NCBI RefSeq assembly: GCF_000814025.1
Contig: NZ_JWLL01000003.1
Location: 724,375 to 788,374 of the forward strand
Length of the DNA: 64,000 nucleotides
DNA from: Tateyamaria sp. ANG-S1
GTDB taxonomy: Bacteria > Pseudomonadota > Alphaproteobacteria > Rhodobacterales > Rhodobacteraceae
Reading direction: 5' to 3'
In this document: positions 1 through 64,000 of the stretch, in pieces
Numbering within the stretch: the stretch's first letter is position 1
Layout: every line of letters begins with the position of its first letter
The notes under the pieces: model-generated
What the model was told of the DNA's origin: nothing
Databases searched by the model: none
What the model saw: the letters and a program-made list of their open reading frames with translations, nothing else
Translations under genes and position numbers: made by a program

Positions 1-363
1 ATCGCCGTCTTGCCAGATGAACTCGTCCGCATCGATGTGAAACAGCCAATCCAGATCGCACCTGTTCTGCGCCCGGTTGGCATTGATGGTCTGGCGGCGC
101 ATCTGCGACAGAGGCCGCCCCTTGTTCGGACGGCGCGCGCGCCAATAGGCCTCGTCGCAGCGCTGCACCTTACAACCGGGGATGCCTGACAGCACGTCCG
201 CCGCCGGGTCGTCTGGATCATCCAGAAAGACGTGAACTGCCGCCGCGCCGGTTGCCAAATGCCAGCGCACATTTGTCTCGACCAATGCCACCGGTTCATT
301 GGCCGTAAGTACCACTCCCCAGCGCAAGCCGTTTTCCTTTGATTTTACAGGAAATTGCGACAT
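1..363 (-). CDS. glycosyltransferase family 2-like protein (3' end beyond window)
   Basis: The first 121 residues of a minus-strand gene starting at ATG 361-363; the frame is open to base 1, so the C-terminus is missing. The visible part reads like the glycosyltransferases that open with a statement of a nucleotide-binding core (RWGVVLTANEP near residue 15) and carry the acidic donor-metal motif HIDADEF near residue 110. Such enzymes transfer a sugar from a nucleotide sugar to a surface glycan in the cytoplasm. It is divergent from sucC, with 178 bp between the two starts. The acceptor cannot be told from this fragment. Confidence 0.7.
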   Translation of the reverse strand, partial: MSQFPVKSKENGLRWGVVLTANEPVALVETNVRWHLATGAAAVHVFLDDPDDPAADVLSGIPGCKVQRCDEAYWRARRPNKGRPLSQMRRQTINANRAQNRCDLDWLFHIDADEFIWQDGD

Positions 364-393
364 GCGCCTGTGTGATTCCTTTACATATTGTAA

Positions 394-428
394 TTTGTGA
401 TCACACGATTTCATGCAGTGATCACAAA
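394..428. promoter_or_regulatory. paired palindromic operator candidate upstream of sucC
   Basis: The 8-bp palindrome GTGATCAC occurs twice, at 397-404 and 418-425, with centres 21 bp apart (two helical turns). The outer flanks are also mirror images (TTT before the first, AAA after the second), so the whole block is one inverted repeat with 11-bp arms. It lies between the divergent glycosyltransferase and sucC, 114 bp before the sucC start. This is what a site for two dimers bound on one DNA face looks like; the protein that would bind it is not identified. Confidence 0.5.
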
Positions 429-541
429 ATCCGGTTTTCTACACCTAAAACCGCTGGTGCGACATATTTTCCGTTTACGCACGGTTCTGTGTTGGTCGAA
501 TAGGCCCCAACGTTGACGTATCTATACGGGATCAAACCGCC

Positions 542-1735
542 ATGAACATCCATGAATACCAGGCCAAAGCCCTTTTGCGCAGCTACGGGGCTCCTGTCTC
601 GGACGGGCGCGTCGTCCTCAAGGCCGAGGATGCCAAGACCGCCGCAGGCGCATTGGATGGCCCGATGTGGGTGGTCAAGGCACAGATCCACGCAGGTGGC
701 CGCGGCAAGGGCAGCTTCAAGGAAGCCGATGCTGGCGACAAGGGCGGCGTGCGTCTGACCAAGTCGGTTGAAGAAGCCGCCGAAGAAGCCAAGAAGATGC
801 TGGGCCGCACGCTTGTCACCCACCAGACAGGTCCTGCGGGCAAGCAGGTCAACCGCATCTATATCGAAGACGGCTCGGGCATCGAGACCGAGCTGTACTT
901 GGCTCTGCTCGTCGACCGCGTGACCAGCCGCGTGTCTTTTGTCTGCTCGACCGAGGGCGGCATGGACATCGAAGAGGTTGCAGCTGAAACGCCAGAGAAA
1001 ATTCTGAGCTTCAGCGTTGATCCCGCCACTGGCTACCAAGCCTACCACGGCCGTCGTATCGCCTTCATGCTGGGTCTGGAAGGCAAACAGGTGAAGCAGT
1101 GCGTGGGCCTGATGGGTCTGCTCTACAAAGCCTTCATGGAAAAAGACATGGAGATGCTGGAGATCAACCCGCTGATCGTGACCGACAGCGGCGATCTGAA
1201 GGTGCTGGACGCCAAGGTGTCGTTCGACGGCAACGCGATCTACCGCCACGCCGACATCAACGAACTGCGCGACGAGACCGAGGAAGACCCCAAGGAACTC
1301 GCCGCCTCCAAGTACGACCTGAACTACATCGCGCTGGATGGTGAGATCGGCTGCATGGTGAACGGCGCGGGTCTGGCCATGGCGACCATGGACATCATCA
1401 AACTCTATGGCGCAGAGCCAGCCAACTTCCTCGACGTGGGCGGCGGTGCGACCAAGGAGAAGGTGACCGAAGCCTTCAAGATCATCACATCTGACCAGAA
1501 CGTCAAAGGCATCCTTGTGAACATCTTCGGCGGCATTATGCGCTGCGATGTGATTGCCGAGGGCGTGGTTGCCGCCGTGAAGGAAGTGGGCCTGCAAGTG
1601 CCGCTGGTGGTCCGCCTTGAAGGCACGAACGTGCAGCAGGGCAAGGACATCATCAACAACTCCGGCCTCGACGTGATTGCTGCCGACGACCTGAAGGACG
1701 GCGCGCAGAAAATCGTGAAAGCGGTCAAGGGTTAA
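542..1735 (+). CDS. sucC: succinyl-CoA synthetase (ADP-forming) subunit beta
   Basis: 397 residues, the normal length for SucC. It opens with the family start [12 protein letters not shown]. An N-terminal ATP-grasp domain (about residues 1-220, with [11 protein letters not shown] near 52-62) precedes the C-terminal ligase domain (GGGATKEKV near 300, [13 protein letters not shown] near 328). With SucD it converts succinyl-CoA, ADP and phosphate to succinate, CoA and ATP in the TCA cycle. It is the first gene of the suc cluster; the 178-bp leader holds a paired palindrome that is the best candidate for control. SucD is separated from it by two unrelated genes. Confidence 0.97.
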
Positions 1736-1739
1736 GACT

Positions 1740-1982
1740 GTGCGACGCGTTGGTGTGATTGTGTCGCTGTGCGCGGGCCTTGTGGCCTGCAGCAGCGAAC
1801 GCCGCCCTGACATCCGGGGGCAGGAGACCTTCCCGCCCATGGGCCTGGCGGCCAGCGCCGCTTGGCTGGACAACCGCCAAGTCGCGGTGTCCCAACGCCC
1901 CCGCGCCGCAGACATCCCGACCGAAGCCATATGCAACATCGTAGATGATTGCCTGTCTTTTGTGAGCCAGACAAAAGAGTGA
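1740..1982 (+). CDS. small predicted lipoprotein in the suc operon
   Basis: An 80-residue open frame starting at GTG 1740, only 4 bases after the sucC stop. The N-terminus has two arginines, a hydrophobic stretch and a lipobox ending LVAC, so Cys17 would be lipidated and the protein anchored in the envelope. The rest shows no domain I recognise; a CNIVDDC pair of cysteines sits near the end. Close spacing to sucC suggests co-transcription. It could be a non-coding open frame, but the signal peptide and tight spacing argue that it is real. Confidence 0.55.
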   Translation: MRRVGVIVSLCAGLVACSSERRPDIRGQETFPPMGLAASAAWLDNRQVAVSQRPRAADIPTEAICNIVDDCLSFVSQTKE

Positions 1983-2160
1983 CGTACACTGCCTACATAT
2001 CAGTTTCGGCGGCAGCGCGCGGCGGCGGGATAGCACCGCTCCATCCGGCGGTCGGTCCGTTTGGCGTTTGGTATGCAGTGGCTTACCCAACAACCGCACG
2101 CGGGCGGTGCAAAACCTTCAATGGCATGGACGGCTTGCCTACAGGCAAGAGGGTGTCCGA

Positions 2161-2955
2161 ATGACCGGCCTCCGCCCCTGCCCGAGCTGTGACGCGACCG
2201 AGGCGACGCCTTGGCCCGCCTATTCCCCTGATCCCTACGTCGTGGCGCGCTGCGACAGCTGTGATTTGACCTACCTGCGCAACCCGGTTGATTACGTCGC
2301 GCTGGAAGAGGATTTCGCCTGGGAAAAAACCTATGAAGAGAAAAAGGTCGCGACCAAGGGCTCGACCTCTCTCAGCCCGGCGATCCGGTCGCTCCGCAAG
2401 AAGCTGAAGCTGACCCACAAGTCGAACCAGCACCGCATGGGCCAATGGTTCAACAACGGCAAGGTGCTGGACATCGGCTGCGGCAACCTGATGAACGTGC
2501 CCGAGCCGATGACCCCTTACGGCATCGAACTCAGCAAGGCGCTGCACGCCTATGCCGACGACTGGATGCGCAAGCGCGGTGGCTATTGCGTGCATGGGGC
2601 CGGGGCCGAAGCGATCTGGGATTTCGATCCTGAGATGTTCGATGGCGTCGTCATGCACAGCTATCTTGAGCACGAGGTTGACCTGATGGGCGTGCTCAAA
2701 GGTGTCTGGCGTGCTTTGAAGCCAGGCGGCGCGGCCTATGTCCGCGTGCCGAATTTCGGCTCGGTCAATCGACGGGTCATTGGCCCCAAATGGTGCGGCT
2801 TTCGCTACCCGGATCACGTTACCTATTTCACCCTCGACAGCCTGCGTGACGTGGCCCGCCGCGCCGGGTTTGCCGTCGAGCTGATCAACCGCGTCGGCTT
2901 GGCGGTCGACGACAATATCAAAGCGTTGTTGCGCAAGGGGCCTGCCCCCGCATGA
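2161..2955 (+). CDS. class I SAM-dependent methyltransferase with N-terminal zinc ribbon
   Basis: 264 residues from ATG 2161, preceded by AAGAGGG; the open frame extends further upstream but that part looks non-coding. Two CxxC pairs (Cys7/Cys10 and Cys31/Cys34) form a probable zinc ribbon. The SAM-binding motif VLDIGCGN is at about residues 102-109, and LKPGGAAYVRVPN near 200 is the usual post-motif segment of Methyltransf_11/23 enzymes. The zinc-ribbon plus methyltransferase layout is common in enzymes acting on sugars or small molecules; the substrate is unknown. It sits between sucC and sucD, in the same direction, 45 bases before sucD. Confidence 0.8.
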   Translation: MTGLRPCPSCDATEATPWPAYSPDPYVVARCDSCDLTYLRNPVDYVALEEDFAWEKTYEEKKVATKGSTSLSPAIRSLRKKLKLTHKSNQHRMGQWFNNGKVLDIGCGNLMNVPEPMTPYGIELSKALHAYADDWMRKRGGYCVHGAGAEAIWDFDPEMFDGVVMHSYLEHEVDLMGVLKGVWRALKPGGAAYVRVPNFGSVNRRVIGPKWCGFRYPDHVTYFTLDSLRDVARRAGFAVELINRVGLAVDDNIKALLRKGPAPA

Positions 2956-3000
2956 CACGCCCCGCTCACACCCAAGACACCCCCGAAGGAGACGACCACA

Positions 3001-3885
3001 ATGGCCGTATTGATTGACGAAAATACCAAGGTGATCTGCCAGGGCCTGACCGGCTCGCAGGGCACGTTCCACACCGAACAGGCCATCGCATACGGCACCA
3101 AGATGGTGGGCGGCGTGACCCCGGGCAAAGGCGGCCAGACGCACCTGGACCTGCCGGTCTTCAACTCGGTCCACGAGGCGATGGAAAAGACAGAAGCAAA
3201 CGCCTCCGTCATCTATGTTCCACCGCCTTTCGCGGCTGACTCGATCCTCGAGGCCATCGACGCCGAAATGCCGCTGATCGTCTGCATCACCGAAGGCATC
3301 CCGGTGCTGGACATGATGAAGGTGCAGCGCGCATTGGAAAACTCGTCCAGCCGCCTCATTGGCCCCAACTGCCCCGGTGTCATCACGCCTGACGCCTGCA
3401 AGATCGGCATCATGCCCGGCCACATTCACAAGCGCGGCAGCGTGGGTGTTGTGAGCCGTTCGGGCACGCTGACTTATGAAGCCGTGAAACAGACAACAGA
3501 TATGGGCCTGGGCCAATCTTCGGCCGTGGGCATCGGTGGCGACCCGATCAAAGGGACTGAGCATATCGACGTGCTGGAGATGTTCCTGGCCGATGACGAG
3601 ACCGAAAGCATCATCATGATCGGTGAAATCGGTGGCTCTGCTGAAGAAGACGCCGCCCAGTTCCTCGCTGACGAGAAGAAGAAAGGCCGCTGGAAGCCCA
3701 CGGCTGGGTTTATCGCAGGCCGCACCGCCCCTCCGGGCCGCCGCATGGGCCACGCGGGCGCGATTGTCGCCGGTGGCAAGGGTGGTGCCGAGGACAAGAT
3801 CGAAGCCATGCGGTCCGCTGGCATCATGGTGGCCGACAGCCCCGCGACGCTCGGCGAGGCCGTGATGGAAGCCATCAAAGGATAA
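3001..3885 (+). CDS. sucD: succinyl-CoA synthetase subunit alpha
   Basis: 294 residues, a normal SucD length, with a clear ribosome binding site (GAAGGAG) before ATG 3001. The N-terminal CoA-binding Rossmann domain carries [13 protein letters not shown] near residue 16. The phosphohistidine that carries phosphate between succinyl-CoA and nucleotide is in [12 protein letters not shown] (His251). It pairs with SucC to make the TCA-cycle enzyme in the cytoplasm. Downstream, a perfect hairpin separates it from sucA by 63 bases. Confidence 0.97.
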
Positions 3886-3890
3886 CGCCC

Positions 3891-3919
3891 GTAGGGTGCG
3901 CATTCACTGCGCACCCTAC
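3891..3919. repeat. REP-like palindrome between sucD and sucA
   Basis: A perfect inverted repeat: GTAGGGTGCGCA (3891-3902), loop TTCAC, then TGCGCACCCTAC (3908-3919). It has no following T-run, so it is not a typical intrinsic terminator. GTAGGGTG-type palindromes are known as dispersed repeats (REP/RAYT-associated) in many proteobacteria; membership here is inferred from the sequence. In the transcript it would form a strong 12-bp stem that could shield the sucCD message or tune sucA expression. Confidence 0.7.
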
Positions 3920-3948
3920 TTCAAACCGCCTGCCAGATAGGTGCCAAC

Positions 3949-6906
3949 ATGACCGACCAATCCCCCAACGACCAGTTCCATGCCTCGTCCTTCATGCAGG
4001 GGCACAACGCGGAATATCTCGAACAGATGTATGCCCGCTATGCTAACGACCCTACAGCGGTCGATGAAAGCTGGCAGGCGTTCTTCAAGGCGATGGGCGA
4101 TGATGAGGTCGCGGTCAAACGCGAGGCCGAGGGGCCATCCTGGGCCCGCACCGATTGGCCACCGCAGCCCGGTGATGACCTGACCCAGGCACTGACCGGC
4201 GAATGGGTTGCCCCGGCCGAGGTCAAAGGCGCAGGCGACAAGATCAAGGCGAAGGCGGCTGAAAAAGGCGTCGAGGTCAGCGATGACCAGATCAAGCGCG
4301 CCGTGCTCGACAGCATCCGCGCCCTGATGATCATACGCGCGTACCGCATCCGGGGGCACCTTGTGGCCGACCTCGACCCGCTGGGCATGCGCGACCAGAC
4401 CCCGCATCCGGAACTCGACCCCAAATCCTACGGCTTCACCGAAGCCGACATGGACCGCCCGATCTTCATCGACAACGTGCTGGGCCTGCAGGTCGCCACC
4501 ATGCGCGAGATCGTGGCCATCGTGAAGCGCACCTATTGCGGCACCTTTGCCCTGCAATACATGCACATCTCGAACCCAGAGGAAGCGAGCTGGCTCAAGG
4601 AACGGATCGAAGGGTTCGGCAAGGAAATCCAGTTCACCCGCGAGGGGCGCAAGGCCATCCTGAACAAGATGGTCGAGGCCGAGGGTTTCGAGAAATTCCT
4701 GCACGTCAAGTACATGGGCACCAAGCGCTTCGGCCTTGATGGTGGCGAAAGCCTGATCCCCGCGATGGAACAGATCATCAAGCGAGGTGGCGCGCTGGGT
4801 GTGAAAGAGATTGTCATCGGCATGCCCCACAGGGGGCGTCTGTCCGTTCTCGCCAACGTGATGGCGAAACCCTACAAGGCGATCTTCAACGAATTCCAGG
4901 GCGGCAGCTTCAAGCCCGAGGACGTCGATGGCTCGGGCGATGTGAAATACCACCTCGGCGCATCCTCCGACCGCGAGTTCGACGGCAACGAAGTGCACCT
5001 TTCGCTGACCGCCAACCCCTCGCACCTCGAAGCCGTGAACCCGGTGGTTCTGGGCAAGGCGCGCGCGAAACAGGATCAGCTCAACGACCACGACCGCACC
5101 GCAGTCATGCCAATCCTGCTGCACGGCGACGCGGCCTTTGCCGGTCAGGGCGTCGTGGCCGAGTGCTTTGCGCTGTCCGGCCTGCGCGGTCACCGCACCG
5201 GCGGCACCATGCACATCGTGGTGAACAACCAGATCGGGTTCACCACCGCGCCGCACTTCTCACGCTCCTCCCCTTATCCCACCGACAACGCACTGGTGGT
5301 CGAGGCGCCCATCTTCCATGTGAACGGCGACGACCCCGAGGCCGTGGTGCACGCCGCCAAGGTCGCTACCGAGTTCCGCCAGAAGTTCCGTAAGGACGTG
5401 GTGATAGACATCTTCTGCTATCGCCGGTTTGGCCACAACGAGGGCGACGAGCCCATGTTTACCAACCCGGTGATGTACAAGAAGATCAAGAAGCACAAAA
5501 CGACCCTCACGCTCTACACCGAGCGTCTGGTCAAAGACGGCCTGATCCCCGAGGGTGAGATCGAGGATATGAAGGCCGCCTTCCAGGCGCGCATGAATGA
5601 CGAGTTCGAAGCGGGCAAGGATTACAAACCGAACAAGGCCGATTGGCTCGACGGCAAGTGGTCCCATCTCGACAAGAACAAGGACGACTACCAGCGCGGC
5701 AAGACCGCCATCGCGCCAGAAACCCTGGCCGATGTGGGCAAGGCTCTGACCTTTGCCCCCGACGGCTTCCCCATGCACAAGACCGTGGGCCGCCTGATCG
5801 ACGCCAAGAAAAAGATGTTCGACAGCGGCGCAGGGTTCGACTGGGCCACTGGTGAGGCGCTGGCTTTTGGCTCGCTTCTGACCGAAGGATTTCCGGTGCG
5901 CCTCGCCGGTCAGGACAGTACGCGCGGCACATTCAGCCAACGCCACTCCGGCTTCGTGAACCAGGAAACAGAGGAACGGTTCTACCCGCTCAACAACATC
6001 CGCGCGGGCCAGGCACAATACGAAGTCATCGACTCGATGCTTTCGGAATATGCGGTGCTGGGTTTCGAGTATGGCTACTCAATGGCCGAGCCAAACGCGC
6101 TGACCCTGTGGGAAGCACAGTTCGGCGACTTCGCCAACGGCGCGCAGATCATGTTCGATCAGTTCATCAGCTCCGGTGAAAGCAAATGGCTCCGCATGTC
6201 CGGCCTCGTCGTCCTCCTGCCCCATGGCTTTGAAGGCCAGGGGCCAGAGCACTCCTCGGCCCGACTGGAACGCTTCCTGCAGATGTGCGGCCAGGACAAC
6301 TGGATCGTTGCGAACTGCACGACACCCGCCAACTACTTCCACATCCTGCGTCGCCAGATCCACCGCGACTTCCGCAAGCCGCTGATCCTGATGACGCCCA
6401 AGTCGCTTCTGCGCCACAAGCTGGCCGTGAGCAAGGCCGAGGAATTCACCAACGGCAGCAGCTTCCACCGCGTCCTGTGGGACGACGCCGAGCTGGGCAC
6501 TTCAGAGACCAAGCTGGCCAAGGATGACAAGATCAAGCGTGTCGTCATGTGCTCGGGCAAGGTCTATTATGACCTTCTCGAAGAACGCGACGCCCGCGGC
6601 ATCGACGACATCTACATCATGCGGATCGAGCAATACTATCCGTTCCCGGCGATCTCTCTGGTCAAGGAACTGGAGCGGTTCAAAGGGGCCGAAATGGTCT
6701 GGTGCCAGGAAGAGCCCAAGAACCAGGGCGCCTGGACGTTCATCGAGCCCAACATCGAATGGGTTCTGAGCCGGATCAAGGCCAAGCACACCCGGCCCCA
6801 CTATGTCGGCCGCGCCACCTCTGCCAGCCCCGCCACGGGGCTCGCCAGCCAGCACAAAGCACAACAAGCAGCCCTCGTGAACGAAGCGCTGACCATCGAA
6901 GGATAA
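3949..6906 (+). CDS. sucA: 2-oxoglutarate dehydrogenase E1 component
   Basis: 985 residues, full length for the thiamine-diphosphate-dependent E1 enzyme that decarboxylates 2-oxoglutarate and passes the succinyl group to SucB. It starts with the E1-specific N-terminal segment ([17 protein letters not shown] near residues 15-31). The ThDP/Mg site is visible as [10 protein letters not shown] and [10 protein letters not shown] around residues 390-430. The transketolase-like pyrimidine domain ([21 protein letters not shown] near 645) and the C-terminal domain follow. It lies 4 bases before sucB, so the two are co-transcribed and probably translationally coupled. Confidence 0.97.
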
Positions 6907-6910
6907 GACA

Positions 6911-8431
<1,521 letters not shown>

Positions 8432-8452
8432 GGCACTGGCAGGAGGAACGGC

Positions 8453-9043
8453 ATGGTCGCGTCTGACGGTGCAACCAGCTTCGGAGTATCCGGGCGTGTC
8501 CTGCAGCTCATGGCACAGGGCGTTAACAAGGATGTTGCCGAAGCAATCGCCTTTGTCGATGCCTGTGCCGCTGACCCCCCTGACCAAAGCGGTGCACGCG
8601 CGCGGCAGTTTCTTCAGCTGCGGTTGGGGCTGAGCCTGCTTATGGGCGCACTTGCAACTGCTTCACTGGTTTTTGCCCATCCGATTGAGGCTTGGATGAC
8701 CATGATTTTGGGGGCGTGCGCCATCTACGTTTGGCTGGTGCTGCGGGGTGCCCCCGTTTTCGCGCGCAGCTTGCATCTTGGCCTTTTCGGCCTTCTGGCA
8801 CTGGGCGTTGTCTTACCCGAGTTTGGTCTGCTGGATCGCAAACTCGGCTTGGCCTTGCCATTCATCATCCTGTCGTTTGCCCTGATCAGCAGGGCCAGAA
8901 AATCACTTGGCAACATAGAAGCCGCCCGTGTCCCAGTTGAAATGCAACGTCGCCTTTGGAAAATGCCGCGCGCGGAACGGCGCGATATGCTTGCAAATCT
9001 AAGGGCCTACCGAAAAAATGTGAAACCAGGACCGAGACAATGA
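8453..9043 (+). CDS. four-helix membrane protein, unknown function
   Basis: 196 residues, with a strong AGGAGGA ribosome binding site 21 bases after sucB. Four hydrophobic segments lie between about residues 55 and 150, followed by a basic C-terminal tail (RRLWKMPRAERRDML). The first 45 residues are soluble. I do not recognise a family. It overlaps the next gene by 4 bases (ATGA) and so belongs to the same transcript as sucA-sucB and the MAPEG genes. Confidence 0.75.
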   Translation: MVASDGATSFGVSGRVLQLMAQGVNKDVAEAIAFVDACAADPPDQSGARARQFLQLRLGLSLLMGALATASLVFAHPIEAWMTMILGACAIYVWLVLRGAPVFARSLHLGLFGLLALGVVLPEFGLLDRKLGLALPFIILSFALISRARKSLGNIEAARVPVEMQRRLWKMPRAERRDMLANLRAYRKNVKPGPRQ

Positions 9044-9468
9044 CACCGGAACTCACCTACCTCACATATGCCGTCCTCCTCCTAGTCGCCCACGTTTTGA
9101 TCCAGGCAACCTTGTCGGACATGTCCAAGGGCATCGGCTGGGCGCTCGGCCCCCAGGATGAAAAACGCGAACCAAACGCCGTGGCAGGGCGCATCGAACG
9201 GGCGCTCTGGAACTACGTCACCTACTTCCCGGCCTTCGCCGCGATGGCTCTCGCCCTGACGGTCACCAACCTGAACACGGAAACCACGGCCCTCGGCGCG
9301 GCCATCTGGTTCTGGGCGCGCGTAGCTTACGTCCCCGCCTACGCCTCCGGCGTCCCAATGGTGCGTTCGGTCGCATGGATCATCTCCATGATCGGCCTCG
9401 TGATGATGGTGCTGGCCATGTTCGGCACCCCACCAGAACCCGTCCTGCTGCAGCCCGCCAAGGGATGA
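9040..9468 (+). CDS. MAPEG family membrane protein (first copy)
   Basis: 142 residues from ATG 9040, which overlaps the previous stop (ATGA). Four hydrophobic segments and the motif RIERALWNYVTYFPAFAA followed by ARVAYVPAYASG match the MAPEG family (membrane-associated proteins in eicosanoid and glutathione metabolism). Bacterial members are integral inner-membrane proteins, some with glutathione transferase or peroxidase activity; the substrate is not inferable here. A second, divergent MAPEG gene lies two genes downstream (10007-10417). Confidence 0.85.
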   Translation: MTPELTYLTYAVLLLVAHVLIQATLSDMSKGIGWALGPQDEKREPNAVAGRIERALWNYVTYFPAFAAMALALTVTNLNTETTALGAAIWFWARVAYVPAYASGVPMVRSVAWIISMIGLVMMVLAMFGTPPEPVLLQPAKG

Positions 9469-10010
9469 GCCTCACCGCCGCATATCACCGGGCCATCGCC
9501 GCACGCCGCGCCTTCCGCCTGCCGGGCTACCCAACACTGGCCGAGGCCGGGTTTGATGGCGACTACGTCTCACCGATCCAGATGACCTCCGGCAACCTCA
9601 CCGGCCCCCTTCTGATGTCCAAGGACTGGCTTGATGCCCCATCCGCAAACGCCAACAAAGCGCAACTCAAACGCACCGGCTACCTGCCGAACATCCCCTA
9701 CAACAAGGTGATCGATCGGGTGCTCAAGCGCCTGAACCTCACCCGCGCCGACATCTACATCACGCCCATATTCCATTTGCTTACCTCCAAACGCTCCAGC
9801 ACGATCCCGGTCGCGCACGCGCGCGCCAGCTTCGACGCCATCGGCAGGCATGAACTCCTTGGCCGCCGCCCCGTGGCACTTGGAACCGACAGCGCCCGGG
9901 TGCTGCAGCACTTCGGCATCGACCACGTCACCGCGCCCCACCCGTCGGCCCGCATCGGGAGCTACGACATGCGCGCCGAACAAATCGCACAGGCGGTGCA
10001 AGCCGCATGA
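9465..10010 (+). CDS. uracil-DNA-glycosylase-superfamily-like protein
   Basis: 181 residues from ATG 9465, overlapping both neighbours by 4 bases. The C-terminal pattern VALGTDSARVLQHFGI then APHPSAR (near residue 160) is the layout of uracil-DNA glycosylase-fold proteins, where the HPS loop enters the DNA minor groove. An N-terminal SGNLTGPLLMSKDW could stand for the first active-site loop, but the usual catalytic water-activating motif is not clear. It may be a divergent base-excision enzyme or a member that has lost activity. The placement between two MAPEG genes is odd for a repair protein. Confidence 0.5.
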   Translation: MSLTAAYHRAIAARRAFRLPGYPTLAEAGFDGDYVSPIQMTSGNLTGPLLMSKDWLDAPSANANKAQLKRTGYLPNIPYNKVIDRVLKRLNLTRADIYITPIFHLLTSKRSSTIPVAHARASFDAIGRHELLGRRPVALGTDSARVLQHFGIDHVTAPHPSARIGSYDMRAEQIAQAVQAA

Positions 10011-10417
10011 CCCCAGAACTCACCGCCCTCGCGCTCGCCGCGCTCCTGCAATTCATCCAGTTCCTGCTGATGGCGATCCCCACAAACATCGAACTCCCAC
10101 AGGGCAAGACGCTCTCCCCCCGCGACCGCAAACGCCTCGGCGGCGACATCCAGGACCAGGTGTCGGACAAAACCGGCCGCCTGATCCGCGCCTGGGAGAA
10201 CCACTTCGAAAGCCTTGCGCTCTTCACCATCGCCGTGCTGGTCGTATCCCTCGCAGAGGCAAACACCACCTTCACCGCCACCTGCGCCTGGACCTATCTG
10301 ATCGCCCGCACGCTCTACATCCCCGCCTACTATTTCGGCCTGACCCCCTGGCGGTCGCTGATCTGGTTCGTGGGCTTTCTCACAGCACCCCTCATGCTCA
10401 TCGCAACGCTCATCTGA
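10007..10417 (+). CDS. MAPEG family membrane protein (second copy)
   Basis: 136 residues from ATG 10007, again with an ATGA overlap to the gene before. It has the MAPEG layout: an N-terminal helix, a loop with RDRKRLGGDIQDQ, and the motif RLIRAWENHFESLALF followed by ARTLYIPAYYFG. It is clearly related to the 9040-9468 protein but diverged, so the two arose by an old duplication rather than a recent one. Four membrane segments are expected. Specific activity is unknown. Confidence 0.85.
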   Translation: MTPELTALALAALLQFIQFLLMAIPTNIELPQGKTLSPRDRKRLGGDIQDQVSDKTGRLIRAWENHFESLALFTIAVLVVSLAEANTTFTATCAWTYLIARTLYIPAYYFGLTPWRSLIWFVGFLTAPLMLIATLI

Positions 10418-10463
10418 TCTTCTTCTGACCCAAAATACGACGGGGTCCGGGGCAGCGCCCCGG
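10418..10463. repeat. dispersed intergenic repeat, copy 1
   Basis: Starts with TCTTCTTCTGACCCAAAATAC right after a stop codon and ends in a GC hairpin (CCGGGGC 10447-10453, loop AGC, GCCCCGG 10457-10463). The same two parts, in the same order, occur at 25051-25107. Both follow the stop codon of a plus-strand gene. Here the hairpin lies 29 bases before the lpdA start codon, in its leader. Confidence 0.7.
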
Positions 10464-10492
10464 TCCGACCGCAAAACAAAAGGACCAAACAC

Positions 10493-11881
10493 ATGGCTTC
10501 TTACGACGTGATCATCATCGGCTCCGGCCCCGGCGGCTATGTCTGCGCCATCCGCTGCGCGCAGCTGGGCCTGAAAACGGCCTGTGTCGAGGGGCGCGAA
10601 ACCCTGGGCGGTACCTGCCTGAACGTGGGCTGCATCCCATCGAAGGCGCTGCTCCATGCCTCCCACATGCTGCACGAAGCCGAACACAACTTCGCTGCCA
10701 TGGGCCTGAAGGGTAAAAGCCCGTCGGTCGATTGGAAGCAGATGCTGCAATACAAGACCGACACCATCGGCCAGAACACCAAGGGTGTCGAATTCCTGTT
10801 CAAGAAGAACAAGATCGACTGGCTCAAAGGCTGGGGCTCCATCCCCGAAGCAGGCAAGGTCAAGGTCGGGGGTGAGATTCACGAGGCCAAGAACATCATC
10901 ATCGCCTCCGGTTCCGACGTCGCGACGCTGCCGGGGGTGGAGATCGACGAAAAGGTCGTCGTGTCCTCCACCGGCGCGCTGGAACTGGGCAAGATCCCCA
11001 AGAAGATGGTGGTGATCGGCGCGGGCGTGATCGGGCTGGAGCTTGGGTCCGTTTACAGCCGTCTCGGATCGGAGGTGCAGGTGATTGAGTTCCTTGACGC
11101 GGTCACACCGGGCATGGACGCCGAAGTGCAGCGCCAGTTCCAGAAGATCATGACGAAACAGGGCCTCAGCTTCACCATGGGCGCGGCAGTGCAGTCTGTC
11201 GATGTCGCCAAGAACAAGGCCAAGGTCCACTACAAGCTGCGCAAGGACGACAGCGCACACGAGGTGGACGCCGATGTCGTCCTCGTCGCGACGGGTCGCA
11301 AACCGTACACCGAGGGGCTTGGCCTTGATGCGCTTGGCGTAAAGATGACGGATCGAGGCCAGATCGCCGTGGACGCCCATTGGCAAACCAACATCCCCGG
11401 CATCTACGCCATCGGCGACGTGATCGAGGGGCCGATGCTCGCCCACAAGGCCGAAGATGAAGGCATGGCCGCCGCCGAACAGGTCGCGGGCAAGCATGGC
11501 CACGTCAACTACGGCGTGATCCCCGGCGTCATCTATACGCACCCGGAGGTCGCCAATGTCGGCAAGACCGAAGAGCAGCTGAAGGACGAGGGCCGCAAGT
11601 ACAAAGCGGGCAAGTTCAGCTTCATGGGCAACGGTAGGGCAAAGGCGAATTTCGCGGCAGACGGTTTCGTCAAGATCCTCGCCGATGCCGAAACCGATCG
11701 CATTCTGGGCGCGCATATCATCGGACCAAGCGCCGGGGACCTGATCCACGAGGTTTGCGTGGCCATGGAGTTCGGTGCATCTGCCGAAGACCTGGCTCTG
11801 ACCTGCCATGCCCACCCAACCTACTCCGAAGCTGTGCGAGAAGCGGCATTGGCGTGTGGATTGGGACCGATCCACAGCTGA
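10493..11881 (+). CDS. lpdA: dihydrolipoyl dehydrogenase (E3)
   Basis: 462 residues, the standard E3 length. FAD-binding [10 protein letters not shown] is at residues 10-19, the redox disulfide is Cys42/Cys47 in [13 protein letters not shown], the NAD-binding motif is [13 protein letters not shown] near 180, and the C-terminal catalytic His-Glu pair is in [13 protein letters not shown] near 443. It reoxidises the dihydrolipoyl arms of SucB with NAD. It follows the suc genes in the same direction, 75 bases after the second MAPEG gene, so it is the E3 for this complex (and possibly shared with others). Confidence 0.96.
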
Positions 11882-11923
11882 TCCCGGCGCGCCCTTAGTC
11901 GGCGCTGCACCAATGACGCACAA

Positions 11924-11946
11924 TCGCGGGCCAATCGGGCCCGCGA
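11924..11946. terminator. hairpin between convergent genes lpdA and the lipoprotein gene
   Basis: TCGCGGGCC (11924-11932), loop AATCG, GGCCCGCGA (11938-11946): a perfect 9-bp GC stem in the 81 bases between lpdA (plus strand) and the lipoprotein gene (minus strand). There is no T-run on either side, so its role as a bidirectional terminator is inferred from position. Confidence 0.5.
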
Positions 11947-11962
11947 CAGGCCTCTGAACCTA

Positions 11963-12331
11963 TCAACCGCTGAACGTGACGCCGCATCCGCGCCGTGTAC
12001 TGGCGCTTTCCAGTGCCTGCATCTCGCCCTTCAGACGCCCCAGTTCGGCAGCGCTCGCCTTGTCCCCTTTGATAAAGAACGCGGCGGGCCAGAACAGAAC
12101 AAGCGCCACGGCTGTCGCAGCGGCGTCATCCTTGGCCTTTTTGTTCTGCACACCAGCCACTTCAGACGCGCGCAGGCTGACGCGCGTCGCTTCTTGCCGC
12201 AATTGGGTACAGTTCAGGCTTTGAAACTGCAGGGGCGACACATAGGTGGCGCTGATATTATCCGCCTGTTGCGCACAGCCTGCGACGGCGAGAAGGGCGG
12301 CCATGACACAGGCACTGGTTACTTTGAACAT
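11963..12331 (-). CDS. predicted lipoprotein with hydrophobic segment
   Basis: 122 residues from ATG 12331 with GAAAGG upstream. A signal peptide ends in the lipobox AVAGC, so Cys19 would be lipidated. The mature part has a conserved-looking SPLQFQSLNCTQLRQEATRV segment, a hydrophobic stretch (VALVLFWPAAFFI near residue 80) and a C-terminal helix ending ASTRRGCGVTF. Similar small lipoproteins without assigned function are widespread in alphaproteobacteria. It is transcribed away from the fasciclin gene. Confidence 0.75.
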   Translation of the reverse strand: MFKVTSACVMAALLAVAGCAQQADNISATYVSPLQFQSLNCTQLRQEATRVSLRASEVAGVQNKKAKDDAAATAVALVLFWPAAFFIKGDKASAAELGRLKGEMQALESASTRRGCGVTFSG

Positions 12332-12657
12332 GGGGGTATCCTTTCGATCTTCACGTCGGGATACGGCACGGCACTTTGGGATCCGTTAAGTCCCACACAT
12401 CAAGTTGGGCAGCATTCGAATCAAGTCGAAGAAACGCAGTTCATCCAGGACAGCCGGGATCCGGCGCGTGGGGACAAATCCGTACTTCAAGCACATTCCT
12501 GCCGATCTGCTCCATACGCGAGGGAACTTTTTTGCCGAAATCCCAGTTACGAGAGTACCGGAGCGTAAGCGCCATTGTTTTCAATGCCGCAGCGCCTCTT
12601 TCATAACGCAGCCATTCTTGGCCGTGGACGCAGTTGGAAAGACAAGAGGACATCACC
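12332..12657. other. 326-bp divergent intergenic region, no gene seen
   Basis: This stretch lies between the divergent starts of the lipoprotein gene (minus) and the fasciclin gene (plus), so it should hold both promoters. Open frames across it have no supported start site or recognisable product. A GGAAC followed 17 bases later by AGTT (12523-12548) resembles an ECF sigma promoter only weakly. I see no strong repeat or RNA structure. Confidence 0.5.
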
Positions 12658-13158
12658 ATGGATCGTCGCAGTACTTTGAAACTGATCGGGGGCGGCGCCG
12701 CCCTTGTCACCCTTAGCGCCTGTGCACAGCCGCAAGACCCCGATATCGTGGACGTCGCCTCGGGCGATCCGAATTTCTCAACCCTGGTCGCTGCGGTAGC
12801 CGCGGCTGACCTTGTCGATACGCTCAAGGGCCCCGGCCCCTTCACCGTCTTTGCCCCGACAAACGACGCCTTTGCGGCCCTGCCCGCAGGCACCCTCGAC
12901 AGCCTGCTGCTGCCCGAGAACAAGGATCAGCTGGTCAACATCCTGACGTACCACGTGGTGCCCGGTCAGATCACAGCGGGTGACGTGTTGGGCACGCGCC
13001 AGAACGTGACGACCGTGCAGGGCGGCACGCTGGACGTGAACGGGATCGTGGGCAAGTTTGGCTCGGGCGTGACTGTGAACGGCGCCAACGTCATTCAGCT
13101 GGACATCTTTGCATCGAATGGCGTGATCCACGCCATCGATCAGGTGCTGCTGCCGTAA
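12658..13158 (+). CDS. fasciclin (FAS1) domain lipoprotein with Tat-type signal
   Basis: 166 residues from ATG 12658, with AAGAGGA 8 bases before. The leader has a twin arginine (MDRRSTLKL) and ends in a lipobox LSAC, so export by the Tat route and lipidation at the cysteine near residue 22 are likely. One FAS1 domain fills the rest: [10 protein letters not shown] at its start, the H1 box [13 protein letters not shown] and the H2-like [13 protein letters not shown] at its end. Bacterial FAS1 proteins mediate adhesion or surface binding. A strong palindromic terminator follows the stop codon immediately. Confidence 0.88.
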
Positions 13159-13161
13159 TTT

Positions 13162-13193
13162 ACATAATCTGTCCCCGCGGGGACAGATTATGT
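13162..13193. terminator. perfect 32-bp palindrome, bidirectional terminator
   Basis: Two 16-base arms meet with no loop (centre between 13177 and 13178, CCCCG/CGGGG). It fills the 39 bases between the convergent fasciclin and flavin-binding-protein genes. The AT-rich arm ends give A- and T-rich borders on both strands, as expected for a terminator working both ways. Confidence 0.75.
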
Positions 13194-13197
13194 TAAA

Positions 13198-13800
13198 TCA
13201 CCACATGGTCCGGGCTGCGCGCTCGGGCCATGCCGCGTCGTAGGAGGTGCCGCCCTCTTCACCCTGCGACACCTCTTCCAGAATTTCGCCCGGTGTCGGC
13301 AGGTCGCCTGCGTCGTTGCGTGACCACAGACCGGCCCGGATCAGGGCGCGGGCACACTGGGTGTAGACCTCACCAATCTGGATCACGATGACCGTCGCGG
13401 GATGACGCCCCTTCTGCTCGAACCGCTGGCGCAGGCCCTCATCGGCAGTCAGCTTCGCCTCACCGTTCACCCGCACAACCATGTTCGATCCGGGCACCAT
13501 GAACATCAGCGATACGCGCCCGTCCGCCACTATGTTGCGCAGGCTGTCGAGGCGCTGATTGCCGCGCCAGTCGGGCAGCGCGAGGGTCTTGGGATCAAGC
13601 TGCAACACAACGGGGCCGTCGTCACCACGGGGGCTGCCATCTGTTCCATCCGGTCCGACAGTGGTGAGCACCACAAAGCGCGAGGCCGCAATCCACTTGG
13701 CATAAAGAGGCGTCAGATGGTCTGCGACCTTGCGCAACGATGCCTGCCCCGGTGTACCGTAGAGCGCTTCAAGCGCAGGGATGTCTTCAATGAACTCCAT
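13198..13800 (-). CDS. pyridoxamine 5'-phosphate oxidase family flavin-binding protein
   Basis: 200 residues from ATG 13800, chosen because AAGGAGG lies about 11 bases upstream; a TTG three codons earlier is possible. It has the split-barrel FMN-binding layout: FVVLTTVGPDGTDGSPRGD near residue 45 and RVSLMFMVPGSN near 98, typical of the MSMEG_1061-type subgroup. Members use FMN or F420 to reduce or oxidise small molecules; the substrate is not evident. The start lies inside the end of plsC (14-base overlap), so it is the last gene of the ftsE-ftsX-plsC transcript. Confidence 0.8.
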   Translation of the reverse strand: MEFIEDIPALEALYGTPGQASLRKVADHLTPLYAKWIAASRFVVLTTVGPDGTDGSPRGDDGPVVLQLDPKTLALPDWRGNQRLDSLRNIVADGRVSLMFMVPGSNMVVRVNGEAKLTADEGLRQRFEQKGRHPATVIVIQIGEVYTQCARALIRAGLWSRNDAGDLPTPGEILEEVSQGEEGGTSYDAAWPERAARTMW

Positions 13801-14518
13801 TGGGTTCAAACCCTCCTTCGCGCATCAACGCATCTGACCGCTCCTCTACCGTGTCTTCGAGCCGGGACAAAAACGTGTCCCGATCCAGCCCCTCTTCCAA
13901 GGCTGGCAGGAACTCCACAATGGCGGTCCCAGGCTTCCGCATGATCCCGGTGCGGGGCCAGAACACTCCGACATTCGTAGCCACGGGCACACAAGGCTGG
14001 CCCAATTGCTCGTACAGCACCGCTGTTCCCACCTTGTAAGGCGCCTTGGTGCCCGGCGCGACGCGCGTGCCCTGCGAATAGATGATCAATTGCCCCGGAG
14101 AGGCGCGCCCCGCTTCAACGTCCCGAACCATCTTGGCAATGGCCGCGCCGCGCTTGCCGCGATCCACCGGCACACATTCCAGGCGCTTGGCGTAGAGCCC
14201 GATGATAGGCGTCCACAGGATCGACCGCTTCATGATGAACTTGGCCGACGGCAAGGCCGTGAAGATCATCATGATATCCAGAAATGACTGATGTTTGGAC
14301 GCGATCAGCACCTCGCCTTCGGGCACTTCGCCTCGCACCTCTGCCTTTAGTCCGACCATCCAGCGCATCGACCAGAACACGTAACGGCTATAGGTCTTGC
14401 AGGCTGCACGCGCGCCGTTTTTGCTCACGATGGCGTAGGGCGCGAACACAACCCCGATCACCAGCATCATCACATAGATGTGGAGCACGAATACAAGGGA
14501 TCGAAGGTACTGAATCAT
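13787..14518 (-). CDS. plsC: 1-acyl-sn-glycerol-3-phosphate acyltransferase
   Basis: 243 residues from ATG 14518, which overlaps the ftsX stop (ATGA). An N-terminal membrane helix (VFVLHIYVMMLVIGVVF) is followed by the acyltransferase motif HQSFLD (HX4D), a second block FIMKRSILWTPIIG, and the glycerol-phosphate-binding segment IYSQGTRVAPG where many homologs read FPEGTR. It adds the second acyl chain to lysophosphatidic acid at the inner membrane. The serine-glutamine in place of phenylalanine-proline-glutamate is a visible departure from the textbook motif. Confidence 0.9.
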   Translation of the reverse strand: MIQYLRSLVFVLHIYVMMLVIGVVFAPYAIVSKNGARAACKTYSRYVFWSMRWMVGLKAEVRGEVPEGEVLIASKHQSFLDIMMIFTALPSAKFIMKRSILWTPIIGLYAKRLECVPVDRGKRGAAIAKMVRDVEAGRASPGQLIIYSQGTRVAPGTKAPYKVGTAVLYEQLGQPCVPVATNVGVFWPRTGIMRKPGTAIVEFLPALEEGLDRDTFLSRLEDTVEERSDALMREGGFEPNGVH

Positions 14519-15420
14519 GTGAGGGTCCTTAGCGCGCGGCTGGCGGCATAGGCGGTCGCCAACAGGGCGACGCCACCGCAGACCGGCGGAAGTAGAAGAG
14601 GGACGAGCCAGCCAGCACCCTGAAAGCCAAGGCCGGTGAGGAAGCCGGGCGTGTCGCCGCCCGACGGCATGAGCCACACGGCAGCCACGCCGATCACGGC
14701 ACCACATGCGGAGCCCGCAAGCGCCCGCAGCGTGAAGCGGCGGACAAAGGCATTGGCGATGTAACTGTCGGTTGCGCCCACGAGGCGCAGGACAGCGATG
14801 ACCTGGGCATTGGCCGCAAGGGCAGCATTGGCCGCAAGGGTGACCATCGCCGCCACCGCGCCGATGATCAGCAAGGCCACCGTCCACCCCAGAAGACGCA
14901 GCCGTTGGGCCGCAGACACCAGCGGTGCGCGCCATCGCCCGTGGTCATCCAGAACGGCACCCGGCACCTCTGCCGCCAGACGCAGGCGCAGGCCTGTGAC
15001 GTCAAAACCCTGATCCGTCGCCTGAATCTCGATCAGCCGGGGGACGGGCAACGTATCCAGCGGCAGATCCTGACCGAACCAGGGGGCCAGCAGAGCTTGT
15101 TGTTCCTCATCCGTGAGGGCGCGCGCCTCGGCAACGCCGGGGGTGGTCGACAACACCTGCAGCGCGGCGTTGGTCTGGATCGCGCTCTGGTCTTCGGGGG
15201 CCACGATGCGGATGGTGGCCGTGCGAGCCAACTCGTCCCCCCAACGGTCCGCCAAGCGACCAGAGGCGAGCGAGAGCGCCATTGCGAAAACGGCAAGAAA
15301 CGCCATCGCACCCGACACGAAAAGGGTCAGTTGCGCGGTAAATCCTGTGGGCGGCACGACCCGGTCGGCATAGCGATCGCCGGCCACGAGGGCGCGCAGG
15401 GTCTTGAGGTCAAACTTCAC
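14515..15420 (-). CDS. ftsX: cell-division ABC transporter permease FtsX
   Basis: 301 residues from a GTG start at 15420 that overlaps the ftsE stop (GTGA). It has an N-terminal membrane segment (AQLTLFVSGAMAFLAVFAMAL near residue 28), an extracytoplasmic region, and three more hydrophobic segments in the C-terminal half, the FtsX topology. With FtsE it transmits ATP hydrolysis to peptidoglycan hydrolases at the division site. Sequence in the loop is poorly conserved, as usual; assignment rests on topology and coupling to ftsE. Confidence 0.85.
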   Translation of the reverse strand: MKFDLKTLRALVAGDRYADRVVPPTGFTAQLTLFVSGAMAFLAVFAMALSLASGRLADRWGDELARTATIRIVAPEDQSAIQTNAALQVLSTTPGVAEARALTDEEQQALLAPWFGQDLPLDTLPVPRLIEIQATDQGFDVTGLRLRLAAEVPGAVLDDHGRWRAPLVSAAQRLRLLGWTVALLIIGAVAAMVTLAANAALAANAQVIAVLRLVGATDSYIANAFVRRFTLRALAGSACGAVIGVAAVWLMPSGGDTPGFLTGLGFQGAGWLVPLLLPPVCGGVALLATAYAASRALRTLT

Positions 15421-16094
15421 AGGTCTGCCCCCGCAAGCTGCACCCGCCGGTTCGAAATCCGCAGCACACGCGCCTGCACCTGCGCCTTGGCCGCACGGAT
15501 CAGGGACAGGTCGTGCGTGGCGATCAGCACCGTCTTACCCATCTTGTTCAACTCGACGAGCAGAGTGAGGAGCCGCTGCGACATGTCCCAATCCACATTG
15601 CCAGTCGGCTCATCGGCCAGCACCACGTCCGGTGACATGATGACAGCGCGTGCCAGCGCCGCGCGTTGCCGTTCGCCGCCAGACAGTTCAGGTGGCATGG
15701 CTTCGGAGCGGTTGGTGAGACCCACCCAAGCCAACAGCTCGGTCAGATCACCGTTCGCCGTTTCTGCCTGACGCCCTGACACCGTCAGCGGCAAGGCGAC
15801 GTTGTCGGAGACCGACAAGTGGTCCAGGAATTGCACGTCCTGATGTACGACCCCGACCCGTCGCCGCACCTTCGCGATGTCATCACGCTCAAGGCTACGC
15901 ACGTCGCGGTCGAACAGGCGCACGTGGCCCGCCGTGGGCAACAGCGCGCCATAGCACAACTTGAGCAACGTGGTCTTGCCCGCACCCGACGGCCCTGTCA
16001 GAAAATGGAACGAGCCGGGCGCAAGCTTGACCGAAATATCGGACAAAAGCTCACCCCCGCCATAGCTGTAGGCAACATTTTCCAGCTCGATCAC
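15417..16094 (-). CDS. ftsE: cell-division ATP-binding protein FtsE
   Basis: 225 residues, a normal FtsE length. Walker A is GPSGAGKTTLL near residue 36, the ABC signature LSGGERQRAALARA near 139 and Walker B VVLADEPTGNVDWD near 160. The start MIELENVAYSYGGG is typical. It powers the FtsX permease at the septum. It is the first gene of ftsE-ftsX-plsC-flavin protein on the minus strand and is divergent from a zinc-ribbon gene, 147 bp away. Confidence 0.93.
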   Translation of the reverse strand: MIELENVAYSYGGGELLSDISVKLAPGSFHFLTGPSGAGKTTLLKLCYGALLPTAGHVRLFDRDVRSLERDDIAKVRRRVGVVHQDVQFLDHLSVSDNVALPLTVSGRQAETANGDLTELLAWVGLTNRSEAMPPELSGGERQRAALARAVIMSPDVVLADEPTGNVDWDMSQRLLTLLVELNKMGKTVLIATHDLSLIRAAKAQVQARVLRISNRRVQLAGADL

Positions 16095-16241
16095 GTGCGC
16101 CCCCGCCCCTTTGCGACCTGTTGTGCCTCAGCACCATGCCGGATTCAATGTGAATGCTTGGATGCGGGCCGCGCAGTTATGTCTTTTCTGAACACGGCCT
16201 ACAACATATGGTAACCTGTAAAAAACGAGGCAGGATCCGAA

Positions 16242-17051
16242 ATGCGGCTGATATGTCCCAATTGCGATGCGCAATACGAGGTGGTGGATGACGTGATCCC
16301 CGCCGAAGGGCGCGACGTGCAGTGTTCGAACTGCGGACAGACGTGGTTCCAGCACCACCCCGACCATGTGCCCGAAGAGTCGGAGGCCGAGGACGCGCCT
16401 GCCGACCTGCCCCCTACAGACGATACCCCCGCCGAAGACGAAGAGCGGGCCGAGGCCCCGGAGCCCAAGCGCCGGGAGTTGGATCCGTCGATTGCAGACA
16501 TTCTGCGCCAAGAGGCCGAGATCGAAAGCCAGGCCCGTGCCAGCGAGGCCGAGGCATTGGAAAGTCAGCCCGAGCTTGGGTTGGACAGCGCCGAAACCGA
16601 CGGTGACCGCCGCGCACGCGAGGCGCGTGAGCGCATGGCCCGCATGCGAGGCGAAGAAACCGCACCGGAAAAGGTGTCTGAAACCGCAGCCACCGCTGCA
16701 GCCATCGGATCGCGCCGCGATCTGCTGCCAGATATTGAAGAGATCAACTCAACCCTGAGATCCACGGGCGACCGGCAATCTGCGAGCGCCTCGGACACGG
16801 CGGTGGAAACGGAAGAGGCCGCGCAGGCCCGATCAGGCTTTCGGCGTGGTTTCATGCTGATGGTGCTGCTGGCGGTCGTGCTGCTGGTTGTCTACGTCTT
16901 TGCACCTGACATCGCGCGGGCGGTGCCCCAGGTCGATCCGTTCCTCAGTTCATATGTCGCGCAGATCGACAGTGCCCGGCTGTGGCTGGATGGCCAGGTT
17001 GCTGCAGGGCTGACCTGGATGGACAACCTGACGGCCAGCGACGGCGAATAG
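16242..17051 (+). CDS. zinc-ribbon (MJ0042-type) single-pass membrane protein
   Basis: 269 residues. The N-terminus has two CxxC pairs (Cys5/Cys8 and Cys28/Cys31), the MJ0042/zinc_ribbon_5 motif. A long acidic, low-complexity middle (residues 40-190, rich in Glu, Ala and Pro) leads to one membrane helix (GFMLMVLLAVVLLVVYVFA near 205-222) and a short C-terminal domain. Genes of this kind are often next to ftsE in Rhodobacterales, which suggests but does not prove an envelope role. It ends 3 bases before the convergent TIGR02302 gene. Confidence 0.8.
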   Translation: MRLICPNCDAQYEVVDDVIPAEGRDVQCSNCGQTWFQHHPDHVPEESEAEDAPADLPPTDDTPAEDEERAEAPEPKRRELDPSIADILRQEAEIESQARASEAEALESQPELGLDSAETDGDRRAREARERMARMRGEETAPEKVSETAATAAAIGSRRDLLPDIEEINSTLRSTGDRQSASASDTAVETEEAAQARSGFRRGFMLMVLLAVVLLVVYVFAPDIARAVPQVDPFLSSYVAQIDSARLWLDGQVAAGLTWMDNLTASDGE

Positions 17052-17054
17052 AGC

Positions 17055-19667
17055 CTAGAACCGATCCAGCAGGCGCTTGAGGTAGTCCAGCTCTACATCC
17101 GGGCGCTCCCCCTCGCCCGAGCGACGACGGATTTCGTCCAGCAGATCGCGGGCGCGGCGATAGACATCCTCGCCCTGCAACAGCCCTTCTTCTGTGCCGA
17201 CAGACCCGTTCGAGCCCGGCTCGCGGCCAAGCGGATCGCGCGCCTCGGCCCGGCGGTCGCTTTCAGACGTGCCCTGCCCCTGCTGCGCATCTTGCTGTTC
17301 CTGCTGCATCGCTTCGCCGAGCGCGCGCATCCCTTCGCGCAGCGCTTCCATAGCTTGTGACTGGTTGTCGATGGCATCGGCAAATTCGCGTTGGCGCAGC
17401 GCGTCTTCGGCATTGTCCATGGCGCGGCCTGCACGGTCGAGCGCGTCGCGCGCGGCATCGCCTTCGGGTGTGCCGCTGCCGGGCAGGCTACCCTGCTGGC
17501 GGCGCAACTCATCGCGCAGCGCCTGCTGACGGTCGGCAAGCGAGCCTTCCTGGTCCTGACCCTGCCCTTCGGCCTGCTGGTTGCCTTCGCCGCCTTGCTC
17601 CTGATTGCCTTGTTGGCCCTGTCCCTGGCCGCCCTCTGTATGCTCTTGACCGCGGCCAGCGCCACCGTCGCGCCCCTCATTGCCCCGGCTTTCGCCCGCT
17701 TGAGCGTTCGGGTTGAACTGTTCCTGCAGATCGCGGAAGGCCTGATCGCTCAGCCCCTGCTGTTCGCGCAACGTCTCGGCCAGGCCTTCCATGGCTTGTT
17801 CACCCGGACTTTGGCCTTCACCGCCCTGCCCTTGGGTGACCTGCATGTTTTCGAGCATCTCCTGCAACTCGCGCAGGGCCTGTTCGGCCTCGGCCATTCG
17901 GCCTTGCTCCATCAGCTCTTGAATGCGGTCCATCATGCGCTGGATGTCATCCTGCGTCATTTGCATCTGGTTTTCGGATTGCTGGTTGCGCGGGCTCTCT
18001 TCGTTGTTCTGGCGGTCCAGCTCGGCCTGCCGCGACAGCTGCTGCATGTAGTCGTCGGTGGCGCGGCGCAGCTCGCGCATCAGCTCTTCGATCTCGGCTG
18101 GGCTGGCGCCATCGCGCATCGCCTGCTCAAGTCGTTCGCGCGCACGGCGCAGACGTTCGAGCGCGTCGGCAAGGTCCCCTTCCTCGATCCCGAGGGCGAG
18201 GTCCCACATATCGCGCGAAATCTCGTCCTGCTTTTCATCCGTTAGGCCATAACTGGCAAAGAGTTCCAGCTTGGTGATGACACGCCGCAGGCGCAACTGG
18301 TCCACCTCGCGGCGGAACACGTCATCGGGACGGTGGGCGACTGCGCGCAGGATCTGGGCCACACGGGTGCTGTTGTCCCTGGACCAGAGCAGATCGCGCC
18401 GCTGTTCGATGATGGACGCAGCAACCGGGTCAAAGAACCGACGACCGGGCAGGATCATCTGGTAAGGCTCGGTCTCGGACTGTTGTTCAGCGGCATCCAG
18501 CGCTGTCATCACCACCGTGACCGGAAGATTGGCCCATGGGTGTTCCGAGAAATCCTCAACCAGTGCCTCTTCGAATGCGGTGCGATCACTGGTGAACGGC
18601 ATGGGCAGGGATGCGGTGATTTCCGGGCGTTGTTCGGGCGCGATGGCAAGGCCGTGGCGGCGGTCGACCTCGGGCAGATCAAGGGCAAAGCGCGCCTCGC
18701 CCGCCTCGACCCCGTAGTCGTCAGACGCGGCAAAGGGCAGCGTCATCTCGCCCAGCGCCGTGGTTTCCGGGGCGTCCAGCACCTCAATGCTGGGCGCATT
18801 GTCCGGCAGCACCGCAACGGACCATGTGCGCCCGCCGGGTCCGTTGATCGCAATTTCACCCGCCTGATTGACGATGAAATCCTGTTCGGGCGCGGACGCC
18901 GGAGGCACTTCTCCGGCACGGCCCGATACGGTTTCGGCCACCGTCAGTGCGCCCACTTCGCCGTAGAGCCGCAGGGTGATGAGCGATCCTGCAGGGACTT
19001 CCAAGACACCTTCGGGAATGTCGTTGAGGTAGATCGTTGGTCGCCCGGTGTAGCGCGGGCTTTCTGCCCAGCCTTCCCAGACCGGACCTGTGGCCAGGCC
19101 ATCGCCCGCGCCGGGCGTCATGTCAGCCACGGAACCCACGCGCCAGATGGAGCCAAAGATCAGTGCCACCGCGAAGATCAGGACAGCCACATAGCGCAAG
19201 GCATAGGGGTCGCGGCGTGCGATACGCAGATCGGCTGGCACCGGTTGCGCTTGGGCGGCGCGTTCCGCCATGCGTGCCTGATGCGCGCGCCAGACGGCTG
19301 TTGAGGCCGCATCGCCATCGCCCACGGCCTGTTCATCAAGCAGCGCCTGGATCGGGCGGCCCGGCAGTGTCTCATCCAGACGGACGAGCGCCGCTTCGCG
19401 GGTCGGAATACGGAACCTGCGCAGCGCATAAAGCAGTGTTGCAATGGCAGCGCCGGTCGCGACGACCGCGAAGAACCAGACCAGTTCCACCATGACGGTG
19501 TCTTGCAGGCCCAGCATCAGAACCGCCAAAACCCCAAGCACAACAGTTGCGAGCGGCCATGTGGCTTGCCAGAACGCCTCGGCGAACATGCCAGCGCGTG
19601 TGAGCGCAAGCGGCCAGCGCAAGCCCTTAAGCCCACGCCGCGCATCATGTTTGGAAAAACTGGCCAT
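17055..19667 (-). CDS. TIGR02302 / DUF4175 family large membrane protein
   Basis: 870 residues. The N-terminus has two adjacent membrane helices (residues about 30-80) and a third near 160 (YVAVLIFAVALIFGSIW). A long periplasmic-type region follows, then a very Gln/Glu/Gly-rich stretch from about residue 550 (repeated GQGQ, EQGGEG and QQEQ words) and a short ordered end (LDYLKRLLDRF). This composition and the gene order argH-lysA-TIGR02302 identify the alphaproteobacterial TIGR02302 family, whose function is unknown. Low complexity makes its central length likely to vary between strains. Confidence 0.88.
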   Translation of the reverse strand: MASFSKHDARRGLKGLRWPLALTRAGMFAEAFWQATWPLATVVLGVLAVLMLGLQDTVMVELVWFFAVVATGAAIATLLYALRRFRIPTREAALVRLDETLPGRPIQALLDEQAVGDGDAASTAVWRAHQARMAERAAQAQPVPADLRIARRDPYALRYVAVLIFAVALIFGSIWRVGSVADMTPGAGDGLATGPVWEGWAESPRYTGRPTIYLNDIPEGVLEVPAGSLITLRLYGEVGALTVAETVSGRAGEVPPASAPEQDFIVNQAGEIAINGPGGRTWSVAVLPDNAPSIEVLDAPETTALGEMTLPFAASDDYGVEAGEARFALDLPEVDRRHGLAIAPEQRPEITASLPMPFTSDRTAFEEALVEDFSEHPWANLPVTVVMTALDAAEQQSETEPYQMILPGRRFFDPVAASIIEQRRDLLWSRDNSTRVAQILRAVAHRPDDVFRREVDQLRLRRVITKLELFASYGLTDEKQDEISRDMWDLALGIEEGDLADALERLRRARERLEQAMRDGASPAEIEELMRELRRATDDYMQQLSRQAELDRQNNEESPRNQQSENQMQMTQDDIQRMMDRIQELMEQGRMAEAEQALRELQEMLENMQVTQGQGGEGQSPGEQAMEGLAETLREQQGLSDQAFRDLQEQFNPNAQAGESRGNEGRDGGAGRGQEHTEGGQGQGQQGNQEQGGEGNQQAEGQGQDQEGSLADRQQALRDELRRQQGSLPGSGTPEGDAARDALDRAGRAMDNAEDALRQREFADAIDNQSQAMEALREGMRALGEAMQQEQQDAQQGQGTSESDRRAEARDPLGREPGSNGSVGTEEGLLQGEDVYRRARDLLDEIRRRSGEGERPDVELDYLKRLLDRF

Positions 19668-19737
19668 GCGTCGCGTCCCTTGTCGGTGGCGCGGGCCACG
19701 TTATAGCGCCCTCAGCCTCATATAGGCGCTGATTGGA

Positions 19738-21003
19738 TCAGAGCCATTCAGGGATGGTATCGCGATTTATCATTTCGTCAAAGGTCGGGCGTGCGCGGAT
19801 CACCGCGTATTGATCACCGTGGACCAGAACTTCGGGAATAAGTGGGCGCGTGTTGTACTCACTGCTCATTACTGCGCCATATGCGCCAGCGGAGCGGAAG
19901 GCGACGAGGTCTCCAGCGCTCAATGGCGGCATCATGCGCTGCTTAGCGAACGTATCCCCGGATTCGCAGACCGGCCCCACAATGTCATACGGAGCCTGTT
20001 CCGTGCCCGGAGCGGGTTCGATGACCGGCACGATGTCGTGGTAGGCTTCATACATCGCGGGTCGGATCAGGTCATTCATGGCCCCATCGAGGATCAGGAA
20101 ATCGCGCCCCTCCCCCGATTTGACATAGATGACCTCGGACACCATCAGCCCGGCATTGCCGGAAATCAGGCGGCCCGGCTCAATCTCGACCTCGCAGCCC
20201 AGATGGCCAACCGTCCGCTTGATCAGCGCGCCATAGTCCGTGGGCAGGGGCGGCGCTTCGTTGGAGCGGGCATAGGGGATCCCAAGGCCGCCCCCAAGAT
20301 CGAGGCGGCGGATGTCGTGGCCATCGTCGCGCAATTGCACGGTTAGTTCAGCGACCTTTTGGTACGCGAGTTCAAATGGTGCCAACTCTGTGAGTTGAGA
20401 GCCAATGTGGACGTCGATGCCTATGACGTCGAGGTGCTCCATGGCACCCGCCATGGCATAGACCTCGCGCGCCCGCGCAATGGGAATGCCGAACTTGTTC
20501 TCTGACTTGCCGGTCGCGATCTTGGCGTGGGTCTTGGCGTCGACATCCGGGTTCACGCGGATTGTGATGGGCGCGATTGCGCCCACCTCACCCGCGACAC
20601 GGTTCAGCACCTCCATCTCGGGCTCGGATTCCACATTGAACTGGCGGATGCCACCGGTCAGGGCCATCCGGATTTCATCGGCGGTCTTGCCCACGCCCGA
20701 GAACACGATCTTGTCACCCGGCACGCCTGCTGCCTTTGCTCGCGCGTATTCACCGCCCGACACCACATCCATGCCTGCGCCTGCTTGTGCCAGCGTCCTG
20801 AGGATCGCCTGATTGCTCGCCGCCTTCATCGCGTAGCACACGAGATGGTCCATACCATCGAGTGCTTCATCAAACAGGGTGAAGTGGCGCAGCAGCGTCG
20901 CTGTCGAGTAGACATAGAAAGGCGTGCCCACAGCGGCGGCAATGTCGGCCACAGGCACATCCTCGGCGTGCAGAACGCCATCGCGGTAGAGAAAATGATC
21001 CAT
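19738..21003 (-). CDS. lysA: diaminopimelate decarboxylase
   Basis: 421 residues, full length. PLP binds the lysine in YAMKAASNQAIL (Lys60); the barrel carries HIGSQ near 204 and GGGLGIPY near 246; the C-terminal catalytic CESGDTF is near 345. It converts meso-diaminopimelate to lysine, the last step of lysine synthesis. It is the fourth gene of the minus-strand run argH, lipoprotein, DUF2834, lysA, TIGR02302; 94 bases separate it from DUF2834. Confidence 0.95.
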   Translation of the reverse strand: MDHFLYRDGVLHAEDVPVADIAAAVGTPFYVYSTATLLRHFTLFDEALDGMDHLVCYAMKAASNQAILRTLAQAGAGMDVVSGGEYARAKAAGVPGDKIVFSGVGKTADEIRMALTGGIRQFNVESEPEMEVLNRVAGEVGAIAPITIRVNPDVDAKTHAKIATGKSENKFGIPIARAREVYAMAGAMEHLDVIGIDVHIGSQLTELAPFELAYQKVAELTVQLRDDGHDIRRLDLGGGLGIPYARSNEAPPLPTDYGALIKRTVGHLGCEVEIEPGRLISGNAGLMVSEVIYVKSGEGRDFLILDGAMNDLIRPAMYEAYHDIVPVIEPAPGTEQAPYDIVGPVCESGDTFAKQRMMPPLSAGDLVAFRSAGAYGAVMSSEYNTRPLIPEVLVHGDQYAVIRARPTFDEMINRDTIPEWL

Positions 21004-21097
21004 GAGGGCCTGCCTAATTCAGCGCGCGTCCAGCTTCAATTGATAAGCGCGGGAAAGGCTAAGCTTTGGGCCAATCAGGGCCGCAAAAAGAGAGCCT

Positions 21098-21415
21098 TTA
21101 TTGAACAGGGCGAGAACGCAGGAACAGATAGAGCGGCAAGCCGCAGCTGACGCCAATGCAGAACGTGGCGGGGATGGCAATCAGGGCCGACCAATTCCTG
21201 CGCACGGCCACTTCCGAAGTGATCCAGACCGTGAGGGCAAGCGCAGCAATCGTCAGATCCCACACCAGCCCGCTGGTGGCGGCATTCACGTGCCACGCAT
21301 CGACCATCGCCATGATGTCCCAGGTGTTCGCCTGAAACCACGTGATGAAGTAATACATCGGGTGCACCGCACCCCAGATGGCCAAGGCCAGATAGATCAT
21401 ACGCACCGGGGCCAT
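21098..21415 (-). CDS. DUF2834 family membrane protein
   Basis: 105 residues with three hydrophobic segments (IYLALAIWGAVHPMYYFITW, LVWDLTIAALALTVWI and ALIAIPATFCIGVSCGLPLYLF). The pattern of a helix-turn with YYF followed by a GLVWDL helix is that of DUF2834 proteins, inner-membrane proteins without known function. It starts 3 bases after the lipoprotein stop and is part of the argH-lysA run. Confidence 0.82.
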   Translation of the reverse strand: MAPVRMIYLALAIWGAVHPMYYFITWFQANTWDIMAMVDAWHVNAATSGLVWDLTIAALALTVWITSEVAVRRNWSALIAIPATFCIGVSCGLPLYLFLRSRPVQ

Positions 21416-21418
21416 GGC

Positions 21419-21595
21419 TCAGAACAGGCTCACACCGACAGACAGAGGCCCGCGCCGCACACCAACGGTGCCGCCCGCATGCACGCCGTTCGATCCCACG
21501 CCGATGGTCACGCCGCCCGTGGGCTGCACCGGCTCGCCATCAGCGCCACAGGCCGCAACGGCCAGCAGCGACAGGACACAAAGAACACGGATCAT
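21419..21595 (-). CDS. small predicted lipoprotein next to argH
   Basis: 58 residues from ATG 21595, which overlaps the argH stop (ATGA). A signal peptide ends in the lipobox AVAAC, lipidation at Cys16. The mature part of 42 residues is glycine- and valine-rich with a repeated pattern ([17 protein letters not shown]), which suggests a short beta structure. Tiny lipoproteins at this place between argH and lysA are common in Rhodobacterales; function is unknown. Confidence 0.75.
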
Positions 21596-22983
21596 GCGAT
21601 CACCTCTCTCCACCGCGCGACCTGCGCGCGCACCTGGGTCGGCGCAGTGCCTCCGTAACTTGTACGCGATGCGACGGAATTTTCCACGCTCAAAACGGTG
21701 AACACGTCGTCGGTGATGCCTTCATGCGCCGTTTTCATCTGATCCAGCGTCAGATCAGGCAGGTCGCAGCCCTCGGCTTCGGCCAATGCCACAAGGCTGC
21801 CGGTGATGTGGTGGGCATCGCGAAACGGCAGGCCCAGCACCCGCACCAGCCAGTCTGCCAGGTCGGTCGCTGTGGAGAAGCCCGATCCAGCAGCAGCCGC
21901 AAGGCTTTCGCGATTGGCGGTCATGTCGCGCACCATCCCGTCCATCGCCGCCAGCGCCAGCATCCAGTTGTCCGCGGCGTCAAAGACCTGTTCTTTGTCC
22001 TCCTGCATGTCCTTGGAATAGGTCAGCGGCAGCCCCTTCATCACCATCATCAGGCCTGTATTCGCACCAAAAATCCGGCCCACCTTGGCCCGGATCAGCT
22101 CAGCCGCATCCGGGTTCTTCTTTTGCGGCATGATGGACGATCCGGTCGAAAACCGATCAGACAGCGTGACAAAGCGGAACTGGGCCGACGACCAGATCAC
22201 CAATTCTTCCGCAAAACGGCTCAGGTGCATCGCACAGATGCTGGCTGTGCTCAGGAACTCCAGCGCAAAATCCCGGTCGCTCACAGCATCGAGCGAGTTG
22301 GCCGCGGGCCGATCAAAGCCCAGCGCCTCCGCCGTCATCTGCCGATCAATCGGGAAGGACGTGCCCGCCAGTGCCGCAGCGCCCAAGGGCGACTCATTCA
22401 TCCGCGCACGCGCATCGCGCACACGAGACAGGTCACGCCCGAACATCTCGACATAGGCCATCATGTGATGGCCCCAGGTCACAGGCTGCGCCGTCTGCAA
22501 ATGGGTAAAGCCTGGCATGACCCAATCGGCCCCCGCCTCTGCCTGATCCAGCAGCGCCGCAATCAGCGACAACAGCGCTCCTTCGGCCGCATCGAACTGG
22601 TCGCGCACCCACAGCTTGAAATCTGTGGCAACCTGATCGTTCCGCGACCGCCCCGTATGCAGCCGCCCCGCAGGCTCGCCAATCACCTCTTTCAGCCGCG
22701 CCTCCACATTCATGTGGATGTCTTCCAGCGCGGTCGAAAACTGAAACGTGCCGCCTTCGATTTCTGACAAGAGCGTGAGCAGCCCTTCCCGGATCGCCTC
22801 CACATCCTTATCACTCAGAATGCCGGTGGCGCCCAACATGGCGGCATGGGCCCGCGAGCCTGCAATGTCCTGGGACGCCATGCGCTGGTCAAACCCGATC
22901 GAGGCATTAATTGCCTCCATGATCGCATCTGGACCTGCTGCAAACCGGCCCCCCCACATCTGATTTGCGGTCTTGTCGGACAT
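21592..22983 (-). CDS. argH: argininosuccinate lyase
   Basis: 463 residues, full length. It opens with [11 protein letters not shown] and carries the fumarase/aspartase-superfamily signature [12 protein letters not shown] near residue 283, with [13 protein letters not shown] near 109. It splits argininosuccinate into arginine and fumarate. It is the first gene of the minus-strand arg/lys run. Its start is only 24 bases from the divergent TlpA start, and AAGGTG in that gap is its ribosome binding site. Confidence 0.96.
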
Positions 22984-23007
22984 GAACGTGGCACCTTGAG
23001 GAAGATC

Positions 23008-23574
23008 ATGAAAAAGCTTGTTACCGCAGCCCTCTACATGGCCCTGAGCGTGGGCGCAATTCCTGCACTCGCTGACACTTCAGCAGCAGAGGCCTTGCGC
23101 GACGGCGACATGAAGAAGCTGATTTTCCACGGCACGCCCGAAGCAGTGTCGAACCAGCCCTTCGATCTGGCCGACGGCGCGGGCACAGGCTCGCTCTCGG
23201 ACTACGAGGGTAAGCACATCCTGGTGAACTTCTGGGCCACCTGGTGCGCGCCCTGCCGGCACGAAATGCCGATGCTGTCCGAATTGCAGACCGAATTCGG
23301 TGGTGATGATTTCGAGGTCGTCACAATCGCCACGGGCCGCAACAACCCCGCCGCCATCGTCAAGTTCCTGGATGAGATCAACGCCACCAACCTGCCCCGC
23401 CACCAGGACCCGAAACAGAAGCTCGCGGCCCAAATGGGCGTCTTCGGCCTGCCCATCACCGTGATCATCGACCCCGAGGGGCGTGAGATCGCGCGCCTGC
23501 GCGGTGATGCCGACTGGTCATCGGACAGCGCCAAGGCCATCATCGCATCGCTTATCGGTGCCGAAAGCAGCTAA
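23008..23574 (+). CDS. TlpA-like periplasmic thiol-disulfide oxidoreductase
   Basis: 188 residues from ATG 23008 with GAGGAAG upstream. A signal peptide (cut after PALA, residue about 22) directs it to the periplasm. The thioredoxin fold has the active site WCAPC (Cys80 and Cys83) and the cis-proline in GLPITVI. TlpA-type proteins keep cysteines of exported proteins such as apocytochromes reduced. The close divergent pairing with argH is conserved in alphaproteobacteria. Confidence 0.9.
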
Positions 23575-23622
23575 CGCGCGGTGCTGTCACCTAAATTTAA
23601 AGAACGCTAACAATATGTATGA

Positions 23623-23646
23623 TTACCCACGGGTAACCGTTACCCG
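23623..23646. promoter_or_regulatory. overlapping palindromes, candidate operator
   Basis: Three alternating half-sites TTACCC, GGGTAA, TTACCC (23623-23645) make two palindromes that share the middle half. The stronger one, CGGGTAAC-c-GTTACCCG (23630-23646), has 8-bp arms. It lies 84 bases before the start of the 23730 gene and 49 bases after the TlpA stop. No T-run follows, so an operator is more likely than a terminator. The binding protein is unknown. Confidence 0.35.
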
Positions 23647-23729
23647 CGCCGCATCCCTCAAGCTGACGCGACGCCACGCTTGACGATCCGACCCCGCGTC
23701 CGATGAATTGCGCGCGGGAGGATCAGGCC

Positions 23730-24119
23730 GTGCCCTTGCACATCCTGTTGATTTTGGTGGTTGGCGGCATCGCGGGCATCGCGCTCGCGCTGCACCTGTT
23801 GGGCCTGTCCCGCGCCACCCCCTTCACTTCCCAAACGGCCCAAGACGCATGGCACCGCGCGCACCCCAACGACGCGGTCAAAGCGATCACGGTCACCACC
23901 GACGGCAAGGCCGCCCGGATCACGACAGATCAGGGCACGGGTGTTCTCTGGCAAATGGGCGCCGACAGCTGCGCACGCCGCCTCACCGGCACGGAAACCC
24001 TGACGCGCGCCGGCGACACCTCCACCCTGCATCTCGACGATTATGCCGCGCCCAAAGTCCGGCTCACCCTCACGCCATTGGAACACAGCGCGTGGCAAGA
24101 CTGGATGGCACACACATGA
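23730..24119 (+). CDS. single-pass membrane-anchored protein, unknown function
   Basis: 129 residues from GTG 23730, chosen because GGGAGGA lies 7 bases upstream; an ATG at 23703 has no such site. One N-terminal membrane helix (LHILLILVVGGIAGIALALHLLGL) is followed by a 95-residue soluble domain with alternating beta-like segments (AVKAITVTTDGKAARITTD, PKVRLTLTPLE). No family recognised. It overlaps the following broken sterol-desaturase gene by 4 bases (ATGA), so the two form a unit. Confidence 0.65.
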   Translation: MPLHILLILVVGGIAGIALALHLLGLSRATPFTSQTAQDAWHRAHPNDAVKAITVTTDGKAARITTDQGTGVLWQMGADSCARRLTGTETLTRAGDTSTLHLDDYAAPKVRLTLTPLEHSAWQDWMAHT

Positions 24120-25045
24120 TGGCAGACCTCACCTACCCCGACGTCGTGAATTTCGCCGTCCCCTTCTTCATCGCCGCCATCGCCATCGAACTGGCCTGGA
24201 TCGTGATCAAGGGCCGCGGCGGTCGATATGAAACACGAGATGCCGTCACCTCCCTGATCATGGGCGCGGGCAACGTCGCATCGGGCATCCTCCTGGGCTT
24301 TATCGCATGGGGCTTTTTCATGTCGCTCTAGACGATCACGCCGCTCGATCTGGGCACCAACGTCTGGGTGGTTCTGCTCTGCTTCGTACTCGATGACTTC
24401 CGCTACTACTGGGTCCACCGCTTCGGGCATCGCATCCGCTGGGTCTGGGCCAGCCACGTCAATCACCACTCGTCCCAGCACTACAACCTTACGACCGCGC
24501 TGCGGCAGACATGGACCGGCACATTCACCTTCATGATGGTGGTCCGCGCGCCACTGATCCTGCTGGGCTTTCACCCGGCCATGGTCCTGTTCGTCGGCGG
24601 GCTGAACTTGATCTACCAATTCTGGATCCACACCGAAGCCATCGGTAAACTGCCCCGCTGGGTCGAGGCGATCATGAACACCCCCAGCCACCACCGCGTT
24701 CACCACGGCCGCAACCCGCGCTATCTCGATGCCAACTATGCTGGCGTCTTCATCATCTGGGACAGGATATTCGGCACCTTCGTGCCTGAACTCGATAGCG
24801 AAAAACCGGACTACGGGTTGGTCCAGAACATCGGCACATTCAACCCGATCCGGGTCGCGTTCCACGAATGGGTGGGTATCTGGAAAGACGTCACCAGACG
24901 GGGCCTGAGCCTGAAAGACCGCCTGCTCTATGCCGTAGCGCCACCAGGCTGGAGCCACGACGGCTCACGCGACACATCCGAAGCGATCAAAGCCAAACAC
25001 CTCGCCCGCACGCCCGAGGATAAGGGCACCCCGGGCTTCACCTGA
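24116..25045 (+). pseudogene. sterol desaturase / fatty acid hydroxylase family gene with internal amber stop
   Basis: One frame runs from ATG 24116 to the stop at 25043-25045, interrupted by a single TAG at 24329-24331 after 71 codons. The first part has two membrane helices; the second part continues in the same frame and has all the di-iron histidine motifs of the family: HRFGH, HVNHH and HHRVHH. The whole reads as about 309 codons, normal length for such hydroxylases. No frameshift or deletion is visible, so one base change (or a sequencing error) explains it. A GTG at 24368 could restart translation, but that product would lack the first helices. Confidence 0.85.
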
Positions 25046-25050
25046 CGCCC

Positions 25051-25107
25051 TCTTTCTTCTGGCCGAAAATACTTCGGGGGAGTCCGCAGGACGGGGGCAG
25101 CGCCCCC
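25051..25107. repeat. dispersed intergenic repeat, copy 2, in a convergent gap
   Basis: TCTTTCTTCTGGCCGAAAATAC (written here in two parts: TCTTTCTTCT, GGCCGAAAATAC) followed by a GC hairpin GGGGGC-AGC-GCCCCC (25093-25107). It matches the parts and order of 10418-10463, with a longer middle. A second small hairpin GCCGC-AAG-GCGGC (25122-25134) followed by CTTT comes right after. Together they fill the 96 bases between the plus-strand hydroxylase gene and the minus-strand Hint gene, and probably end transcription from both. Confidence 0.7.
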
Positions 25108-25141
25108 TGAACCATGGTGTCGCCGCAAGGCGGCCTTTGGA

Positions 25142-26206
25142 TCACGCCGCGTGGTTCAGGATCGCCGCTTCACTTGGGCTCAAATTTCGCCTGGCATAGT
25201 CGCCGTAGGTGTGGGGATCCTGTTCAAGGTTCGGCATCGCAGACACCAGTCGTGCCCGGTCAGCCGCGCTTAACATCGAAAAGGCCGTGTTGGCCGGATG
25301 AAAGCTTTCGGTCTCAACCCCGTTGGCACGCAGCACCTCGTGCTGTGGCAACAGCAGATGCACGTAAGTCGCGGACCGGGCCTTGAGATCAACAGTGATG
25401 GTCGTCCCGTTGACCAAGTCTTTTGCAGCCACAAGTACTTCCGGCGTGTTGAACAGATCCCGGGCCACATCACCCTTCACCAACATCCTGTGTTCTGGCG
25501 AGACCAGCAATTCCTGACCGGGCTGTTCGATGCCCAACGCACCGGTCGCGATGCGAACGGGACGCAGCTGGGGCAATGCGAAAAGCCGCGCCCCCGTCAT
25601 ACGGCGGCTGCCGACCCAAAGGATTTCTTGCGCGCCATTATCCATGGTCTGCACCCGATCCCCTTCGCGCAACGCCTCGATCAAACGTGGACCGTCCGGC
25701 GTGTCAATCAAGGTACCGGGTGTAAAGCAGATAACCCCGCTGGATTGTTCGGGAGTGGCCGCAGTGGCCCCCTGTTCGATTGTGTGATGCACGACCCAAA
25801 GGTCCGTTTTGCGCGGGGGAATGTCATCGACAAACATCAAGAGCGGGGGTGCATCGCCTCCGACGTCGATCACCGTCACCGTATAGCTCTTGGCCCCATC
25901 CGTGACGACGAAGCTGCTGTCGAACATTAACATGTCCGGCTCCGCCACATCAGTTGTGAGCGGTAGATCATGCAGCGCCGCACCGACCAGTCGATGCACC
26001 ATGCGCGCTGCGCGCCTGCGGATGTCTTCTTCCCCGTTTGCCCTGTCCAGGCGCAATACATCTTGTGGACCGTCCACCTGTACGGGATCACCGCGCCAGG
26101 CCCAGGCTGCCCCAACAGCCAAAGACCCAATCGGCGCGGCGTCTAGGCCGTCCACTTCTGTTTGCGTCCAGGAGATGACAAACGTGCCACGAAAGCCCGT
26201 TTTCAT
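25142..26206 (-). CDS. Hint (Hedgehog/intein) domain-containing protein
   Basis: 354 residues if translation starts at ATG 26206 (MKTGFRGTFVISW), the usual N-terminus of this Rhodobacterales family; the open frame continues 39 codons upstream to a TTG. Residues 1-155 form a domain typical of these proteins (TFVISWTQTEVDGL, WAWRGDPVQVDGP). The Hint module begins at CFTPGTLIDTPDG near residue 160 and includes SPEHRMLV and LLLPQHEVLRANGVETESFHP. The leading cysteine is the splicing nucleophile in relatives, but these proteins lack an extein and are thought not to splice. Function is unknown; many are exported surface proteins. Confidence 0.82.
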   Translation of the reverse strand: MKTGFRGTFVISWTQTEVDGLDAAPIGSLAVGAAWAWRGDPVQVDGPQDVLRLDRANGEEDIRRRAARMVHRLVGAALHDLPLTTDVAEPDMLMFDSSFVVTDGAKSYTVTVIDVGGDAPPLLMFVDDIPPRKTDLWVVHHTIEQGATAATPEQSSGVICFTPGTLIDTPDGPRLIEALREGDRVQTMDNGAQEILWVGSRRMTGARLFALPQLRPVRIATGALGIEQPGQELLVSPEHRMLVKGDVARDLFNTPEVLVAAKDLVNGTTITVDLKARSATYVHLLLPQHEVLRANGVETESFHPANTAFSMLSAADRARLVSAMPNLEQDPHTYGDYARRNLSPSEAAILNHAA

Positions 26207-26401
26207 TGCCTGTATGCCTGCCTTGTCTTTTTTTATTGGGATCAGCGTATCAACGTCGATTCCATCTGTGAAGTCCGGAATTGTGTCATATTCCAGCGCC
26301 TTGCGGGGCGTACGTAACGTCAATGAAGCGCTTTGGCCGCACGCAGATCACCGGCATGATCCGCAACATATAGTTCCTGTCGGCAATTGCATGCTCGGAC
26401 A

Positions 26402-27406
26402 TCAGGGCACGTTGAAGTGCGCCCGATACTCGGATGGTGACACACCCATCTGGTCGACAAAGGCCCGGCGCATCCTGTCTTCGTCCCGAAACCCGCAGGA
26501 GGCTGCCACTTGCTTGACTGTTTGCTGCGTTGTTTCGAGCAATCCGCGCGCCTGTTCTGTGCGCATGGCAGCAACGGCCTTGGCGGGTGTCATGCCCATC
26601 GTCTTGGCGTAGACGCGCGCGAAGTTGCGCGGGCTCATCCCCGCGCGTTCGGCCAAGACATCGACGGACAGGTTTTCATGCAAGTTGTCCGCGATCCAAC
26701 TGTGCAAAGCTTCGAACTGCCCCGCCTCATCCTGCAATTGACGACCAAGTGCGGGACTGAACTGCGATTGCCCGCCTGAGCGGACCATCTGCGCCACCAT
26801 TGACCGCGCAACGGTGAAGGCTGCGGCCCGCCCCAAGTCTTCGGCCACAATGGCAAGCGCCATGTCGATCCCCGCCGTGATCCCAGCAGAGGTCCATACC
26901 GCGCCGTCCTTGATGAAGATCGGGTCCATCTCGACCATCACCTCGGGAAACTCTGCGGCTAGCATGGCGCAGTCCTCCCAATGGGTCACCGCTCGGCGGC
27001 CGTTCAACAGCCCGGTCGCCGCCAGAATGAGAGCGCCCGAGCAGACCGAAGCTACACGTTGGGCCCCGCGTGCAAGCTGGCGAACGCGCCCGAGAAGGGC
27101 GGCGTCCCGCATGCCGGGCACTGCGCCGTCCCCGCCAACGACAATCAACGTGTGAATGTCTCGACCGCCCAGCGCGTCAAGCGTCACCGTAGGGATCGAC
27201 AGAACCGTGTTCGTCCCGGTCGCGCCCCCGCGTACCGAGGCAACGATACACTCATATCCGGGGGCGTTCGTAACCGGGTCAGGTGCGTGCGAAAAGACCT
27301 GCAATGGTCCGACAAGATCCAACAATACGATGTCGTCATAGACAACGAACACGACCAATCGCGGTGCTTTTGACCGGCAGGAGGATTTGGCAGCTTTTGA
27401 GGTCAT
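26402..27406 (-). CDS. GlxA-type transcriptional regulator (DJ-1/PfpI domain plus AraC HTH)
   Basis: 334 residues from ATG 27406. The N-terminal half is a DJ-1/PfpI-like amidotransferase fold with the elbow cysteine in ASVCSGALILAATGLL near residue 115. The C-terminal 100 residues are an AraC-type double helix-turn-helix (LSVDVLAERAGMSPRNFARVY, then VAASCGFRDEDRMRRAF). Such regulators sense small nitrogenous or quaternary-amine ligands. It is monocistronic and divergent from the DUF1272 gene; it lies 1 kb before the 28416-36705 operon but on the other strand, so a regulatory link is only possible. Confidence 0.9.
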   Translation of the reverse strand: MTSKAAKSSCRSKAPRLVVFVVYDDIVLLDLVGPLQVFSHAPDPVTNAPGYECIVASVRGGATGTNTVLSIPTVTLDALGGRDIHTLIVVGGDGAVPGMRDAALLGRVRQLARGAQRVASVCSGALILAATGLLNGRRAVTHWEDCAMLAAEFPEVMVEMDPIFIKDGAVWTSAGITAGIDMALAIVAEDLGRAAAFTVARSMVAQMVRSGGQSQFSPALGRQLQDEAGQFEALHSWIADNLHENLSVDVLAERAGMSPRNFARVYAKTMGMTPAKAVAAMRTEQARGLLETTQQTVKQVAASCGFRDEDRMRRAFVDQMGVSPSEYRAHFNVP

Positions 27407-27469
27407 CTTGTCATTTCTGCCACGCGGCTAGGTGTTAGTCTATGTGCAAACGCCGAGGGAGCGTCTGAC

Positions 27470-27724
27470 ATGCTGATTCTAAAACCCAATTGCGAGTGCT
27501 GCGACACGGATTTGCCACCTGAGGCAGAGGATGCCCGCATCTGCAGCTTCGAATGCACTTTCTGTGCCGATTGCGCTGAAACGCAGCTGCAGAACACGTG
27601 TCCGAATTGCGGCGGTCACTTTGTTCCGCGCCCGATCCGTCCTGCTGCCAAACTGATCAGCCACCCGGCATCGACCGAGCGTTTTACCAAATCCCATATC
27701 CCTTGCGCGCCATCCCCGGCCTGA
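27470..27724 (+). CDS. DUF1272 cysteine-rich zinc-binding protein
   Basis: 84 residues. Nine cysteines lie in the first 47 residues (Cys8, 10, 11, 25, 29, 32, 35, 44 and 47), arranged as in DUF1272: CECC near the start, CSFECTFCADC in the middle and CPNCGG. Two zinc sites are likely. A proline-rich tail follows. Function is unknown. The gene is divergent from the GlxA regulator with 63 bp between starts and lies 14 bases before the phosphatase-like gene. Confidence 0.85.
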   Translation: MLILKPNCECCDTDLPPEAEDARICSFECTFCADCAETQLQNTCPNCGGHFVPRPIRPAAKLISHPASTERFTKSHIPCAPSPA

Positions 27725-27738
27725 CGATGGAGCATCAA

Positions 27739-28218
27739 ATGACAGAGCTGACCCACATCCTGAACTGGCGCCGCATAAATGATCGCCTAACAACCTCCGG
27801 TCAGCCGTCCGAGGCGCAACTGGCCGATATTCGCGAACTGGGCGTAACGCATATCGTCAACCTTGGCCCGCACGACAACAAAGGGGCCTTACAGGATGAG
27901 GCCGGGACGGTCGCGGGTCTGGGGATGCGATACATCCACATCCCCGTGGCGTTCGAAGCCCCTACCGATGACGACTTCACAGCATTCAAAAATGCGATCG
28001 AAGCGCATCCAAACGCGCGCGTGCACATCCACTGCATCTACAACGCGCGGGTCAGCGCCTTTTTCTACCGCTATGCCAAGTCGGGCGCTTGCCTGTCACG
28101 GGAAGAGGCGTTCGCAAACATGGAAAGCATCTGGCGTCCCGGCGACGATTGGGCCGCGTTTATCGACGACACGGACGCCAAGGGAGAGCCAAACAGGTAT
28201 GCGGGCGAAGACTACTAG
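27739..28218 (+). CDS. dual-specificity-phosphatase-fold protein (BLH type)
   Basis: 159 residues from ATG 27739 (ATG 27727 is an alternative). It has the fold landmarks of the beta-lactamase-hydrolase-associated phosphatases: TSGQPSEAQLADIRELGVTHIVNLG near residues 20-42 and the loop HIHCIYNARVSAFFYRY near 95. The loop has four residues between Cys and Arg rather than the five of classical tyrosine phosphatases, which is usual in this subgroup, so activity on phosphotyrosine is doubtful. It is likely co-transcribed with DUF1272. Confidence 0.75.
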   Translation: MTELTHILNWRRINDRLTTSGQPSEAQLADIRELGVTHIVNLGPHDNKGALQDEAGTVAGLGMRYIHIPVAFEAPTDDDFTAFKNAIEAHPNARVHIHCIYNARVSAFFYRYAKSGACLSREEAFANMESIWRPGDDWAAFIDDTDAKGEPNRYAGEDY

Positions 28219-28415
28219 CGCCGTCAAAGCAGTCCAAGTAAGGCTCTATTCAACCCTATGGGGTCTTTTCCACAACGCTTTGCCCATTTTTTAGGCGTCA
28301 ATCTGCCATTTCAGCGCCGACAGGCGTGATCATCAGCGCATGCGCCTTTCTTTCCCAACGGTAAGCGCCATCCTCTGCCGACATGTGATGCAAAAACACA
28401 GGGGAGATGATTTAG

Positions 28416-29402
28416 ATGTACAAATTTGCGCTGACCGCGGCCCTGGCCGCAGTACCACTGGCCGGGATGGCCGAGGAATTGACACCCGTCACTTTTGGAA
28501 CAAACTGGCTAGCTCAGGCGGAACATGGCGGCTTTTACCAATCTGTGGCCGACGGCACCTATGCCGCATGTGGTCTGGAAGTCACCATCGTGTCGGGCGG
28601 CCCGCAGGTAAACAACCGCGCCCTCCTGCTGGCTGACCGCATCCAATACCACATGGGTGGTGACATGCTGCAGGCCTTCAACGCTGTGGCCGAGGAGATT
28701 CCGGTCGTCGCCGTCGCTGCCATCTTTCAGAAGCACCCGCAGGTCATCGTGGCCCACCCGGATGTGGAAAGCTGGGAGGACCTGAAGGACAAGACCCTGC
28801 TGATCGGTGACAATGGCTATACCAGCTACTACCAGTGGATGATCGCCGCGCATGGCTTCACCGCCGAACAGCGCGAGCCCTACACCTTCAACCCCGCGCC
28901 GTTCATCGCCAACACAGACACGGCCATGCAAGGCTACCTGTCGTCCGAGCCGTATCTGGTGCAGAAAGAGGCCGGTTTCGAGCCGAACGTGTTCCTGATC
29001 GCCGACAATGGCTATTCGTCCTACGCAACGACAATCGAGGTCATGCAATCCACCATCGACGAGAACCCTGAACAGGTCGAATGCTTTGTCGATGCCTCGC
29101 TGACCGGCTGGTACAACTACCTTTATGGCGACAGTGCTGCCGCCGATGCGATGATCATCGAGGCCAATGCGGACATGACCCAGGACAAGATCGACTTTGC
29201 CAAGAACATGATGCGCGACGAGGGCATCGTGGACAGCGGCAAGACGCTTGAGTTGGGCATTGGCGCGATGTCGGATGAGGTGATTGGCGATTTCTACCAG
29301 AAGATGGTGGATGCCGATGTGATCGGTGACGATCTGGACTGGAAGGCCGCCTACACCCTCGACTTCACCAACAAGAAGGTTGGGATGGACATCAAACCCT
29401 GA
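28416..29402 (+). CDS. ABC transporter substrate-binding protein (NMT1/THI5-like)
   Basis: 328 residues with a cleavable signal peptide (MYKFALTAALAAVPLAGMA). The mature protein has the NMT1/THI5-like layout: FGTNWLAQAEHGGFYQSVADG near residue 28, GGPQVNNRALLLADRIQYHMGG near 62 and a hinge segment LKDKTLLIGDNGYTSYYQW. Family members bind thiamine pyrimidine precursors, riboflavin, sulfonates or related aromatic compounds in the periplasm. It is the first gene of the nine-gene operon; the 197-bp leader has AGGGGAGATGA before the start and shows no recognisable TPP or FMN riboswitch. Confidence 0.88.
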   Translation: MYKFALTAALAAVPLAGMAEELTPVTFGTNWLAQAEHGGFYQSVADGTYAACGLEVTIVSGGPQVNNRALLLADRIQYHMGGDMLQAFNAVAEEIPVVAVAAIFQKHPQVIVAHPDVESWEDLKDKTLLIGDNGYTSYYQWMIAAHGFTAEQREPYTFNPAPFIANTDTAMQGYLSSEPYLVQKEAGFEPNVFLIADNGYSSYATTIEVMQSTIDENPEQVECFVDASLTGWYNYLYGDSAAADAMIIEANADMTQDKIDFAKNMMRDEGIVDSGKTLELGIGAMSDEVIGDFYQKMVDADVIGDDLDWKAAYTLDFTNKKVGMDIKP

Positions 29403-29428
29403 TCGCCGTTCTATCATCCTTGCAACAG

Positions 29429-29464
29429 AATGCCGAACGGGGTGTGGTGCGTACGTTCGGCATT
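29429..29464 (+). promoter_or_regulatory. intra-operon hairpin between binding protein and ATPase genes
   Basis: AATGCCGAACG (29429-29439) pairs perfectly with CGTTCGGCATT (29454-29464) across a 14-base loop; TTC follows. It is the only non-overlapping junction in the operon. Such stems protect the upstream message or cause partial termination, giving more binding protein than membrane components. Confidence 0.6.
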
Positions 29465-29485
29465 TTCTACGACAAAGAGGGCCAC

Positions 29486-30268
29486 ATGGCGCAAATCGCT
29501 CCTTTTGCCGAGCGCTATGAGTTGATGCGTGTGAACGCCGTGGACAAGGTGTTTCCCGGCAACGTGCAGGCGTTGCGCGCCATGTCGCTGACCGTGCGCG
29601 AGGGAGATTTCATTTCCCTCCTTGGCCCGTCGGGATGCGGTAAGTCTACGGCGCTGCGCTTGATTGCGGGCTTGTCTGAGCCGACCTCGGGCCGCATCGA
29701 ATGGTCCAAGCCACGTGCGCAGGGGGATCTGGGTGTGGTTTTTCAGGAACCCACGCTGATGCCCTGGGCGACGGTGGCGCAGAATGTGTATCTTCCGTTT
29801 CGGCTGGAAGGGAAGACATACGCTAGCGTTAAGGATGAGATCCTTGAGGCTTTGAAGCTGGTTGGGCTGGACAAGTTCCAGAACGCCTATCCCCGAGAGC
29901 TGTCAGGCGGCATGAAGATGCGGGTGTCCATTGCCCGCGCGATGGTCACGCAGCCCAAGCTGATCCTGATGGACGAACCCTTTGCCGCGTTGGACGAGAT
30001 CACGCGGTTCAAGCTGAACAACGATCTCTTGGACATGCAGGCGCGGATCGGGTGCACTGTGATCTTTGTCACGCACTCGGTCTTTGAGAGCGTGTTCCTG
30101 TCGGATCGCATCGTGGTCATGGCAGCCCGCCCCGGACGGGTGATCGAAGAGTTGCACGTGGACGAGCCCTATCCGCGTGGCGAGATGTTCCGCACCTCTC
30201 CGGAATACGCCGCGCATTGCCGGGCGGCGAGCCAAGCGCTGGAGCAGGCGATGGAGGCGGCGGCATGA
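29486..30268 (+). CDS. ABC transporter ATP-binding protein (nitrate/sulfonate/pyrimidine type)
   Basis: 260 residues from ATG 29486 with AAAGAGG upstream. Walker A is GPSGCGKSTALRL near residue 48, the Q-loop VVFQEPTLMPWATV near 82, the signature LSGGMKMRVSIARAM near 139 and Walker B LILMDEPFAALDEITR near 160. The PTLMPWATV Q-loop is typical of the SsuB/TauB/ThiZ group. It energises the permease encoded by the next gene, with which it overlaps by 4 bases. Confidence 0.92.
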   Translation: MAQIAPFAERYELMRVNAVDKVFPGNVQALRAMSLTVREGDFISLLGPSGCGKSTALRLIAGLSEPTSGRIEWSKPRAQGDLGVVFQEPTLMPWATVAQNVYLPFRLEGKTYASVKDEILEALKLVGLDKFQNAYPRELSGGMKMRVSIARAMVTQPKLILMDEPFAALDEITRFKLNNDLLDMQARIGCTVIFVTHSVFESVFLSDRIVVMAARPGRVIEELHVDEPYPRGEMFRTSPEYAAHCRAASQALEQAMEAAA

Positions 30269-31125
30269 GCGTCACAGACCTGGACCAGCCCGCTGCGCCG
30301 ACGGTCGATGCCGAGGAAGCGCGCCGCGCGCGCAGCCGCCGGATCGAAAAGACAGCGCGCTGGCTGCTGCCGCTACTGGTCATGGCACTGATGATCTGGA
30401 TCTGGGACCGGATTGTCGTCTGGAACGAGATCCCGCACTTTATCTTGCCCAGCCCCGCCCGCGTCTGGGGCAGCCTGACCGGTGATTGGGCGATCCTGTG
30501 GGACAGCGCGCTTTTGACCGGGCGCATCACGTTGATGGCGCTTGCGATTGCCGTTGTGGGCGGTGCTGGACTGGCGATCCTGTTCAACCAGAACAAGATG
30601 GTGGAGCTGTCGCTGTACCCTTACGCCGTGATCCTGCAGGTCACGCCAGTGGTGGCCATTGCGCCACTGATTTTCATCTATGTGGAAAGCAAGACGGTGG
30701 GCATGCTGATGTGTGCCTGGATCGTTGCGTTTTTTCCTGTGCTGAGTTCGACAACGCTGGGCCTGAACTCGGTCGATCATAACCTGCGCGACCTGTTCCG
30801 CATATACGGCGCGACCCGCTGGCAGCGGTTGTGGATGCTGCAATTGCCGTCGGCGCTGCCCTATTTCCTGGGTGGTCTGAAGATCGCGGGAGGGCTGTCA
30901 CTGATCGGGGCTGTCGTGGCCGAGTTGGTCGCGGGAACCGGAGGTGTTGGGACTGGCTTGGCCTTCCGCATTCAGGAGGCGGGGTATCGGCTCAACATCG
31001 CGCGTATGTTTGCGGCCCTCGCCATCGTGGCGGCGATGGGCGTGTTTATCTTTGCGGCCCTGTCGCTTCTGTCGCATATGTTGCTGCGCAAGTGGCACGA
31101 AAGCGCCATCAAACGGGAGACTTGA
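30265..31125 (+). CDS. ABC transporter permease (SsuC/ThiX type)
   Basis: 286 residues from ATG 30265. Six or so membrane helices follow a 35-residue soluble start. The EAA-type loop for contact with the ATPase is in LFRIYGATRWQRLWMLQLPSALPYFLGGLK near residue 175, and IAPLIFIYVESKTVGM precedes it. It moves the substrate delivered by the binding protein across the inner membrane. It ends 1 base into the amidohydrolase start (TGATG), so import and catabolic genes are translationally coupled. Confidence 0.9.
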   Translation: MSVTDLDQPAAPTVDAEEARRARSRRIEKTARWLLPLLVMALMIWIWDRIVVWNEIPHFILPSPARVWGSLTGDWAILWDSALLTGRITLMALAIAVVGGAGLAILFNQNKMVELSLYPYAVILQVTPVVAIAPLIFIYVESKTVGMLMCAWIVAFFPVLSSTTLGLNSVDHNLRDLFRIYGATRWQRLWMLQLPSALPYFLGGLKIAGGLSLIGAVVAELVAGTGGVGTGLAFRIQEAGYRLNIARMFAALAIVAAMGVFIFAALSLLSHMLLRKWHESAIKRET

Positions 31126-32396
31126 TGGACTTTCGCGCACTGCCCAGCGGACACATAACCCTTGCCGATGTTACCGTTCCCGCCTGCCTTTTGGGGCAGG
31201 AGGGCGATCTGATCACAACCGATCTGCATATTGCAGATGGCCAGATCTCCGACACGCCCGGCCAGCGCGTGGATATGGGTCGGGCGATGGTCCTGCCCTG
31301 TTTCACCGACATGCACACCCATCTCGACAAGGGGCATATCTGGCCGCGCGCGTCCAATCCTGACGGGTCGTTCATGGGCGCGTTGACGACCGTGCGCGAA
31401 GACCATCGCAATTGGTCAGCGAATGATTTGCGGGCGCGCATGGAATTTGGAATGGCCTGTGCCTACGCCCATGGCACGCGGGCCGTGCGGACACATCTGG
31501 ACAGCATCCCGCCGCAGCCGCAGATCACTTGGCCTGTCTTTGCCGAATTGCGCGAGGAATGGGCGGGGCGGATCGACCTGCAAGGGGTTTGCTTGATCGG
31601 CTGTGATGGGTTTTCCGAGAACGGTGATTTCAAGGTGACCGCCGATCTGGTGGCCGAATATGGCGGCGTGTTGGGGATGGTGACCTACCCCGTGCCGGAC
31701 CTCCGCGACCGGCTTGAAGGGTTCTTTCGCCTTGCCGCCGCGCGCGGGTTAGACGCGGATTTCCACGTGGACGAGACGATGGATGCGTCCTCGGAAACCC
31801 TGCGCCTGATTGCAGAGGTCGCGCTCGAGATCGGGTTTGAGGGCCGCATAGTCGTCGGCCACTGTTGTTCGCTGTCCACGCAGGACAAGGCCCGAGCGAT
31901 GGATACGCTGGATCTGGTCGCAAAGGCAGGGCTGCACGTTGTGAGCTTGCCCATGTGCAATCTGTATTTGCAGGACCGCACGCCCGCAGGCGCCGCCCGC
32001 ACGCCGCGTGGGCGCGGTGTGACGCTGGTGCATGAAATGAAAGAACGCGGTATCCCTGTCAGCTTCGCCTCGGACAACACGCGCGATCCATTTTATGCCT
32101 ATGGCGATCTGGATATGCTCGAAGTGATGCGCCAAGCGACACGTATCGCGCATCTGGATCATTCCGAAACGGATTGGGTGACGTCGTTCACTACGCAACC
32201 GGCGGCCACTTGCGGCTATGCTATGCAAGAGTTGGCCGTTGACGACCCAGCTGACCTGATCATCTTCAAGGCGCGGGAGTGGACCGAACTCTATGCCCGC
32301 CCGCAATCCGACCGTATCGTCATGCGGAATGGCGCCGCCATCGACCGCACCCTGCCCGACTACGCCACCCTCGATCATTTGTGGGAGACACAATGA
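31125..32396 (+). CDS. cytosine-deaminase-type amidohydrolase
   Basis: 423 residues. The metal-binding HxH is in TDMHTHLDKGH (His64 and His66), with later ligands in DFHVDETMD near 215, VGHCCSLS near 245 and the catalytic aspartate in ASDNTRDPF near 318. This is the CodA/cytosine deaminase branch of the amidohydrolase superfamily, which deaminates or opens N-heterocycles such as cytosine, isocytosine, creatinine or triazines. The real substrate is unknown; the surrounding transporter and oxidases argue for a catabolic role rather than nucleotide salvage. Confidence 0.85.
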   Translation: MDFRALPSGHITLADVTVPACLLGQEGDLITTDLHIADGQISDTPGQRVDMGRAMVLPCFTDMHTHLDKGHIWPRASNPDGSFMGALTTVREDHRNWSANDLRARMEFGMACAYAHGTRAVRTHLDSIPPQPQITWPVFAELREEWAGRIDLQGVCLIGCDGFSENGDFKVTADLVAEYGGVLGMVTYPVPDLRDRLEGFFRLAAARGLDADFHVDETMDASSETLRLIAEVALEIGFEGRIVVGHCCSLSTQDKARAMDTLDLVAKAGLHVVSLPMCNLYLQDRTPAGAARTPRGRGVTLVHEMKERGIPVSFASDNTRDPFYAYGDLDMLEVMRQATRIAHLDHSETDWVTSFTTQPAATCGYAMQELAVDDPADLIIFKAREWTELYARPQSDRIVMRNGAAIDRTLPDYATLDHLWETQ

Positions 32397-33787
32397 ACCT
32401 CGACGCTGCCAAGGCCGACCTCGCCCATCTCGACATCGAAGAGAAAGAGGCCAGTATCCGCGCCTCTTCCCGCGACTTCTTTTGGTATTCACCCGTGTTG
32501 AAGGATCGGTTGGATCACGTGGTGGCCGACTTTGTCGTGCGGCCCCGGAACGAGGCGGAAGTGATCGAGGTGCTGAAGGTCTGCTATCAGCACGATGTGC
32601 CGGTCACGACGCGCGGCGCAGGGACCGGGAATTATGGCCAGGCGATGCCGCTTGAGGGTGGTTGCGTGATGCACCTGCGCTGGATGGACAAGGTGAAGGA
32701 GGTGCATCCGGGCCGCGTGATTGTCGAACCGGGCTGTCTGCTGAAGGATCTGGATGCCGTCTGCAAGGAGCAGTCGGGGCAGGAGATCCGCATGTTCTCA
32801 AGTACGTGGGCCACGGCCACAATCGGCGGCTTTATCGCGGGTGGTTCGGGCGGCGTGGGGTCCTGTACCTGGGGCAGCTTGCGCGATCTGGGCAATATCA
32901 TCCGCCTGCGTGTTGTCACGATGGAGGAAGAACCGCGCATATTGGAGTTCACGGGCGAGGAACTGGCCCGCGTCAGCCACGCCTACGGCACCAATGGCAT
33001 CATCACCGAGATCGAGATGCCCCTCGCGCCCGCCTATGACTGGGTCGAGATGTTTGTGAGTTCCAAGGATTTCATGGCCGCCACCCGCTTTGCGCAGGAT
33101 GTGGCGAATGAGGACGGGATCCTGATCAAGCTCGCCACCGTGTTCGAGGCTCCCGTGGCCAAGGACTATTTCCAGCGTGTGGCCCCGCATGTGGAGGCCG
33201 ACGATCACCTGATCGGGCTGATGGTCGCGCCGCATTCGATGGACGGGTTTCAGACGCTTTTGGGCCGCAGCCCGGAGTTGAACCTGATCTACCGCAGCGA
33301 TGACCACGATTGGGAGCGGTCGCCGGGCACTGTTTTTGAATACGGGTGGAACCACACCACGCTGCGCGCACTGAAGGCCGATCCGTCGATCACCTATCTG
33401 CAGGTGCGCTTTGGCTATCCGAACCAGCTGGAGCTGATCGAAAAGATGCGTGAGGCGCTGTCGCCTGAGGTGCTGCACCACCTTGAGGTGCTGAAAGAGG
33501 GCGGCAAGGTCATGTTTGCGGGTCTGTCACTGGTGAAGTTCACGACCGAGGAGCGGCTGGACGAGATCATCCAGATCCACGAGGATGCGGGTGCGATGGT
33601 CTTCAACCCGCACCGTTACACGCTGGAGGAAGGCGGGCGGCAGACGGTCGATGATCGGCAGTTGAAATTCAAGCGGGAGGCGGACCCAAAGGGGCTGCTC
33701 AACCCGGGCAAGATGATTGCGTGGGACGATCCGGATTTTGATTTTTCCGAGATGTATTCCTATCCGAAGATACAGGCGGCCGAATGA
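32393..33787 (+). CDS. FAD-binding oxidase/dehydrogenase (FAD-binding PF01565 type)
   Basis: 464 residues from ATG 32393 (ATGA overlap with the gene before). The PCMH-type FAD domain is visible as VVRPRNEAEVIEVLKVCYQHDVPVTTRG (split over residues 46-73), followed by GAGTGNYGQA and IGGFIAGGSGGVGSCTWG near 143. The C-terminal part ends with KREADPKGLLNPGKMIAW, the usual end of glycolate/lactate-oxidase relatives. It should oxidise a hydroxyl or amine group of the pathway intermediate; the electron acceptor is not known. Confidence 0.88.
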   Translation: MNLDAAKADLAHLDIEEKEASIRASSRDFFWYSPVLKDRLDHVVADFVVRPRNEAEVIEVLKVCYQHDVPVTTRGAGTGNYGQAMPLEGGCVMHLRWMDKVKEVHPGRVIVEPGCLLKDLDAVCKEQSGQEIRMFSSTWATATIGGFIAGGSGGVGSCTWGSLRDLGNIIRLRVVTMEEEPRILEFTGEELARVSHAYGTNGIITEIEMPLAPAYDWVEMFVSSKDFMAATRFAQDVANEDGILIKLATVFEAPVAKDYFQRVAPHVEADDHLIGLMVAPHSMDGFQTLLGRSPELNLIYRSDDHDWERSPGTVFEYGWNHTTLRALKADPSITYLQVRFGYPNQLELIEKMREALSPEVLHHLEVLKEGGKVMFAGLSLVKFTTEERLDEIIQIHEDAGAMVFNPHRYTLEEGGRQTVDDRQLKFKREADPKGLLNPGKMIAWDDPDFDFSEMYSYPKIQAAE

Positions 33788-34395
33788 CGCCAGCACCCAC
33801 TATCCCATCAGAACCCCAGCGCGCGCTGGTGCTGGCGGCCCACCCGGTGCCCGACAGCTTCAACGCGGCGCTGCACACCCAAGTGGTCGAGACGCTGATG
33901 GGGCGCGGGTGGGACGTGGATGATTGCGATCTCTATGCCGAGGGGTTCGATCCGATCATGTCCGAATCCGACCGGCGCGGGTATCACGATGTGCCGGAGA
34001 ATGTGGAACCGGTGAAAGACTACGTGGACCGCTTGCGCGCGGCGGACGCGCTGATCATGGTCTTTCCGGTGTGGAATTTTGGCTATCCGGCGATGCTCAA
34101 GGGCTTTCTTGACCGGGTGTTTTTGCCGGGCGTGTCTTTCCGGTTGGACGATGGCAAGGTCGTCCCGAACCTGACGCGCATCCGGCGGCTGGCGGCTGTC
34201 ACCACCTATGGCGGCACGCGGCTGAGGGCCATGCTGTGCGGGGATCCGCCGCGCAAATGCGTGACCCGAGCGGTCTGGCATGTGTGCAGGCCGAGGACGA
34301 CCAAATACCTTGCCCTTTACGACATGAACCGGGCAACGGACGCAAAACGCCGCCGCTTCCTCGAACATGTTGGAGAACAGTTAAGGACATTCTGA
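33784..34395 (+). CDS. NAD(P)H-dependent oxidoreductase, flavodoxin-2 fold (first of a pair)
   Basis: 203 residues from ATG 33784 (ATGA overlap). The motif VLAAHPVPDSFNAAL near residue 16 binds the flavin phosphate, and MVFPVWNFGYPAMLKGFLDRVFLPGVSF near 92-119 (two adjacent blocks) is the quinone-reductase-type signature of the NQO1/MdaB/KefF group. It transfers hydride from NAD(P)H to FMN/FAD and then to a quinone, flavin or ring substrate. It ends 1 base into the start of its paralog. Confidence 0.88.
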   Translation: MTPAPTIPSEPQRALVLAAHPVPDSFNAALHTQVVETLMGRGWDVDDCDLYAEGFDPIMSESDRRGYHDVPENVEPVKDYVDRLRAADALIMVFPVWNFGYPAMLKGFLDRVFLPGVSFRLDDGKVVPNLTRIRRLAAVTTYGGTRLRAMLCGDPPRKCVTRAVWHVCRPRTTKYLALYDMNRATDAKRRRFLEHVGEQLRTF

Positions 34396-34991
34396 TGCGT
34401 GCGCTCATCATTTTTTGCCACCCCAAGGAGGACAGTTTCAATGCCGCCGTGCTGGAGACGGTGACAACCCATCTTGACCAAAGAGGCGTCGAATACCGGG
34501 TCCGTGATCTTTACCGGTCGAACTTCATGCCCGTGCTGACAGCGCGCGAACTTGATTGCTATCTGGACGAAAGCTGTAATGCCGAGCCGGTGGCGCAGGA
34601 TGTAACGGATGTGCAATGGGCCGATGCGCTGATCTTTATCTATCCCACATGGTGGTACGGCCTGCCTGCCATGTTGAAAGGGTGGCTGGACCGCGTGCTT
34701 TTGCCCGGCGTCGCCTTCATCATGCCCAAGGGCGAGGGCGACAACATCCGACCCGGACTGACCCACATCAAAAAGCTCGGCGTGTTTACCACCTGCGGGG
34801 CATCTTGGTGGCTGACCACACTGATCGGGGCGCCGGGGCGCAAGATGCTGACCCGCGGTCTGCGCGCCATCTGCGCGAAACGCTGTCGCACCGTCTTTGC
34901 CGCACACTACCTGATGGACAGTTCGACAGACACGTCGCGCGCCAGCTATCTAAGGAAAGTGGCCGAACGGATGGAAAGGCTGACAGCATGA
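34395..34991 (+). CDS. NAD(P)H-dependent oxidoreductase, flavodoxin-2 fold (second of a pair)
   Basis: 198 residues from ATG 34395. It shares with the gene before it the HPKEDSFNAAV start and the block FIYPTWWYGLPAMLKGWLDRVLLPG, so the two are tandem paralogs, but they are well diverged and cannot be a recent duplicate. Two reductases in one operon may form a heterodimer or act on different steps; one may supply reduced flavin. The aromatic-rich YPTWWYG replaces FPVWNFG of its partner in the substrate pocket. Confidence 0.88.
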   Translation: MRALIIFCHPKEDSFNAAVLETVTTHLDQRGVEYRVRDLYRSNFMPVLTARELDCYLDESCNAEPVAQDVTDVQWADALIFIYPTWWYGLPAMLKGWLDRVLLPGVAFIMPKGEGDNIRPGLTHIKKLGVFTTCGASWWLTTLIGAPGRKMLTRGLRAICAKRCRTVFAAHYLMDSSTDTSRASYLRKVAERMERLTA

Positions 34992-35926
34992 TCCCTGTAT
35001 TGGATTGGACCAAGCACAACGAACATCGCTCCGAACCGCAAATACCCAACGCTTTCGAAACAGCGTTCAACACTGCGCTACGCGATACCGGCTTTTTTCT
35101 TCTGAAAAACCCACAGGTCTCACCAGATCTGCGAGCTAAGGTTTTCTCCATGGCGGATCAGTTCTTTGCTCTGCCCGAAGCGGAAAAGGCCAAGCTCTCA
35201 ATTCTGGACACGCCACACTTCCGCGGGTGGGCAAAACCCGGTGATGAGTCGCTAGATGAAAAACGACCCGAGGTAGACACAAAAGAAAGCTTCAACATCG
35301 GGTTCGACCTGCCCGAGAACGATGTACGCGTATTGGCGCAAGAGCCGTTCCGGGGAGTGAACCGCTGGCCTGATATCCCGGGGTTTGCAGAGACCATGCG
35401 AGCCTACTATGACGCCTGTCAGGCGCAGGGTGTCTCGCTCCTGCGCATCGTGGCATGTGGTCTCGGTGCAGGGGTCAACTACTTCGATCCACTCTTCGAC
35501 CAACCGCTATCCGCCCTGAGGCTTCTGCATTATCCGCCGGCGACAGGCGCAGCGAATGAAATCGGCGCCGGTGCTCATACCGACTATGGTGCGTTCACAC
35601 TTTTGATGACAGACGGAGAACCAGGGCTGCAAGTCAAACCCAGGAACGGCGATTGGGTCGACGTGCCGCACATACCCAATGCGTTCATCGTCAATGTCGG
35701 CGACTGCCTGATGCGCTGGACCAACGACATTTATGTCTCGACCCCGCATCGCGTGCTGCCGCCAAAGCGTCAGCGCCGGTCGGTTGCGTTTTTCTGCGAA
35801 GCCAACCCGGGCGCACTGGTCGAAGCCCTGCCTGGCACAGGAGAGGCCAAGTATCCGCCGATCCGCGCGGCCGACTATCTGGCCTCGCGCCTTGAGGCGA
35901 CCTACGCGCCAAAGGAAAACGTATGA
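34988..35926 (+). CDS. isopenicillin-N-synthase-family Fe(II)/2-oxoglutarate dioxygenase
   Basis: 312 residues from ATG 34988 (ATGA overlap). N-terminal DIOX_N-like region: FNTALRDTGFFLLKNP near residue 28. The iron-binding facial triad is His197 and Asp199 (GAHTDYGAFTLLM) with His254 (STPHRVLPP), and the co-substrate arginine is in RRSVAFF near 264. Family members hydroxylate, desaturate or open rings of small molecules. It is the only iron oxygenase of the operon and is a good candidate for the ring-activating step. Confidence 0.88.
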   Translation: MIPVLDWTKHNEHRSEPQIPNAFETAFNTALRDTGFFLLKNPQVSPDLRAKVFSMADQFFALPEAEKAKLSILDTPHFRGWAKPGDESLDEKRPEVDTKESFNIGFDLPENDVRVLAQEPFRGVNRWPDIPGFAETMRAYYDACQAQGVSLLRIVACGLGAGVNYFDPLFDQPLSALRLLHYPPATGAANEIGAGAHTDYGAFTLLMTDGEPGLQVKPRNGDWVDVPHIPNAFIVNVGDCLMRWTNDIYVSTPHRVLPPKRQRRSVAFFCEANPGALVEALPGTGEAKYPPIRAADYLASRLEATYAPKENV

Positions 35927-36705
35927 GCGCACGCGATTGGGCAAACCTGCGCATGCCGGAGTTCGACGACCTAGACCCGGACCGGACCATCGTGCTGCTA
36001 CCCACCGCCGCAATCGAACAGCACGGCCCACACTTGCCGGTCGGCACGGACACGCTGATTGCTGAAGGGATGTTGGACGCAGTCCGCGCGGTGTGTCCCG
36101 ATGACCTTGATCTGTTGATCCTGCCGGTGCAGGCCATTGGCAAGTCAAACGAACATCTCTGGGCGGCGGGCACCTGCACATTGACCGCCGAAACCGCTTT
36201 GCGCGCCTGGACCGAGATTGGCCTGTCGGTGGCCCGCGCGGGTCTGAAAAAGCTCATGATCGTGAATTCCCATGGCGGCAACCTCGACCTGATTTCGATT
36301 CTGAGCCGCGAGTTACGGGTGCAGGCCGGGATGCTGGCGGTCAAAACGCAATGGGGCTCGTTCGGTGCGCCCGACGGGTTGTTCAGCGCACAAGAAGACA
36401 TGTTCGGCATTCATGGCGGGGATCGCGAGACATCGCTCATGCTGACCTTCCGCCCCGAAACGGTAGACATGGGCGCGGCACGCGATTTCCGCTCCAGTGC
36501 CGAGACGGCAACCATCCCACCAATCGGGCCAATTTCCTACGGCTGGATCGCCTCCGATCTGTCAGATAACGGCGTGGTGGGTGAGGCGCATCTCGCAACT
36601 GCAGACAAGGGCCGCGCTCTGGCAGAGCATCAAGCAGCAGGGTGCATCGCATTGGCCAAGCATATGGTAGACGCACCCGTGCTGAGCGCGCCGGCGCATC
36701 GCTGA
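35923..36705 (+). CDS. creatininase-family amidohydrolase
   Basis: 260 residues from ATG 35923 (ATGA overlap). The metal ligands of the family are in place: Glu32, His34 and Asp43 in IEQHGPHLPVGTD, and His117 in VNSHGGN; a further acidic ligand is in GGDRETSLML near 165. Creatininases hydrolyse cyclic or linear amides, e.g. creatinine, the formamide in archaeal flavin synthesis, or mycofactocin peptide. As the last gene of the operon it is a likely ring-opening or amide-cleaving step. Specificity is unknown. Confidence 0.88.
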   Translation: MSARDWANLRMPEFDDLDPDRTIVLLPTAAIEQHGPHLPVGTDTLIAEGMLDAVRAVCPDDLDLLILPVQAIGKSNEHLWAAGTCTLTAETALRAWTEIGLSVARAGLKKLMIVNSHGGNLDLISILSRELRVQAGMLAVKTQWGSFGAPDGLFSAQEDMFGIHGGDRETSLMLTFRPETVDMGAARDFRSSAETATIPPIGPISYGWIASDLSDNGVVGEAHLATADKGRALAEHQAAGCIALAKHMVDAPVLSAPAHR

Positions 36706-37330
36706 ACGCACCGGGAAATGAGAGCCCCGCACGCAAAACCTTTTTGGAATGTCCGGGTGTAACGGTCCGGACACACGCTTTGACTGTGTATCTGGTCAGC
36801 GCACGCCACAGAAGCGATGATCAACCAAAGCTTCGACCCACAACTGCAAAACATACGCATGCCTGACGACAAACACCACCGCATCGTAAGGAGACATATG
36901 TCACTGTCCTTGCATTGGGGTGATCATTTGTTTCGATGACATTTAGCGCGCAATTGCTGCACCCCGCGCGCTGGCAATGTGTGCGTTATACCACGCCCGC
37001 TCAACGCATTGGCCCAACGTTAGCTTGTCCTGTCGGGACGGACAGGACCACAACGTAGAAATGTGGCGTGTGCAGTGTGCCAGCAATTGTCGGAATGGAA
37101 CACCACGCAGCCATAGTGACAGGCAGCTCAAGCTACGAGCGGCACGAGTTTACGAAACTGTAGCGCATGAATAATCATGCACTTACGGACGAAGTAGCAT
37201 ATGCTGGTTTAGTCGGCTCGTCGAAGGCGGACTTTGCCGACACTGCTGCAGAATTGTGTAGCCTTCAGCCCAGAGGTCGCTATCGCACTTTGGTTTGAAA
37301 GTCTGCCCTGCATGCATGCAATGCAGGACC
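36706..37330. other. 625-bp region without a supported gene
   Basis: Between the creatininase gene and the bamB terminator. Open frames of 60-75 codons exist on both strands but have no recognisable product and unlike composition. A near-ideal ribosome binding site and start (AAGGAG, then ATG at 36898) opens only 13 codons before a stop, which could be a gene remnant. A perfect 8-bp hairpin GTCCTGTC / GACAGGAC lies at 37027-37048. It looks like decayed or horizontally scarred DNA. Confidence 0.5.
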
Positions 37331-37358
37331 AAAAGGCCAGCGAAGCTGAACCTGGCCT
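37331..37358 (-). terminator. intrinsic terminator of bamB
   Basis: Read on the minus strand: AGGCCAG, an 11-base loop, CTGGCCT, then TTT. The stem begins inside the bamB stop codon. Confidence 0.7.
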
Positions 37359-38712
37359 AGCGGTAGGCCAGCAACTGCCCCTTGCGCGACACCACGTATA
37401 GCGTTTGTCCCGCCACCACAGGCGCTGTTGAGGCACCGCCCGGAATGTCGGTCACACCAGTCAAACTGCCGTTTGTCGGATCAAAGCTGCGCAACACCTC
37501 GTCCGAAGATGCAACCAACAAGCGCCCACCGGCGAGGACGGGGCCATGGTGGGCAAAGACCTCGGACTGGCGCAGGGGCCGGTCGCGCACGAAGTTTGGC
37601 AGTTGAGTACCCCAGATGCGGCTGCCATCCTCGGCGCTGAGCCGCACAAGTTCGTTGCGGTCCGAGATCAGGAATACGCTGTCGCCGACCGGTAGAACCT
37701 TATCAATGGCGCCCTCGCCCGCGGTCCATATCGGCGTGCCGGAGCTTGCATTCACAGCTACGGTGCGTCCGGACTGGTTGCCTGCATAGATCACTCCGTC
37801 TTTTGCGATGGGGCGACCGGTAACATCGTCTACCTTGGCCAGCGCACGTCCCCGCCGTTCGCCCAGAACAGACGCATCCCAGCGGCGTAGACCGCCCTGC
37901 CGGAACACCGCCTGCAATTCGCCCGAGCCGAAGGAGAAGACAGCGAGCCCATCCGTCACGATGGGTGCAGGTCCGCCCAGCACATTGGTCCGTGCTTCTG
38001 AACTGGTGACCCGCCAGGCGATGCGGCCATCGTCTTTTTCAATCGCCCAGCCGGTATCGTCGCCCGCCATCACATAGACGAGGTTTTCGAACACGGTCGG
38101 TCGGCCAACGCCGATTGCCTCAAGCTCTTGCGTCCACAAAATACCGCCGCTGCTGGCGTCGAGCGCGGTCAGCGTGCCCAGGCCGCTCGACACGTAAAGC
38201 ACGTTGTCATCGACGGCGAGCCCACCGCCGGTGCCTTCTCCCCCTTCGGCACGTGCGGGCAGGATGTCGCGTTGCCAGAGCAGTTGTCCGGACGTCGAGA
38301 CGGCGGAAACCGTCGTTTCGGCGTCAAGGGTGAAGACGCGCCCGCCCGATACAACCGGGTCAGCCACGATACGATGCTTGCGGCTATCGCCTGCACCGAT
38401 GTCCACCGACCATATTGGTGTAAGCGTGCTGTTCAGTTGGGGATGGTCTGTGCGAAAGGCCGGTGTGCCAAAGCTTTGCGCCGCATCGGCATTTGCGACC
38501 TGTGGCGGTAGGCTGATGTCCCGCGCAGCGTTTGTGAGCGCTGCCGCTTCAGGCGTTTCGGCCGACAGGATGGCTGATACGGGCTCGCGTTTGCCCGGCA
38601 GGATAGTTTCACGTTCGGCGCAACCAGCCAGAACAACCAGAGCTACGGTTACCAGAACGGCACGGCGCTGCGTGTGAAGTCCCATGCCCAGATCCCCCAT
38701 CGTCCGACTCAT
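37357..38712 (-). CDS. bamB: BamB-like outer-membrane assembly lipoprotein (PQQ-type beta-propeller)
   Basis: 451 residues from ATG 38712; starting at the tenth codon (38685) would give a more usual signal peptide. The lipobox VVLAGC puts the lipidated cysteine at residue 31 (22 with the later start). The mature part has repeated beta-propeller blades with the PQQ-like pattern (LDASSGGILWTQEL, VNASSGTPIWTAGEG, LSAEDGSRIWGTQL). BamB helps the BAM complex insert outer-membrane proteins. It follows the YfgM-like gene directly, the order known from many proteobacteria; a der gene is not next to it here. Confidence 0.85.
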   Translation of the reverse strand: MSRTMGDLGMGLHTQRRAVLVTVALVVLAGCAERETILPGKREPVSAILSAETPEAAALTNAARDISLPPQVANADAAQSFGTPAFRTDHPQLNSTLTPIWSVDIGAGDSRKHRIVADPVVSGGRVFTLDAETTVSAVSTSGQLLWQRDILPARAEGGEGTGGGLAVDDNVLYVSSGLGTLTALDASSGGILWTQELEAIGVGRPTVFENLVYVMAGDDTGWAIEKDDGRIAWRVTSSEARTNVLGGPAPIVTDGLAVFSFGSGELQAVFRQGGLRRWDASVLGERRGRALAKVDDVTGRPIAKDGVIYAGNQSGRTVAVNASSGTPIWTAGEGAIDKVLPVGDSVFLISDRNELVRLSAEDGSRIWGTQLPNFVRDRPLRQSEVFAHHGPVLAGGRLLVASSDEVLRSFDPTNGSLTGVTDIPGGASTAPVVAGQTLYVVSRKGQLLAYR

Positions 38713-38713
38713 C

Positions 38714-39385
38714 TTAGTCTCCAGCGGTCTCTGTGGCCTCTGGCGCGCCGCCCAGCGCCACCATTGCCTGTAGGGCGCGGCGTTGCAAGCCCGGGGTCGC
38801 TTCCGCATCGTCGAGAATGCCCTGAAAGCGGGTGATCGCCGCCTGCGTGTCGCCGGTCTCAATGTCGATCAACGCCAGTTGTTCTTCGGCGTGCAGGCGC
38901 AGGCGCACCCCCGGCACGGCCAGCGCCTCAAAACCCTGACGGCGGGTCTGCGTGTCACCCGTTTCGGACTGCAACATGAGCGATCTGAATGTAGCGATCT
39001 GGCGGTAGATCAGGGGGAGTTCGGCGGATTGCGCGATGGGCGCGAGCGTTTCTATTGCTGTCTGTGCCTGCCCAGCCTGCGCTTGAGCACCGGCGGTCAT
39101 GAAGGCGAGGACGGCCGCGCCTTCCGGCGTTTCGGCGGTGATGCCAGACAACGCCTCAGCCCGTGCGTCGTCTTCATTTGCTGCCAATGCAGCCAGCATC
39201 GCGTCACCCAGCGCCTGCGCCCGCGCCTGTTCCTGCGCGCGGCGGTATTCGTTGAAGCCCGCGGCCCCGACGATCAGGAGGATCACGAGCCCCGCGATCC
39301 AGCCATAGCGTTTGACGTAGCCGAACAGGCGGTCGCGGCGGACCTCTTCGGTGACTTCATCGATAAAACTGTCGGTATCGCTCAC
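38714..39385 (-). CDS. YfgM/tetratricopeptide-like periplasmic chaperone
   Basis: 223 residues from GTG 39385, chosen because GGGAGCG lies about 5 bases upstream; the open frame continues 12 codons further. A soluble start (SDTDSFIDEVTEEVRRDRLFGYVKRYGW) of 28 residues, split here by function into an acidic and a basic half, leads to one membrane helix (IAGLVILLIVGAAGFNEY) and an alpha-helical TPR-like domain. YfgM binds the SecYEG translocon and passes proteins to periplasmic chaperones. It is one base from bamB and divergent from the efflux operon. Confidence 0.8.
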   Translation of the reverse strand: MSDTDSFIDEVTEEVRRDRLFGYVKRYGWIAGLVILLIVGAAGFNEYRRAQEQARAQALGDAMLAALAANEDDARAEALSGITAETPEGAAVLAFMTAGAQAQAGQAQTAIETLAPIAQSAELPLIYRQIATFRSLMLQSETGDTQTRRQGFEALAVPGVRLRLHAEEQLALIDIETGDTQAAITRFQGILDDAEATPGLQRRALQAMVALGGAPEATETAGD

Positions 39386-39540
39386 GCCCGCGCTCCCAGT
39401 TGTTGCGGCCGATTTGTACACCGCATCATTGTTTTCGCGGCCCTCTTACCGCGCCACTGCGCCCAAGCCAAGAGCAGGCGCATTTGCTCAAAACTGCGGC
39501 AATTGGGCAATCTTGCAGTTGCGTCTCACTTTTTTTAATC

Positions 39541-39556
39541 TGAACTGGTTAGTTTA
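39541..39556. promoter_or_regulatory. imperfect palindrome before the efflux operon
   Basis: TGAACT-GGTT-AGTTTA (39541-39556), arms with one mismatch, 73 bases before the HlyD start and followed by an AT-rich TTATAT. TetR-type repressors of RND pumps bind sites of this shape, but no TetR gene lies nearby, so this is only a candidate. Confidence 0.3.
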
Positions 39557-39628
39557 GACGTAAGCTCTTATATGGCGCATGACGTTTCGTCACTTGGCGA
39601 AGCGCGGTCTACCAGGAAAGAATACCAA

Positions 39629-40924
39629 ATGCGGATTGTGTCGTTGATCTTGGCCATTGCTGTAGGCGCAGGATTGTACTTTTGGATTATCGAGCGGGAG
39701 CGGACGCTTGCGTTTATCTCGGGTGAACCTGCCGGCGCAGAGGCGGCCGAAGCGGACGCACCGCAGGACACGGTCGTCGAAACGCCAGATACAGCCGACA
39801 CGCAGGCCTTGGTTAAAGTGGTGGCCCGCGCATCCGTGGCACGGGAAATTGACAATGCAGTGATCCTGCGTGGCCAGACCGCAGCCGCACGGGAGGTCGA
39901 GGTTCGGGCCGAGACATCGTCCACCGTGATTTCGCCCCCCTTGCGCAAGGGCAGTTTTGTCGAAGCCGGACAATTGATGTGCGAGTTGGCCCCCGGCACG
40001 CGCGCCTCGACCCTCGCTGAAGCGCGTGCACGACTGGCAGAGGCCATTGCCCGCAAGACCGAAGCCGAAAGTCGGGTGCCCGAAGCTGAAAGCCGGGTGA
40101 TCGAGGCGCAAGCGCGCATTGACGAGGCCCTCGTCAACCAAAACGCCGCCCGCCGCCTGAGCGAAGACGGCTTTGCCGCCGAAACCCGTGTGAAAAACGC
40201 TGATGCGGCCGTCGCAGCAGCCCAAGCCGCTCTGGAAGGAGCCAGAGCCAGTGTGACAGCCGCCAAATCAGGTTTGCAAAGCGCAGATGCCACCATCGAA
40301 AGTGCGACGGCATCCATCGCCACCGCAGAAAAGGAACTGGACCGCCTGCAGATTCGCGCGCCGTTTTCCGGCCTGTTGGAGAGTGACACCGCCGAATTGG
40401 GCACGTTGCTCCAACCCGGCTCGCTGTGTGCGACCGTGATCCAGCTGGACCCGATCAAGCTGGTGGCCTTTGCCCCCGAAACTGAAGTGGCTCGCATCGA
40501 AGTCGGCGCGCTTGCAGGTGCACGGTTGGCAGCTGGCAATCACGAGGTGACTGGCAAAGTTACATTCCTGAGCCGCGCCGCCGACGAAATGACCCGCACC
40601 TTTCGTGTGGAAATCGAAGTGCCCAATGCCGACCTGAAGATCCGCGATGGCCAAACCGCCGAAATCGGGATTTCCGCAGCTGGCGCCAAGGCGCATCTGC
40701 TGCCGTCCTCAGCGCTGACACTGAATGAAGACGGGACGCTGGGTTTGCGCACGGTGGATGACGACGGTGTGGTGGCCTTCAACCCCGCAACCGTCGTGCG
40801 GGACACAGCACAGGGCATCTGGCTGGCGGGCCTTCCCGATGAAATAAACGTGATCGTTGTCGGGCAAGAGTTCGTTACTGCGGGTGTCACCGTCGCGCCC
40901 ACCTTTCAGGAGCAGACACAATGA
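39629..40924 (+). CDS. RND efflux periplasmic adaptor (HlyD/MFP family)
   Basis: 431 residues from ATG 39629 with AGGAAAG upstream; the open frame begins earlier but the N-terminal membrane helix (IVSLILAIAVGAGLYFWII) fits this start. Residues 75-110 form the first half of the lipoyl hairpin (VEVRAETSSTVISPPLRKGSFVEAG in two parts), 120-230 an alanine-rich coiled coil, and RIQIRAPFSGLLESD-like DRLQIRAPFSGLLES near 250 the second half. It links the inner-membrane pump to an outer-membrane channel. It overlaps the pump gene by 4 bases. No outer-membrane factor gene lies next to it. Confidence 0.9.
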   Translation: MRIVSLILAIAVGAGLYFWIIERERTLAFISGEPAGAEAAEADAPQDTVVETPDTADTQALVKVVARASVAREIDNAVILRGQTAAAREVEVRAETSSTVISPPLRKGSFVEAGQLMCELAPGTRASTLAEARARLAEAIARKTEAESRVPEAESRVIEAQARIDEALVNQNAARRLSEDGFAAETRVKNADAAVAAAQAALEGARASVTAAKSGLQSADATIESATASIATAEKELDRLQIRAPFSGLLESDTAELGTLLQPGSLCATVIQLDPIKLVAFAPETEVARIEVGALAGARLAAGNHEVTGKVTFLSRAADEMTRTFRVEIEVPNADLKIRDGQTAEIGISAAGAKAHLLPSSALTLNEDGTLGLRTVDDDGVVAFNPATVVRDTAQGIWLAGLPDEINVIVVGQEFVTAGVTVAPTFQEQTQ

Positions 40925-43900
40925 CAGGTATCGTCGACTGGGCCGCGTCACGGGCCCGGATGGTTGTGGCCTTTGTCTTTCTGTCGATTGCGGCAGGGGC
41001 TTTGGCCTATGTGGTGCTGCCCAAGGAGGGTGAGCCCGACATCGAAATCCCCACACTTGTCATCTCACTGCCCTTCCCCGGCATTTCCGCAGCTGACGCA
41101 GAGACGCTGCTGATCAAGCCCATGGAAACGGAACTGGCCGATCTGGACGGGTTGGACCGCATGTCCTCCACTGCGGCGGAAGGCTATGCAAACGTCGTTC
41201 TGGAATTCGAATTCGGCTGGGACAAAACCCAAGTCATGGCCGATGTCCGTGATGCCATGGACAAGGCCGAAGCCGACTTCCCCGACGGATATGAGCAATA
41301 CACGGTCGACGAGTTCAACTTTTCCGAATTCCCCATCGTGATCGTCAACCTTTCGGGTCCCGTGCCCGAGCGGACGATTGCCCGCGTCGCCAGGGACTTG
41401 CAGGACGATATCGAAAGCCTGGACGCGGTGCTGGAAGCCAGCCTTGTTGGCAACCGCGATGAGATGGTCGAGGTGGTCATCGACCCCCTGCGCCTTGAGG
41501 CCTACAACGTCACCGCAAGCGAGTTAATCACTGTCGTTCAGAACAACAACCAGTTGATTGCAGCAGGTGAGGTCGAGACGGCCCAAGGGGCCTTTGCGGT
41601 CAAGATCCCGTCATCCTTTGACGATGTGCGCGACATTTATAATCTACCGGTCAAAACCAACGGTGACCGCGTGGTGACACTGGGTGACCTCGCGCAGATC
41701 AACCTGACCTTTGAGGACCGCGTATCAACGGCCCGCTTCAATGGGGCCGATACGGTCGCTTTGCAGGTCGTCAAACGCAAGGGCTTCAACCTGATCGACA
41801 CCGCGACAGAGGTGAAAGAGCTAGTCGCCGAACGGTCGGGCCTCTGGCCGGACGGTTTGAAAGCGGTGGTCAATGTGGGCACGTCTAACGACCAGAGCCG
41901 GGAAGTCGCGTCAATGGTGCGTCAGTTGGAAGGGTCCGTTCTGACCGCCATCGCACTGGTGATGATCGTGTCGCTTGCCTTCCTTGGGCCTCGGGCGGCA
42001 GCGCTCGTGGGCTTTGCCATTCCGACGTCGTTCCTGTTGTGTTTTGTTCTGCTGGCGATCATGGGCATTTCGGTCTCGAACATCGTGATGTTCGGTCTGA
42101 TCCTCGCCGTGGGCATGCTCGTCGATGGGGCCATTGTCGTGGTCGAATACGCTGACAAGCGGCAACAGGCTGGTGTCGGTCCGATGCAATCATATGTGGA
42201 TGCCGCCAAGCGAATGTTCTGGCCGGTTGTGTCGTCCACTGCGACGACGCTTTGCGCTTTTTTACCGATGCTGTTCTGGCCTGGTGTGCCCGGCGAGTTC
42301 ATGGGAATGCTGCCCGTCACCCTGATCTTTGTTCTGTCGGCATCTCTCATCGTGGCGCTGGTGTACCTGCCCGTGATGGGTGGTGTACTGGGCCGCTTTA
42401 TTCACGTCCTGAGCACAACCAACCAGCGTATCGCAACCATGCCCATTCTGGCGCATTTGGGTCTGTTTGCGCTGGCCGGTGTGATGATGGCCGGGTTGTT
42501 GGTTGTACCGACCTTGCTTGAGCGGGTCAGTGGTGCCTTTGCCGTTATGGACCAGCAAGAGGTCTGGCGCTCTGTCCTGCCGACCTTTGTCGATGTGTTC
42601 ATGTTTGGCCTTGGGATGCTGGTGCTGGCGGCTCTGGCCTTTGCCGCAGCAGTCATGGCGATGCTGTCCGTGACGGCTGTTTTCTTGCGCCTTGGCTATG
42701 GTGTGACCTGGGGTGCACGTAAGCTCTTTGGCGCGCCCAATCGTAAGGTACGGTCGGGCTATCAGCGGTCGAAATTCGGTTATGTCATCCAGGGCATCGT
42801 CGGCAACCCGGTGATGCCGCTTGTGATGATCGGCTGTGTCTTTGTATTTGTCGGCACGACGCTCATTTACTTCATCAACAACAACCGCGGCGTCGAATTC
42901 TTTGTCGAGACCGAGCCGGAGCAGGCGATCGTCTACGTGCTAGCGCGCGGAAACATGTCGCTGGGTGAAAAGGACGCGCTACTGCAGCAAGCCGAAGAAA
43001 TCGTGCTGGCCCATCCCGGCATCAAAAGCGCCTTTGCCTTTGCCGGTGAGGGCGGGCTGAACGCCAACACCGGGGGCGCGCAAAGCCCGCGGGACACAAT
43101 CGGCCAGATCCAGCTTGAGACCATTGCCTGGGAGGACCGGCCCGACACATCCGAGCCGTGGTTCAACATCCCGTTCACCGACCAGGTGGTGATGCGTCAA
43201 GTCAAGGCATCAGACTTTGACGGCAACAACATCATGGACGAGCTAACGGCCGAGCTGTCGCAAATCCCAGGCATCCGAACCGAGGTTTTGGCCCTGGCCC
43301 AAGGACCGGCGTCGGCCAAGCCTGTGCACCTGCGGATCAAGGGAGACAACTGGGAGGACCTTTTGCAGTCGGCGGGTCTGGCCCGTGCCCAGTTCGACAG
43401 CACGCCCGGCCTGATCCGGATCGAGGACACCCGCCCCCTGCCCGGCATCGATTGGCAGATCGACGTGGATGTCGAAAAAGCGGGCCGCTTTGGCGCAGAT
43501 GTCGCCACCGTTGGCGCCATGGTGCAGCTTGTGACCCGTGGTCTGCTGCTGGACACGATGCGCGTCGATACGTCTGACGAAGAGATCGAGATCCGCGTGC
43601 GCCTGCCCGAAAACGACCGCGTGCTGTCAACGCTCGACACGCTCAAGGTGCGTACGGCGGACGGTTTGGTCCCGCTGGCCAACTTCATCACCCGCACGCC
43701 GGTGGCCGAACTGGCCCAGATCAGCCGCGTCGATCAGAAGCGGTACTTCGATGTGAAAGCGGACGTGCTGAACGGTCTGCAGAAGCTGGTCCGCACGGTG
43801 GAAATAGATGGCGAGGTTGTTCAGCAGACCGTAGCGACCCTGCGCCCATCCTCTGATGCGACGGTCACTGCCGCCGGACAGGGGTATGCGATCTTTAACC

Positions 43901-44811
43901 TCGCGGACGAAGGGCGCGGACTAGACCTGCAGGCAGAGCTCAATCAGGGCAACCTGCGCATGATCCCGGTCAACGCCAACGAACGGATCGCGGAAATCAC
44001 CAAATGGGTCGAGACGGGGCCATTCCCCATCGGGATCGACACTGAATGGACGGGTGATCAGGATGATCAGGCGGAATCGAGCGCCTTCCTGATGCAAGCC
44101 TTTGCCGGGGCCCTCTTCCTGATGTTCATCATCCTGCTGGCGCAGTTCAACTCGATCTACAACTCCCTACTGGTGTTGGGCGCTGTCGTTCTGTCCACCG
44201 CGGGCGTGCTGATCGGGATGCTGGTGATGGGTCAGGCATTCTCGATCATTATGACGGGCACAGGCATCGTCGCCCTGGCGGGGATCGTGGTGAACAACAA
44301 CATCGTGCTGATCGACACCTACCAGGAGTATGAAAAATACATGCCCCGGATCGAGGCGATCATCCGTACAGCCCAGGCTCGTATCCGCCCAGTGCTGCTG
44401 ACCACGATCACGACGATGGCGGGTCTGGCCCCGATGATGTTCGGCCTGTCGCTGGACTTTGGCAACGGCGGGTACACAATCGACAGCCCGACGGCACTGT
44501 GGTGGAAGCAACTGGCCACAGCTGTCGTGTTTGGTCTTGGGATTGCGACAGTACTAACGCTCGTTGTCACACCGTCGCTTCTGGCGCTGCGTGTGTGGAT
44601 TGTTACATATGCCCGCTGGCTCAGCGCCTTGTTTGCCAAACTGTCGATGGGCCGTGCCAGCCGCGCGGCGCGGGACTGGGCATTGGCCCGGGATTGTCGC
44701 ACCGTGGCGAGCGAGGAGTTGGTATGGGATTTCGGCGATGAACCTGCACATGCAGAGGCAGCATTGTCCAAGCCGCCCCTCACAACGGCGCCTCTAAAGG
44801 CGGCAGAGTAG
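40921..44811 (+). CDS. RND efflux pump permease with enlarged central membrane region
   Basis: 1296 residues, about 250 more than AcrB-type pumps. TM1 is at residues 10-30 and the proton-relay helix reads GMLVDGAIVVVEY near 400 (one aspartate followed by glycine, the form seen in HME/CzcA-like pumps, not the DD of AcrB). Between the helices equivalent to TM6 and TM7 (about residues 485-630) there are roughly 95 extra residues with two or three more hydrophobic segments. A 65-residue soluble tail follows the last helix. It exports a toxic compound or metal by proton antiport; the substrate is unknown. Confidence 0.92.
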   Translation: MTGIVDWAASRARMVVAFVFLSIAAGALAYVVLPKEGEPDIEIPTLVISLPFPGISAADAETLLIKPMETELADLDGLDRMSSTAAEGYANVVLEFEFGWDKTQVMADVRDAMDKAEADFPDGYEQYTVDEFNFSEFPIVIVNLSGPVPERTIARVARDLQDDIESLDAVLEASLVGNRDEMVEVVIDPLRLEAYNVTASELITVVQNNNQLIAAGEVETAQGAFAVKIPSSFDDVRDIYNLPVKTNGDRVVTLGDLAQINLTFEDRVSTARFNGADTVALQVVKRKGFNLIDTATEVKELVAERSGLWPDGLKAVVNVGTSNDQSREVASMVRQLEGSVLTAIALVMIVSLAFLGPRAAALVGFAIPTSFLLCFVLLAIMGISVSNIVMFGLILAVGMLVDGAIVVVEYADKRQQAGVGPMQSYVDAAKRMFWPVVSSTATTLCAFLPMLFWPGVPGEFMGMLPVTLIFVLSASLIVALVYLPVMGGVLGRFIHVLSTTNQRIATMPILAHLGLFALAGVMMAGLLVVPTLLERVSGAFAVMDQQEVWRSVLPTFVDVFMFGLGMLVLAALAFAAAVMAMLSVTAVFLRLGYGVTWGARKLFGAPNRKVRSGYQRSKFGYVIQGIVGNPVMPLVMIGCVFVFVGTTLIYFINNNRGVEFFVETEPEQAIVYVLARGNMSLGEKDALLQQAEEIVLAHPGIKSAFAFAGEGGLNANTGGAQSPRDTIGQIQLETIAWEDRPDTSEPWFNIPFTDQVVMRQVKASDFDGNNIMDELTAELSQIPGIRTEVLALAQGPASAKPVHLRIKGDNWEDLLQSAGLARAQFDSTPGLIRIEDTRPLPGIDWQIDVDVEKAGRFGADVATVGAMVQLVTRGLLLDTMRVDTSDEEIEIRVRLPENDRVLSTLDTLKVRTADGLVPLANFITRTPVAELAQISRVDQKRYFDVKADVLNGLQKLVRTVEIDGEVVQQTVATLRPSSDATVTAAGQGYAIFNLADEGRGLDLQAELNQGNLRMIPVNANERIAEITKWVETGPFPIGIDTEWTGDQDDQAESSAFLMQAFAGALFLMFIILLAQFNSIYNSLLVLGAVVLSTAGVLIGMLVMGQAFSIIMTGTGIVALAGIVVNNNIVLIDTYQEYEKYMPRIEAIIRTAQARIRPVLLTTITTMAGLAPMMFGLSLDFGNGGYTIDSPTALWWKQLATAVVFGLGIATVLTLVVTPSLLALRVWIVTYARWLSALFAKLSMGRASRAARDWALARDCRTVASEELVWDFGDEPAHAEAALSKPPLTTAPLKAAE

Positions 44812-44836
44812 GCACGCCAAAAACACACTCACAAGA

Positions 44837-44866
44837 AAAAGCGCCGGTGACTTCACCGGCGCTTTT
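44837..44866 (+). terminator. intrinsic terminator of the efflux operon
   Basis: AAAAGCGCCGGTGA pairs with TCACCGGCGCTTTT over a 2-base centre: a 14-bp perfect stem flanked by A and T runs, 25 bases after the pump stop. It can also act on the opposite strand, where the Atm1-type gene ends 238 bases away. Confidence 0.9.
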
Positions 44867-45103
44867 CATTTCCAGGCACGACCCAATGACTGGCTGTCGC
44901 GAACCAGCACAGCACCTGTTTTCCGGGGGCGTTATCGCACCAGACCATATGTGCTTTGATCCAGCAATGGATCTGCGCCGTGCTCAGTCCTTGGATGCGA
45001 CGCGCCTTCTACGCGCGGCTTCAGTCATGGCCGCTTTCACTCAGCGACTACGGGACGGTGGGCGGGGCGACTTTGACCGCAGGGCAAAGAGCGGCGCACG
45101 GCG

Positions 45104-46957
45104 TCACGCCTCATCCGCTTGCTGACGCTGCCACAGTTGCGCGTACCGCCCGTCATTTGCCAGCAGTTCGTCATGGGTCCCCGTCTCAACAATTTCGCCC
45201 TGTTCGAGAACGACAATCCGGTCCGCTTCCGCAATCGTGCTAAGCCGGTGCGCGATGGTCAGCACCGTGCGCCCCTGGCCTGCAGCGTTGAGCGCTTCCT
45301 TGATCTCCTGCTCGGTCTCGGTATCAAGCGCACTTGTCGCCTCGTCCAAGAGCAGGATGGGCGGGTTCTTCAGAAGCGTGCGGGCGATGCCCACGCGCTG
45401 TTTTTCCCCGCCTGACAGCTTTAGCCCCCGTTCGCCCACGGCAGTATCGTAGCCGTCTGGAAGCCCCATGATGAAGTCGTGGATCTGTGCAGCCTTGGCC
45501 GCCCGTTCGATGTCGGCAAATGTCGCCGCGTCCCGGCCATAGGCAATGTTGTAGCGGATCGTGTCATTGAACAGCACTGTGTCCTGCGGCACGACGCCGA
45601 TGGCCGCGTGCAGGCTATCCTGTGTCACCTCGCGCACATCTTGCCCGTCGATGCGCAGCGCGCCCGAACCAACGTCGTAGAAGCGGAACAGAAGCCGCCC
45701 GATAGTCGATTTGCCGGACCCGGTGGAACCGACAATGGCAACCTGTTGACCGGGTTCGGCCACCACCGACACGCCCTTGAGAATGGGCCGCGCCGGGTCA
45801 TAGCCGAAGTGCACGTTGTCCAGTTCGATGCGGCCACCAGTCACGTTCAAGGCCTTGGCGTTTTGCGCATCGACCACCTCAGCCGGTTGTTCGAGCAGAT
45901 CAAACATCTCGCCCATGTCCACAAGCGCCTGCCGGATCTCGCGGTAGACCGTGCCGAGGAAATTGAGCGGCATGGTGATCTGGATCATGTAGGCGTTGAC
46001 CATGACAAAGTCGCCCACGGTGAGCATGCCGTTTTGCACACCAATGGCTGCCATGACCATGACGCCAACAAGGCCCGCCGTGATGATCAGCGACTGCCCG
46101 AAGTTCAGGAAGGCGAGCGAGTAGCTGGTTTTCAGGGCCGCTGCCTCGTACCCTTCCATCGCCTTATCATAGCGGCCCGCTTCGCGCGCCTCGGCCCCGA
46201 AATACTTGACCGTTTCGTAGTTCAGCAGGCTGTCGATGGCCTTTTGGTTGGCGTCGGTGTCCTGATCGTTCATGACACGCCGCAGCTTTACCCGCCATTC
46301 GGTGACGGCGAATGTGAACCAAACATAGAGCCCGATGGTGACGGCTACGACGACCAGGTACCAGATGTCGAACAGGATCGTCAGAACAACCCCGATCATC
46401 AGAAGCTCCAGCACCAGCGGACCGATGGAGAACAGAAGGAAGCGCAGCAGGAATTCGACGCCCTTGACCCCGCGCTCGATGATCCGGCTAAGCCCACCGG
46501 TCTTGCGCGTGATGTGATAGCGCATCGACAGCTTGTGGATATGCTGGAAGGTTTCGAGCGCCAGCATCCGCAGCGCCCGCTGTGCCACGCGCGCAAAGAT
46601 GGCATCGCGCAGTTGCTGGAAGCCCACATTCATCAGCCGCGCAACCCCGTAGGCCACGGTCAGGCCAATGGCGCCGAGGGCGAGGTCCGATACGCCCTCA
46701 CCACTCAGAACGTTCACGGCGTCGCGGTAAAGGATAGGCGTGTAGACCGACACGAGTTTCGATAAAAACAGCGCCAGCATGGCCAGCACGACCCGTTTCT
46801 TTACCCACGGTTTGTCCGCAGGCCAAAGATAGGGGGCAACCTTGCGGATCGTGCGCAAGCCTGAGGCGCGCTCGGCTTCTGCCACTTTGTCCTTGGGGTC
46901 ATTCGTTTGGGGCGCTTGGCCAGCGGGTGCTGACGACGCCGAGCGGTCTGCAGACAT
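45104..46957 (-). CDS. Atm1-type ABC exporter (fused permease and ATPase)
   Basis: 617 residues from ATG 46957 with AGGAA upstream. A 45-residue soluble start, six membrane helices (about residues 55-330) and a C-terminal ATPase: Walker A VGSTGSGKST near 410, signature LSGGEKQRVGIAR near 510, Walker B ILLLDEATSALD near 531. The start RTIRKVAPYLWPADKPWVKKRV and NYETVKYFGAE are typical of the Atm1/HMT1 half-transporters of alphaproteobacteria, which export glutathione-linked sulfur or metal species. It works as a homodimer in the inner membrane. Confidence 0.9.
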   Translation of the reverse strand: MSADRSASSAPAGQAPQTNDPKDKVAEAERASGLRTIRKVAPYLWPADKPWVKKRVVLAMLALFLSKLVSVYTPILYRDAVNVLSGEGVSDLALGAIGLTVAYGVARLMNVGFQQLRDAIFARVAQRALRMLALETFQHIHKLSMRYHITRKTGGLSRIIERGVKGVEFLLRFLLFSIGPLVLELLMIGVVLTILFDIWYLVVVAVTIGLYVWFTFAVTEWRVKLRRVMNDQDTDANQKAIDSLLNYETVKYFGAEAREAGRYDKAMEGYEAAALKTSYSLAFLNFGQSLIITAGLVGVMVMAAIGVQNGMLTVGDFVMVNAYMIQITMPLNFLGTVYREIRQALVDMGEMFDLLEQPAEVVDAQNAKALNVTGGRIELDNVHFGYDPARPILKGVSVVAEPGQQVAIVGSTGSGKSTIGRLLFRFYDVGSGALRIDGQDVREVTQDSLHAAIGVVPQDTVLFNDTIRYNIAYGRDAATFADIERAAKAAQIHDFIMGLPDGYDTAVGERGLKLSGGEKQRVGIARTLLKNPPILLLDEATSALDTETEQEIKEALNAAGQGRTVLTIAHRLSTIAEADRIVVLEQGEIVETGTHDELLANDGRYAQLWQRQQADEA

Positions 46958-47036
46958 GCGGGTAGGTTCCTGACGTTCAGGGGCCACTATCTAAGGCAGG
47001 AAGAGACGAGTTGCCAGCGCAGCCGCCCATTTGGCA

Positions 47037-48377
47037 TCAGTTGGGAAGCGCAAACACCTGGCCCGGAAAGATCAGATCGGGATCGCGGATGCGGTCGCGG
47101 TTCGCTTCGAATACCTGAACATAGAGCGTGCCCTCGCCATAACGGTCGCGGGCGATGGCCCAGAGCGTGTTGCCGGCCTGTACAGTGATCTGCTTAGCGG
47201 GGCTGTCTACGTCATCCGTCTGCGCCAACACCTCGGGGTCTTCTCGGCGGAAAGGGGTTTCGACGCGGCTGGTGACTTCGCCTTCGGCGTCCAGCTCGTC
47301 CACCCGCAATGTGTAAGTGCCGGTGTCGATCTGGGGCAATGCGCCGTTCCAGCGGCCGTCCGCCGTTACATCAAGATCCGCCACAGGCGTGTTGTTCACG
47401 TAGACCCGGACGGTATCTGCTTGCGGTTGCGCACGGCCTGCAAGTTCAACGTCGCCTGCTGCGGAATAGCTGATGCTGTCGAGAGCGATATTGTCGAGGG
47501 CGTCTGGCGGTGTGTTGCCGAGCACCTCCACCCCATCTTCGGTGGATTTCAGGACTGTGACTTGCTGCGCCGCGCTTGCCTCTGCGCTTTCAACCGGAGT
47601 GACGGGGGCCGGCGTCGCGACATCTGCGGCAGCCACTGCTTCCGGCTCAGACGGCTGTACTGTGTCAGGCAAACCTTCGTCCTGCTCTGCCAAGTCTGCC
47701 TCAGTCGTTGCGGCTATGTCTTCCGAAGCGGCATCGTTCGGGGCTGTTTCCACGACGGTCGTTTCCGCGCCTTGGGGTTCCACTGCAGCCTGCGCAGTTG
47801 GCACCTCTTCAGAAGCGCGCGTAACGGGTGCATTGTCCGCAGTCTCAGTTTCTGGCGCGGTTTCGGCTGGCGCTTCGGCCACGACTTCCGGTTCCAGCGG
47901 TTCGGGCTGGGCTTGTGGGGCCAGGATCACCTCATCCACCGATGCGATTTCATCGACGCCGACGCGCTGCACAACCGTAAGCACCTGCGCCTTCGGGCTG
48001 GGCGGAAGGATGGTGATTGCAGCAAAGCTGCCGCTGTCATCCGTGGTCGTCTCGGTGTTTTCAGCGCCATCAAGCAGGACGGAGACCTTGCTGCCCGGTG
48101 CCGCACGGCCCGCAATGACCGTCAGCCCGTCCGGTTCAACGCGCACCTCGTCAATCGAAGGGGGATCAAGCGGAACCGCGACGTCCGGGGCTGCCTCGGC
48201 CTTCGGTTCAACGGCAGCAACTTGCGGTGCGGTCGCGACCTCCGCCGGTTGAACCAGAGTCGGCGTCTGCTGGTTTGCGTTGATGTAAAGGCCAGCGCCA
48301 ATGGCGGCTGCAATCACAACCGCCACCGTACCCACAAGGGCACCGTTCAACCCGGCAAATGCCGCCCATTTGGACAT
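47037..48377 (-). CDS. LysM-domain envelope protein with one membrane anchor
   Basis: 446 residues from ATG 48377; GGAGAGG lies just upstream. An N-terminal helix ([19 protein letters not shown]) anchors it. Two similar beta-rich modules ([27 protein letters not shown] near 85 and [28 protein letters not shown] near 305, each cited in part) flank a 150-residue Glu/Ala/Pro-rich linker. A LysM domain closes the protein ([20 protein letters not shown] to [11 protein letters not shown]), so it binds peptidoglycan. It is divergent from the LOG-family gene. Confidence 0.85.
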
Positions 48378-48503
48378 GTAGACCCTCTCCACCGCACCGG
48401 TTTTCCCGGTTTCGTTGCGCTTGCATAACAGGCGGCGCTATAGCGGTCAAAATGAGGGCGTCACAAAACCATCACTTTCGCGCGTCCGTTACAGGAGCAC
48501 CAC

Positions 48504-49043
48504 ATGTCCCATCTGTCTGTTTGCGTCTATTGCGGGTCCCGCTCGGGCGCATCGCCCACCTTCAGCACCGAGGCGGAGGCCCTCGGCGCAGGCATCGCGG
48601 CACGCGGCTGGCGGCTGGTCTACGGCGCAGGGGACGTCGGCCTGATGGGGTCGGTCGCCCGTGCCGCACAAGCCGAGGGCGGCGATACGTTCGGTGTGAT
48701 CCCCCGCCACCTGGTCGACTGGGAGGTCGGAAAAACTGACCTGACCCGCTATGTCGTGACCGAGACCATGCACGAACGCAAAAAGGTCATGTTCATGAAC
48801 TGCGACGCTGTCGTCGTCATGCCCGGCGGAGCCGGATCGCTGGACGAGTTGTTCGAGGTGCTGACATGGCGGCAACTTGGTTTGCATGAGAAGCAGGTCG
48901 TTCTGATGAATGTCGAAGGGTATTGGGACCCGCTGGTCGACCTTTTGCAGCACGTGGTGACAAAGGGGTTCGCCGACAAATCACTGCTGGACTACTACTC
49001 AGTTGTCGATGGAGCTGCTGAGGCACTGGCGGAACTGGGTTAG
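48504..49043 (+). CDS. LOG-family protein (cytokinin riboside 5'-monophosphate phosphoribohydrolase type)
   Basis: 179 residues from ATG 48504 with AGGAG upstream. The start SVCVYCGSRSGASP and the motif MHERKKVMF near residue 90 are as in the LOG/TIGR00730 family. The catalytic motif PGGxGTxxE reads PGGAGSLDE near 107, a serine in place of threonine. Bacterial members cleave the N-glycosidic bond of nucleoside monophosphates (AMP or modified forms). Monocistronic by position; SodB converges on it. Confidence 0.88.
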   Translation: MSHLSVCVYCGSRSGASPTFSTEAEALGAGIAARGWRLVYGAGDVGLMGSVARAAQAEGGDTFGVIPRHLVDWEVGKTDLTRYVVTETMHERKKVMFMNCDAVVVMPGGAGSLDELFEVLTWRQLGLHEKQVVLMNVEGYWDPLVDLLQHVVTKGFADKSLLDYYSVVDGAAEALAELG

Positions 49044-49137
49044 GCACCGGCTGTAACGGGATCAATCCGCAAAAAGCGATCCTCGTGATGCCCGACGTCG
49101 CTTCAACCTGGCCTCTTCGTTCCATCAAACACAAATG

Positions 49138-49166
49138 AAAAGGGCCGGCAACAAAGCTGCCAGCCC
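49138..49166 (-). terminator. intrinsic terminator of sodB
   Basis: On the minus strand GGGCTGGCA, a 7-base loop, TGCCGGCCC and TTTT; a 9-bp stem with one G-U pair, 31 bases after the sodB stop. Confidence 0.8.
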
Positions 49167-49196
49167 CCACAAAGCCGCATTGGGCGGCCAGACCGA

Positions 49197-49796
49197 TCAC
49201 ATACGGCTGGCGACGTTTTCCCAGTTCACCAGGTTGTCCAGGAAGTTGGTCAGGTAGGCCGGGCGTTTGTTCCGGAAATCGATGTAGTAGGAATGTTCCC
49301 ACACATCGCAGCCGAGCAGAGCCGTTTGACCGAAGCATAGCGGGTTCACACCGTTTTCGGTCTTGGTCACCTTCAGGCTGCCGTCCTTGTCCTTGACCAG
49401 CCACGCCCAGCCAGACCCGAACTGGCCCGCACCGGCGGCGGAAAACTCATCCTTGAACTTGTCGACCGAGCCGAAGCTCTCGGTCAGTGCCGCTTCCAAC
49501 TCACCGGGCATTGCGCTGTCACCAGGCCCCATCATTTCCCAGAATTGATTATGGTTCCACAACTGGCTGATGTTGTTGAAGATGCCATTCTGCGCCACAG
49601 CACTCGCGTCATAGGTACCAACGATGATCTCTTCGAGCGACTTGCCCTCCCACTCGGTGCCTTCAATCGCCTTGTTGCCGTTGGTTACATAGGCGTTGTG
49701 GTGCAGGTCGTGGTGGTATTCCAGCGTCTCTTTTGACATGCCTTTGGACGCAAGTGCGTCATGAGCGTAGGGAAGGTCAGGAAGTTCAAAAGCCAT
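49197..49796 (-). CDS. sodB: superoxide dismutase, Fe/Mn family (iron type)
   Basis: 199 residues, full length. Metal ligands are His28 (LEYHHDLHH), His82 (LWNHNQFW), Asp164 and His168 (CDVWEHSYY). Gln78 in ISQLWNH, where manganese enzymes have glycine, marks the iron form; it converts superoxide to peroxide and oxygen in the cytoplasm. The ribosome binding site AAAGGGG lies in a 10-base arm that is the exact complement of a segment 54 bases upstream, so translation may be controlled. A terminator follows. Confidence 0.95.
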   Translation of the reverse strand: MAFELPDLPYAHDALASKGMSKETLEYHHDLHHNAYVTNGNKAIEGTEWEGKSLEEIIVGTYDASAVAQNGIFNNISQLWNHNQFWEMMGPGDSAMPGELEAALTESFGSVDKFKDEFSAAGAGQFGSGWAWLVKDKDGSLKVTKTENGVNPLCFGQTALLGCDVWEHSYYIDFRNKRPAYLTNFLDNLVNWENVASRM

Positions 49797-49800
49797 GCGG

Positions 49801-49874
49801 GGCCCCTTTCAAGTATTTCGAGGTTGTGCCTGACAGATTGTGCGCAGGTGAGCAAGTTCAAGGCGAAAGGGGCC
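49801..49874 (-). promoter_or_regulatory. long-range inverted repeat covering the sodB ribosome binding site
   Basis: On the minus strand GGCCCCTTTC (49874-49865) is the exact complement of GAAAGGGGCC (49810-49801), 54 bases apart. The second arm contains the sodB Shine-Dalgarno sequence, 4 bases from the start codon. In a transcript that includes both arms the site would be paired and closed; a transcript starting between them would be open. Confidence 0.5.
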
Positions 49875-49882
49875 GAATTTGC

Positions 49883-50287
49883 CTATCCGTCAAACCGGCC
49901 CGGCGCACATTGTCCACGTCCATTGATCGAGTTCGTCACGCCACGCAGCGATCCGGTGACTTGCACCGTGTTGCGTTGCGCATTCAACACCGCCCGATAC
50001 CCGATGGTTGCAGGACGTGGACGCGCAGGCAAGTTACTGATGCGCCATGTCAAAACATATGATCCATCTCGCCGTTGACGTACCCGTGCCGGAATAGGCT
50101 TTTCATAAACTTCCCGAATGAACACGTCGAAGACTTCAGTCTTTCCGCCATTGTCGGGAAAGCGAAAGACAATAACCGGTGATATGAAGCCATCACCGGT
50201 ATCTCGGACATTACACACCAAGTCGAGCGCAAGGGCCGGTGTGCTAAAACCACACACTACAGCGCATGCTAAAAGAAAGCGTTTCAT
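49883..50287 (-). CDS. secreted protein of unknown function
   Basis: 134 residues from ATG 50287 with GAGGGAA upstream. A clear signal peptide (MKRFLLACAVVCGFSTPALA) predicts export. The mature part begins LDLVCNVRDTGDG and is beta-rich (SPVIVFRFPDNGGKTEVFDVF), with a cysteine near each end (CNV, QCAPG) that could form a disulfide. I do not recognise a family. It lies between sodB and the sarcosine oxidase genes on the same strand. Confidence 0.7.
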   Translation of the reverse strand: MKRFLLACAVVCGFSTPALALDLVCNVRDTGDGFISPVIVFRFPDNGGKTEVFDVFIREVYEKPIPARVRQRRDGSYVLTWRISNLPARPRPATIGYRAVLNAQRNTVQVTGSLRGVTNSINGRGQCAPGRFDG

Positions 50288-50364
50288 TTCTGTTCCCTCG
50301 AGCTTAGTTGTCTGACGCTGATGCGCGACAAAGCATGCAAGCTCAAGAAATAATTCACGCAAAT

Positions 50365-50934
50365 CTAGAAAAGATCGACGGCGCTGCCCTTTTGCGCGGC
50401 GACTGTCAGCAGGTCAAAGACGTACTGGGCGTGGCTGCGAAAACAGATGATGCGGAAGCAATCCGTATCCTGCAGCCAGAAGGCCGCAGGCACTTGTGCC
50501 ATTCGGGTGCGTCGGAACATCCCCTTGGTGAACTGATCGGGAGCCAGATCAACCGGCGCCAGCTTGGCCAAAACCTCGCGGGCGTATGGGCCTGAGACCT
50601 CAAAAACTGCACGCGCATCGGACACATCCACGCAAAGGCTGTGCACTCCGTCGAGTGTCGACTGCATCTTTTCCAAGTTGGCCGCGACATCTTCATAGGA
50701 GCAGAGCACCAAAAGCTCATCGGGTGACATCCAGCAAATGCCGCGACTGTCGTCGCAGTTCGCATGACCCTGCCCCGGCACATCAACGCTTGCCACCGCT
50801 GTGGCTGCCGCTTTGATAACTGGATCGCTCAGATCGCCGCGCAGGGTGATCATGCCCTGCATCGGCACTTCGACGACCGAAGCAATTCCATCAGACCATG
50901 TGGCACCGTTCAATGCGCTTAAGGGGTTAGACAT
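50365..50934 (-). CDS. soxG: sarcosine oxidase subunit gamma
   Basis: 189 residues, usual length for SoxG. It begins SNPLSALNGATWSDGI and has CWMSPDELLVLCSYED near 67 and RTRMAQVPAAFWLQD near 142, typical of the family, which resembles part of the glycine-cleavage T-protein fold. It is the smallest-but-one subunit of the heterotetrameric oxidase and contacts the beta subunit. Its start overlaps the soxA stop by 8 bases, consistent with coupled synthesis in fixed ratio. Confidence 0.9.
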   Translation of the reverse strand: MSNPLSALNGATWSDGIASVVEVPMQGMITLRGDLSDPVIKAAATAVASVDVPGQGHANCDDSRGICWMSPDELLVLCSYEDVAANLEKMQSTLDGVHSLCVDVSDARAVFEVSGPYAREVLAKLAPVDLAPDQFTKGMFRRTRMAQVPAAFWLQDTDCFRIICFRSHAQYVFDLLTVAAQKGSAVDLF

Positions 50935-53900
50935 TCTGCTTCTCCCCTTCGGGATCGTAAAAGACCGGGCTCACGATCTTGGCTTGATAAGTGGTCCCGT
51001 CAGTGCCGGGGAACGCAACCACTTCGCCCATGCGCTCTGGCCCGTGCAGCACAAGGCCCATCGCGATACCTCGGTTCAGGTTCGGGGAGTGGTAAGAGGA
51101 AGTCACACGCCCCTGCATGGTGCGTTGACCGTTTTCATTTGCGCCATCGGCCATGGCATAGGCCCCATCCGGCAGGACGGAGCCATCGACGGTTTCGAGC
51201 CCGACAAGCCGCCACCGCTCCGGGTCGGTCATGTGTGTGCGCTCTTGCGCCCGTTTGCCGAGATAGTCGTCCTTCTTCTTGGACAGCGCCCAGTGCAGGC
51301 CGAGGTCCTGGGGAATGACGGTGCCGTCGGTTTCGTCACCGATCATGATGAACCCTTTTTCGGCGCGCAGAATGTGCAGCGCTTCGGTGCCGTAGGGCAT
51401 GACAGCCAGCGCATCGCCGACAGTCATGAGCGCGTCCCAGAACGCCTGCCCTTCGGAAGCTTTGACAGCGATTTCATAGCTCAATTCGCCCGAGAACGAG
51501 ATGCGGTAGACCCGAACCTTAAAGCCGCCAAGCGTGCCATCGGCCCATTCCATAAAACCGAGCGTTTCGGCAGACACGTCCATGCCGCCCAACGCTTCGA
51601 GCGCCTTGCGGGCATTGGGGCCAACCACGGCAATCTGTGCATATTGTTCGGTGACGTTGGCGACATAGACCTGCATGTCCCACCATTCGGTCTGCAGCCA
51701 TTCCTCTATGTGCTGATGGATGCGCTCGGCCCCGCCGGTGGTAGTGTGGCAGAGGAAGGTCTCTTCGTCGATCCGAGCCACGACGCCGTCGTCGATCAGG
51801 AAACCGTTTTCGCTGCACATCAGGCCGTAACGACATTTGCCTGGCTTCAACGTGCTCATCATGTTGGTGTAGAGCAGGTCGAGAAATTTGCCCGCGTCCG
51901 GCCCCTTCACGATGAGTTTGCCAAGGGTGGAGGCATCGAGCAGGCCGAGATTTTCACGCACATTCTTAGTCTCGCGCATCACCGCGTCGTGGACGCTTTC
52001 GCCGCTGCGCACATAGGCATACGGACGTCGCCAATGGCCCACTGGTTCCCAGTTTGCGCCGTTTTCATCGTGCCAGGCGTGCATGGGGGTCCGGCGGACG
52101 GGTTGGAACACCTTACCCCGTGCCTCGCCCGCGATGGCGCCCATCGAAATGGGCGTGTAGGGCGGGCGGAAGGTGGTCGTGCCGGTCTGCGGGATCGGCT
52201 GGTTCAAGGCGCCCGACAAGATCGCAAGCCCGTTGATATTGCTAAGCTTGCCCTGGTCCGTCGCCATGCCGAGCGTTGTGTAACGCTTCGCGTGTTCGAC
52301 GCTTTCGAACCCTTCTTGCGCGGCAAGCTGCACATCCGACACTTTGACGTCGTTCTGATAGTCGAGCCATGCCTTGCTGCGCAGCGGAGCCCCTGCCCCC
52401 TGTGGCATGAGCCAGACAGGTGCCAATGGCGCCTCTTCAAAGCTGGTGGCATCGGGTGCAGGTTTGGGTGTGACCTCGTACCCGGTCGCACGTGCTGCGG
52501 CATGACCCATGGCGTGCGCGTCTCCGACGATCTCGGTCAGACCGAAATGACCGTTGGCGGCACCGGCCGGGCTGACGAAGGCCGCACCATCGGCCCCCGT
52601 CGGTGCTTTATCCACATCGGGGCGGAACATGGCGAAATCGTTGTCCCAGAGCAGCTTGCCGCCGCAATGCGACCATAGGTGGACGACCGGGGACCAGCCG
52701 CCTGACATCGCGACCGCATCGCAAGCGAATTCTTCCCGTACGGCCCCTTCGCCTGCCTGCAAACAGACAGCGACGCCGGTGACACGTTTGCCCCCCAGAA
52801 CCTTGGCAACGCCGTGGCCCATCATCACGCGAATGCCCGCAGCTTTCGCTTCGGCCATTAGCGGGCTGTCCGCCGGTAGGACACGCGCGTCCAGAATGAC
52901 CGGAACGTCCAGTCCCGCGGCTTTCAAAGCTATTGCAGTGCGGTATGCGTCGTCATTGTTGGTGACAATGACTGTGCGGTCGCCGGGGCTGACACCGTAG
53001 TTCACAACATAGTCGCGCACAGCAGAGGCCAGCATGACACCCGGAACATCGTTGCCCGCAAAGGACAGGGGACGTTCGATAGCGCCGGTCGCCGTGATGA
53101 TGTGTCCGGCCCGGATACGCCATAGGCGGTGACGCGGGCCATCTGTTTCGGGCGCGTGATCTGTCAGACGCTCGTAACCGAGAACGTAACCGTGGTCGTA
53201 AACCCCCGCCCCCATCGTGCGTGTGCGCATCGTGACATTCGGCATGTCAGACAGTTCTGACACCAATTCGTCCACGGTCTTATCCACAGGCTTGCCGTCA
53301 ATTCCGCCGCTGTCAACGGGCGCACGACCGCCCCAATGGGCCGTCTGTTCGAGGATTAGGACACGCGCACCCGCCTGAGCCGCTGAGCGCGCGGCCAAGA
53401 GACCAGCAATGCCGCCGCCGATCACCAGAACATCGCAGAACGCATGAAAATGCTCGTAGGTGTCCGCATCTCGCCCCTTGGGCGCTTGTCCCAGCCCGGC
53501 AGCCTGCCGGATGAAGGGTTCGTAGAGATGTTTCCACAATGGGCGCGGGTGGATAAACATCTTGTAGTAAAAGCCCGCTGGCATGAAGCGCGCCAGTTTG
53601 GCATTGATCACGCCCACATCGAATTCAAGGCTGGGCCAGTGGTTCTGCGAGGTGGCGAGCAGCCCTTCAAACAGCTCGGTCGTAGTGGCGCGCTGGTTGG
53701 GTTCGAACTTCCCCTCGACGCCAAGGTTCACAAGGGCGTTCGGTTCTTCAGCACCAGCCGCGACAATGCCGCGCGGGCGGTGGTATTTGAAGGACCGGCC
53801 CACAAGCATCTGATCATTTGCAAGCAGGGCCGAGGCGAGCGTGTCGCCCTCGAACCCGCGCATCTGCTGGCCATTGAAGGTGAAACGCACCGCCTTTTCC

Positions 53901-53941
53901 TTGTTCAGAAGGCGGCCGCCTGTCGCAAGACGTGTGCTCAT
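50927..53941 (-). CDS. soxA: sarcosine oxidase subunit alpha
   Basis: 1004 residues, full length. The N-terminal Fer2-like domain (VRFTFNGQQMRGFEGDTLAS) is followed by the NAD-binding flavoprotein domain (VLVIGGGIAGLLAARSA near 172) and the C-terminal tetrahydrofolate-binding GCV_T-like domain (from about residue 600, RTPMHAWHDENGANW, ending PVFYDPEGEKQ). The complex oxidises sarcosine to glycine, with formaldehyde captured as methylene-tetrahydrofolate. It shares its transcript with soxD and soxG. Confidence 0.95.
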   Translation of the reverse strand: MSTRLATGGRLLNKEKAVRFTFNGQQMRGFEGDTLASALLANDQMLVGRSFKYHRPRGIVAAGAEEPNALVNLGVEGKFEPNQRATTTELFEGLLATSQNHWPSLEFDVGVINAKLARFMPAGFYYKMFIHPRPLWKHLYEPFIRQAAGLGQAPKGRDADTYEHFHAFCDVLVIGGGIAGLLAARSAAQAGARVLILEQTAHWGGRAPVDSGGIDGKPVDKTVDELVSELSDMPNVTMRTRTMGAGVYDHGYVLGYERLTDHAPETDGPRHRLWRIRAGHIITATGAIERPLSFAGNDVPGVMLASAVRDYVVNYGVSPGDRTVIVTNNDDAYRTAIALKAAGLDVPVILDARVLPADSPLMAEAKAAGIRVMMGHGVAKVLGGKRVTGVAVCLQAGEGAVREEFACDAVAMSGGWSPVVHLWSHCGGKLLWDNDFAMFRPDVDKAPTGADGAAFVSPAGAANGHFGLTEIVGDAHAMGHAAARATGYEVTPKPAPDATSFEEAPLAPVWLMPQGAGAPLRSKAWLDYQNDVKVSDVQLAAQEGFESVEHAKRYTTLGMATDQGKLSNINGLAILSGALNQPIPQTGTTTFRPPYTPISMGAIAGEARGKVFQPVRRTPMHAWHDENGANWEPVGHWRRPYAYVRSGESVHDAVMRETKNVRENLGLLDASTLGKLIVKGPDAGKFLDLLYTNMMSTLKPGKCRYGLMCSENGFLIDDGVVARIDEETFLCHTTTGGAERIHQHIEEWLQTEWWDMQVYVANVTEQYAQIAVVGPNARKALEALGGMDVSAETLGFMEWADGTLGGFKVRVYRISFSGELSYEIAVKASEGQAFWDALMTVGDALAVMPYGTEALHILRAEKGFIMIGDETDGTVIPQDLGLHWALSKKKDDYLGKRAQERTHMTDPERWRLVGLETVDGSVLPDGAYAMADGANENGQRTMQGRVTSSYHSPNLNRGIAMGLVLHGPERMGEVVAFPGTDGTTYQAKIVSPVFYDPEGEKQNV

Positions 53942-53985
53942 GTGCGGGCCTCATCGCCGCGGCGAGCGTAGGAGCCTCCCCTTGC

Positions 53986-54000
53986 GGTGGCAAAGCCACC
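53986..54000 (-). promoter_or_regulatory. small hairpin between soxD and soxA
   Basis: GGTGGC-AAA-GCCACC (read on the plus strand; the minus-strand RNA forms the same 6-bp stem). It lies in the 100-base gap between soxD and soxA, without a T-run, and is 45 bases before the soxA start. Role unknown. Confidence 0.4.
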
Positions 54001-54041
54001 TGTCGGGCAGAGGGCAGTCGTATTTTCAGTCAGAAGAAACA

Positions 54042-54371
54042 TTATGCGAGGTCCCTCCACGCCCAGCCGGGGCGCTTTTCGGATATAGTGTCGAGGATCT
54101 CTTGCGGCGGTTCAGTGACCTGTGCCGAATACGTCCCGAACACTTCAAGCGTTGTCGTGCAGCGCGCCGCATGGAACCACTTGCCGCATCCATAGACGTG
54201 CCGCCAGCGTTCGAAATGCACGCCCTTGGGATTTTCGCGCATGAACAGGTAGGTTTCGAAATCCTCATCCGATGATCCCGGGCCGAAGCGTTTCAGATGC
54301 GCTTCGCCGCCTGCGTGGAACTCAGTTTCTTCGGCGGTTACGCCGCAATAGGGGCAAGTCAGTATCAACAT
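54042..54371 (-). CDS. soxD: sarcosine oxidase subunit delta
   Basis: 109 residues from ATG 54371. The zinc site of SoxD is complete: Cys6 and Cys9 (TCPYCG), His58 and Cys62 (WRHVYGCGKWF). The ending RPGWAWRDLA fits the family. The delta subunit binds zinc and packs against alpha. An intrinsic terminator ends only 31 bases before its start codon, so either transcription reads through or a promoter is embedded there. Confidence 0.93.
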   Translation of the reverse strand: MLILTCPYCGVTAEETEFHAGGEAHLKRFGPGSSDEDFETYLFMRENPKGVHFERWRHVYGCGKWFHAARCTTTLEVFGTYSAQVTEPPQEILDTISEKRPGWAWRDLA

Positions 54372-54402
54372 GCGCGCGCTCCGGTTTGATGAGCGGACAC
54401 GC

Positions 54403-54430
54403 AAAAGGCGGACGTCCGAAGACGCCCGCC
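54403..54430 (-). terminator. intrinsic terminator just upstream of soxD
   Basis: On the minus strand GGCGGGCGTC-TTCG-GACGTCCGCC followed by TTTT: a 10-bp stem with one G-U pair, a UUCG tetraloop and a T-run. It ends the 72-residue protein gene at 54459 and lies 31 bases before soxD. Confidence 0.85.
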
Positions 54431-54458
54431 CTGTGCGGTCCGAATACGTGGGGAGGAG

Positions 54459-54677
54459 TTATTCGGTTGGTACCGCCATGCCTGCAGCACCTGTCGAGTC
54501 GATGGCAGTCGGCGCGATGGCGTCCGGTGTCGGTGCACCTTCGCGCCCGCCGGACCCGACAGAGCCGAGGAGGGCCAGCAGGGCGACAACCGCCACGATG
54601 ACCGCAAAGGAGATAAGCAGCCCGTGGCCCGACACGCCGTCGCCACGATGGATATTCGGGTTTGGATAGTCTGACAT
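54459..54677 (-). CDS. 72-residue single-pass membrane protein in the sox locus
   Basis: 72 residues: a hydrophilic start (MSDYPNPNIHRGDGVSGHG), one membrane helix (LLISFAVIVAVVALLALLG) and a 30-residue Gly/Ala/Pro-rich tail. A GGAGG-like site lies upstream of the start. An intrinsic terminator follows 29 bases after the stop, which supports its being a transcribed gene. Function unknown; it resembles other small helix-plus-tail proteins of Rhodobacterales. Confidence 0.7.
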   Translation of the reverse strand: MSDYPNPNIHRGDGVSGHGLLISFAVIVAVVALLALLGSVGSGGREGAPTPDAIAPTAIDSTGAAGMAVPTE

Positions 54678-54849
54678 GGGTAAGCCTCCATTTTCTGGAG
54701 CTTCATGTCATCACGGGGACCAGTCTGTGCAATGGGAGCGCCGGAAAGGATCCAAAACGGGCCGATGGCAGCCGGTTTCACGGAAATTAGGCGGCCACGT
54801 TCCGCCGGTTTGGTGATTTTGCGTGACCTGACCGGCAATTCTGTGCCAC

Positions 54850-54867
54850 TGTCAACTAAAGTTGACA
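54850..54867. promoter_or_regulatory. perfect 18-bp palindrome next to a ribosome binding site
   Basis: TGTCAACT-AA-AGTTGACA (54850-54867) touches the AGGAGG (54867-54872) of the 61-residue gene that starts at 54878. It lies in the 200 bases between that gene and the divergent 72-residue gene. The size and symmetry suggest a dimeric repressor site. The regulator is not known. Confidence 0.5.
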
Positions 54868-54877
54868 GGAGGTCATC

Positions 54878-55063
54878 ATGGATCACACAACGGGCGCCAT
54901 TCTGGTCTTTGGCGCAATCGCCGTGGGCGCGGTTGTCATGTTTCTGCTGGAACGCCGTGCCGCCGCCAAGCGGCTCGAGGCGCGAGGCGGGCGCGAAGTG
55001 GACGTCGCAAGCCTGATTGCCTTTGGTTCTGCTGCCGGGGAAGGCAAAAAGACGCACGAGTGA
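54878..55063 (+). CDS. 61-residue single-pass membrane protein, opposite strand in the sox locus
   Basis: 61 residues from ATG 54878 with an ideal AGGAGG 5 bases upstream. One N-terminal helix (GAILVFGAIAVGAVVMFLL) is followed by a charged tail (ERRAAAKRLEARGGREVDV). It is the only plus-strand gene between soxB and soxG. Its last codons overlap a minus-strand terminator. No family recognised. Confidence 0.7.
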   Translation: MDHTTGAILVFGAIAVGAVVMFLLERRAAAKRLEARGGREVDVASLIAFGSAAGEGKKTHE

Positions 55064-55073
55064 CCCGTGCGTC
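55047..55073 (-). terminator. intrinsic terminator after the 85-residue gene
   Basis: On the minus strand GACGCACG, 7-base loop, CGTGCGTC and TTTTT. It lies 54 bases after the stop of the 55128-55385 gene and overlaps the end of the plus-strand 61-residue gene. Confidence 0.85.
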
Positions 55074-55127
55074 TGATGCGGGCCAGGGAGAGACCCTGTG
55101 CCCGAAAGAATGGACTTGCTTGTTGGC

Positions 55128-55385
55128 TTAGTTCCCTTCGCCCGATGCAGCACCTTCGACAGCATTTGCGGCATCTTCGAGTGCGGAACCCGCCCCTTCG
55201 ATTGCTGCTCCTGCTCCTTCGATGGTGATGCTGACGTCATCGCCGGATGCACCTTCGCCCGAGAACACGGCGTAGGCCAGAACAGCCACGACAACGACAA
55301 GGATACCGACCACAAAGGCAAGCTCTGCCTTGCCCCCGGAATTCGTGGTTGTATGGTTCGTACCTGCTTGGTCTGTCGACGACAT
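55128..55385 (-). CDS. 85-residue single-pass membrane protein downstream of soxB
   Basis: 85 residues: a Thr/Ser-rich start, one membrane helix (LAFVVGILVVVVAVLAYAVF) and an acidic tail with a repeated pattern (IEGAGAAIEGAGSALEDAANAVEGA, cited as four IEGA/LEDA/VEGA units) that would form an amphipathic helix. It follows soxB by 106 bases on the same strand and is closed by an intrinsic terminator. Function unknown. Confidence 0.72.
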   Translation of the reverse strand: MSSTDQAGTNHTTTNSGGKAELAFVVGILVVVVAVLAYAVFSGEGASGDDVSITIEGAGAAIEGAGSALEDAANAVEGAASGEGN

Positions 55386-55491
55386 GTGTCGGCTCCTTTC
55401 GATCTGTTAGTCGGAAGGGAAACGTCGTCTTTCGCAGGTTGGTTCCGGAAAAGCAGTTTCGACCTGCCAGCGGCAAGGAATACGGATGCGT

Positions 55492-56736
55492 TCAATGCGC
55501 TACTCCCGCCGCCACGCTTTCGTCGATGAAACGGCCCTCGCGGAAACGGTTGAGGCCAAACTCGTCCGTCAGCGGCGACCGCCCCTTTGCCATGAGTTCA
55601 GCCATGGCCCAGCCCGATCCCGGGATCGCCTTGAACCCACCGGTACCCCACCCGCAGTTAATGAACACTCCGTCGATGGGCGTTTTCGACAGAATCGGCG
55701 AGCGATCACCCGTCACATCTACAATCCCACCCCATTGCCGCAGCATCTTGAGCCGAGAGATCATCGGGAAGGTTTCGATCAGAGCGCGCACCGTTTCCTC
55801 GATATGGTGGAAAGAACCGCGCTGGGTGTAGTTGTTGTAGCCGTCGGTGCCGCCGCCGATGACCATCTCGCCCTTGTCGGACTGGCTCATGTAACCGTGG
55901 ACCGTGTTGGCCATTACCACCACGTCCATGCAGGGTTTGATCGGCTCAGACACCAGCGCTTGCAGCGCGACGGATTCAATGGGCAGACGGAAGCCCGCCA
56001 TATCTGCCAGATGGCCAGAGTGACCTGCCACCACGATGCCGAGCTTGTCGCAATCGATAGGTCCCTTGGACGTATCGACACCCACGACCTTGTCGCCGTC
56101 GCGGCGGATTGCCGTAACTTCGCATTTCTGGATCACGTCCATGCCCATGTCAGAACATGCGCGTGCGTAGCCCCAGGCCACGGCATCGTGACGGGCGGTG
56201 CCGCCACGCGCTTGCCACAGACCACCGAGGACGGGATAGCGCGGGCCTTCAAGGCGGATGATCGGCACGAGTTCCTTGACCTTTTCGGGGCCGATGAACT
56301 CGGTCTTGACCCCTTGCAGCGCATTGGCATGGGCGGTGCGTTGGTAGCCGCGCACCTCGTGATGGGTCTGGGCCAGCATGATGACGCCGCGGGGGCTGAA
56401 CATGACGTTGTAGTTCAAATCCTGGCTCATCGTCTCATACAGGCTGCGCGCCTTTTCGTAGATGGCGGCCGAGGGGTCCTGAAGATAATTCGAGCGAATG
56501 ATCGTCGTGTTGCGGCCAGTGTTGCCACCACCGAGCCAGCCTTTTTCAAGGATGGCGACATCGGTGATGCCGAAATTCTTGCCCAGATAGTACGCCGTCG
56601 CCAGGCCATGCCCGCCTGCGCCGACGATGATCACATCATACTTCTTCTTCGGCTCGGGCGCGCGCCAGGCTCGTTCCCAACCGGTGTGGTAACGGGCAGC
56701 CTCTCGAGCGATAGCAAAGGCGGAGTATCGTTTCAT
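55492..56736 (-). CDS. soxB: sarcosine oxidase subunit beta
   Basis: 414 residues, full length. FAD-binding GAGGHGLATAYYLG is near residue 39 and GNTGRNTTIIRSNY near 71. The histidine that holds FMN covalently in characterised SoxB proteins is matched by His183 in RHDAVAWGYA. The subunit contains the sarcosine oxidation site. It is the first gene of the locus and divergent from ccmI. Unlike the usual contiguous soxBDAG order, three small genes and two terminators separate it from soxD. Confidence 0.95.
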   Translation of the reverse strand: MKRYSAFAIAREAARYHTGWERAWRAPEPKKKYDVIIVGAGGHGLATAYYLGKNFGITDVAILEKGWLGGGNTGRNTTIIRSNYLQDPSAAIYEKARSLYETMSQDLNYNVMFSPRGVIMLAQTHHEVRGYQRTAHANALQGVKTEFIGPEKVKELVPIIRLEGPRYPVLGGLWQARGGTARHDAVAWGYARACSDMGMDVIQKCEVTAIRRDGDKVVGVDTSKGPIDCDKLGIVVAGHSGHLADMAGFRLPIESVALQALVSEPIKPCMDVVVMANTVHGYMSQSDKGEMVIGGGTDGYNNYTQRGSFHHIEETVRALIETFPMISRLKMLRQWGGIVDVTGDRSPILSKTPIDGVFINCGWGTGGFKAIPGSGWAMAELMAKGRSPLTDEFGLNRFREGRFIDESVAAGVAH

Positions 56737-56942
56737 ATGCGGCCGTCCCGAACCCTGGAATCGCGATGCGGATGTCTGACGTCTTAATCGCCTTTACGTG
56801 CAGGAAAAGGGACCGCACGCGCGTCGCTTTTTGGCGGATTTGCGACACGGGTTCCCATGCTGCGACATCACGGGCCAGACATGGCCCCTTTTGCGTGGCG
56901 CATGCAGGGGTTACATGACGTGAAGGCTTGGATGTGAGGCGC

Positions 56943-58160
56943 ATGTATTTCTGGACCGTCACCGCTCTTTTGACACTTGCAGCAATAGCAATGCTGGCCC
57001 GTGCAATGCTGCGCGGCTCGGTCGGAGACCGCCCCCCAGCGGCCTATGATCTGGATGTATATCGTGACCAGTTGCGCGAGGTGGACCGCGACCTGGCGCG
57101 CGGCGTGGTCTCGGAAGCTGATGCAGACCGGGTGCGCGCCGAAGTATCACGGCGCATTTTGGCCGCTGATGCACAACTGCAAAAGCAGGAACAGAAGCTG
57201 GATGGCTCGGGCGGATACATTTCGCTGGCCCTTACCGTCGGCGCAATCGTCGTTGGGTCTTACTTCATCTACAATGAATTGGGTGCGCCGGGCTATGGAG
57301 ATCTGGCGCTCGCCGACCGGATAGAAACGGCCCAGCTTCTGCGCGAAGAACGCCCAAGCCAGGCAAACGCCGAGGCGAGCGTCGGGGAACAATCTGCACC
57401 AGTGAACGAAAACCCGGATTACGTGGCCTTGGTCGAGCGTCTGAGGCAAGCCATCACGACGCGCCCGAACGACATAGAGGGTCACGAACTGCTCAGCCGG
57501 GCCGAAGGACGATTGGGCAACTTTGCCGCAGCCCATGCCGCGAAGGCAAAGGTGATCCAGTTGAAAGGGCCTGATGCGACGGCAACCGACTTTTCCGAAT
57601 ATGCCGACCTGTTGATCCTTGCCGCGGGCGGATATGTTTCGCCCGAAGCGGAAAATGTGCTGGAGCGCGTGCTGTCCATGGACCCTACCGATGGTCCCGC
57701 CCGCTACTATTATGGGCTGATGAATTCCCAGACCGGGCGCCCGGATACGGCGCTGCGCATCTGGGACCAGTTGCTGCGCGAAGGACCCGCGGACGCCCCT
57801 TGGATTGGCCCCGTTTCTGCACAAATTGAGGATATCGCGATGCGCGCCGGGGTGAACTATGCGTTGCCCGCGATTGGCACGGGCCGCGGTCCGGACGCTG
57901 CCCAGATCGAAGCAGCCCAAGACCTGAGCCCGTCAGAGCGGATGGAGATGATCCAGGGCATGGTGTCCGGCCTGTCCGACAGGCTCGCGACCGAGGGCGG
58001 ACCTGTCGAGGATTGGGCACAGCTGATTTCGGCCTTGGGTGTGCTTGGCCAGATGGATCAGGCCCGTGCAATTCTGATCAATGCGCGCGACGTTTTCGGC
58101 GACGACCCGCGGGCGGCTGACATCCTGAGCGAAGTGGCCGACCGCGTGGGCCTCGAATGA
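56943..58160 (+). CDS. ccmI: cytochrome c biogenesis protein CcmI
   Basis: 405 residues from ATG 56943 (GTGAGG upstream; a TTG five codons earlier is less likely). Two N-terminal membrane helices (WTVTALLTLAAIAMLARAM and YISLALTVGAIVVGSYFIY) flank a loop with a leucine-zipper-like YRDQLREVDRDLARGVV. A periplasmic TPR domain follows (LSRAEGRLGNFAAAHAAKAKV near 190). CcmI delivers apocytochrome c to the heme ligation complex. It overlaps ruvX by 4 bases. Confidence 0.9.
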   Translation: MYFWTVTALLTLAAIAMLARAMLRGSVGDRPPAAYDLDVYRDQLREVDRDLARGVVSEADADRVRAEVSRRILAADAQLQKQEQKLDGSGGYISLALTVGAIVVGSYFIYNELGAPGYGDLALADRIETAQLLREERPSQANAEASVGEQSAPVNENPDYVALVERLRQAITTRPNDIEGHELLSRAEGRLGNFAAAHAAKAKVIQLKGPDATATDFSEYADLLILAAGGYVSPEAENVLERVLSMDPTDGPARYYYGLMNSQTGRPDTALRIWDQLLREGPADAPWIGPVSAQIEDIAMRAGVNYALPAIGTGRGPDAAQIEAAQDLSPSERMEMIQGMVSGLSDRLATEGGPVEDWAQLISALGVLGQMDQARAILINARDVFGDDPRAADILSEVADRVGLE

Positions 58161-58633
58161 TCACGGACGATACGGACGCTTTTCTGGCTGCCTTGCCCCC
58201 GCTGCAAGCGCTTGTGGGTCTGGACCTGGGCGACAAGACCATTGGCGTCGCAGTCTCTGATACGTTCTGGTCCGTCGCCACACCCCTTGAAACGGTGCGC
58301 CGCAAGAAGTTCGGCGTCGATGCTGCGCGGCTGCAGGACATCCTCGCCGAACGGCGCGTGGGCGGCCTTGTCCTTGGCCTGCCCCGCAACATGGACGGGA
58401 CCGAGGGACCGCGCTGCCAGTCCACCCGCGCCTTTGCGCGTAACTTCGAACGGCTTTGGGACGGCCCCATCACCTTCTGGGATGAACGGCTAAGCACGGT
58501 GGCTGCGGAAAAAGCGCTGCTTGAGGCGGATACGACACGTAAACGTCGCGCGGAGGTCATTGATCACGTGGCTGCCGGTTATATCTTGCAGGGCCTGCTG
58601 GATAGGCTGGCAGCAATGAAGAGGCAGGCATGA
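58157..58633 (+). CDS. ruvX: putative pre-16S rRNA nuclease / Holliday junction resolvase YqgF-type
   Basis: 158 residues from ATG 58157 (ATGA overlap). The RNase-H-like fold shows VGLDLGDKTIGVAVSD near residues 21-36 (catalytic Asp), VLGLPRNMDGTEG near 72 (where many read GLP-N-DGT) and FWDERLSTVAAEKAL near 108. It trims the 5' end of 16S rRNA in characterised cases. It is co-transcribed with ccmI and the DUF1289 gene. Confidence 0.92.
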   Translation: MITDDTDAFLAALPPLQALVGLDLGDKTIGVAVSDTFWSVATPLETVRRKKFGVDAARLQDILAERRVGGLVLGLPRNMDGTEGPRCQSTRAFARNFERLWDGPITFWDERLSTVAAEKALLEADTTRKRRAEVIDHVAAGYILQGLLDRLAAMKRQA

Positions 58634-58872
58634 CCGACGTTCCCCGTTCAGCAGTCTGGAAGCGCAACGAGATCGAGAGCCCGTGCGTCCAGATTTGCGT
58701 GATCCATCCCGAGACACGGCTGTGCACAGGTTGCGCACGCTCCATCGACGAGATTGGCGGCTGGAGCCGCATGAGCCCGGAAGAACGCCGCGCTATCATG
58801 GATGAGCTGCCTCAGCGCGAGGCAGCACCAAAAGGCCGCCGCGGCGGACGAGCTGCACGCCTTAAACGATAG
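58630..58872 (+). CDS. DUF1289 family cysteine-rich protein
   Basis: 80 residues from ATG 58630 (ATGA overlap with ruvX). Four cysteines (Cys19, 23, 32 and 35) in SPCVQICVIHPETRLCTGC followed by GGWSRMSPEERRAIM are the DUF1289 pattern, probably an iron or zinc site. A very basic tail (KGRRGGRAARLKR) suggests nucleic-acid contact. Function unknown. It ends 21 bases from a convergent gene. Confidence 0.88.
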   Translation: MTDVPRSAVWKRNEIESPCVQICVIHPETRLCTGCARSIDEIGGWSRMSPEERRAIMDELPQREAAPKGRRGGRAARLKR

Positions 58873-58893
58873 CTGCGTGCGGTTGAGGCGATG

Positions 58894-59631
58894 TCAGGGT
58901 GCGGTGAGCCATTGGCGCGCATCCGTGAACTCTGGTCGGAAAAACGCAATCATACGTCCATCGCCATCCGGCCCGTCCCAGGGCTGTGTTCCGTGCAAGG
59001 CGAAACGATGGATCAGGAAGGACTGTCCAGGACGTGCACAGATTGGAACCGGCGCGCACTTTTCGAACACGGTGCGCCGTGCGGCTTGGTAGATATCGGT
59101 CACGTCGACCTTTCGGGGGTCCTCGTCTGCGACGGCATCAGCCAGCGCAGCCTGCATGATGACATGGCTGCCCGACCAGACAACGGTTGGTGACGCCGTG
59201 GCTTCGTTCAAGGGCAGGCCCAAGATATAGGCGTGACATTCACGCGGGAACCGACGGCGTTCTGGCCCTTCGGGCAGGAGACCGTCCACATGGGCCGCCA
59301 TACGGGTCTGGCGAAAACGGTGGTTGGCCTCGCTCTGATCCGGGTCGCGCATGGGATAGCCGGGATAGACAATGGACACCTGTGCGGCATGAAGCGGAAG
59401 ATCGGGCACATGCGCCTGCCACGGGCCCTCGAGCGGCACGCCATCGACGCTCCCCTGCGCATCATTCGGCAAGAGATCGACGCCCACGAACCACGTCTTT
59501 CCGTGTCGCAGGTTGGCGGCCCTTGTTTTCGGATCTTGCGCCAGCCGTGTCGCAGTTGTCCGCGCAACCTCGGCCCAATGCGCTGTGCGCGGATCGTGGT
59601 CGAAAACCACAAACCCGTCGCGCGACATCAT
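58894..59631 (-). CDS. phytanoyl-CoA-dioxygenase-like Fe(II)/2-oxoglutarate oxygenase
   Basis: 245 residues from ATG 59631, which overlaps the exporter stop (ATGA); the next codon is also ATG. The iron motif HVDGLLP gives His114 and Asp116, the distal ligand is in IHRFALHGTQPW near 215, and an arginine for 2-oxoglutarate follows in GRMIAFFRPEF. This is the PhyH layout. Members hydroxylate many small molecules. Translational coupling to a TauE/SafE-type exporter hints at a sulfur-containing or sulfonated substrate, which is only an inference. Confidence 0.75.
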   Translation of the reverse strand: MMSRDGFVVFDHDPRTAHWAEVARTTATRLAQDPKTRAANLRHGKTWFVGVDLLPNDAQGSVDGVPLEGPWQAHVPDLPLHAAQVSIVYPGYPMRDPDQSEANHRFRQTRMAAHVDGLLPEGPERRRFPRECHAYILGLPLNEATASPTVVWSGSHVIMQAALADAVADEDPRKVDVTDIYQAARRTVFEKCAPVPICARPGQSFLIHRFALHGTQPWDGPDGDGRMIAFFRPEFTDARQWLTAP

Positions 59632-60449
59632 CCCAGGACAACCTTGCGCAGCATGTTGAGTGCGACCAGCACGAGGAAGACCGCAAAGACCCGCTTGAGC
59701 GGGCCAGGATCCATCGCATGCGCCAGCTTGACACCCCAAGGCGCGGTGATCAGCGTCATCGCGATGATGATCCCAAAGGCGATCAGATTGACCGCACCAA
59801 TGGTCATCGGCGGCACAGGCCCTTCGACCCCGACGAGAAGGAAGCCTATGACCGACGGAACCGCGATCAGCACACCAAAACCCGCAGCGGTCGCGACAGC
59901 ACGGTGGATCGGGACGGAAAACAGGCTCATCATGGGAACACCGAAGCTGCCACCGCCGATGCCCATGAGGACAGACAAAAAGCCCATCGCAGGTGACAGC
60001 GCGGCACGGCCAACGCCCTTGGGCATGGCTGGTCCAACACGCCAGCTTGCCCGACCAAGGCCCATGTAGAGCCCAACGACAAGGGCGAGGATGCCGAAGA
60101 TGGCTTGCAGCGTCGTTGACCGCAATTGCGCAACAAGAAGCATGCCAAGCACTGCCCCGATCACGATGCCGGGCGCCCACCCTTTGAGGATGTCCCAATC
60201 GACAGCACCCTTTTTGTTGTGGCTCATCACTGAACGGACAGATGTCACAATAATGGTCGCAAGCGACGTGGCCAAACACATCTGCATCAGGTCGGGCCCG
60301 TCATATCCAAGCGTTTGAAAGGCATAAAAGAACGCAGGAACAAGCACGATGCCGCCGCCGACGCCGAGAAGGCCGGCCAATACGCCAGCGAACGCCCCTA
60401 TGCCCGCAAGGACCAGTGACATCTGGATAAGTAGAACTGTGTCCGGCAT
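59628..60449 (-). CDS. sulfite exporter TauE/SafE family permease
   Basis: 273 residues from ATG 60449. About eight membrane helices in two halves, each with the family glycine motif (GVLAGLLGVGGGIVLVP near 22 and GFLSVLMGIGGGSFGVP near 155). Family members export sulfite, sulfoacetate or other organosulfur anions. It precedes and overlaps the PhyH-type oxygenase gene, and follows dusA by 28 bases on the same strand. Confidence 0.88.
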   Translation of the reverse strand: MPDTVLLIQMSLVLAGIGAFAGVLAGLLGVGGGIVLVPAFFYAFQTLGYDGPDLMQMCLATSLATIIVTSVRSVMSHNKKGAVDWDILKGWAPGIVIGAVLGMLLVAQLRSTTLQAIFGILALVVGLYMGLGRASWRVGPAMPKGVGRAALSPAMGFLSVLMGIGGGSFGVPMMSLFSVPIHRAVATAAGFGVLIAVPSVIGFLLVGVEGPVPPMTIGAVNLIAFGIIIAMTLITAPWGVKLAHAMDPGPLKRVFAVFLVLVALNMLRKVVLG

Positions 60450-60477
60450 CAGGCACCCCACGCAACGTCGCGTGGTG

Positions 60478-61488
60478 CTACACCGCTTTGGCGTCAGGGG
60501 CCAGTGCCGTCACGTGGGCGAGCGCCGCGTCCACAACTTCGGGGCCCGCACCGTCGCGTGTGGCGCCCTCGCTCAGCACACGGCGCCAGCCGCGCGCACC
60601 TGGACGCCCCGCAAAAAGACCCAGCATATGCCGGGTGATCTGATGCAGCCGCCCACCGGCGGTCAGATGCGCTTCGATATATGGCAACATCGCAGCCACG
60701 ACGTCTTCGGCAGAGGTATCCGTGCCGGAGCCGAAGACCCTGCGATCTGCCTGCGCCAGAATGTCTGTTGGTTGGTGATAGGCCGCCCGCCCGATCATCA
60801 CACCATCAAGGCCACTGGCCAGCAACGCCTCGGCCTGCTCGAGCGACGTGATCCCACCATTTATTGAGATGTGCAAATTGGGAAAAAGCCCCTTCATCCG
60901 CTGCACAAGATCGTAATCCAGCGGAGGAATGTCGCGATTTTCTTTTGGGCTAAGCCCCTTGAGCCAAGCCTTGCGGGCGTGGATCGTAACCCGCTCGCAG
61001 CCCGCAGCCACTATGCGCGCGAGGAATTCGGGCAAAACCTCCTCGGGGTCCTGGTCATCGACGCCGATGCGACACTTTACGGTTACGGGCACGTCGACCG
61101 CAGCACGCATTTCCGCCACACAAGCCGCGACCGTTGCGGGGTTCCGCATAAGGACCGCGCCAAAGGTTCCCGACTGCACCCTGTCGGACGGGCAGCCGCA
61201 GTTCAGATTGATCTCGTCATACCCGACCGCAGCCCCGAGACGTGCCGCCTGTGCAAGCTCGGTCGGGTCAGAGCCCCCAAGTTGCAGAGCAACAGGATGT
61301 TCTGCCGGATCATGATCCAAAAGATGAATGGCGCGGCCCCGTACCAAGGCTGGTGAAGTCACCATCTCTGTGTAGAGCAGCGCATGTGCGCTCAGTTGTC
61401 GATGCAGGTAACGGCAATGCCGATCTGTCCAATCCATCATCGGCGCAACGGACAAGCGCGCGGCATTGGTGGCTGCATTCGTCGGCAT
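60478..61488 (-). CDS. dusA: tRNA-dihydrouridine synthase A
   Basis: 336 residues from ATG 61488 with GGAGAG upstream. FMN barrel landmarks: LSVAPMMDWTDRHCRY near 12 (DusA-specific start), the catalytic cysteine in NLNCGCPSDRVQSG near 98 and HARKAWLKGLSPKENR near 170, a DusA signature. It reduces uridines at positions 20/20a in the D-loop of tRNA. It is the first gene of a probable dusA-exporter-oxygenase transcript. Confidence 0.94.
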   Translation of the reverse strand: MPTNAATNAARLSVAPMMDWTDRHCRYLHRQLSAHALLYTEMVTSPALVRGRAIHLLDHDPAEHPVALQLGGSDPTELAQAARLGAAVGYDEINLNCGCPSDRVQSGTFGAVLMRNPATVAACVAEMRAAVDVPVTVKCRIGVDDQDPEEVLPEFLARIVAAGCERVTIHARKAWLKGLSPKENRDIPPLDYDLVQRMKGLFPNLHISINGGITSLEQAEALLASGLDGVMIGRAAYHQPTDILAQADRRVFGSGTDTSAEDVVAAMLPYIEAHLTAGGRLHQITRHMLGLFAGRPGARGWRRVLSEGATRDGAGPEVVDAALAHVTALAPDAKAV

Positions 61489-61799
61489 TGGGCTCTCTCC
61501 TGAGGTCGGGCAAATCCCGAAACCGGCCTGTGGTGTACACGATGTTCGGTTGACAGATAATGCCCCGCCCATCTGGCGCAAAGGCGATCTTGCATCAGCG
61601 ATTAGGTCATTGGTGGCAAGAGGTGAACCCTGAAATCGGGTTTAAGCACAGAGCCACCTACCGCATCTTACAGTGGAGCTTCGACCAGCTTTCTGAAGGA
61701 CGCGCTTTGCACCAGTCTAACCTGCGGATCGTCCCCAATCGCTTTCCGAGGCCACTAAGCCAACAGGCAGTACACGCACGTTGGTATCGGGAAAGCAGT
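61489..61799. other. 311-bp region upstream of dusA without a supported gene
   Basis: Lies between the end of the alpha/beta hydrolase gene and the dusA start, both on the minus strand, so it holds the dusA promoter. A plus-strand frame of 89 codons (61560-61829) runs into the hydrolase gene, has no ribosome binding site and no recognisable product; I treat it as non-coding. No strong hairpin seen. Confidence 0.5.
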
Positions 61800-62735
61800 T
61801 CAGACTTTACCGACCTGACGTGCGACTGACTTCACCCATGCGGCCTCATTCATGTTCATTTTCATAGGTATTTCGATCCAATCCGCAACATCATCAAACA
61901 GCTGCGCGCTGTCCGGTTCGTCCAAAAGCCAGTGCCCATGTTGATCGTAAATCTTCAGAGTCGTCGGCTGGGGTGCGCGGGAATAATAGTCAGTGATACA
62001 CCCGACAACTCTGGCAGGCACGGCACGATCCCTGCGGGCGGCGACCGTAAGCGTTGGTATGCGCAAGTCTTTTGCCCGGACCTCAATGCCGTTGGCCATG
62101 TCCGCGAAAAGCTTGCCCGGCTCGAATACCATCTGTGCGTGGGCTCGATCCTGCTGCGGTGTTGGCAACCGATGGAAAAGCACATGCTTGGCACCCGTAC
62201 GCCAAGCCCTGTGGTAGCGCGTTTCATCGCCTGAAAAAAGCACGTTGGCAAAGCACCAGAGCATTCCGACCGATCTGTTTCTGATCGCTTTCGGCGGTGC
62301 AGGCGCCAGGAACACGGCCTTGCTGCAAAGACCCTCCACCGCAAGAACCTGTGCGATCAGGCCTCCCATCGAGTGACCGATAACAACCGGTGGCAAACCT
62401 GTGCGGGACGTCGATATCCGACAAAACGTCCGTGCCTCTTCGACAAAATCGGGGAAACCGATCTCAGGCGCAGTCCGCACCGAAGGGCTGCGCGGTCGGA
62501 GCATCTCAAGCAGCGTTGGTGCGAGACATGTCATACCGCGCGCTGCCAAATGAGCCTGCATCGCCCCCCAAACCGATCCGGTGCAGCCCAAGCCATGGAT
62601 CATGAGTATCTCGCCGATCTCATTCGCAGGCTTCAAAGCAACGGTCAGCGGTGCCAACCAGTCTTGATCGGCCTTGCCTGGCTGAACGTCGCCTGGTGCG
62701 GCAGCGCGCAAGCGATGTGGCAGAGCGTCTTTCAT
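61800..62735 (-). CDS. alpha/beta hydrolase
   Basis: 311 residues from ATG 62735, preferred over an upstream TTG because it lies one base after the stop of a tiny open frame and can be translationally coupled. The oxyanion-hole motif is MIHGLGCTGSVWG near 45-57, the nucleophile elbow GHSMGG near 120 (Ser), a late aspartate in AARRDRAVPARVV and the histidine in YDQHGHWLLDEP near 278. It hydrolyses an ester, amide or thioester; the substrate is unknown. Confidence 0.82.
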   Translation of the reverse strand: MKDALPHRLRAAAPGDVQPGKADQDWLAPLTVALKPANEIGEILMIHGLGCTGSVWGAMQAHLAARGMTCLAPTLLEMLRPRSPSVRTAPEIGFPDFVEEARTFCRISTSRTGLPPVVIGHSMGGLIAQVLAVEGLCSKAVFLAPAPPKAIRNRSVGMLWCFANVLFSGDETRYHRAWRTGAKHVLFHRLPTPQQDRAHAQMVFEPGKLFADMANGIEVRAKDLRIPTLTVAARRDRAVPARVVGCITDYYSRAPQPTTLKIYDQHGHWLLDEPDSAQLFDDVADWIEIPMKMNMNEAAWVKSVARQVGKV

Positions 62736-62736
62736 G

Positions 62737-62820
62737 TCAATCGCCGCCCAAAACAGCGACAAAGATAGCGACGGCTATGGCGATGATGATCGCTAGTCTG
62801 GAACGCTCTTTCTTGTTCAT
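62737..62820 (-). CDS. 27-residue membrane microprotein upstream of the hydrolase
   Basis: ATG 62820 opens 27 codons: a basic start (MNKKERSRL), one membrane helix (AIIIAIAVAIFVAVLG) and GD. The stop is one base from the hydrolase start, so ribosomes finishing here could start there. An AGGA lies about 11 bases upstream, a weak site. The positive-inside pattern and position make a real microprotein plausible; it could also be only a coupling leader. Confidence 0.5.
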   Translation of the reverse strand: MNKKERSRLAIIIAIAVAIFVAVLGGD

Positions 62821-62953
62821 GCCATCAAGGTCCTGTCGAATTACGTATTGCCGCTATGTGCCGAAGCCGAATACCTGGGCTCTTGTGAAAAAGAGCGGCA
62901 TTGATCAGAGGGCATGTTCGCCAAAGACTTAACGCCTTCAACGAGGCGCTGGC

Positions 62954-64000
62954 TCACGACTGGATCATCCCCAAATCCGCCGCAACGGCCGCTGCTGCTT
63001 TGCGACCGCTGCGAATGGCGCCCTCCACATGGCCCGCGAATGTGTCGTCCAGCTCAGCTCCGGCAAATTTCACCAGACCTTGCCAATCAGCGAGTTGTCT
63101 TGCCGCGTCAGACGGGTGCCCGTTTCTTATGTACCCATTGTAACCGCCGCCGCTCCATTTCTCATCGACCCAGACTGCCTCGTGCACTTCAATTGGGCGC
63201 GATGCGGCCTTACCCAAGACCGCAGAGAGGTCTTGGAGCAGCAGGTCCTCACGCTTGCCTTTGCAAAAATTGGCACGGTAGCGCGCTTCGGGGCCGCCAA
63301 GGAAAGCGGTGAGTTGGGACACGCCACCTGTCTCGTAACTTGTGTCCCGGACTTCGAGGCCCATGGGCGCGTCGAACGTGATCGAACCGCTCAATCCTTT
63401 GCTGCGCCAAAAGGGTCGATCATAGACCAGCGTCGACTTAATGATATCCCCGGGTGCAAAGGCCAATAGCAGCCGAACAAGACGATCGTCGTCGCCGACA
63501 TCAATGGCCACGTGTTGCGCCACTGAGGGCGGAACGGCAACGATGGCACGCGCAGCCCGCCATTGCCGATCCTTTGTCGTGATGTACAGACCGTTGCCTT
63601 CGGCGGAAATGCCGGTGATGGCGGTGTTCAACTCAGGTCGCTGCGAAAGCTTTGCAGCAAGCCCCGATATGATCGAGGACATGCCAGCGGGAAATTGGAA
63701 CTCAAGCTCGCCACGATCCGAGGCGTAAGCGTCGAACAACCGGCGTACGGCGACGCCGTTGATGATATCCGGGTTAGCGCCAAACTGCTCGGCAAACATC
63801 GTTCTGATCAAGGCTTCCTCTTCCGGGTGGAGAAGAAGCTGTCGAATGGCAGCGCCAAGGCTGCCCTTTGGTGGTGCATCGCGCGTAGTGACGAACTGCA
63901 GACCGCGCCGCGCTTCTCCAAAATCGTCCCATGGGCTGGTCCACCAATGAAACAGAGATCGAAACGACCGCACCGCATCACCCGGCGAAGACCATGACCG
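62954..64000 (-). CDS. FAD-dependent amine oxidase-like protein (5' end beyond window)
   Basis: 349 codons open to base 64000, so the N-terminus with the FAD Rossmann motif is outside the window. The visible part has GELEFQFPAGMSSIISGLAAKL (cited as FQFPAGMSSII), the typical GMSxI loop before the substrate domain, a VPPS segment (AIVAVPPSVAQ) and the C-terminal FAD-binding end KFAGAELDDTFAGHVEGAIRSGRKAA (cited as GAELDDTFAGHVEGAI), where many homologs read GTE...GYMEGA. This is the flavin monoamine oxidase family, which oxidises amines with oxygen. The substrate is unknown. Confidence 0.85.
   Translation of the reverse strand, partial: RSWSSPGDAVRSFRSLFHWWTSPWDDFGEARRGLQFVTTRDAPPKGSLGAAIRQLLLHPEEEALIRTMFAEQFGANPDIINGVAVRRLFDAYASDRGELEFQFPAGMSSIISGLAAKLSQRPELNTAITGISAEGNGLYITTKDRQWRAARAIVAVPPSVAQHVAIDVGDDDRLVRLLLAFAPGDIIKSTLVYDRPFWRSKGLSGSITFDAPMGLEVRDTSYETGGVSQLTAFLGGPEARYRANFCKGKREDLLLQDLSAVLGKAASRPIEVHEAVWVDEKWSGGGYNGYIRNGHPSDAARQLADWQGLVKFAGAELDDTFAGHVEGAIRSGRKAAAAVAADLGMIQS

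Follow-up and report, generated by a model that had tools for sequence, protein, structure and literature searches.

A conserved importer and enzyme operon of Tateyamaria sp. ANG-S1 with a likely role in pterin catabolism

Which compound is taken up and broken down by an operon that joins an ABC importer to a row of enzymes from several families? Such an operon lies in a 64,000-nucleotide window, the whole stretch of DNA analysed here, on contig NZ_JWLL01000003.1 of Tateyamaria sp. ANG-S1. A preliminary description, which named pterin as one candidate, had proposed import and degradation of an N-heterocycle, and our analysis supports that inference. We consider it likely, with a probability of about 0.7, that this operon serves to bring pterins (the two-ring portion of folate, together with related pteridines) into the cell and to break them down for nitrogen or carbon.

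Layout of the operon

In Tateyamaria, the operon consists of nine genes on the + strand between positions 28416 and 36705 of the window (gene coordinates include stop codons):

28416..29402, +, substrate-binding protein (SBP) of the importer, NMT1/THI5-like (PF09084, 72.9 bits; profile matches 4nmy, 3ix1, THI5 and THI13)
29486..30268, +, ABC transporter ATPase (PF00005, 116.9 bits)
30265..31125, +, ABC transporter permease (PF00528, 81.8 bits)
31125..32396, +, amidohydrolase, proposed pterin deaminase, labelled cytosine deaminase (NF005759, 602 bits; CodA residue comparison)
32393..33787, +, FAD enzyme, relative of the 6v42 flavin oxygenase (sequence and structure matches to 6v42)
33784..34395, +, flavodoxin-fold NAD(P)H oxidoreductase 1 (PF02525, 99.2 bits)
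34395..34991, +, flavodoxin-fold NAD(P)H oxidoreductase 2 (PF02525, 118.5 bits; its PDB relatives are quinone reductases)
34988..35926, +, Fe(II)/2-oxoglutarate oxygenase, thymine-7-hydroxylase-like (family match; T7H residue comparison)
35923..36705, +, creatininase-family metal hydrolase (PF02633, 224.2 bits; invariant residues)

The coordinates and family searches bear out the nine genes, the single strand and the families described earlier. The same is true of the 1- or 4-base overlaps noted from the ATPase onward: five junctions have the 4-base and two the 1-base overlap. The SBP and ATPase genes are separated by 83 nt, and a hairpin between them is not significant (z -0.77). A promoter scan found 0 sites where 3.2 were expected, and terminator-like sites numbered 5 against an expected 7.3.

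Conservation of the gene set

Of 244 Rhodobacterales genomes, 39 (Tateyamaria itself counted) have an ortholog of the amidohydrolase, defined by E <= 1e-120. The SBP, ATPase, permease, amidohydrolase, FAD enzyme and reductase 2 keep their order and strand in 38/38 other genomes. Thus, the linkage of the operon genes is not due to chance, and the gene set, whose cohesion in other genomes had been suggested as a check, does stay together in these six core genes. Of the 38 other loci, 36 have reductase 1, 33 have the creatininase-family gene and 21 have the oxygenase (22/39 with Tateyamaria). Each of the five genomes whose cluster is devoid of the creatininase-family gene has a 43-48% identical homolog elsewhere.

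A second set of loci was collected with an alignment of the FAD enzyme. Among the best 80 of 521 such loci, several of which are clipped by contig ends, we found the SBP in 73, the ATPase and the permease in 75 each, the amidohydrolase in 77, the two reductases in 76 and 76, the oxygenase in 51 and the creatininase-family gene in 65. The two sets overlap in genomes and their counts are not additive. In a set of 20 relatives' loci the core is not invariant, with the SBP, amidohydrolase and creatininase-family gene each found in 18/20 and RidA in 16/20.

RidA, which carries the Pfam name 'endoribonuclease', adjoins the cluster in 58 of the best 80 of 521 FAD-enzyme loci and in 30/38 other Rhodobacterales loci. 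Its position beside the enzyme set is a criterion of this analysis and no published requirement. A direct search of the Tateyamaria locus revealed no RidA gene beside the operon; the single homolog found in this genome lies on a different contig. Clustering of ORFs from the flanks of the 38 loci and the Tateyamaria window gave no recognisable conserved companion, a procedure that had merged RidA ORFs with unrelated ones, so that RidA was recovered only by direct search. Nor was a widely conserved folate-cleaving gene recognised in these flanks.

Evidence on the substrate

The FAD enzyme is closely related to PDB 6v42, with which it shares 56% identity over 452 residues. It scores 563 bits to 6v42 and 56 bits to the next PDB family. 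The predicted structure has the fold of 6v42/6v43 and superimposes on 6v42 with Z 46.9 and an rmsd of 2.1 over 447 aligned positions, whereas the next entry reaches Z 30.4; the model has a mean pLDDT of 81.3 when built from a 45-sequence alignment and a useless 32.3 without one. The title of 6v42, on which its assigned role rests, reads 'flavin oxygenase ... involved in folate catabolism'. The FAD enzymes of four clusters (L190, L192, L194 and L195) are 73-75% identical to 6v42, and these clusters run SBP-ATPase-permease-amidohydrolase-FAD enzyme-reductase-reductase, with RidA and a creatininase-family gene alongside. Unlike the Tateyamaria operon, the clusters of these 6v42 orthologs carry the last two genes on the other strand and no oxygenase within the 20 kb read. 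The operon type is partly known already. The Rhodobacterales version is a variant that adds a second flavodoxin-fold reductase, in most loci, and a T7H-like dioxygenase, in 22/39. The preliminary description could not match the operon to a named pathway, a statement that is not upheld, as a relative with 56% identity to the FAD enzyme is deposited under folate catabolism. It had also named prior assignment of orthologous clusters to a characterised pathway as a refutation of its inference; such an assignment exists in part, through the title of 6v42. Our literature search found no paper on the operon or on 6v42, a weak absence since subscription papers lay mostly outside its scope.

The amidohydrolase scores 602 bits against NF005759 ('cytosine deaminase', cut-off 403). 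It shares the metal ligands and the catalytic Glu of E. coli CodA, and H61, H63, H214, E217, H246 and D313 are kept in 39/39 orthologs. In contrast, Q156, D314 and W319, which we take to be active-site positions, differ in Tateyamaria and are each kept in 0/39, as judged from an alignment at 25% identity overall. The cluster also argues that the label 'cytosine deaminase' is probably wrong for this family.

Pterin deaminases offer a further comparison. PMC9513972 describes a proven pterin deaminase in Variovorax sp. F1 with an 'endoribonuclease' gene downstream, presumably RidA. This arrangement in V. paradoxus recalls the RidA gene of the relatives' clusters; in Klebsiella and Pantoea, RidA lies directly downstream of the amidohydrolase. 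According to the same text, the Variovorax and Agrobacterium enzymes are 37.0% identical, and two amidohydrolase groups of the present clusters share 37-42% identity (L202 versus L186, L188, L190 and L074). The Variovorax F1 enzyme and Arad3529 of Agrobacterium radiobacter are likewise cyclic amidine hydrolases in that account; by family, context and identity range, the Tateyamaria protein may be an ortholog of theirs.

The importer and the oxygenase allow for a different substrate, namely an aminopyrimidine with a single ring, for instance the pyrimidine of thiamin (HMP or formylaminopyrimidine). Here, removal of the 4-amino group would fall to the amidohydrolase, oxidation of the 5-hydroxymethyl group to the oxygenase together with the FAD enzyme, and ring opening to the creatininase-family enzyme. 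The SBP belongs to Pfam NMT1 (72.9 bits, gathering score 20.5), and five of the six PDB sequences that its profile matches at E <= 1 are the formylaminopyrimidine binder, THI5 and THI13; its few solved relatives thus include a thiamin-pyrimidine binder. No sulfonate- or nitrate-named protein appears among the solved structures at this threshold, although such an absence carries little weight. The oxygenase is closest to thymine-7-hydroxylase (T7H), and a related cluster in Roseateles has a RutR-like regulator (152 bits, below the cut-off of 368). However, the SBP matches are weak, at 18-45 bits, and the close relative of the FAD enzyme is titled folate catabolism, so that we consider this explanation unlikely. 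The SBP profile and the RutR-like regulator are also counted in favour of pterin, as is the RidA gene next to so many of the clusters.

Least probable of all, with only a slight chance, is salvage of cytosine, 5-methylcytosine and thymine by deamination and subsequent methyl oxidation by a true thymine-7-hydroxylase. The NCBIfam label above its cut-off would agree with it, but cytosine is not favoured because CodA Q156, D314 and W319 are replaced in 39/39 orthologs. The oxygenase is equivocal on this point. It shares with Neurospora T7H, as given in PMC4787775, the Fe and 2OG residues as well as Arg190, Tyr217 and Phe292, all kept in 22/22 orthologs; these three residues also occur in 9ovh and are therefore not diagnostic. 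T7H Asn87 is kept in 15 of the 22 orthologs (Tyr in 5, Phe in 2) but is Phe in Tateyamaria, Asn294 is replaced by E or D, and Glu122 aligns to Asn in 22/22, where the alignment is possibly off. Moreover, the oxygenase is absent from 17/39 loci, and isoorotate decarboxylase was not recognised, albeit without a dedicated search. It is improbable as well that the operon degrades some other N-heterocycle, be it lumichrome or flavin, creatinine or hydantoin. This reading draws on family labels, namely the THI5-like importer and the creatininase family, whereas the nearest solved relative of the FAD enzyme points to folate. The last gene does belong to the creatininase superfamily (PF02633, 224.2 bits, gathering score 31.3), but with 79.1 bits it stays far below the cut-off for the creatininase equivalog (TIGR04448, 235 bits), so that a creatinine- or hydantoin-type substrate, as considered earlier, is not favoured. 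Cytosine, thiamin pyrimidine, flavin and creatinine are all ranked below pterin.

The creatininase-family protein also falls below the cut-offs for MftE (102.5 bits, TIGR03964 cut-off 172), ArfB deformylase (22.3 bits, NF033501 cut-off 180) and IolN. Several observations run against a pterin substrate: the SBP and oxygenase resemble monocyclic-pyrimidine proteins, Phe occupies the T7H Asn87 position, RidA is missing beside the Tateyamaria operon, no widely conserved folate-cleaving gene was recognised in the flanks, the core varies, and the molybdenum oxidoreductase near some plasmid clusters (see below) recurs in none of 20 relatives' loci.

A proposed route for pterin breakdown

For pterin/lumazine, which we infer as the substrate from sequence, the following route can be drawn. 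The SBP, ATPase and permease would take up the pterin, and the amidohydrolase, judging by family and context, would exchange its 2-amino group for oxygen to give lumazine and ammonia. All steps after deamination are conjecture. Where present, the T7H-like oxygenase might oxidise the one-carbon side chain at C6 from hydroxymethyl via formyl to carboxyl, the chemistry that T7H performs on thymine. The FAD enzyme would oxygenate the pyrazine ring of lumazine, and the flavodoxin-fold NAD(P)H enzymes might reduce the oxidised intermediate or supply electrons. Finally, the creatininase-family hydrolase could cleave the oxidised ring at an amide bond, and RidA, whose gene adjoins the cluster in most relatives, could hydrolyse the resulting amino-uracil enamine or imine. 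Dismantling of the full pteridine ring in this manner, from lumazine through oxygenation by a flavoenzyme of the VAO/D-lactate-dehydrogenase fold and ring opening by the creatininase-family enzyme to RidA, with side-chain oxidation by the T7H-like oxygenase as an optional module that is widespread among marine Rhodobacterales, is a tentative and, taken whole, rather doubtful proposal.

We found no description of such a full pathway in the literature searched, and the Discussion of PMC9513972 leaves open the further decomposition of deaminated and hydrolysed folate products. Pteridine-ring dismantling after deamination is thus poorly assigned in bacteria, and the cluster provides a compact, ordered parts list, testable in a marine bacterium that is harmless. 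It also suggests that folate fragments may serve as a nitrogen source in the sea.

Related sets exist in Rhizobium, Roseateles, Klebsiella and Pantoea, where RidA and creatininase-family genes are usual. A second cluster type, represented by Roseateles, Alloyangia, Leisingera, Nitratireductor, Klebsiella and Pantoea, shares with Tateyamaria the SBP, permease, amidohydrolase, FAD enzyme and creatininase-family gene (6/6), and most of the six have the ATPase and RidA. Its FAD enzymes (Roseateles, Alloyangia, Klebsiella, Pantoea) are 38-42% identical to that of Tateyamaria. Unlike the Tateyamaria operon, it contains a [2Fe-2S] or PDR-type protein in 5/6, never more than a single flavodoxin-fold reductase, and no listed oxygenase. 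A molybdenum oxidoreductase, seen in 0/20 of the relatives' loci mentioned above, lies near three Rhizobium/Agrobacterium plasmid clusters.

Operon layout and conservation

The preliminary description had proposed a nine-gene operon, and its gene families and 1- or 4-base overlaps were confirmed. The operon encodes, in order, an NMT1/THI5-like substrate-binding protein (SBP), an ATPase, a permease, an amidohydrolase, an FAD enzyme, two flavodoxin-fold reductases (1 and 2), a thymine-7-hydroxylase-like Fe(II)/2-oxoglutarate oxygenase and a creatininase-family protein. The sole non-overlapping junction, SBP-ATPase, has a gap of 83 nt (0 to 118 nt in relatives). The operon and its surroundings in the window comprise:

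25142-26323 (-): Hint_2 domain protein (186 bits)
26402-27406 (-): DJ-1/PfpI domain protein of the AraC regulator family, encoded 1.0 kb before the first operon gene
27643-28218 (+): small phosphatase-like protein just 5' of the operon (BLH_phosphatase at 27.4 bits, cut-off 26.1)
28416-36705 (+): nine-gene operon
29427-29466 (+): hairpin of 13 bp in the SBP-ATPase gap, without significance in a comparison with shuffled sequences

Among 244 Rhodobacterales genomes, 39, the window's own included, carry an amidohydrolase ortholog (E <= 1e-120), and 20 kb around it were taken in each of the 38 others. The gene set does stay together: SBP, ATPase, permease, amidohydrolase, FAD enzyme and reductase 2 keep the same order and strand in all 38 loci, and reductase 1, the creatininase-family gene and the oxygenase are present in 36, 33 and 21 of them, respectively. 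A second scan with an FAD enzyme alignment gave at least 521 relatives, and the best 80 of these share an identical layout wherever contigs permit. The closest genome among these 80 is Tateyamaria sp. syn59 (FAD enzyme 99%); the AraC/DJ-1 regulator gene lies near the operon in just two of the 80 loci, both Tateyamaria. Of 20 genomes in the genus, 14 show an FAD enzyme match (E <= 1e-90): nine at 70–100% identity and five through a 37–39% paralog alone; the distribution of the operon is thus patchy.

Enzymes with relatives linked to folate or pterin breakdown

The top PDB match of the FAD enzyme is 6v42, at 563 bits (next family 56 bits) and 56% identity over 452 residues. Its predicted model (mean pLDDT 81.3) superimposes on 6v42 with a Z of 46.9 and an rmsd of 2.1 over 447 residues, followed by D-lactate dehydrogenase (Z 30.4). 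The depositor's title for 6v42 reads 'flavin oxygenase with cofactor bound involved in folate catabolism'; no publication on this entry was found in the literature searched. Orthologs 73–75% identical to 6v42 sit in clusters of the window-operon type.

The amidohydrolase matches NCBIfam PRK07583 'cytosine deaminase' at 602 bits (cut-off 403). In an alignment at 25% identity, six metal/catalytic residues of E. coli cytosine deaminase CodA are kept in all 39 orthologs, whereas Q156, D314 and W319, CodA positions with an active-site role, are retained in none. The creatininase family includes ArfB, whose substrate is a formylamino-pyrimidine, but the window's creatininase-family protein falls far under the ArfB cut-off (22.3 vs 180 bits). 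The report on Variovorax F1 describes a proven pterin deaminase (PDA), cloned via a conserved 'endoribonuclease' gene downstream and 37.0% identical to Arad3529, the Agrobacterium radiobacter pterin deaminase (PMC9513972). 'Endoribonuclease L-PSP' is the Pfam name of the RidA family, and in Klebsiella and Pantoea RidA lies immediately 3' of the amidohydrolase gene. The amidohydrolase of L202, a locus from another class, is 37–42% identical to four Rhizobiales-type proteins. This RidA context and identity range fit orthology of the cluster amidohydrolase to proven pterin deaminases, but are not proof of it.

A profile built from 12 SBPs matched six PDB sequences at E <= 1 (17–45 bits): 4nmy, 3ix1 (a formylaminopyrimidine binder) and two each of THI5 and THI13. 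The best match of the oxygenase is thymine-7-hydroxylase (191 bits, against 172 bits for the next family). Thymine-contacting residues of that enzyme include Asn87, Glu122, Arg190, Tyr217, Phe292 and Asn294 (PMC4787775). Arg190, Tyr217 and Phe292 are kept in 22/22 oxygenases, yet are found in 9ovh too; Asn87 is kept in 15/22 and is Phe in the window protein, and Asn294 is kept in none of the 22. Glu122 lines up with Asn in all 22, in a stretch that may be misaligned.

At the level of sequence comparison, the parts, gene order, conservation and FAD enzyme kinship to 6v42 are established. The operon products would import a pterin and then deaminate it; flavin oxygenation of the pyrazine ring, oxidation of the side chain, amide cleavage and action of RidA on an amino-uracil are conjectured further steps. 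The import-and-degrade reading of the preliminary description is supported. For the substrate, left there as an N-heterocycle or cyclic amide, pteridines are the class now favoured, with moderate confidence (roughly 70%). Because relatives of two operon enzymes are linked to the breakdown of folate or pterin, this kind of system is partly known already. Of this gene combination, above all in its oxygenase-bearing marine version, no description was found in the literature searched.

Cluster variants and RidA

Across the phylum, 31 of 398 genomes, the window's included, have an FAD enzyme match (E <= 1e-90). In 20 of these places outside the window's genome, homologs near the FAD gene comprised SBP, amidohydrolase and creatininase-family genes (18/20 each), RidA (16/20), a flavodoxin-fold reductase (15/20) and the oxygenase (1/20). 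Klebsiella and Pantoea clusters have a PDR-type reductase, and a second cluster type (Roseateles, Alloyangia, Leisingera, Nitratireductor) carries a TetR-type regulator, RutR-like in Roseateles, the only one so assigned, with a score below the RutR cut-off. A PaoC-annotated molybdenum oxidoreductase lies nearby on plasmids of R. leguminosarum, R. johnstonii and A. tumefaciens, and in none of the 20 phylum places. Exceptions are Haematobacter, with no creatininase-family gene in its cluster listing, and an Agrobacterium tumefaciens F2 plasmid (L211), which has the creatininase-family, FAD enzyme, THI5-like importer and 2OG oxygenase genes without the amidohydrolase and possibly serves an already deaminated substrate. 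From these counts and exceptions, the usual core consists of importer, amidohydrolase, FAD enzyme, creatininase-family hydrolase and RidA.

RidA adjoins the operon in 58 of the best 80 of at least 521 FAD-alignment loci and in 30 of the 38 loci of the order; it is absent beside the window's own operon. The sole RidA homolog detected in the window's genome (RidA query from locus L081, E <= 1e-8) lies on another contig, C1, at about 211.7–213.4 kb (8690-10457 of locus L226), where a second amidohydrolase of the family, 36% identical, is accompanied by a divergent RidA and an SBP_bac_5 protein. Two genomes of the same genus without the window's operon (G169 and G230) have creatininase-family, amidohydrolase, FAD and RidA genes grouped together. 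At another locus (L197, on contig C1 of genome G255), two paralogs of the FAD enzyme (51% and 45% identity) stand in opposite orientation, each adjoining a flavodoxin-fold reductase.
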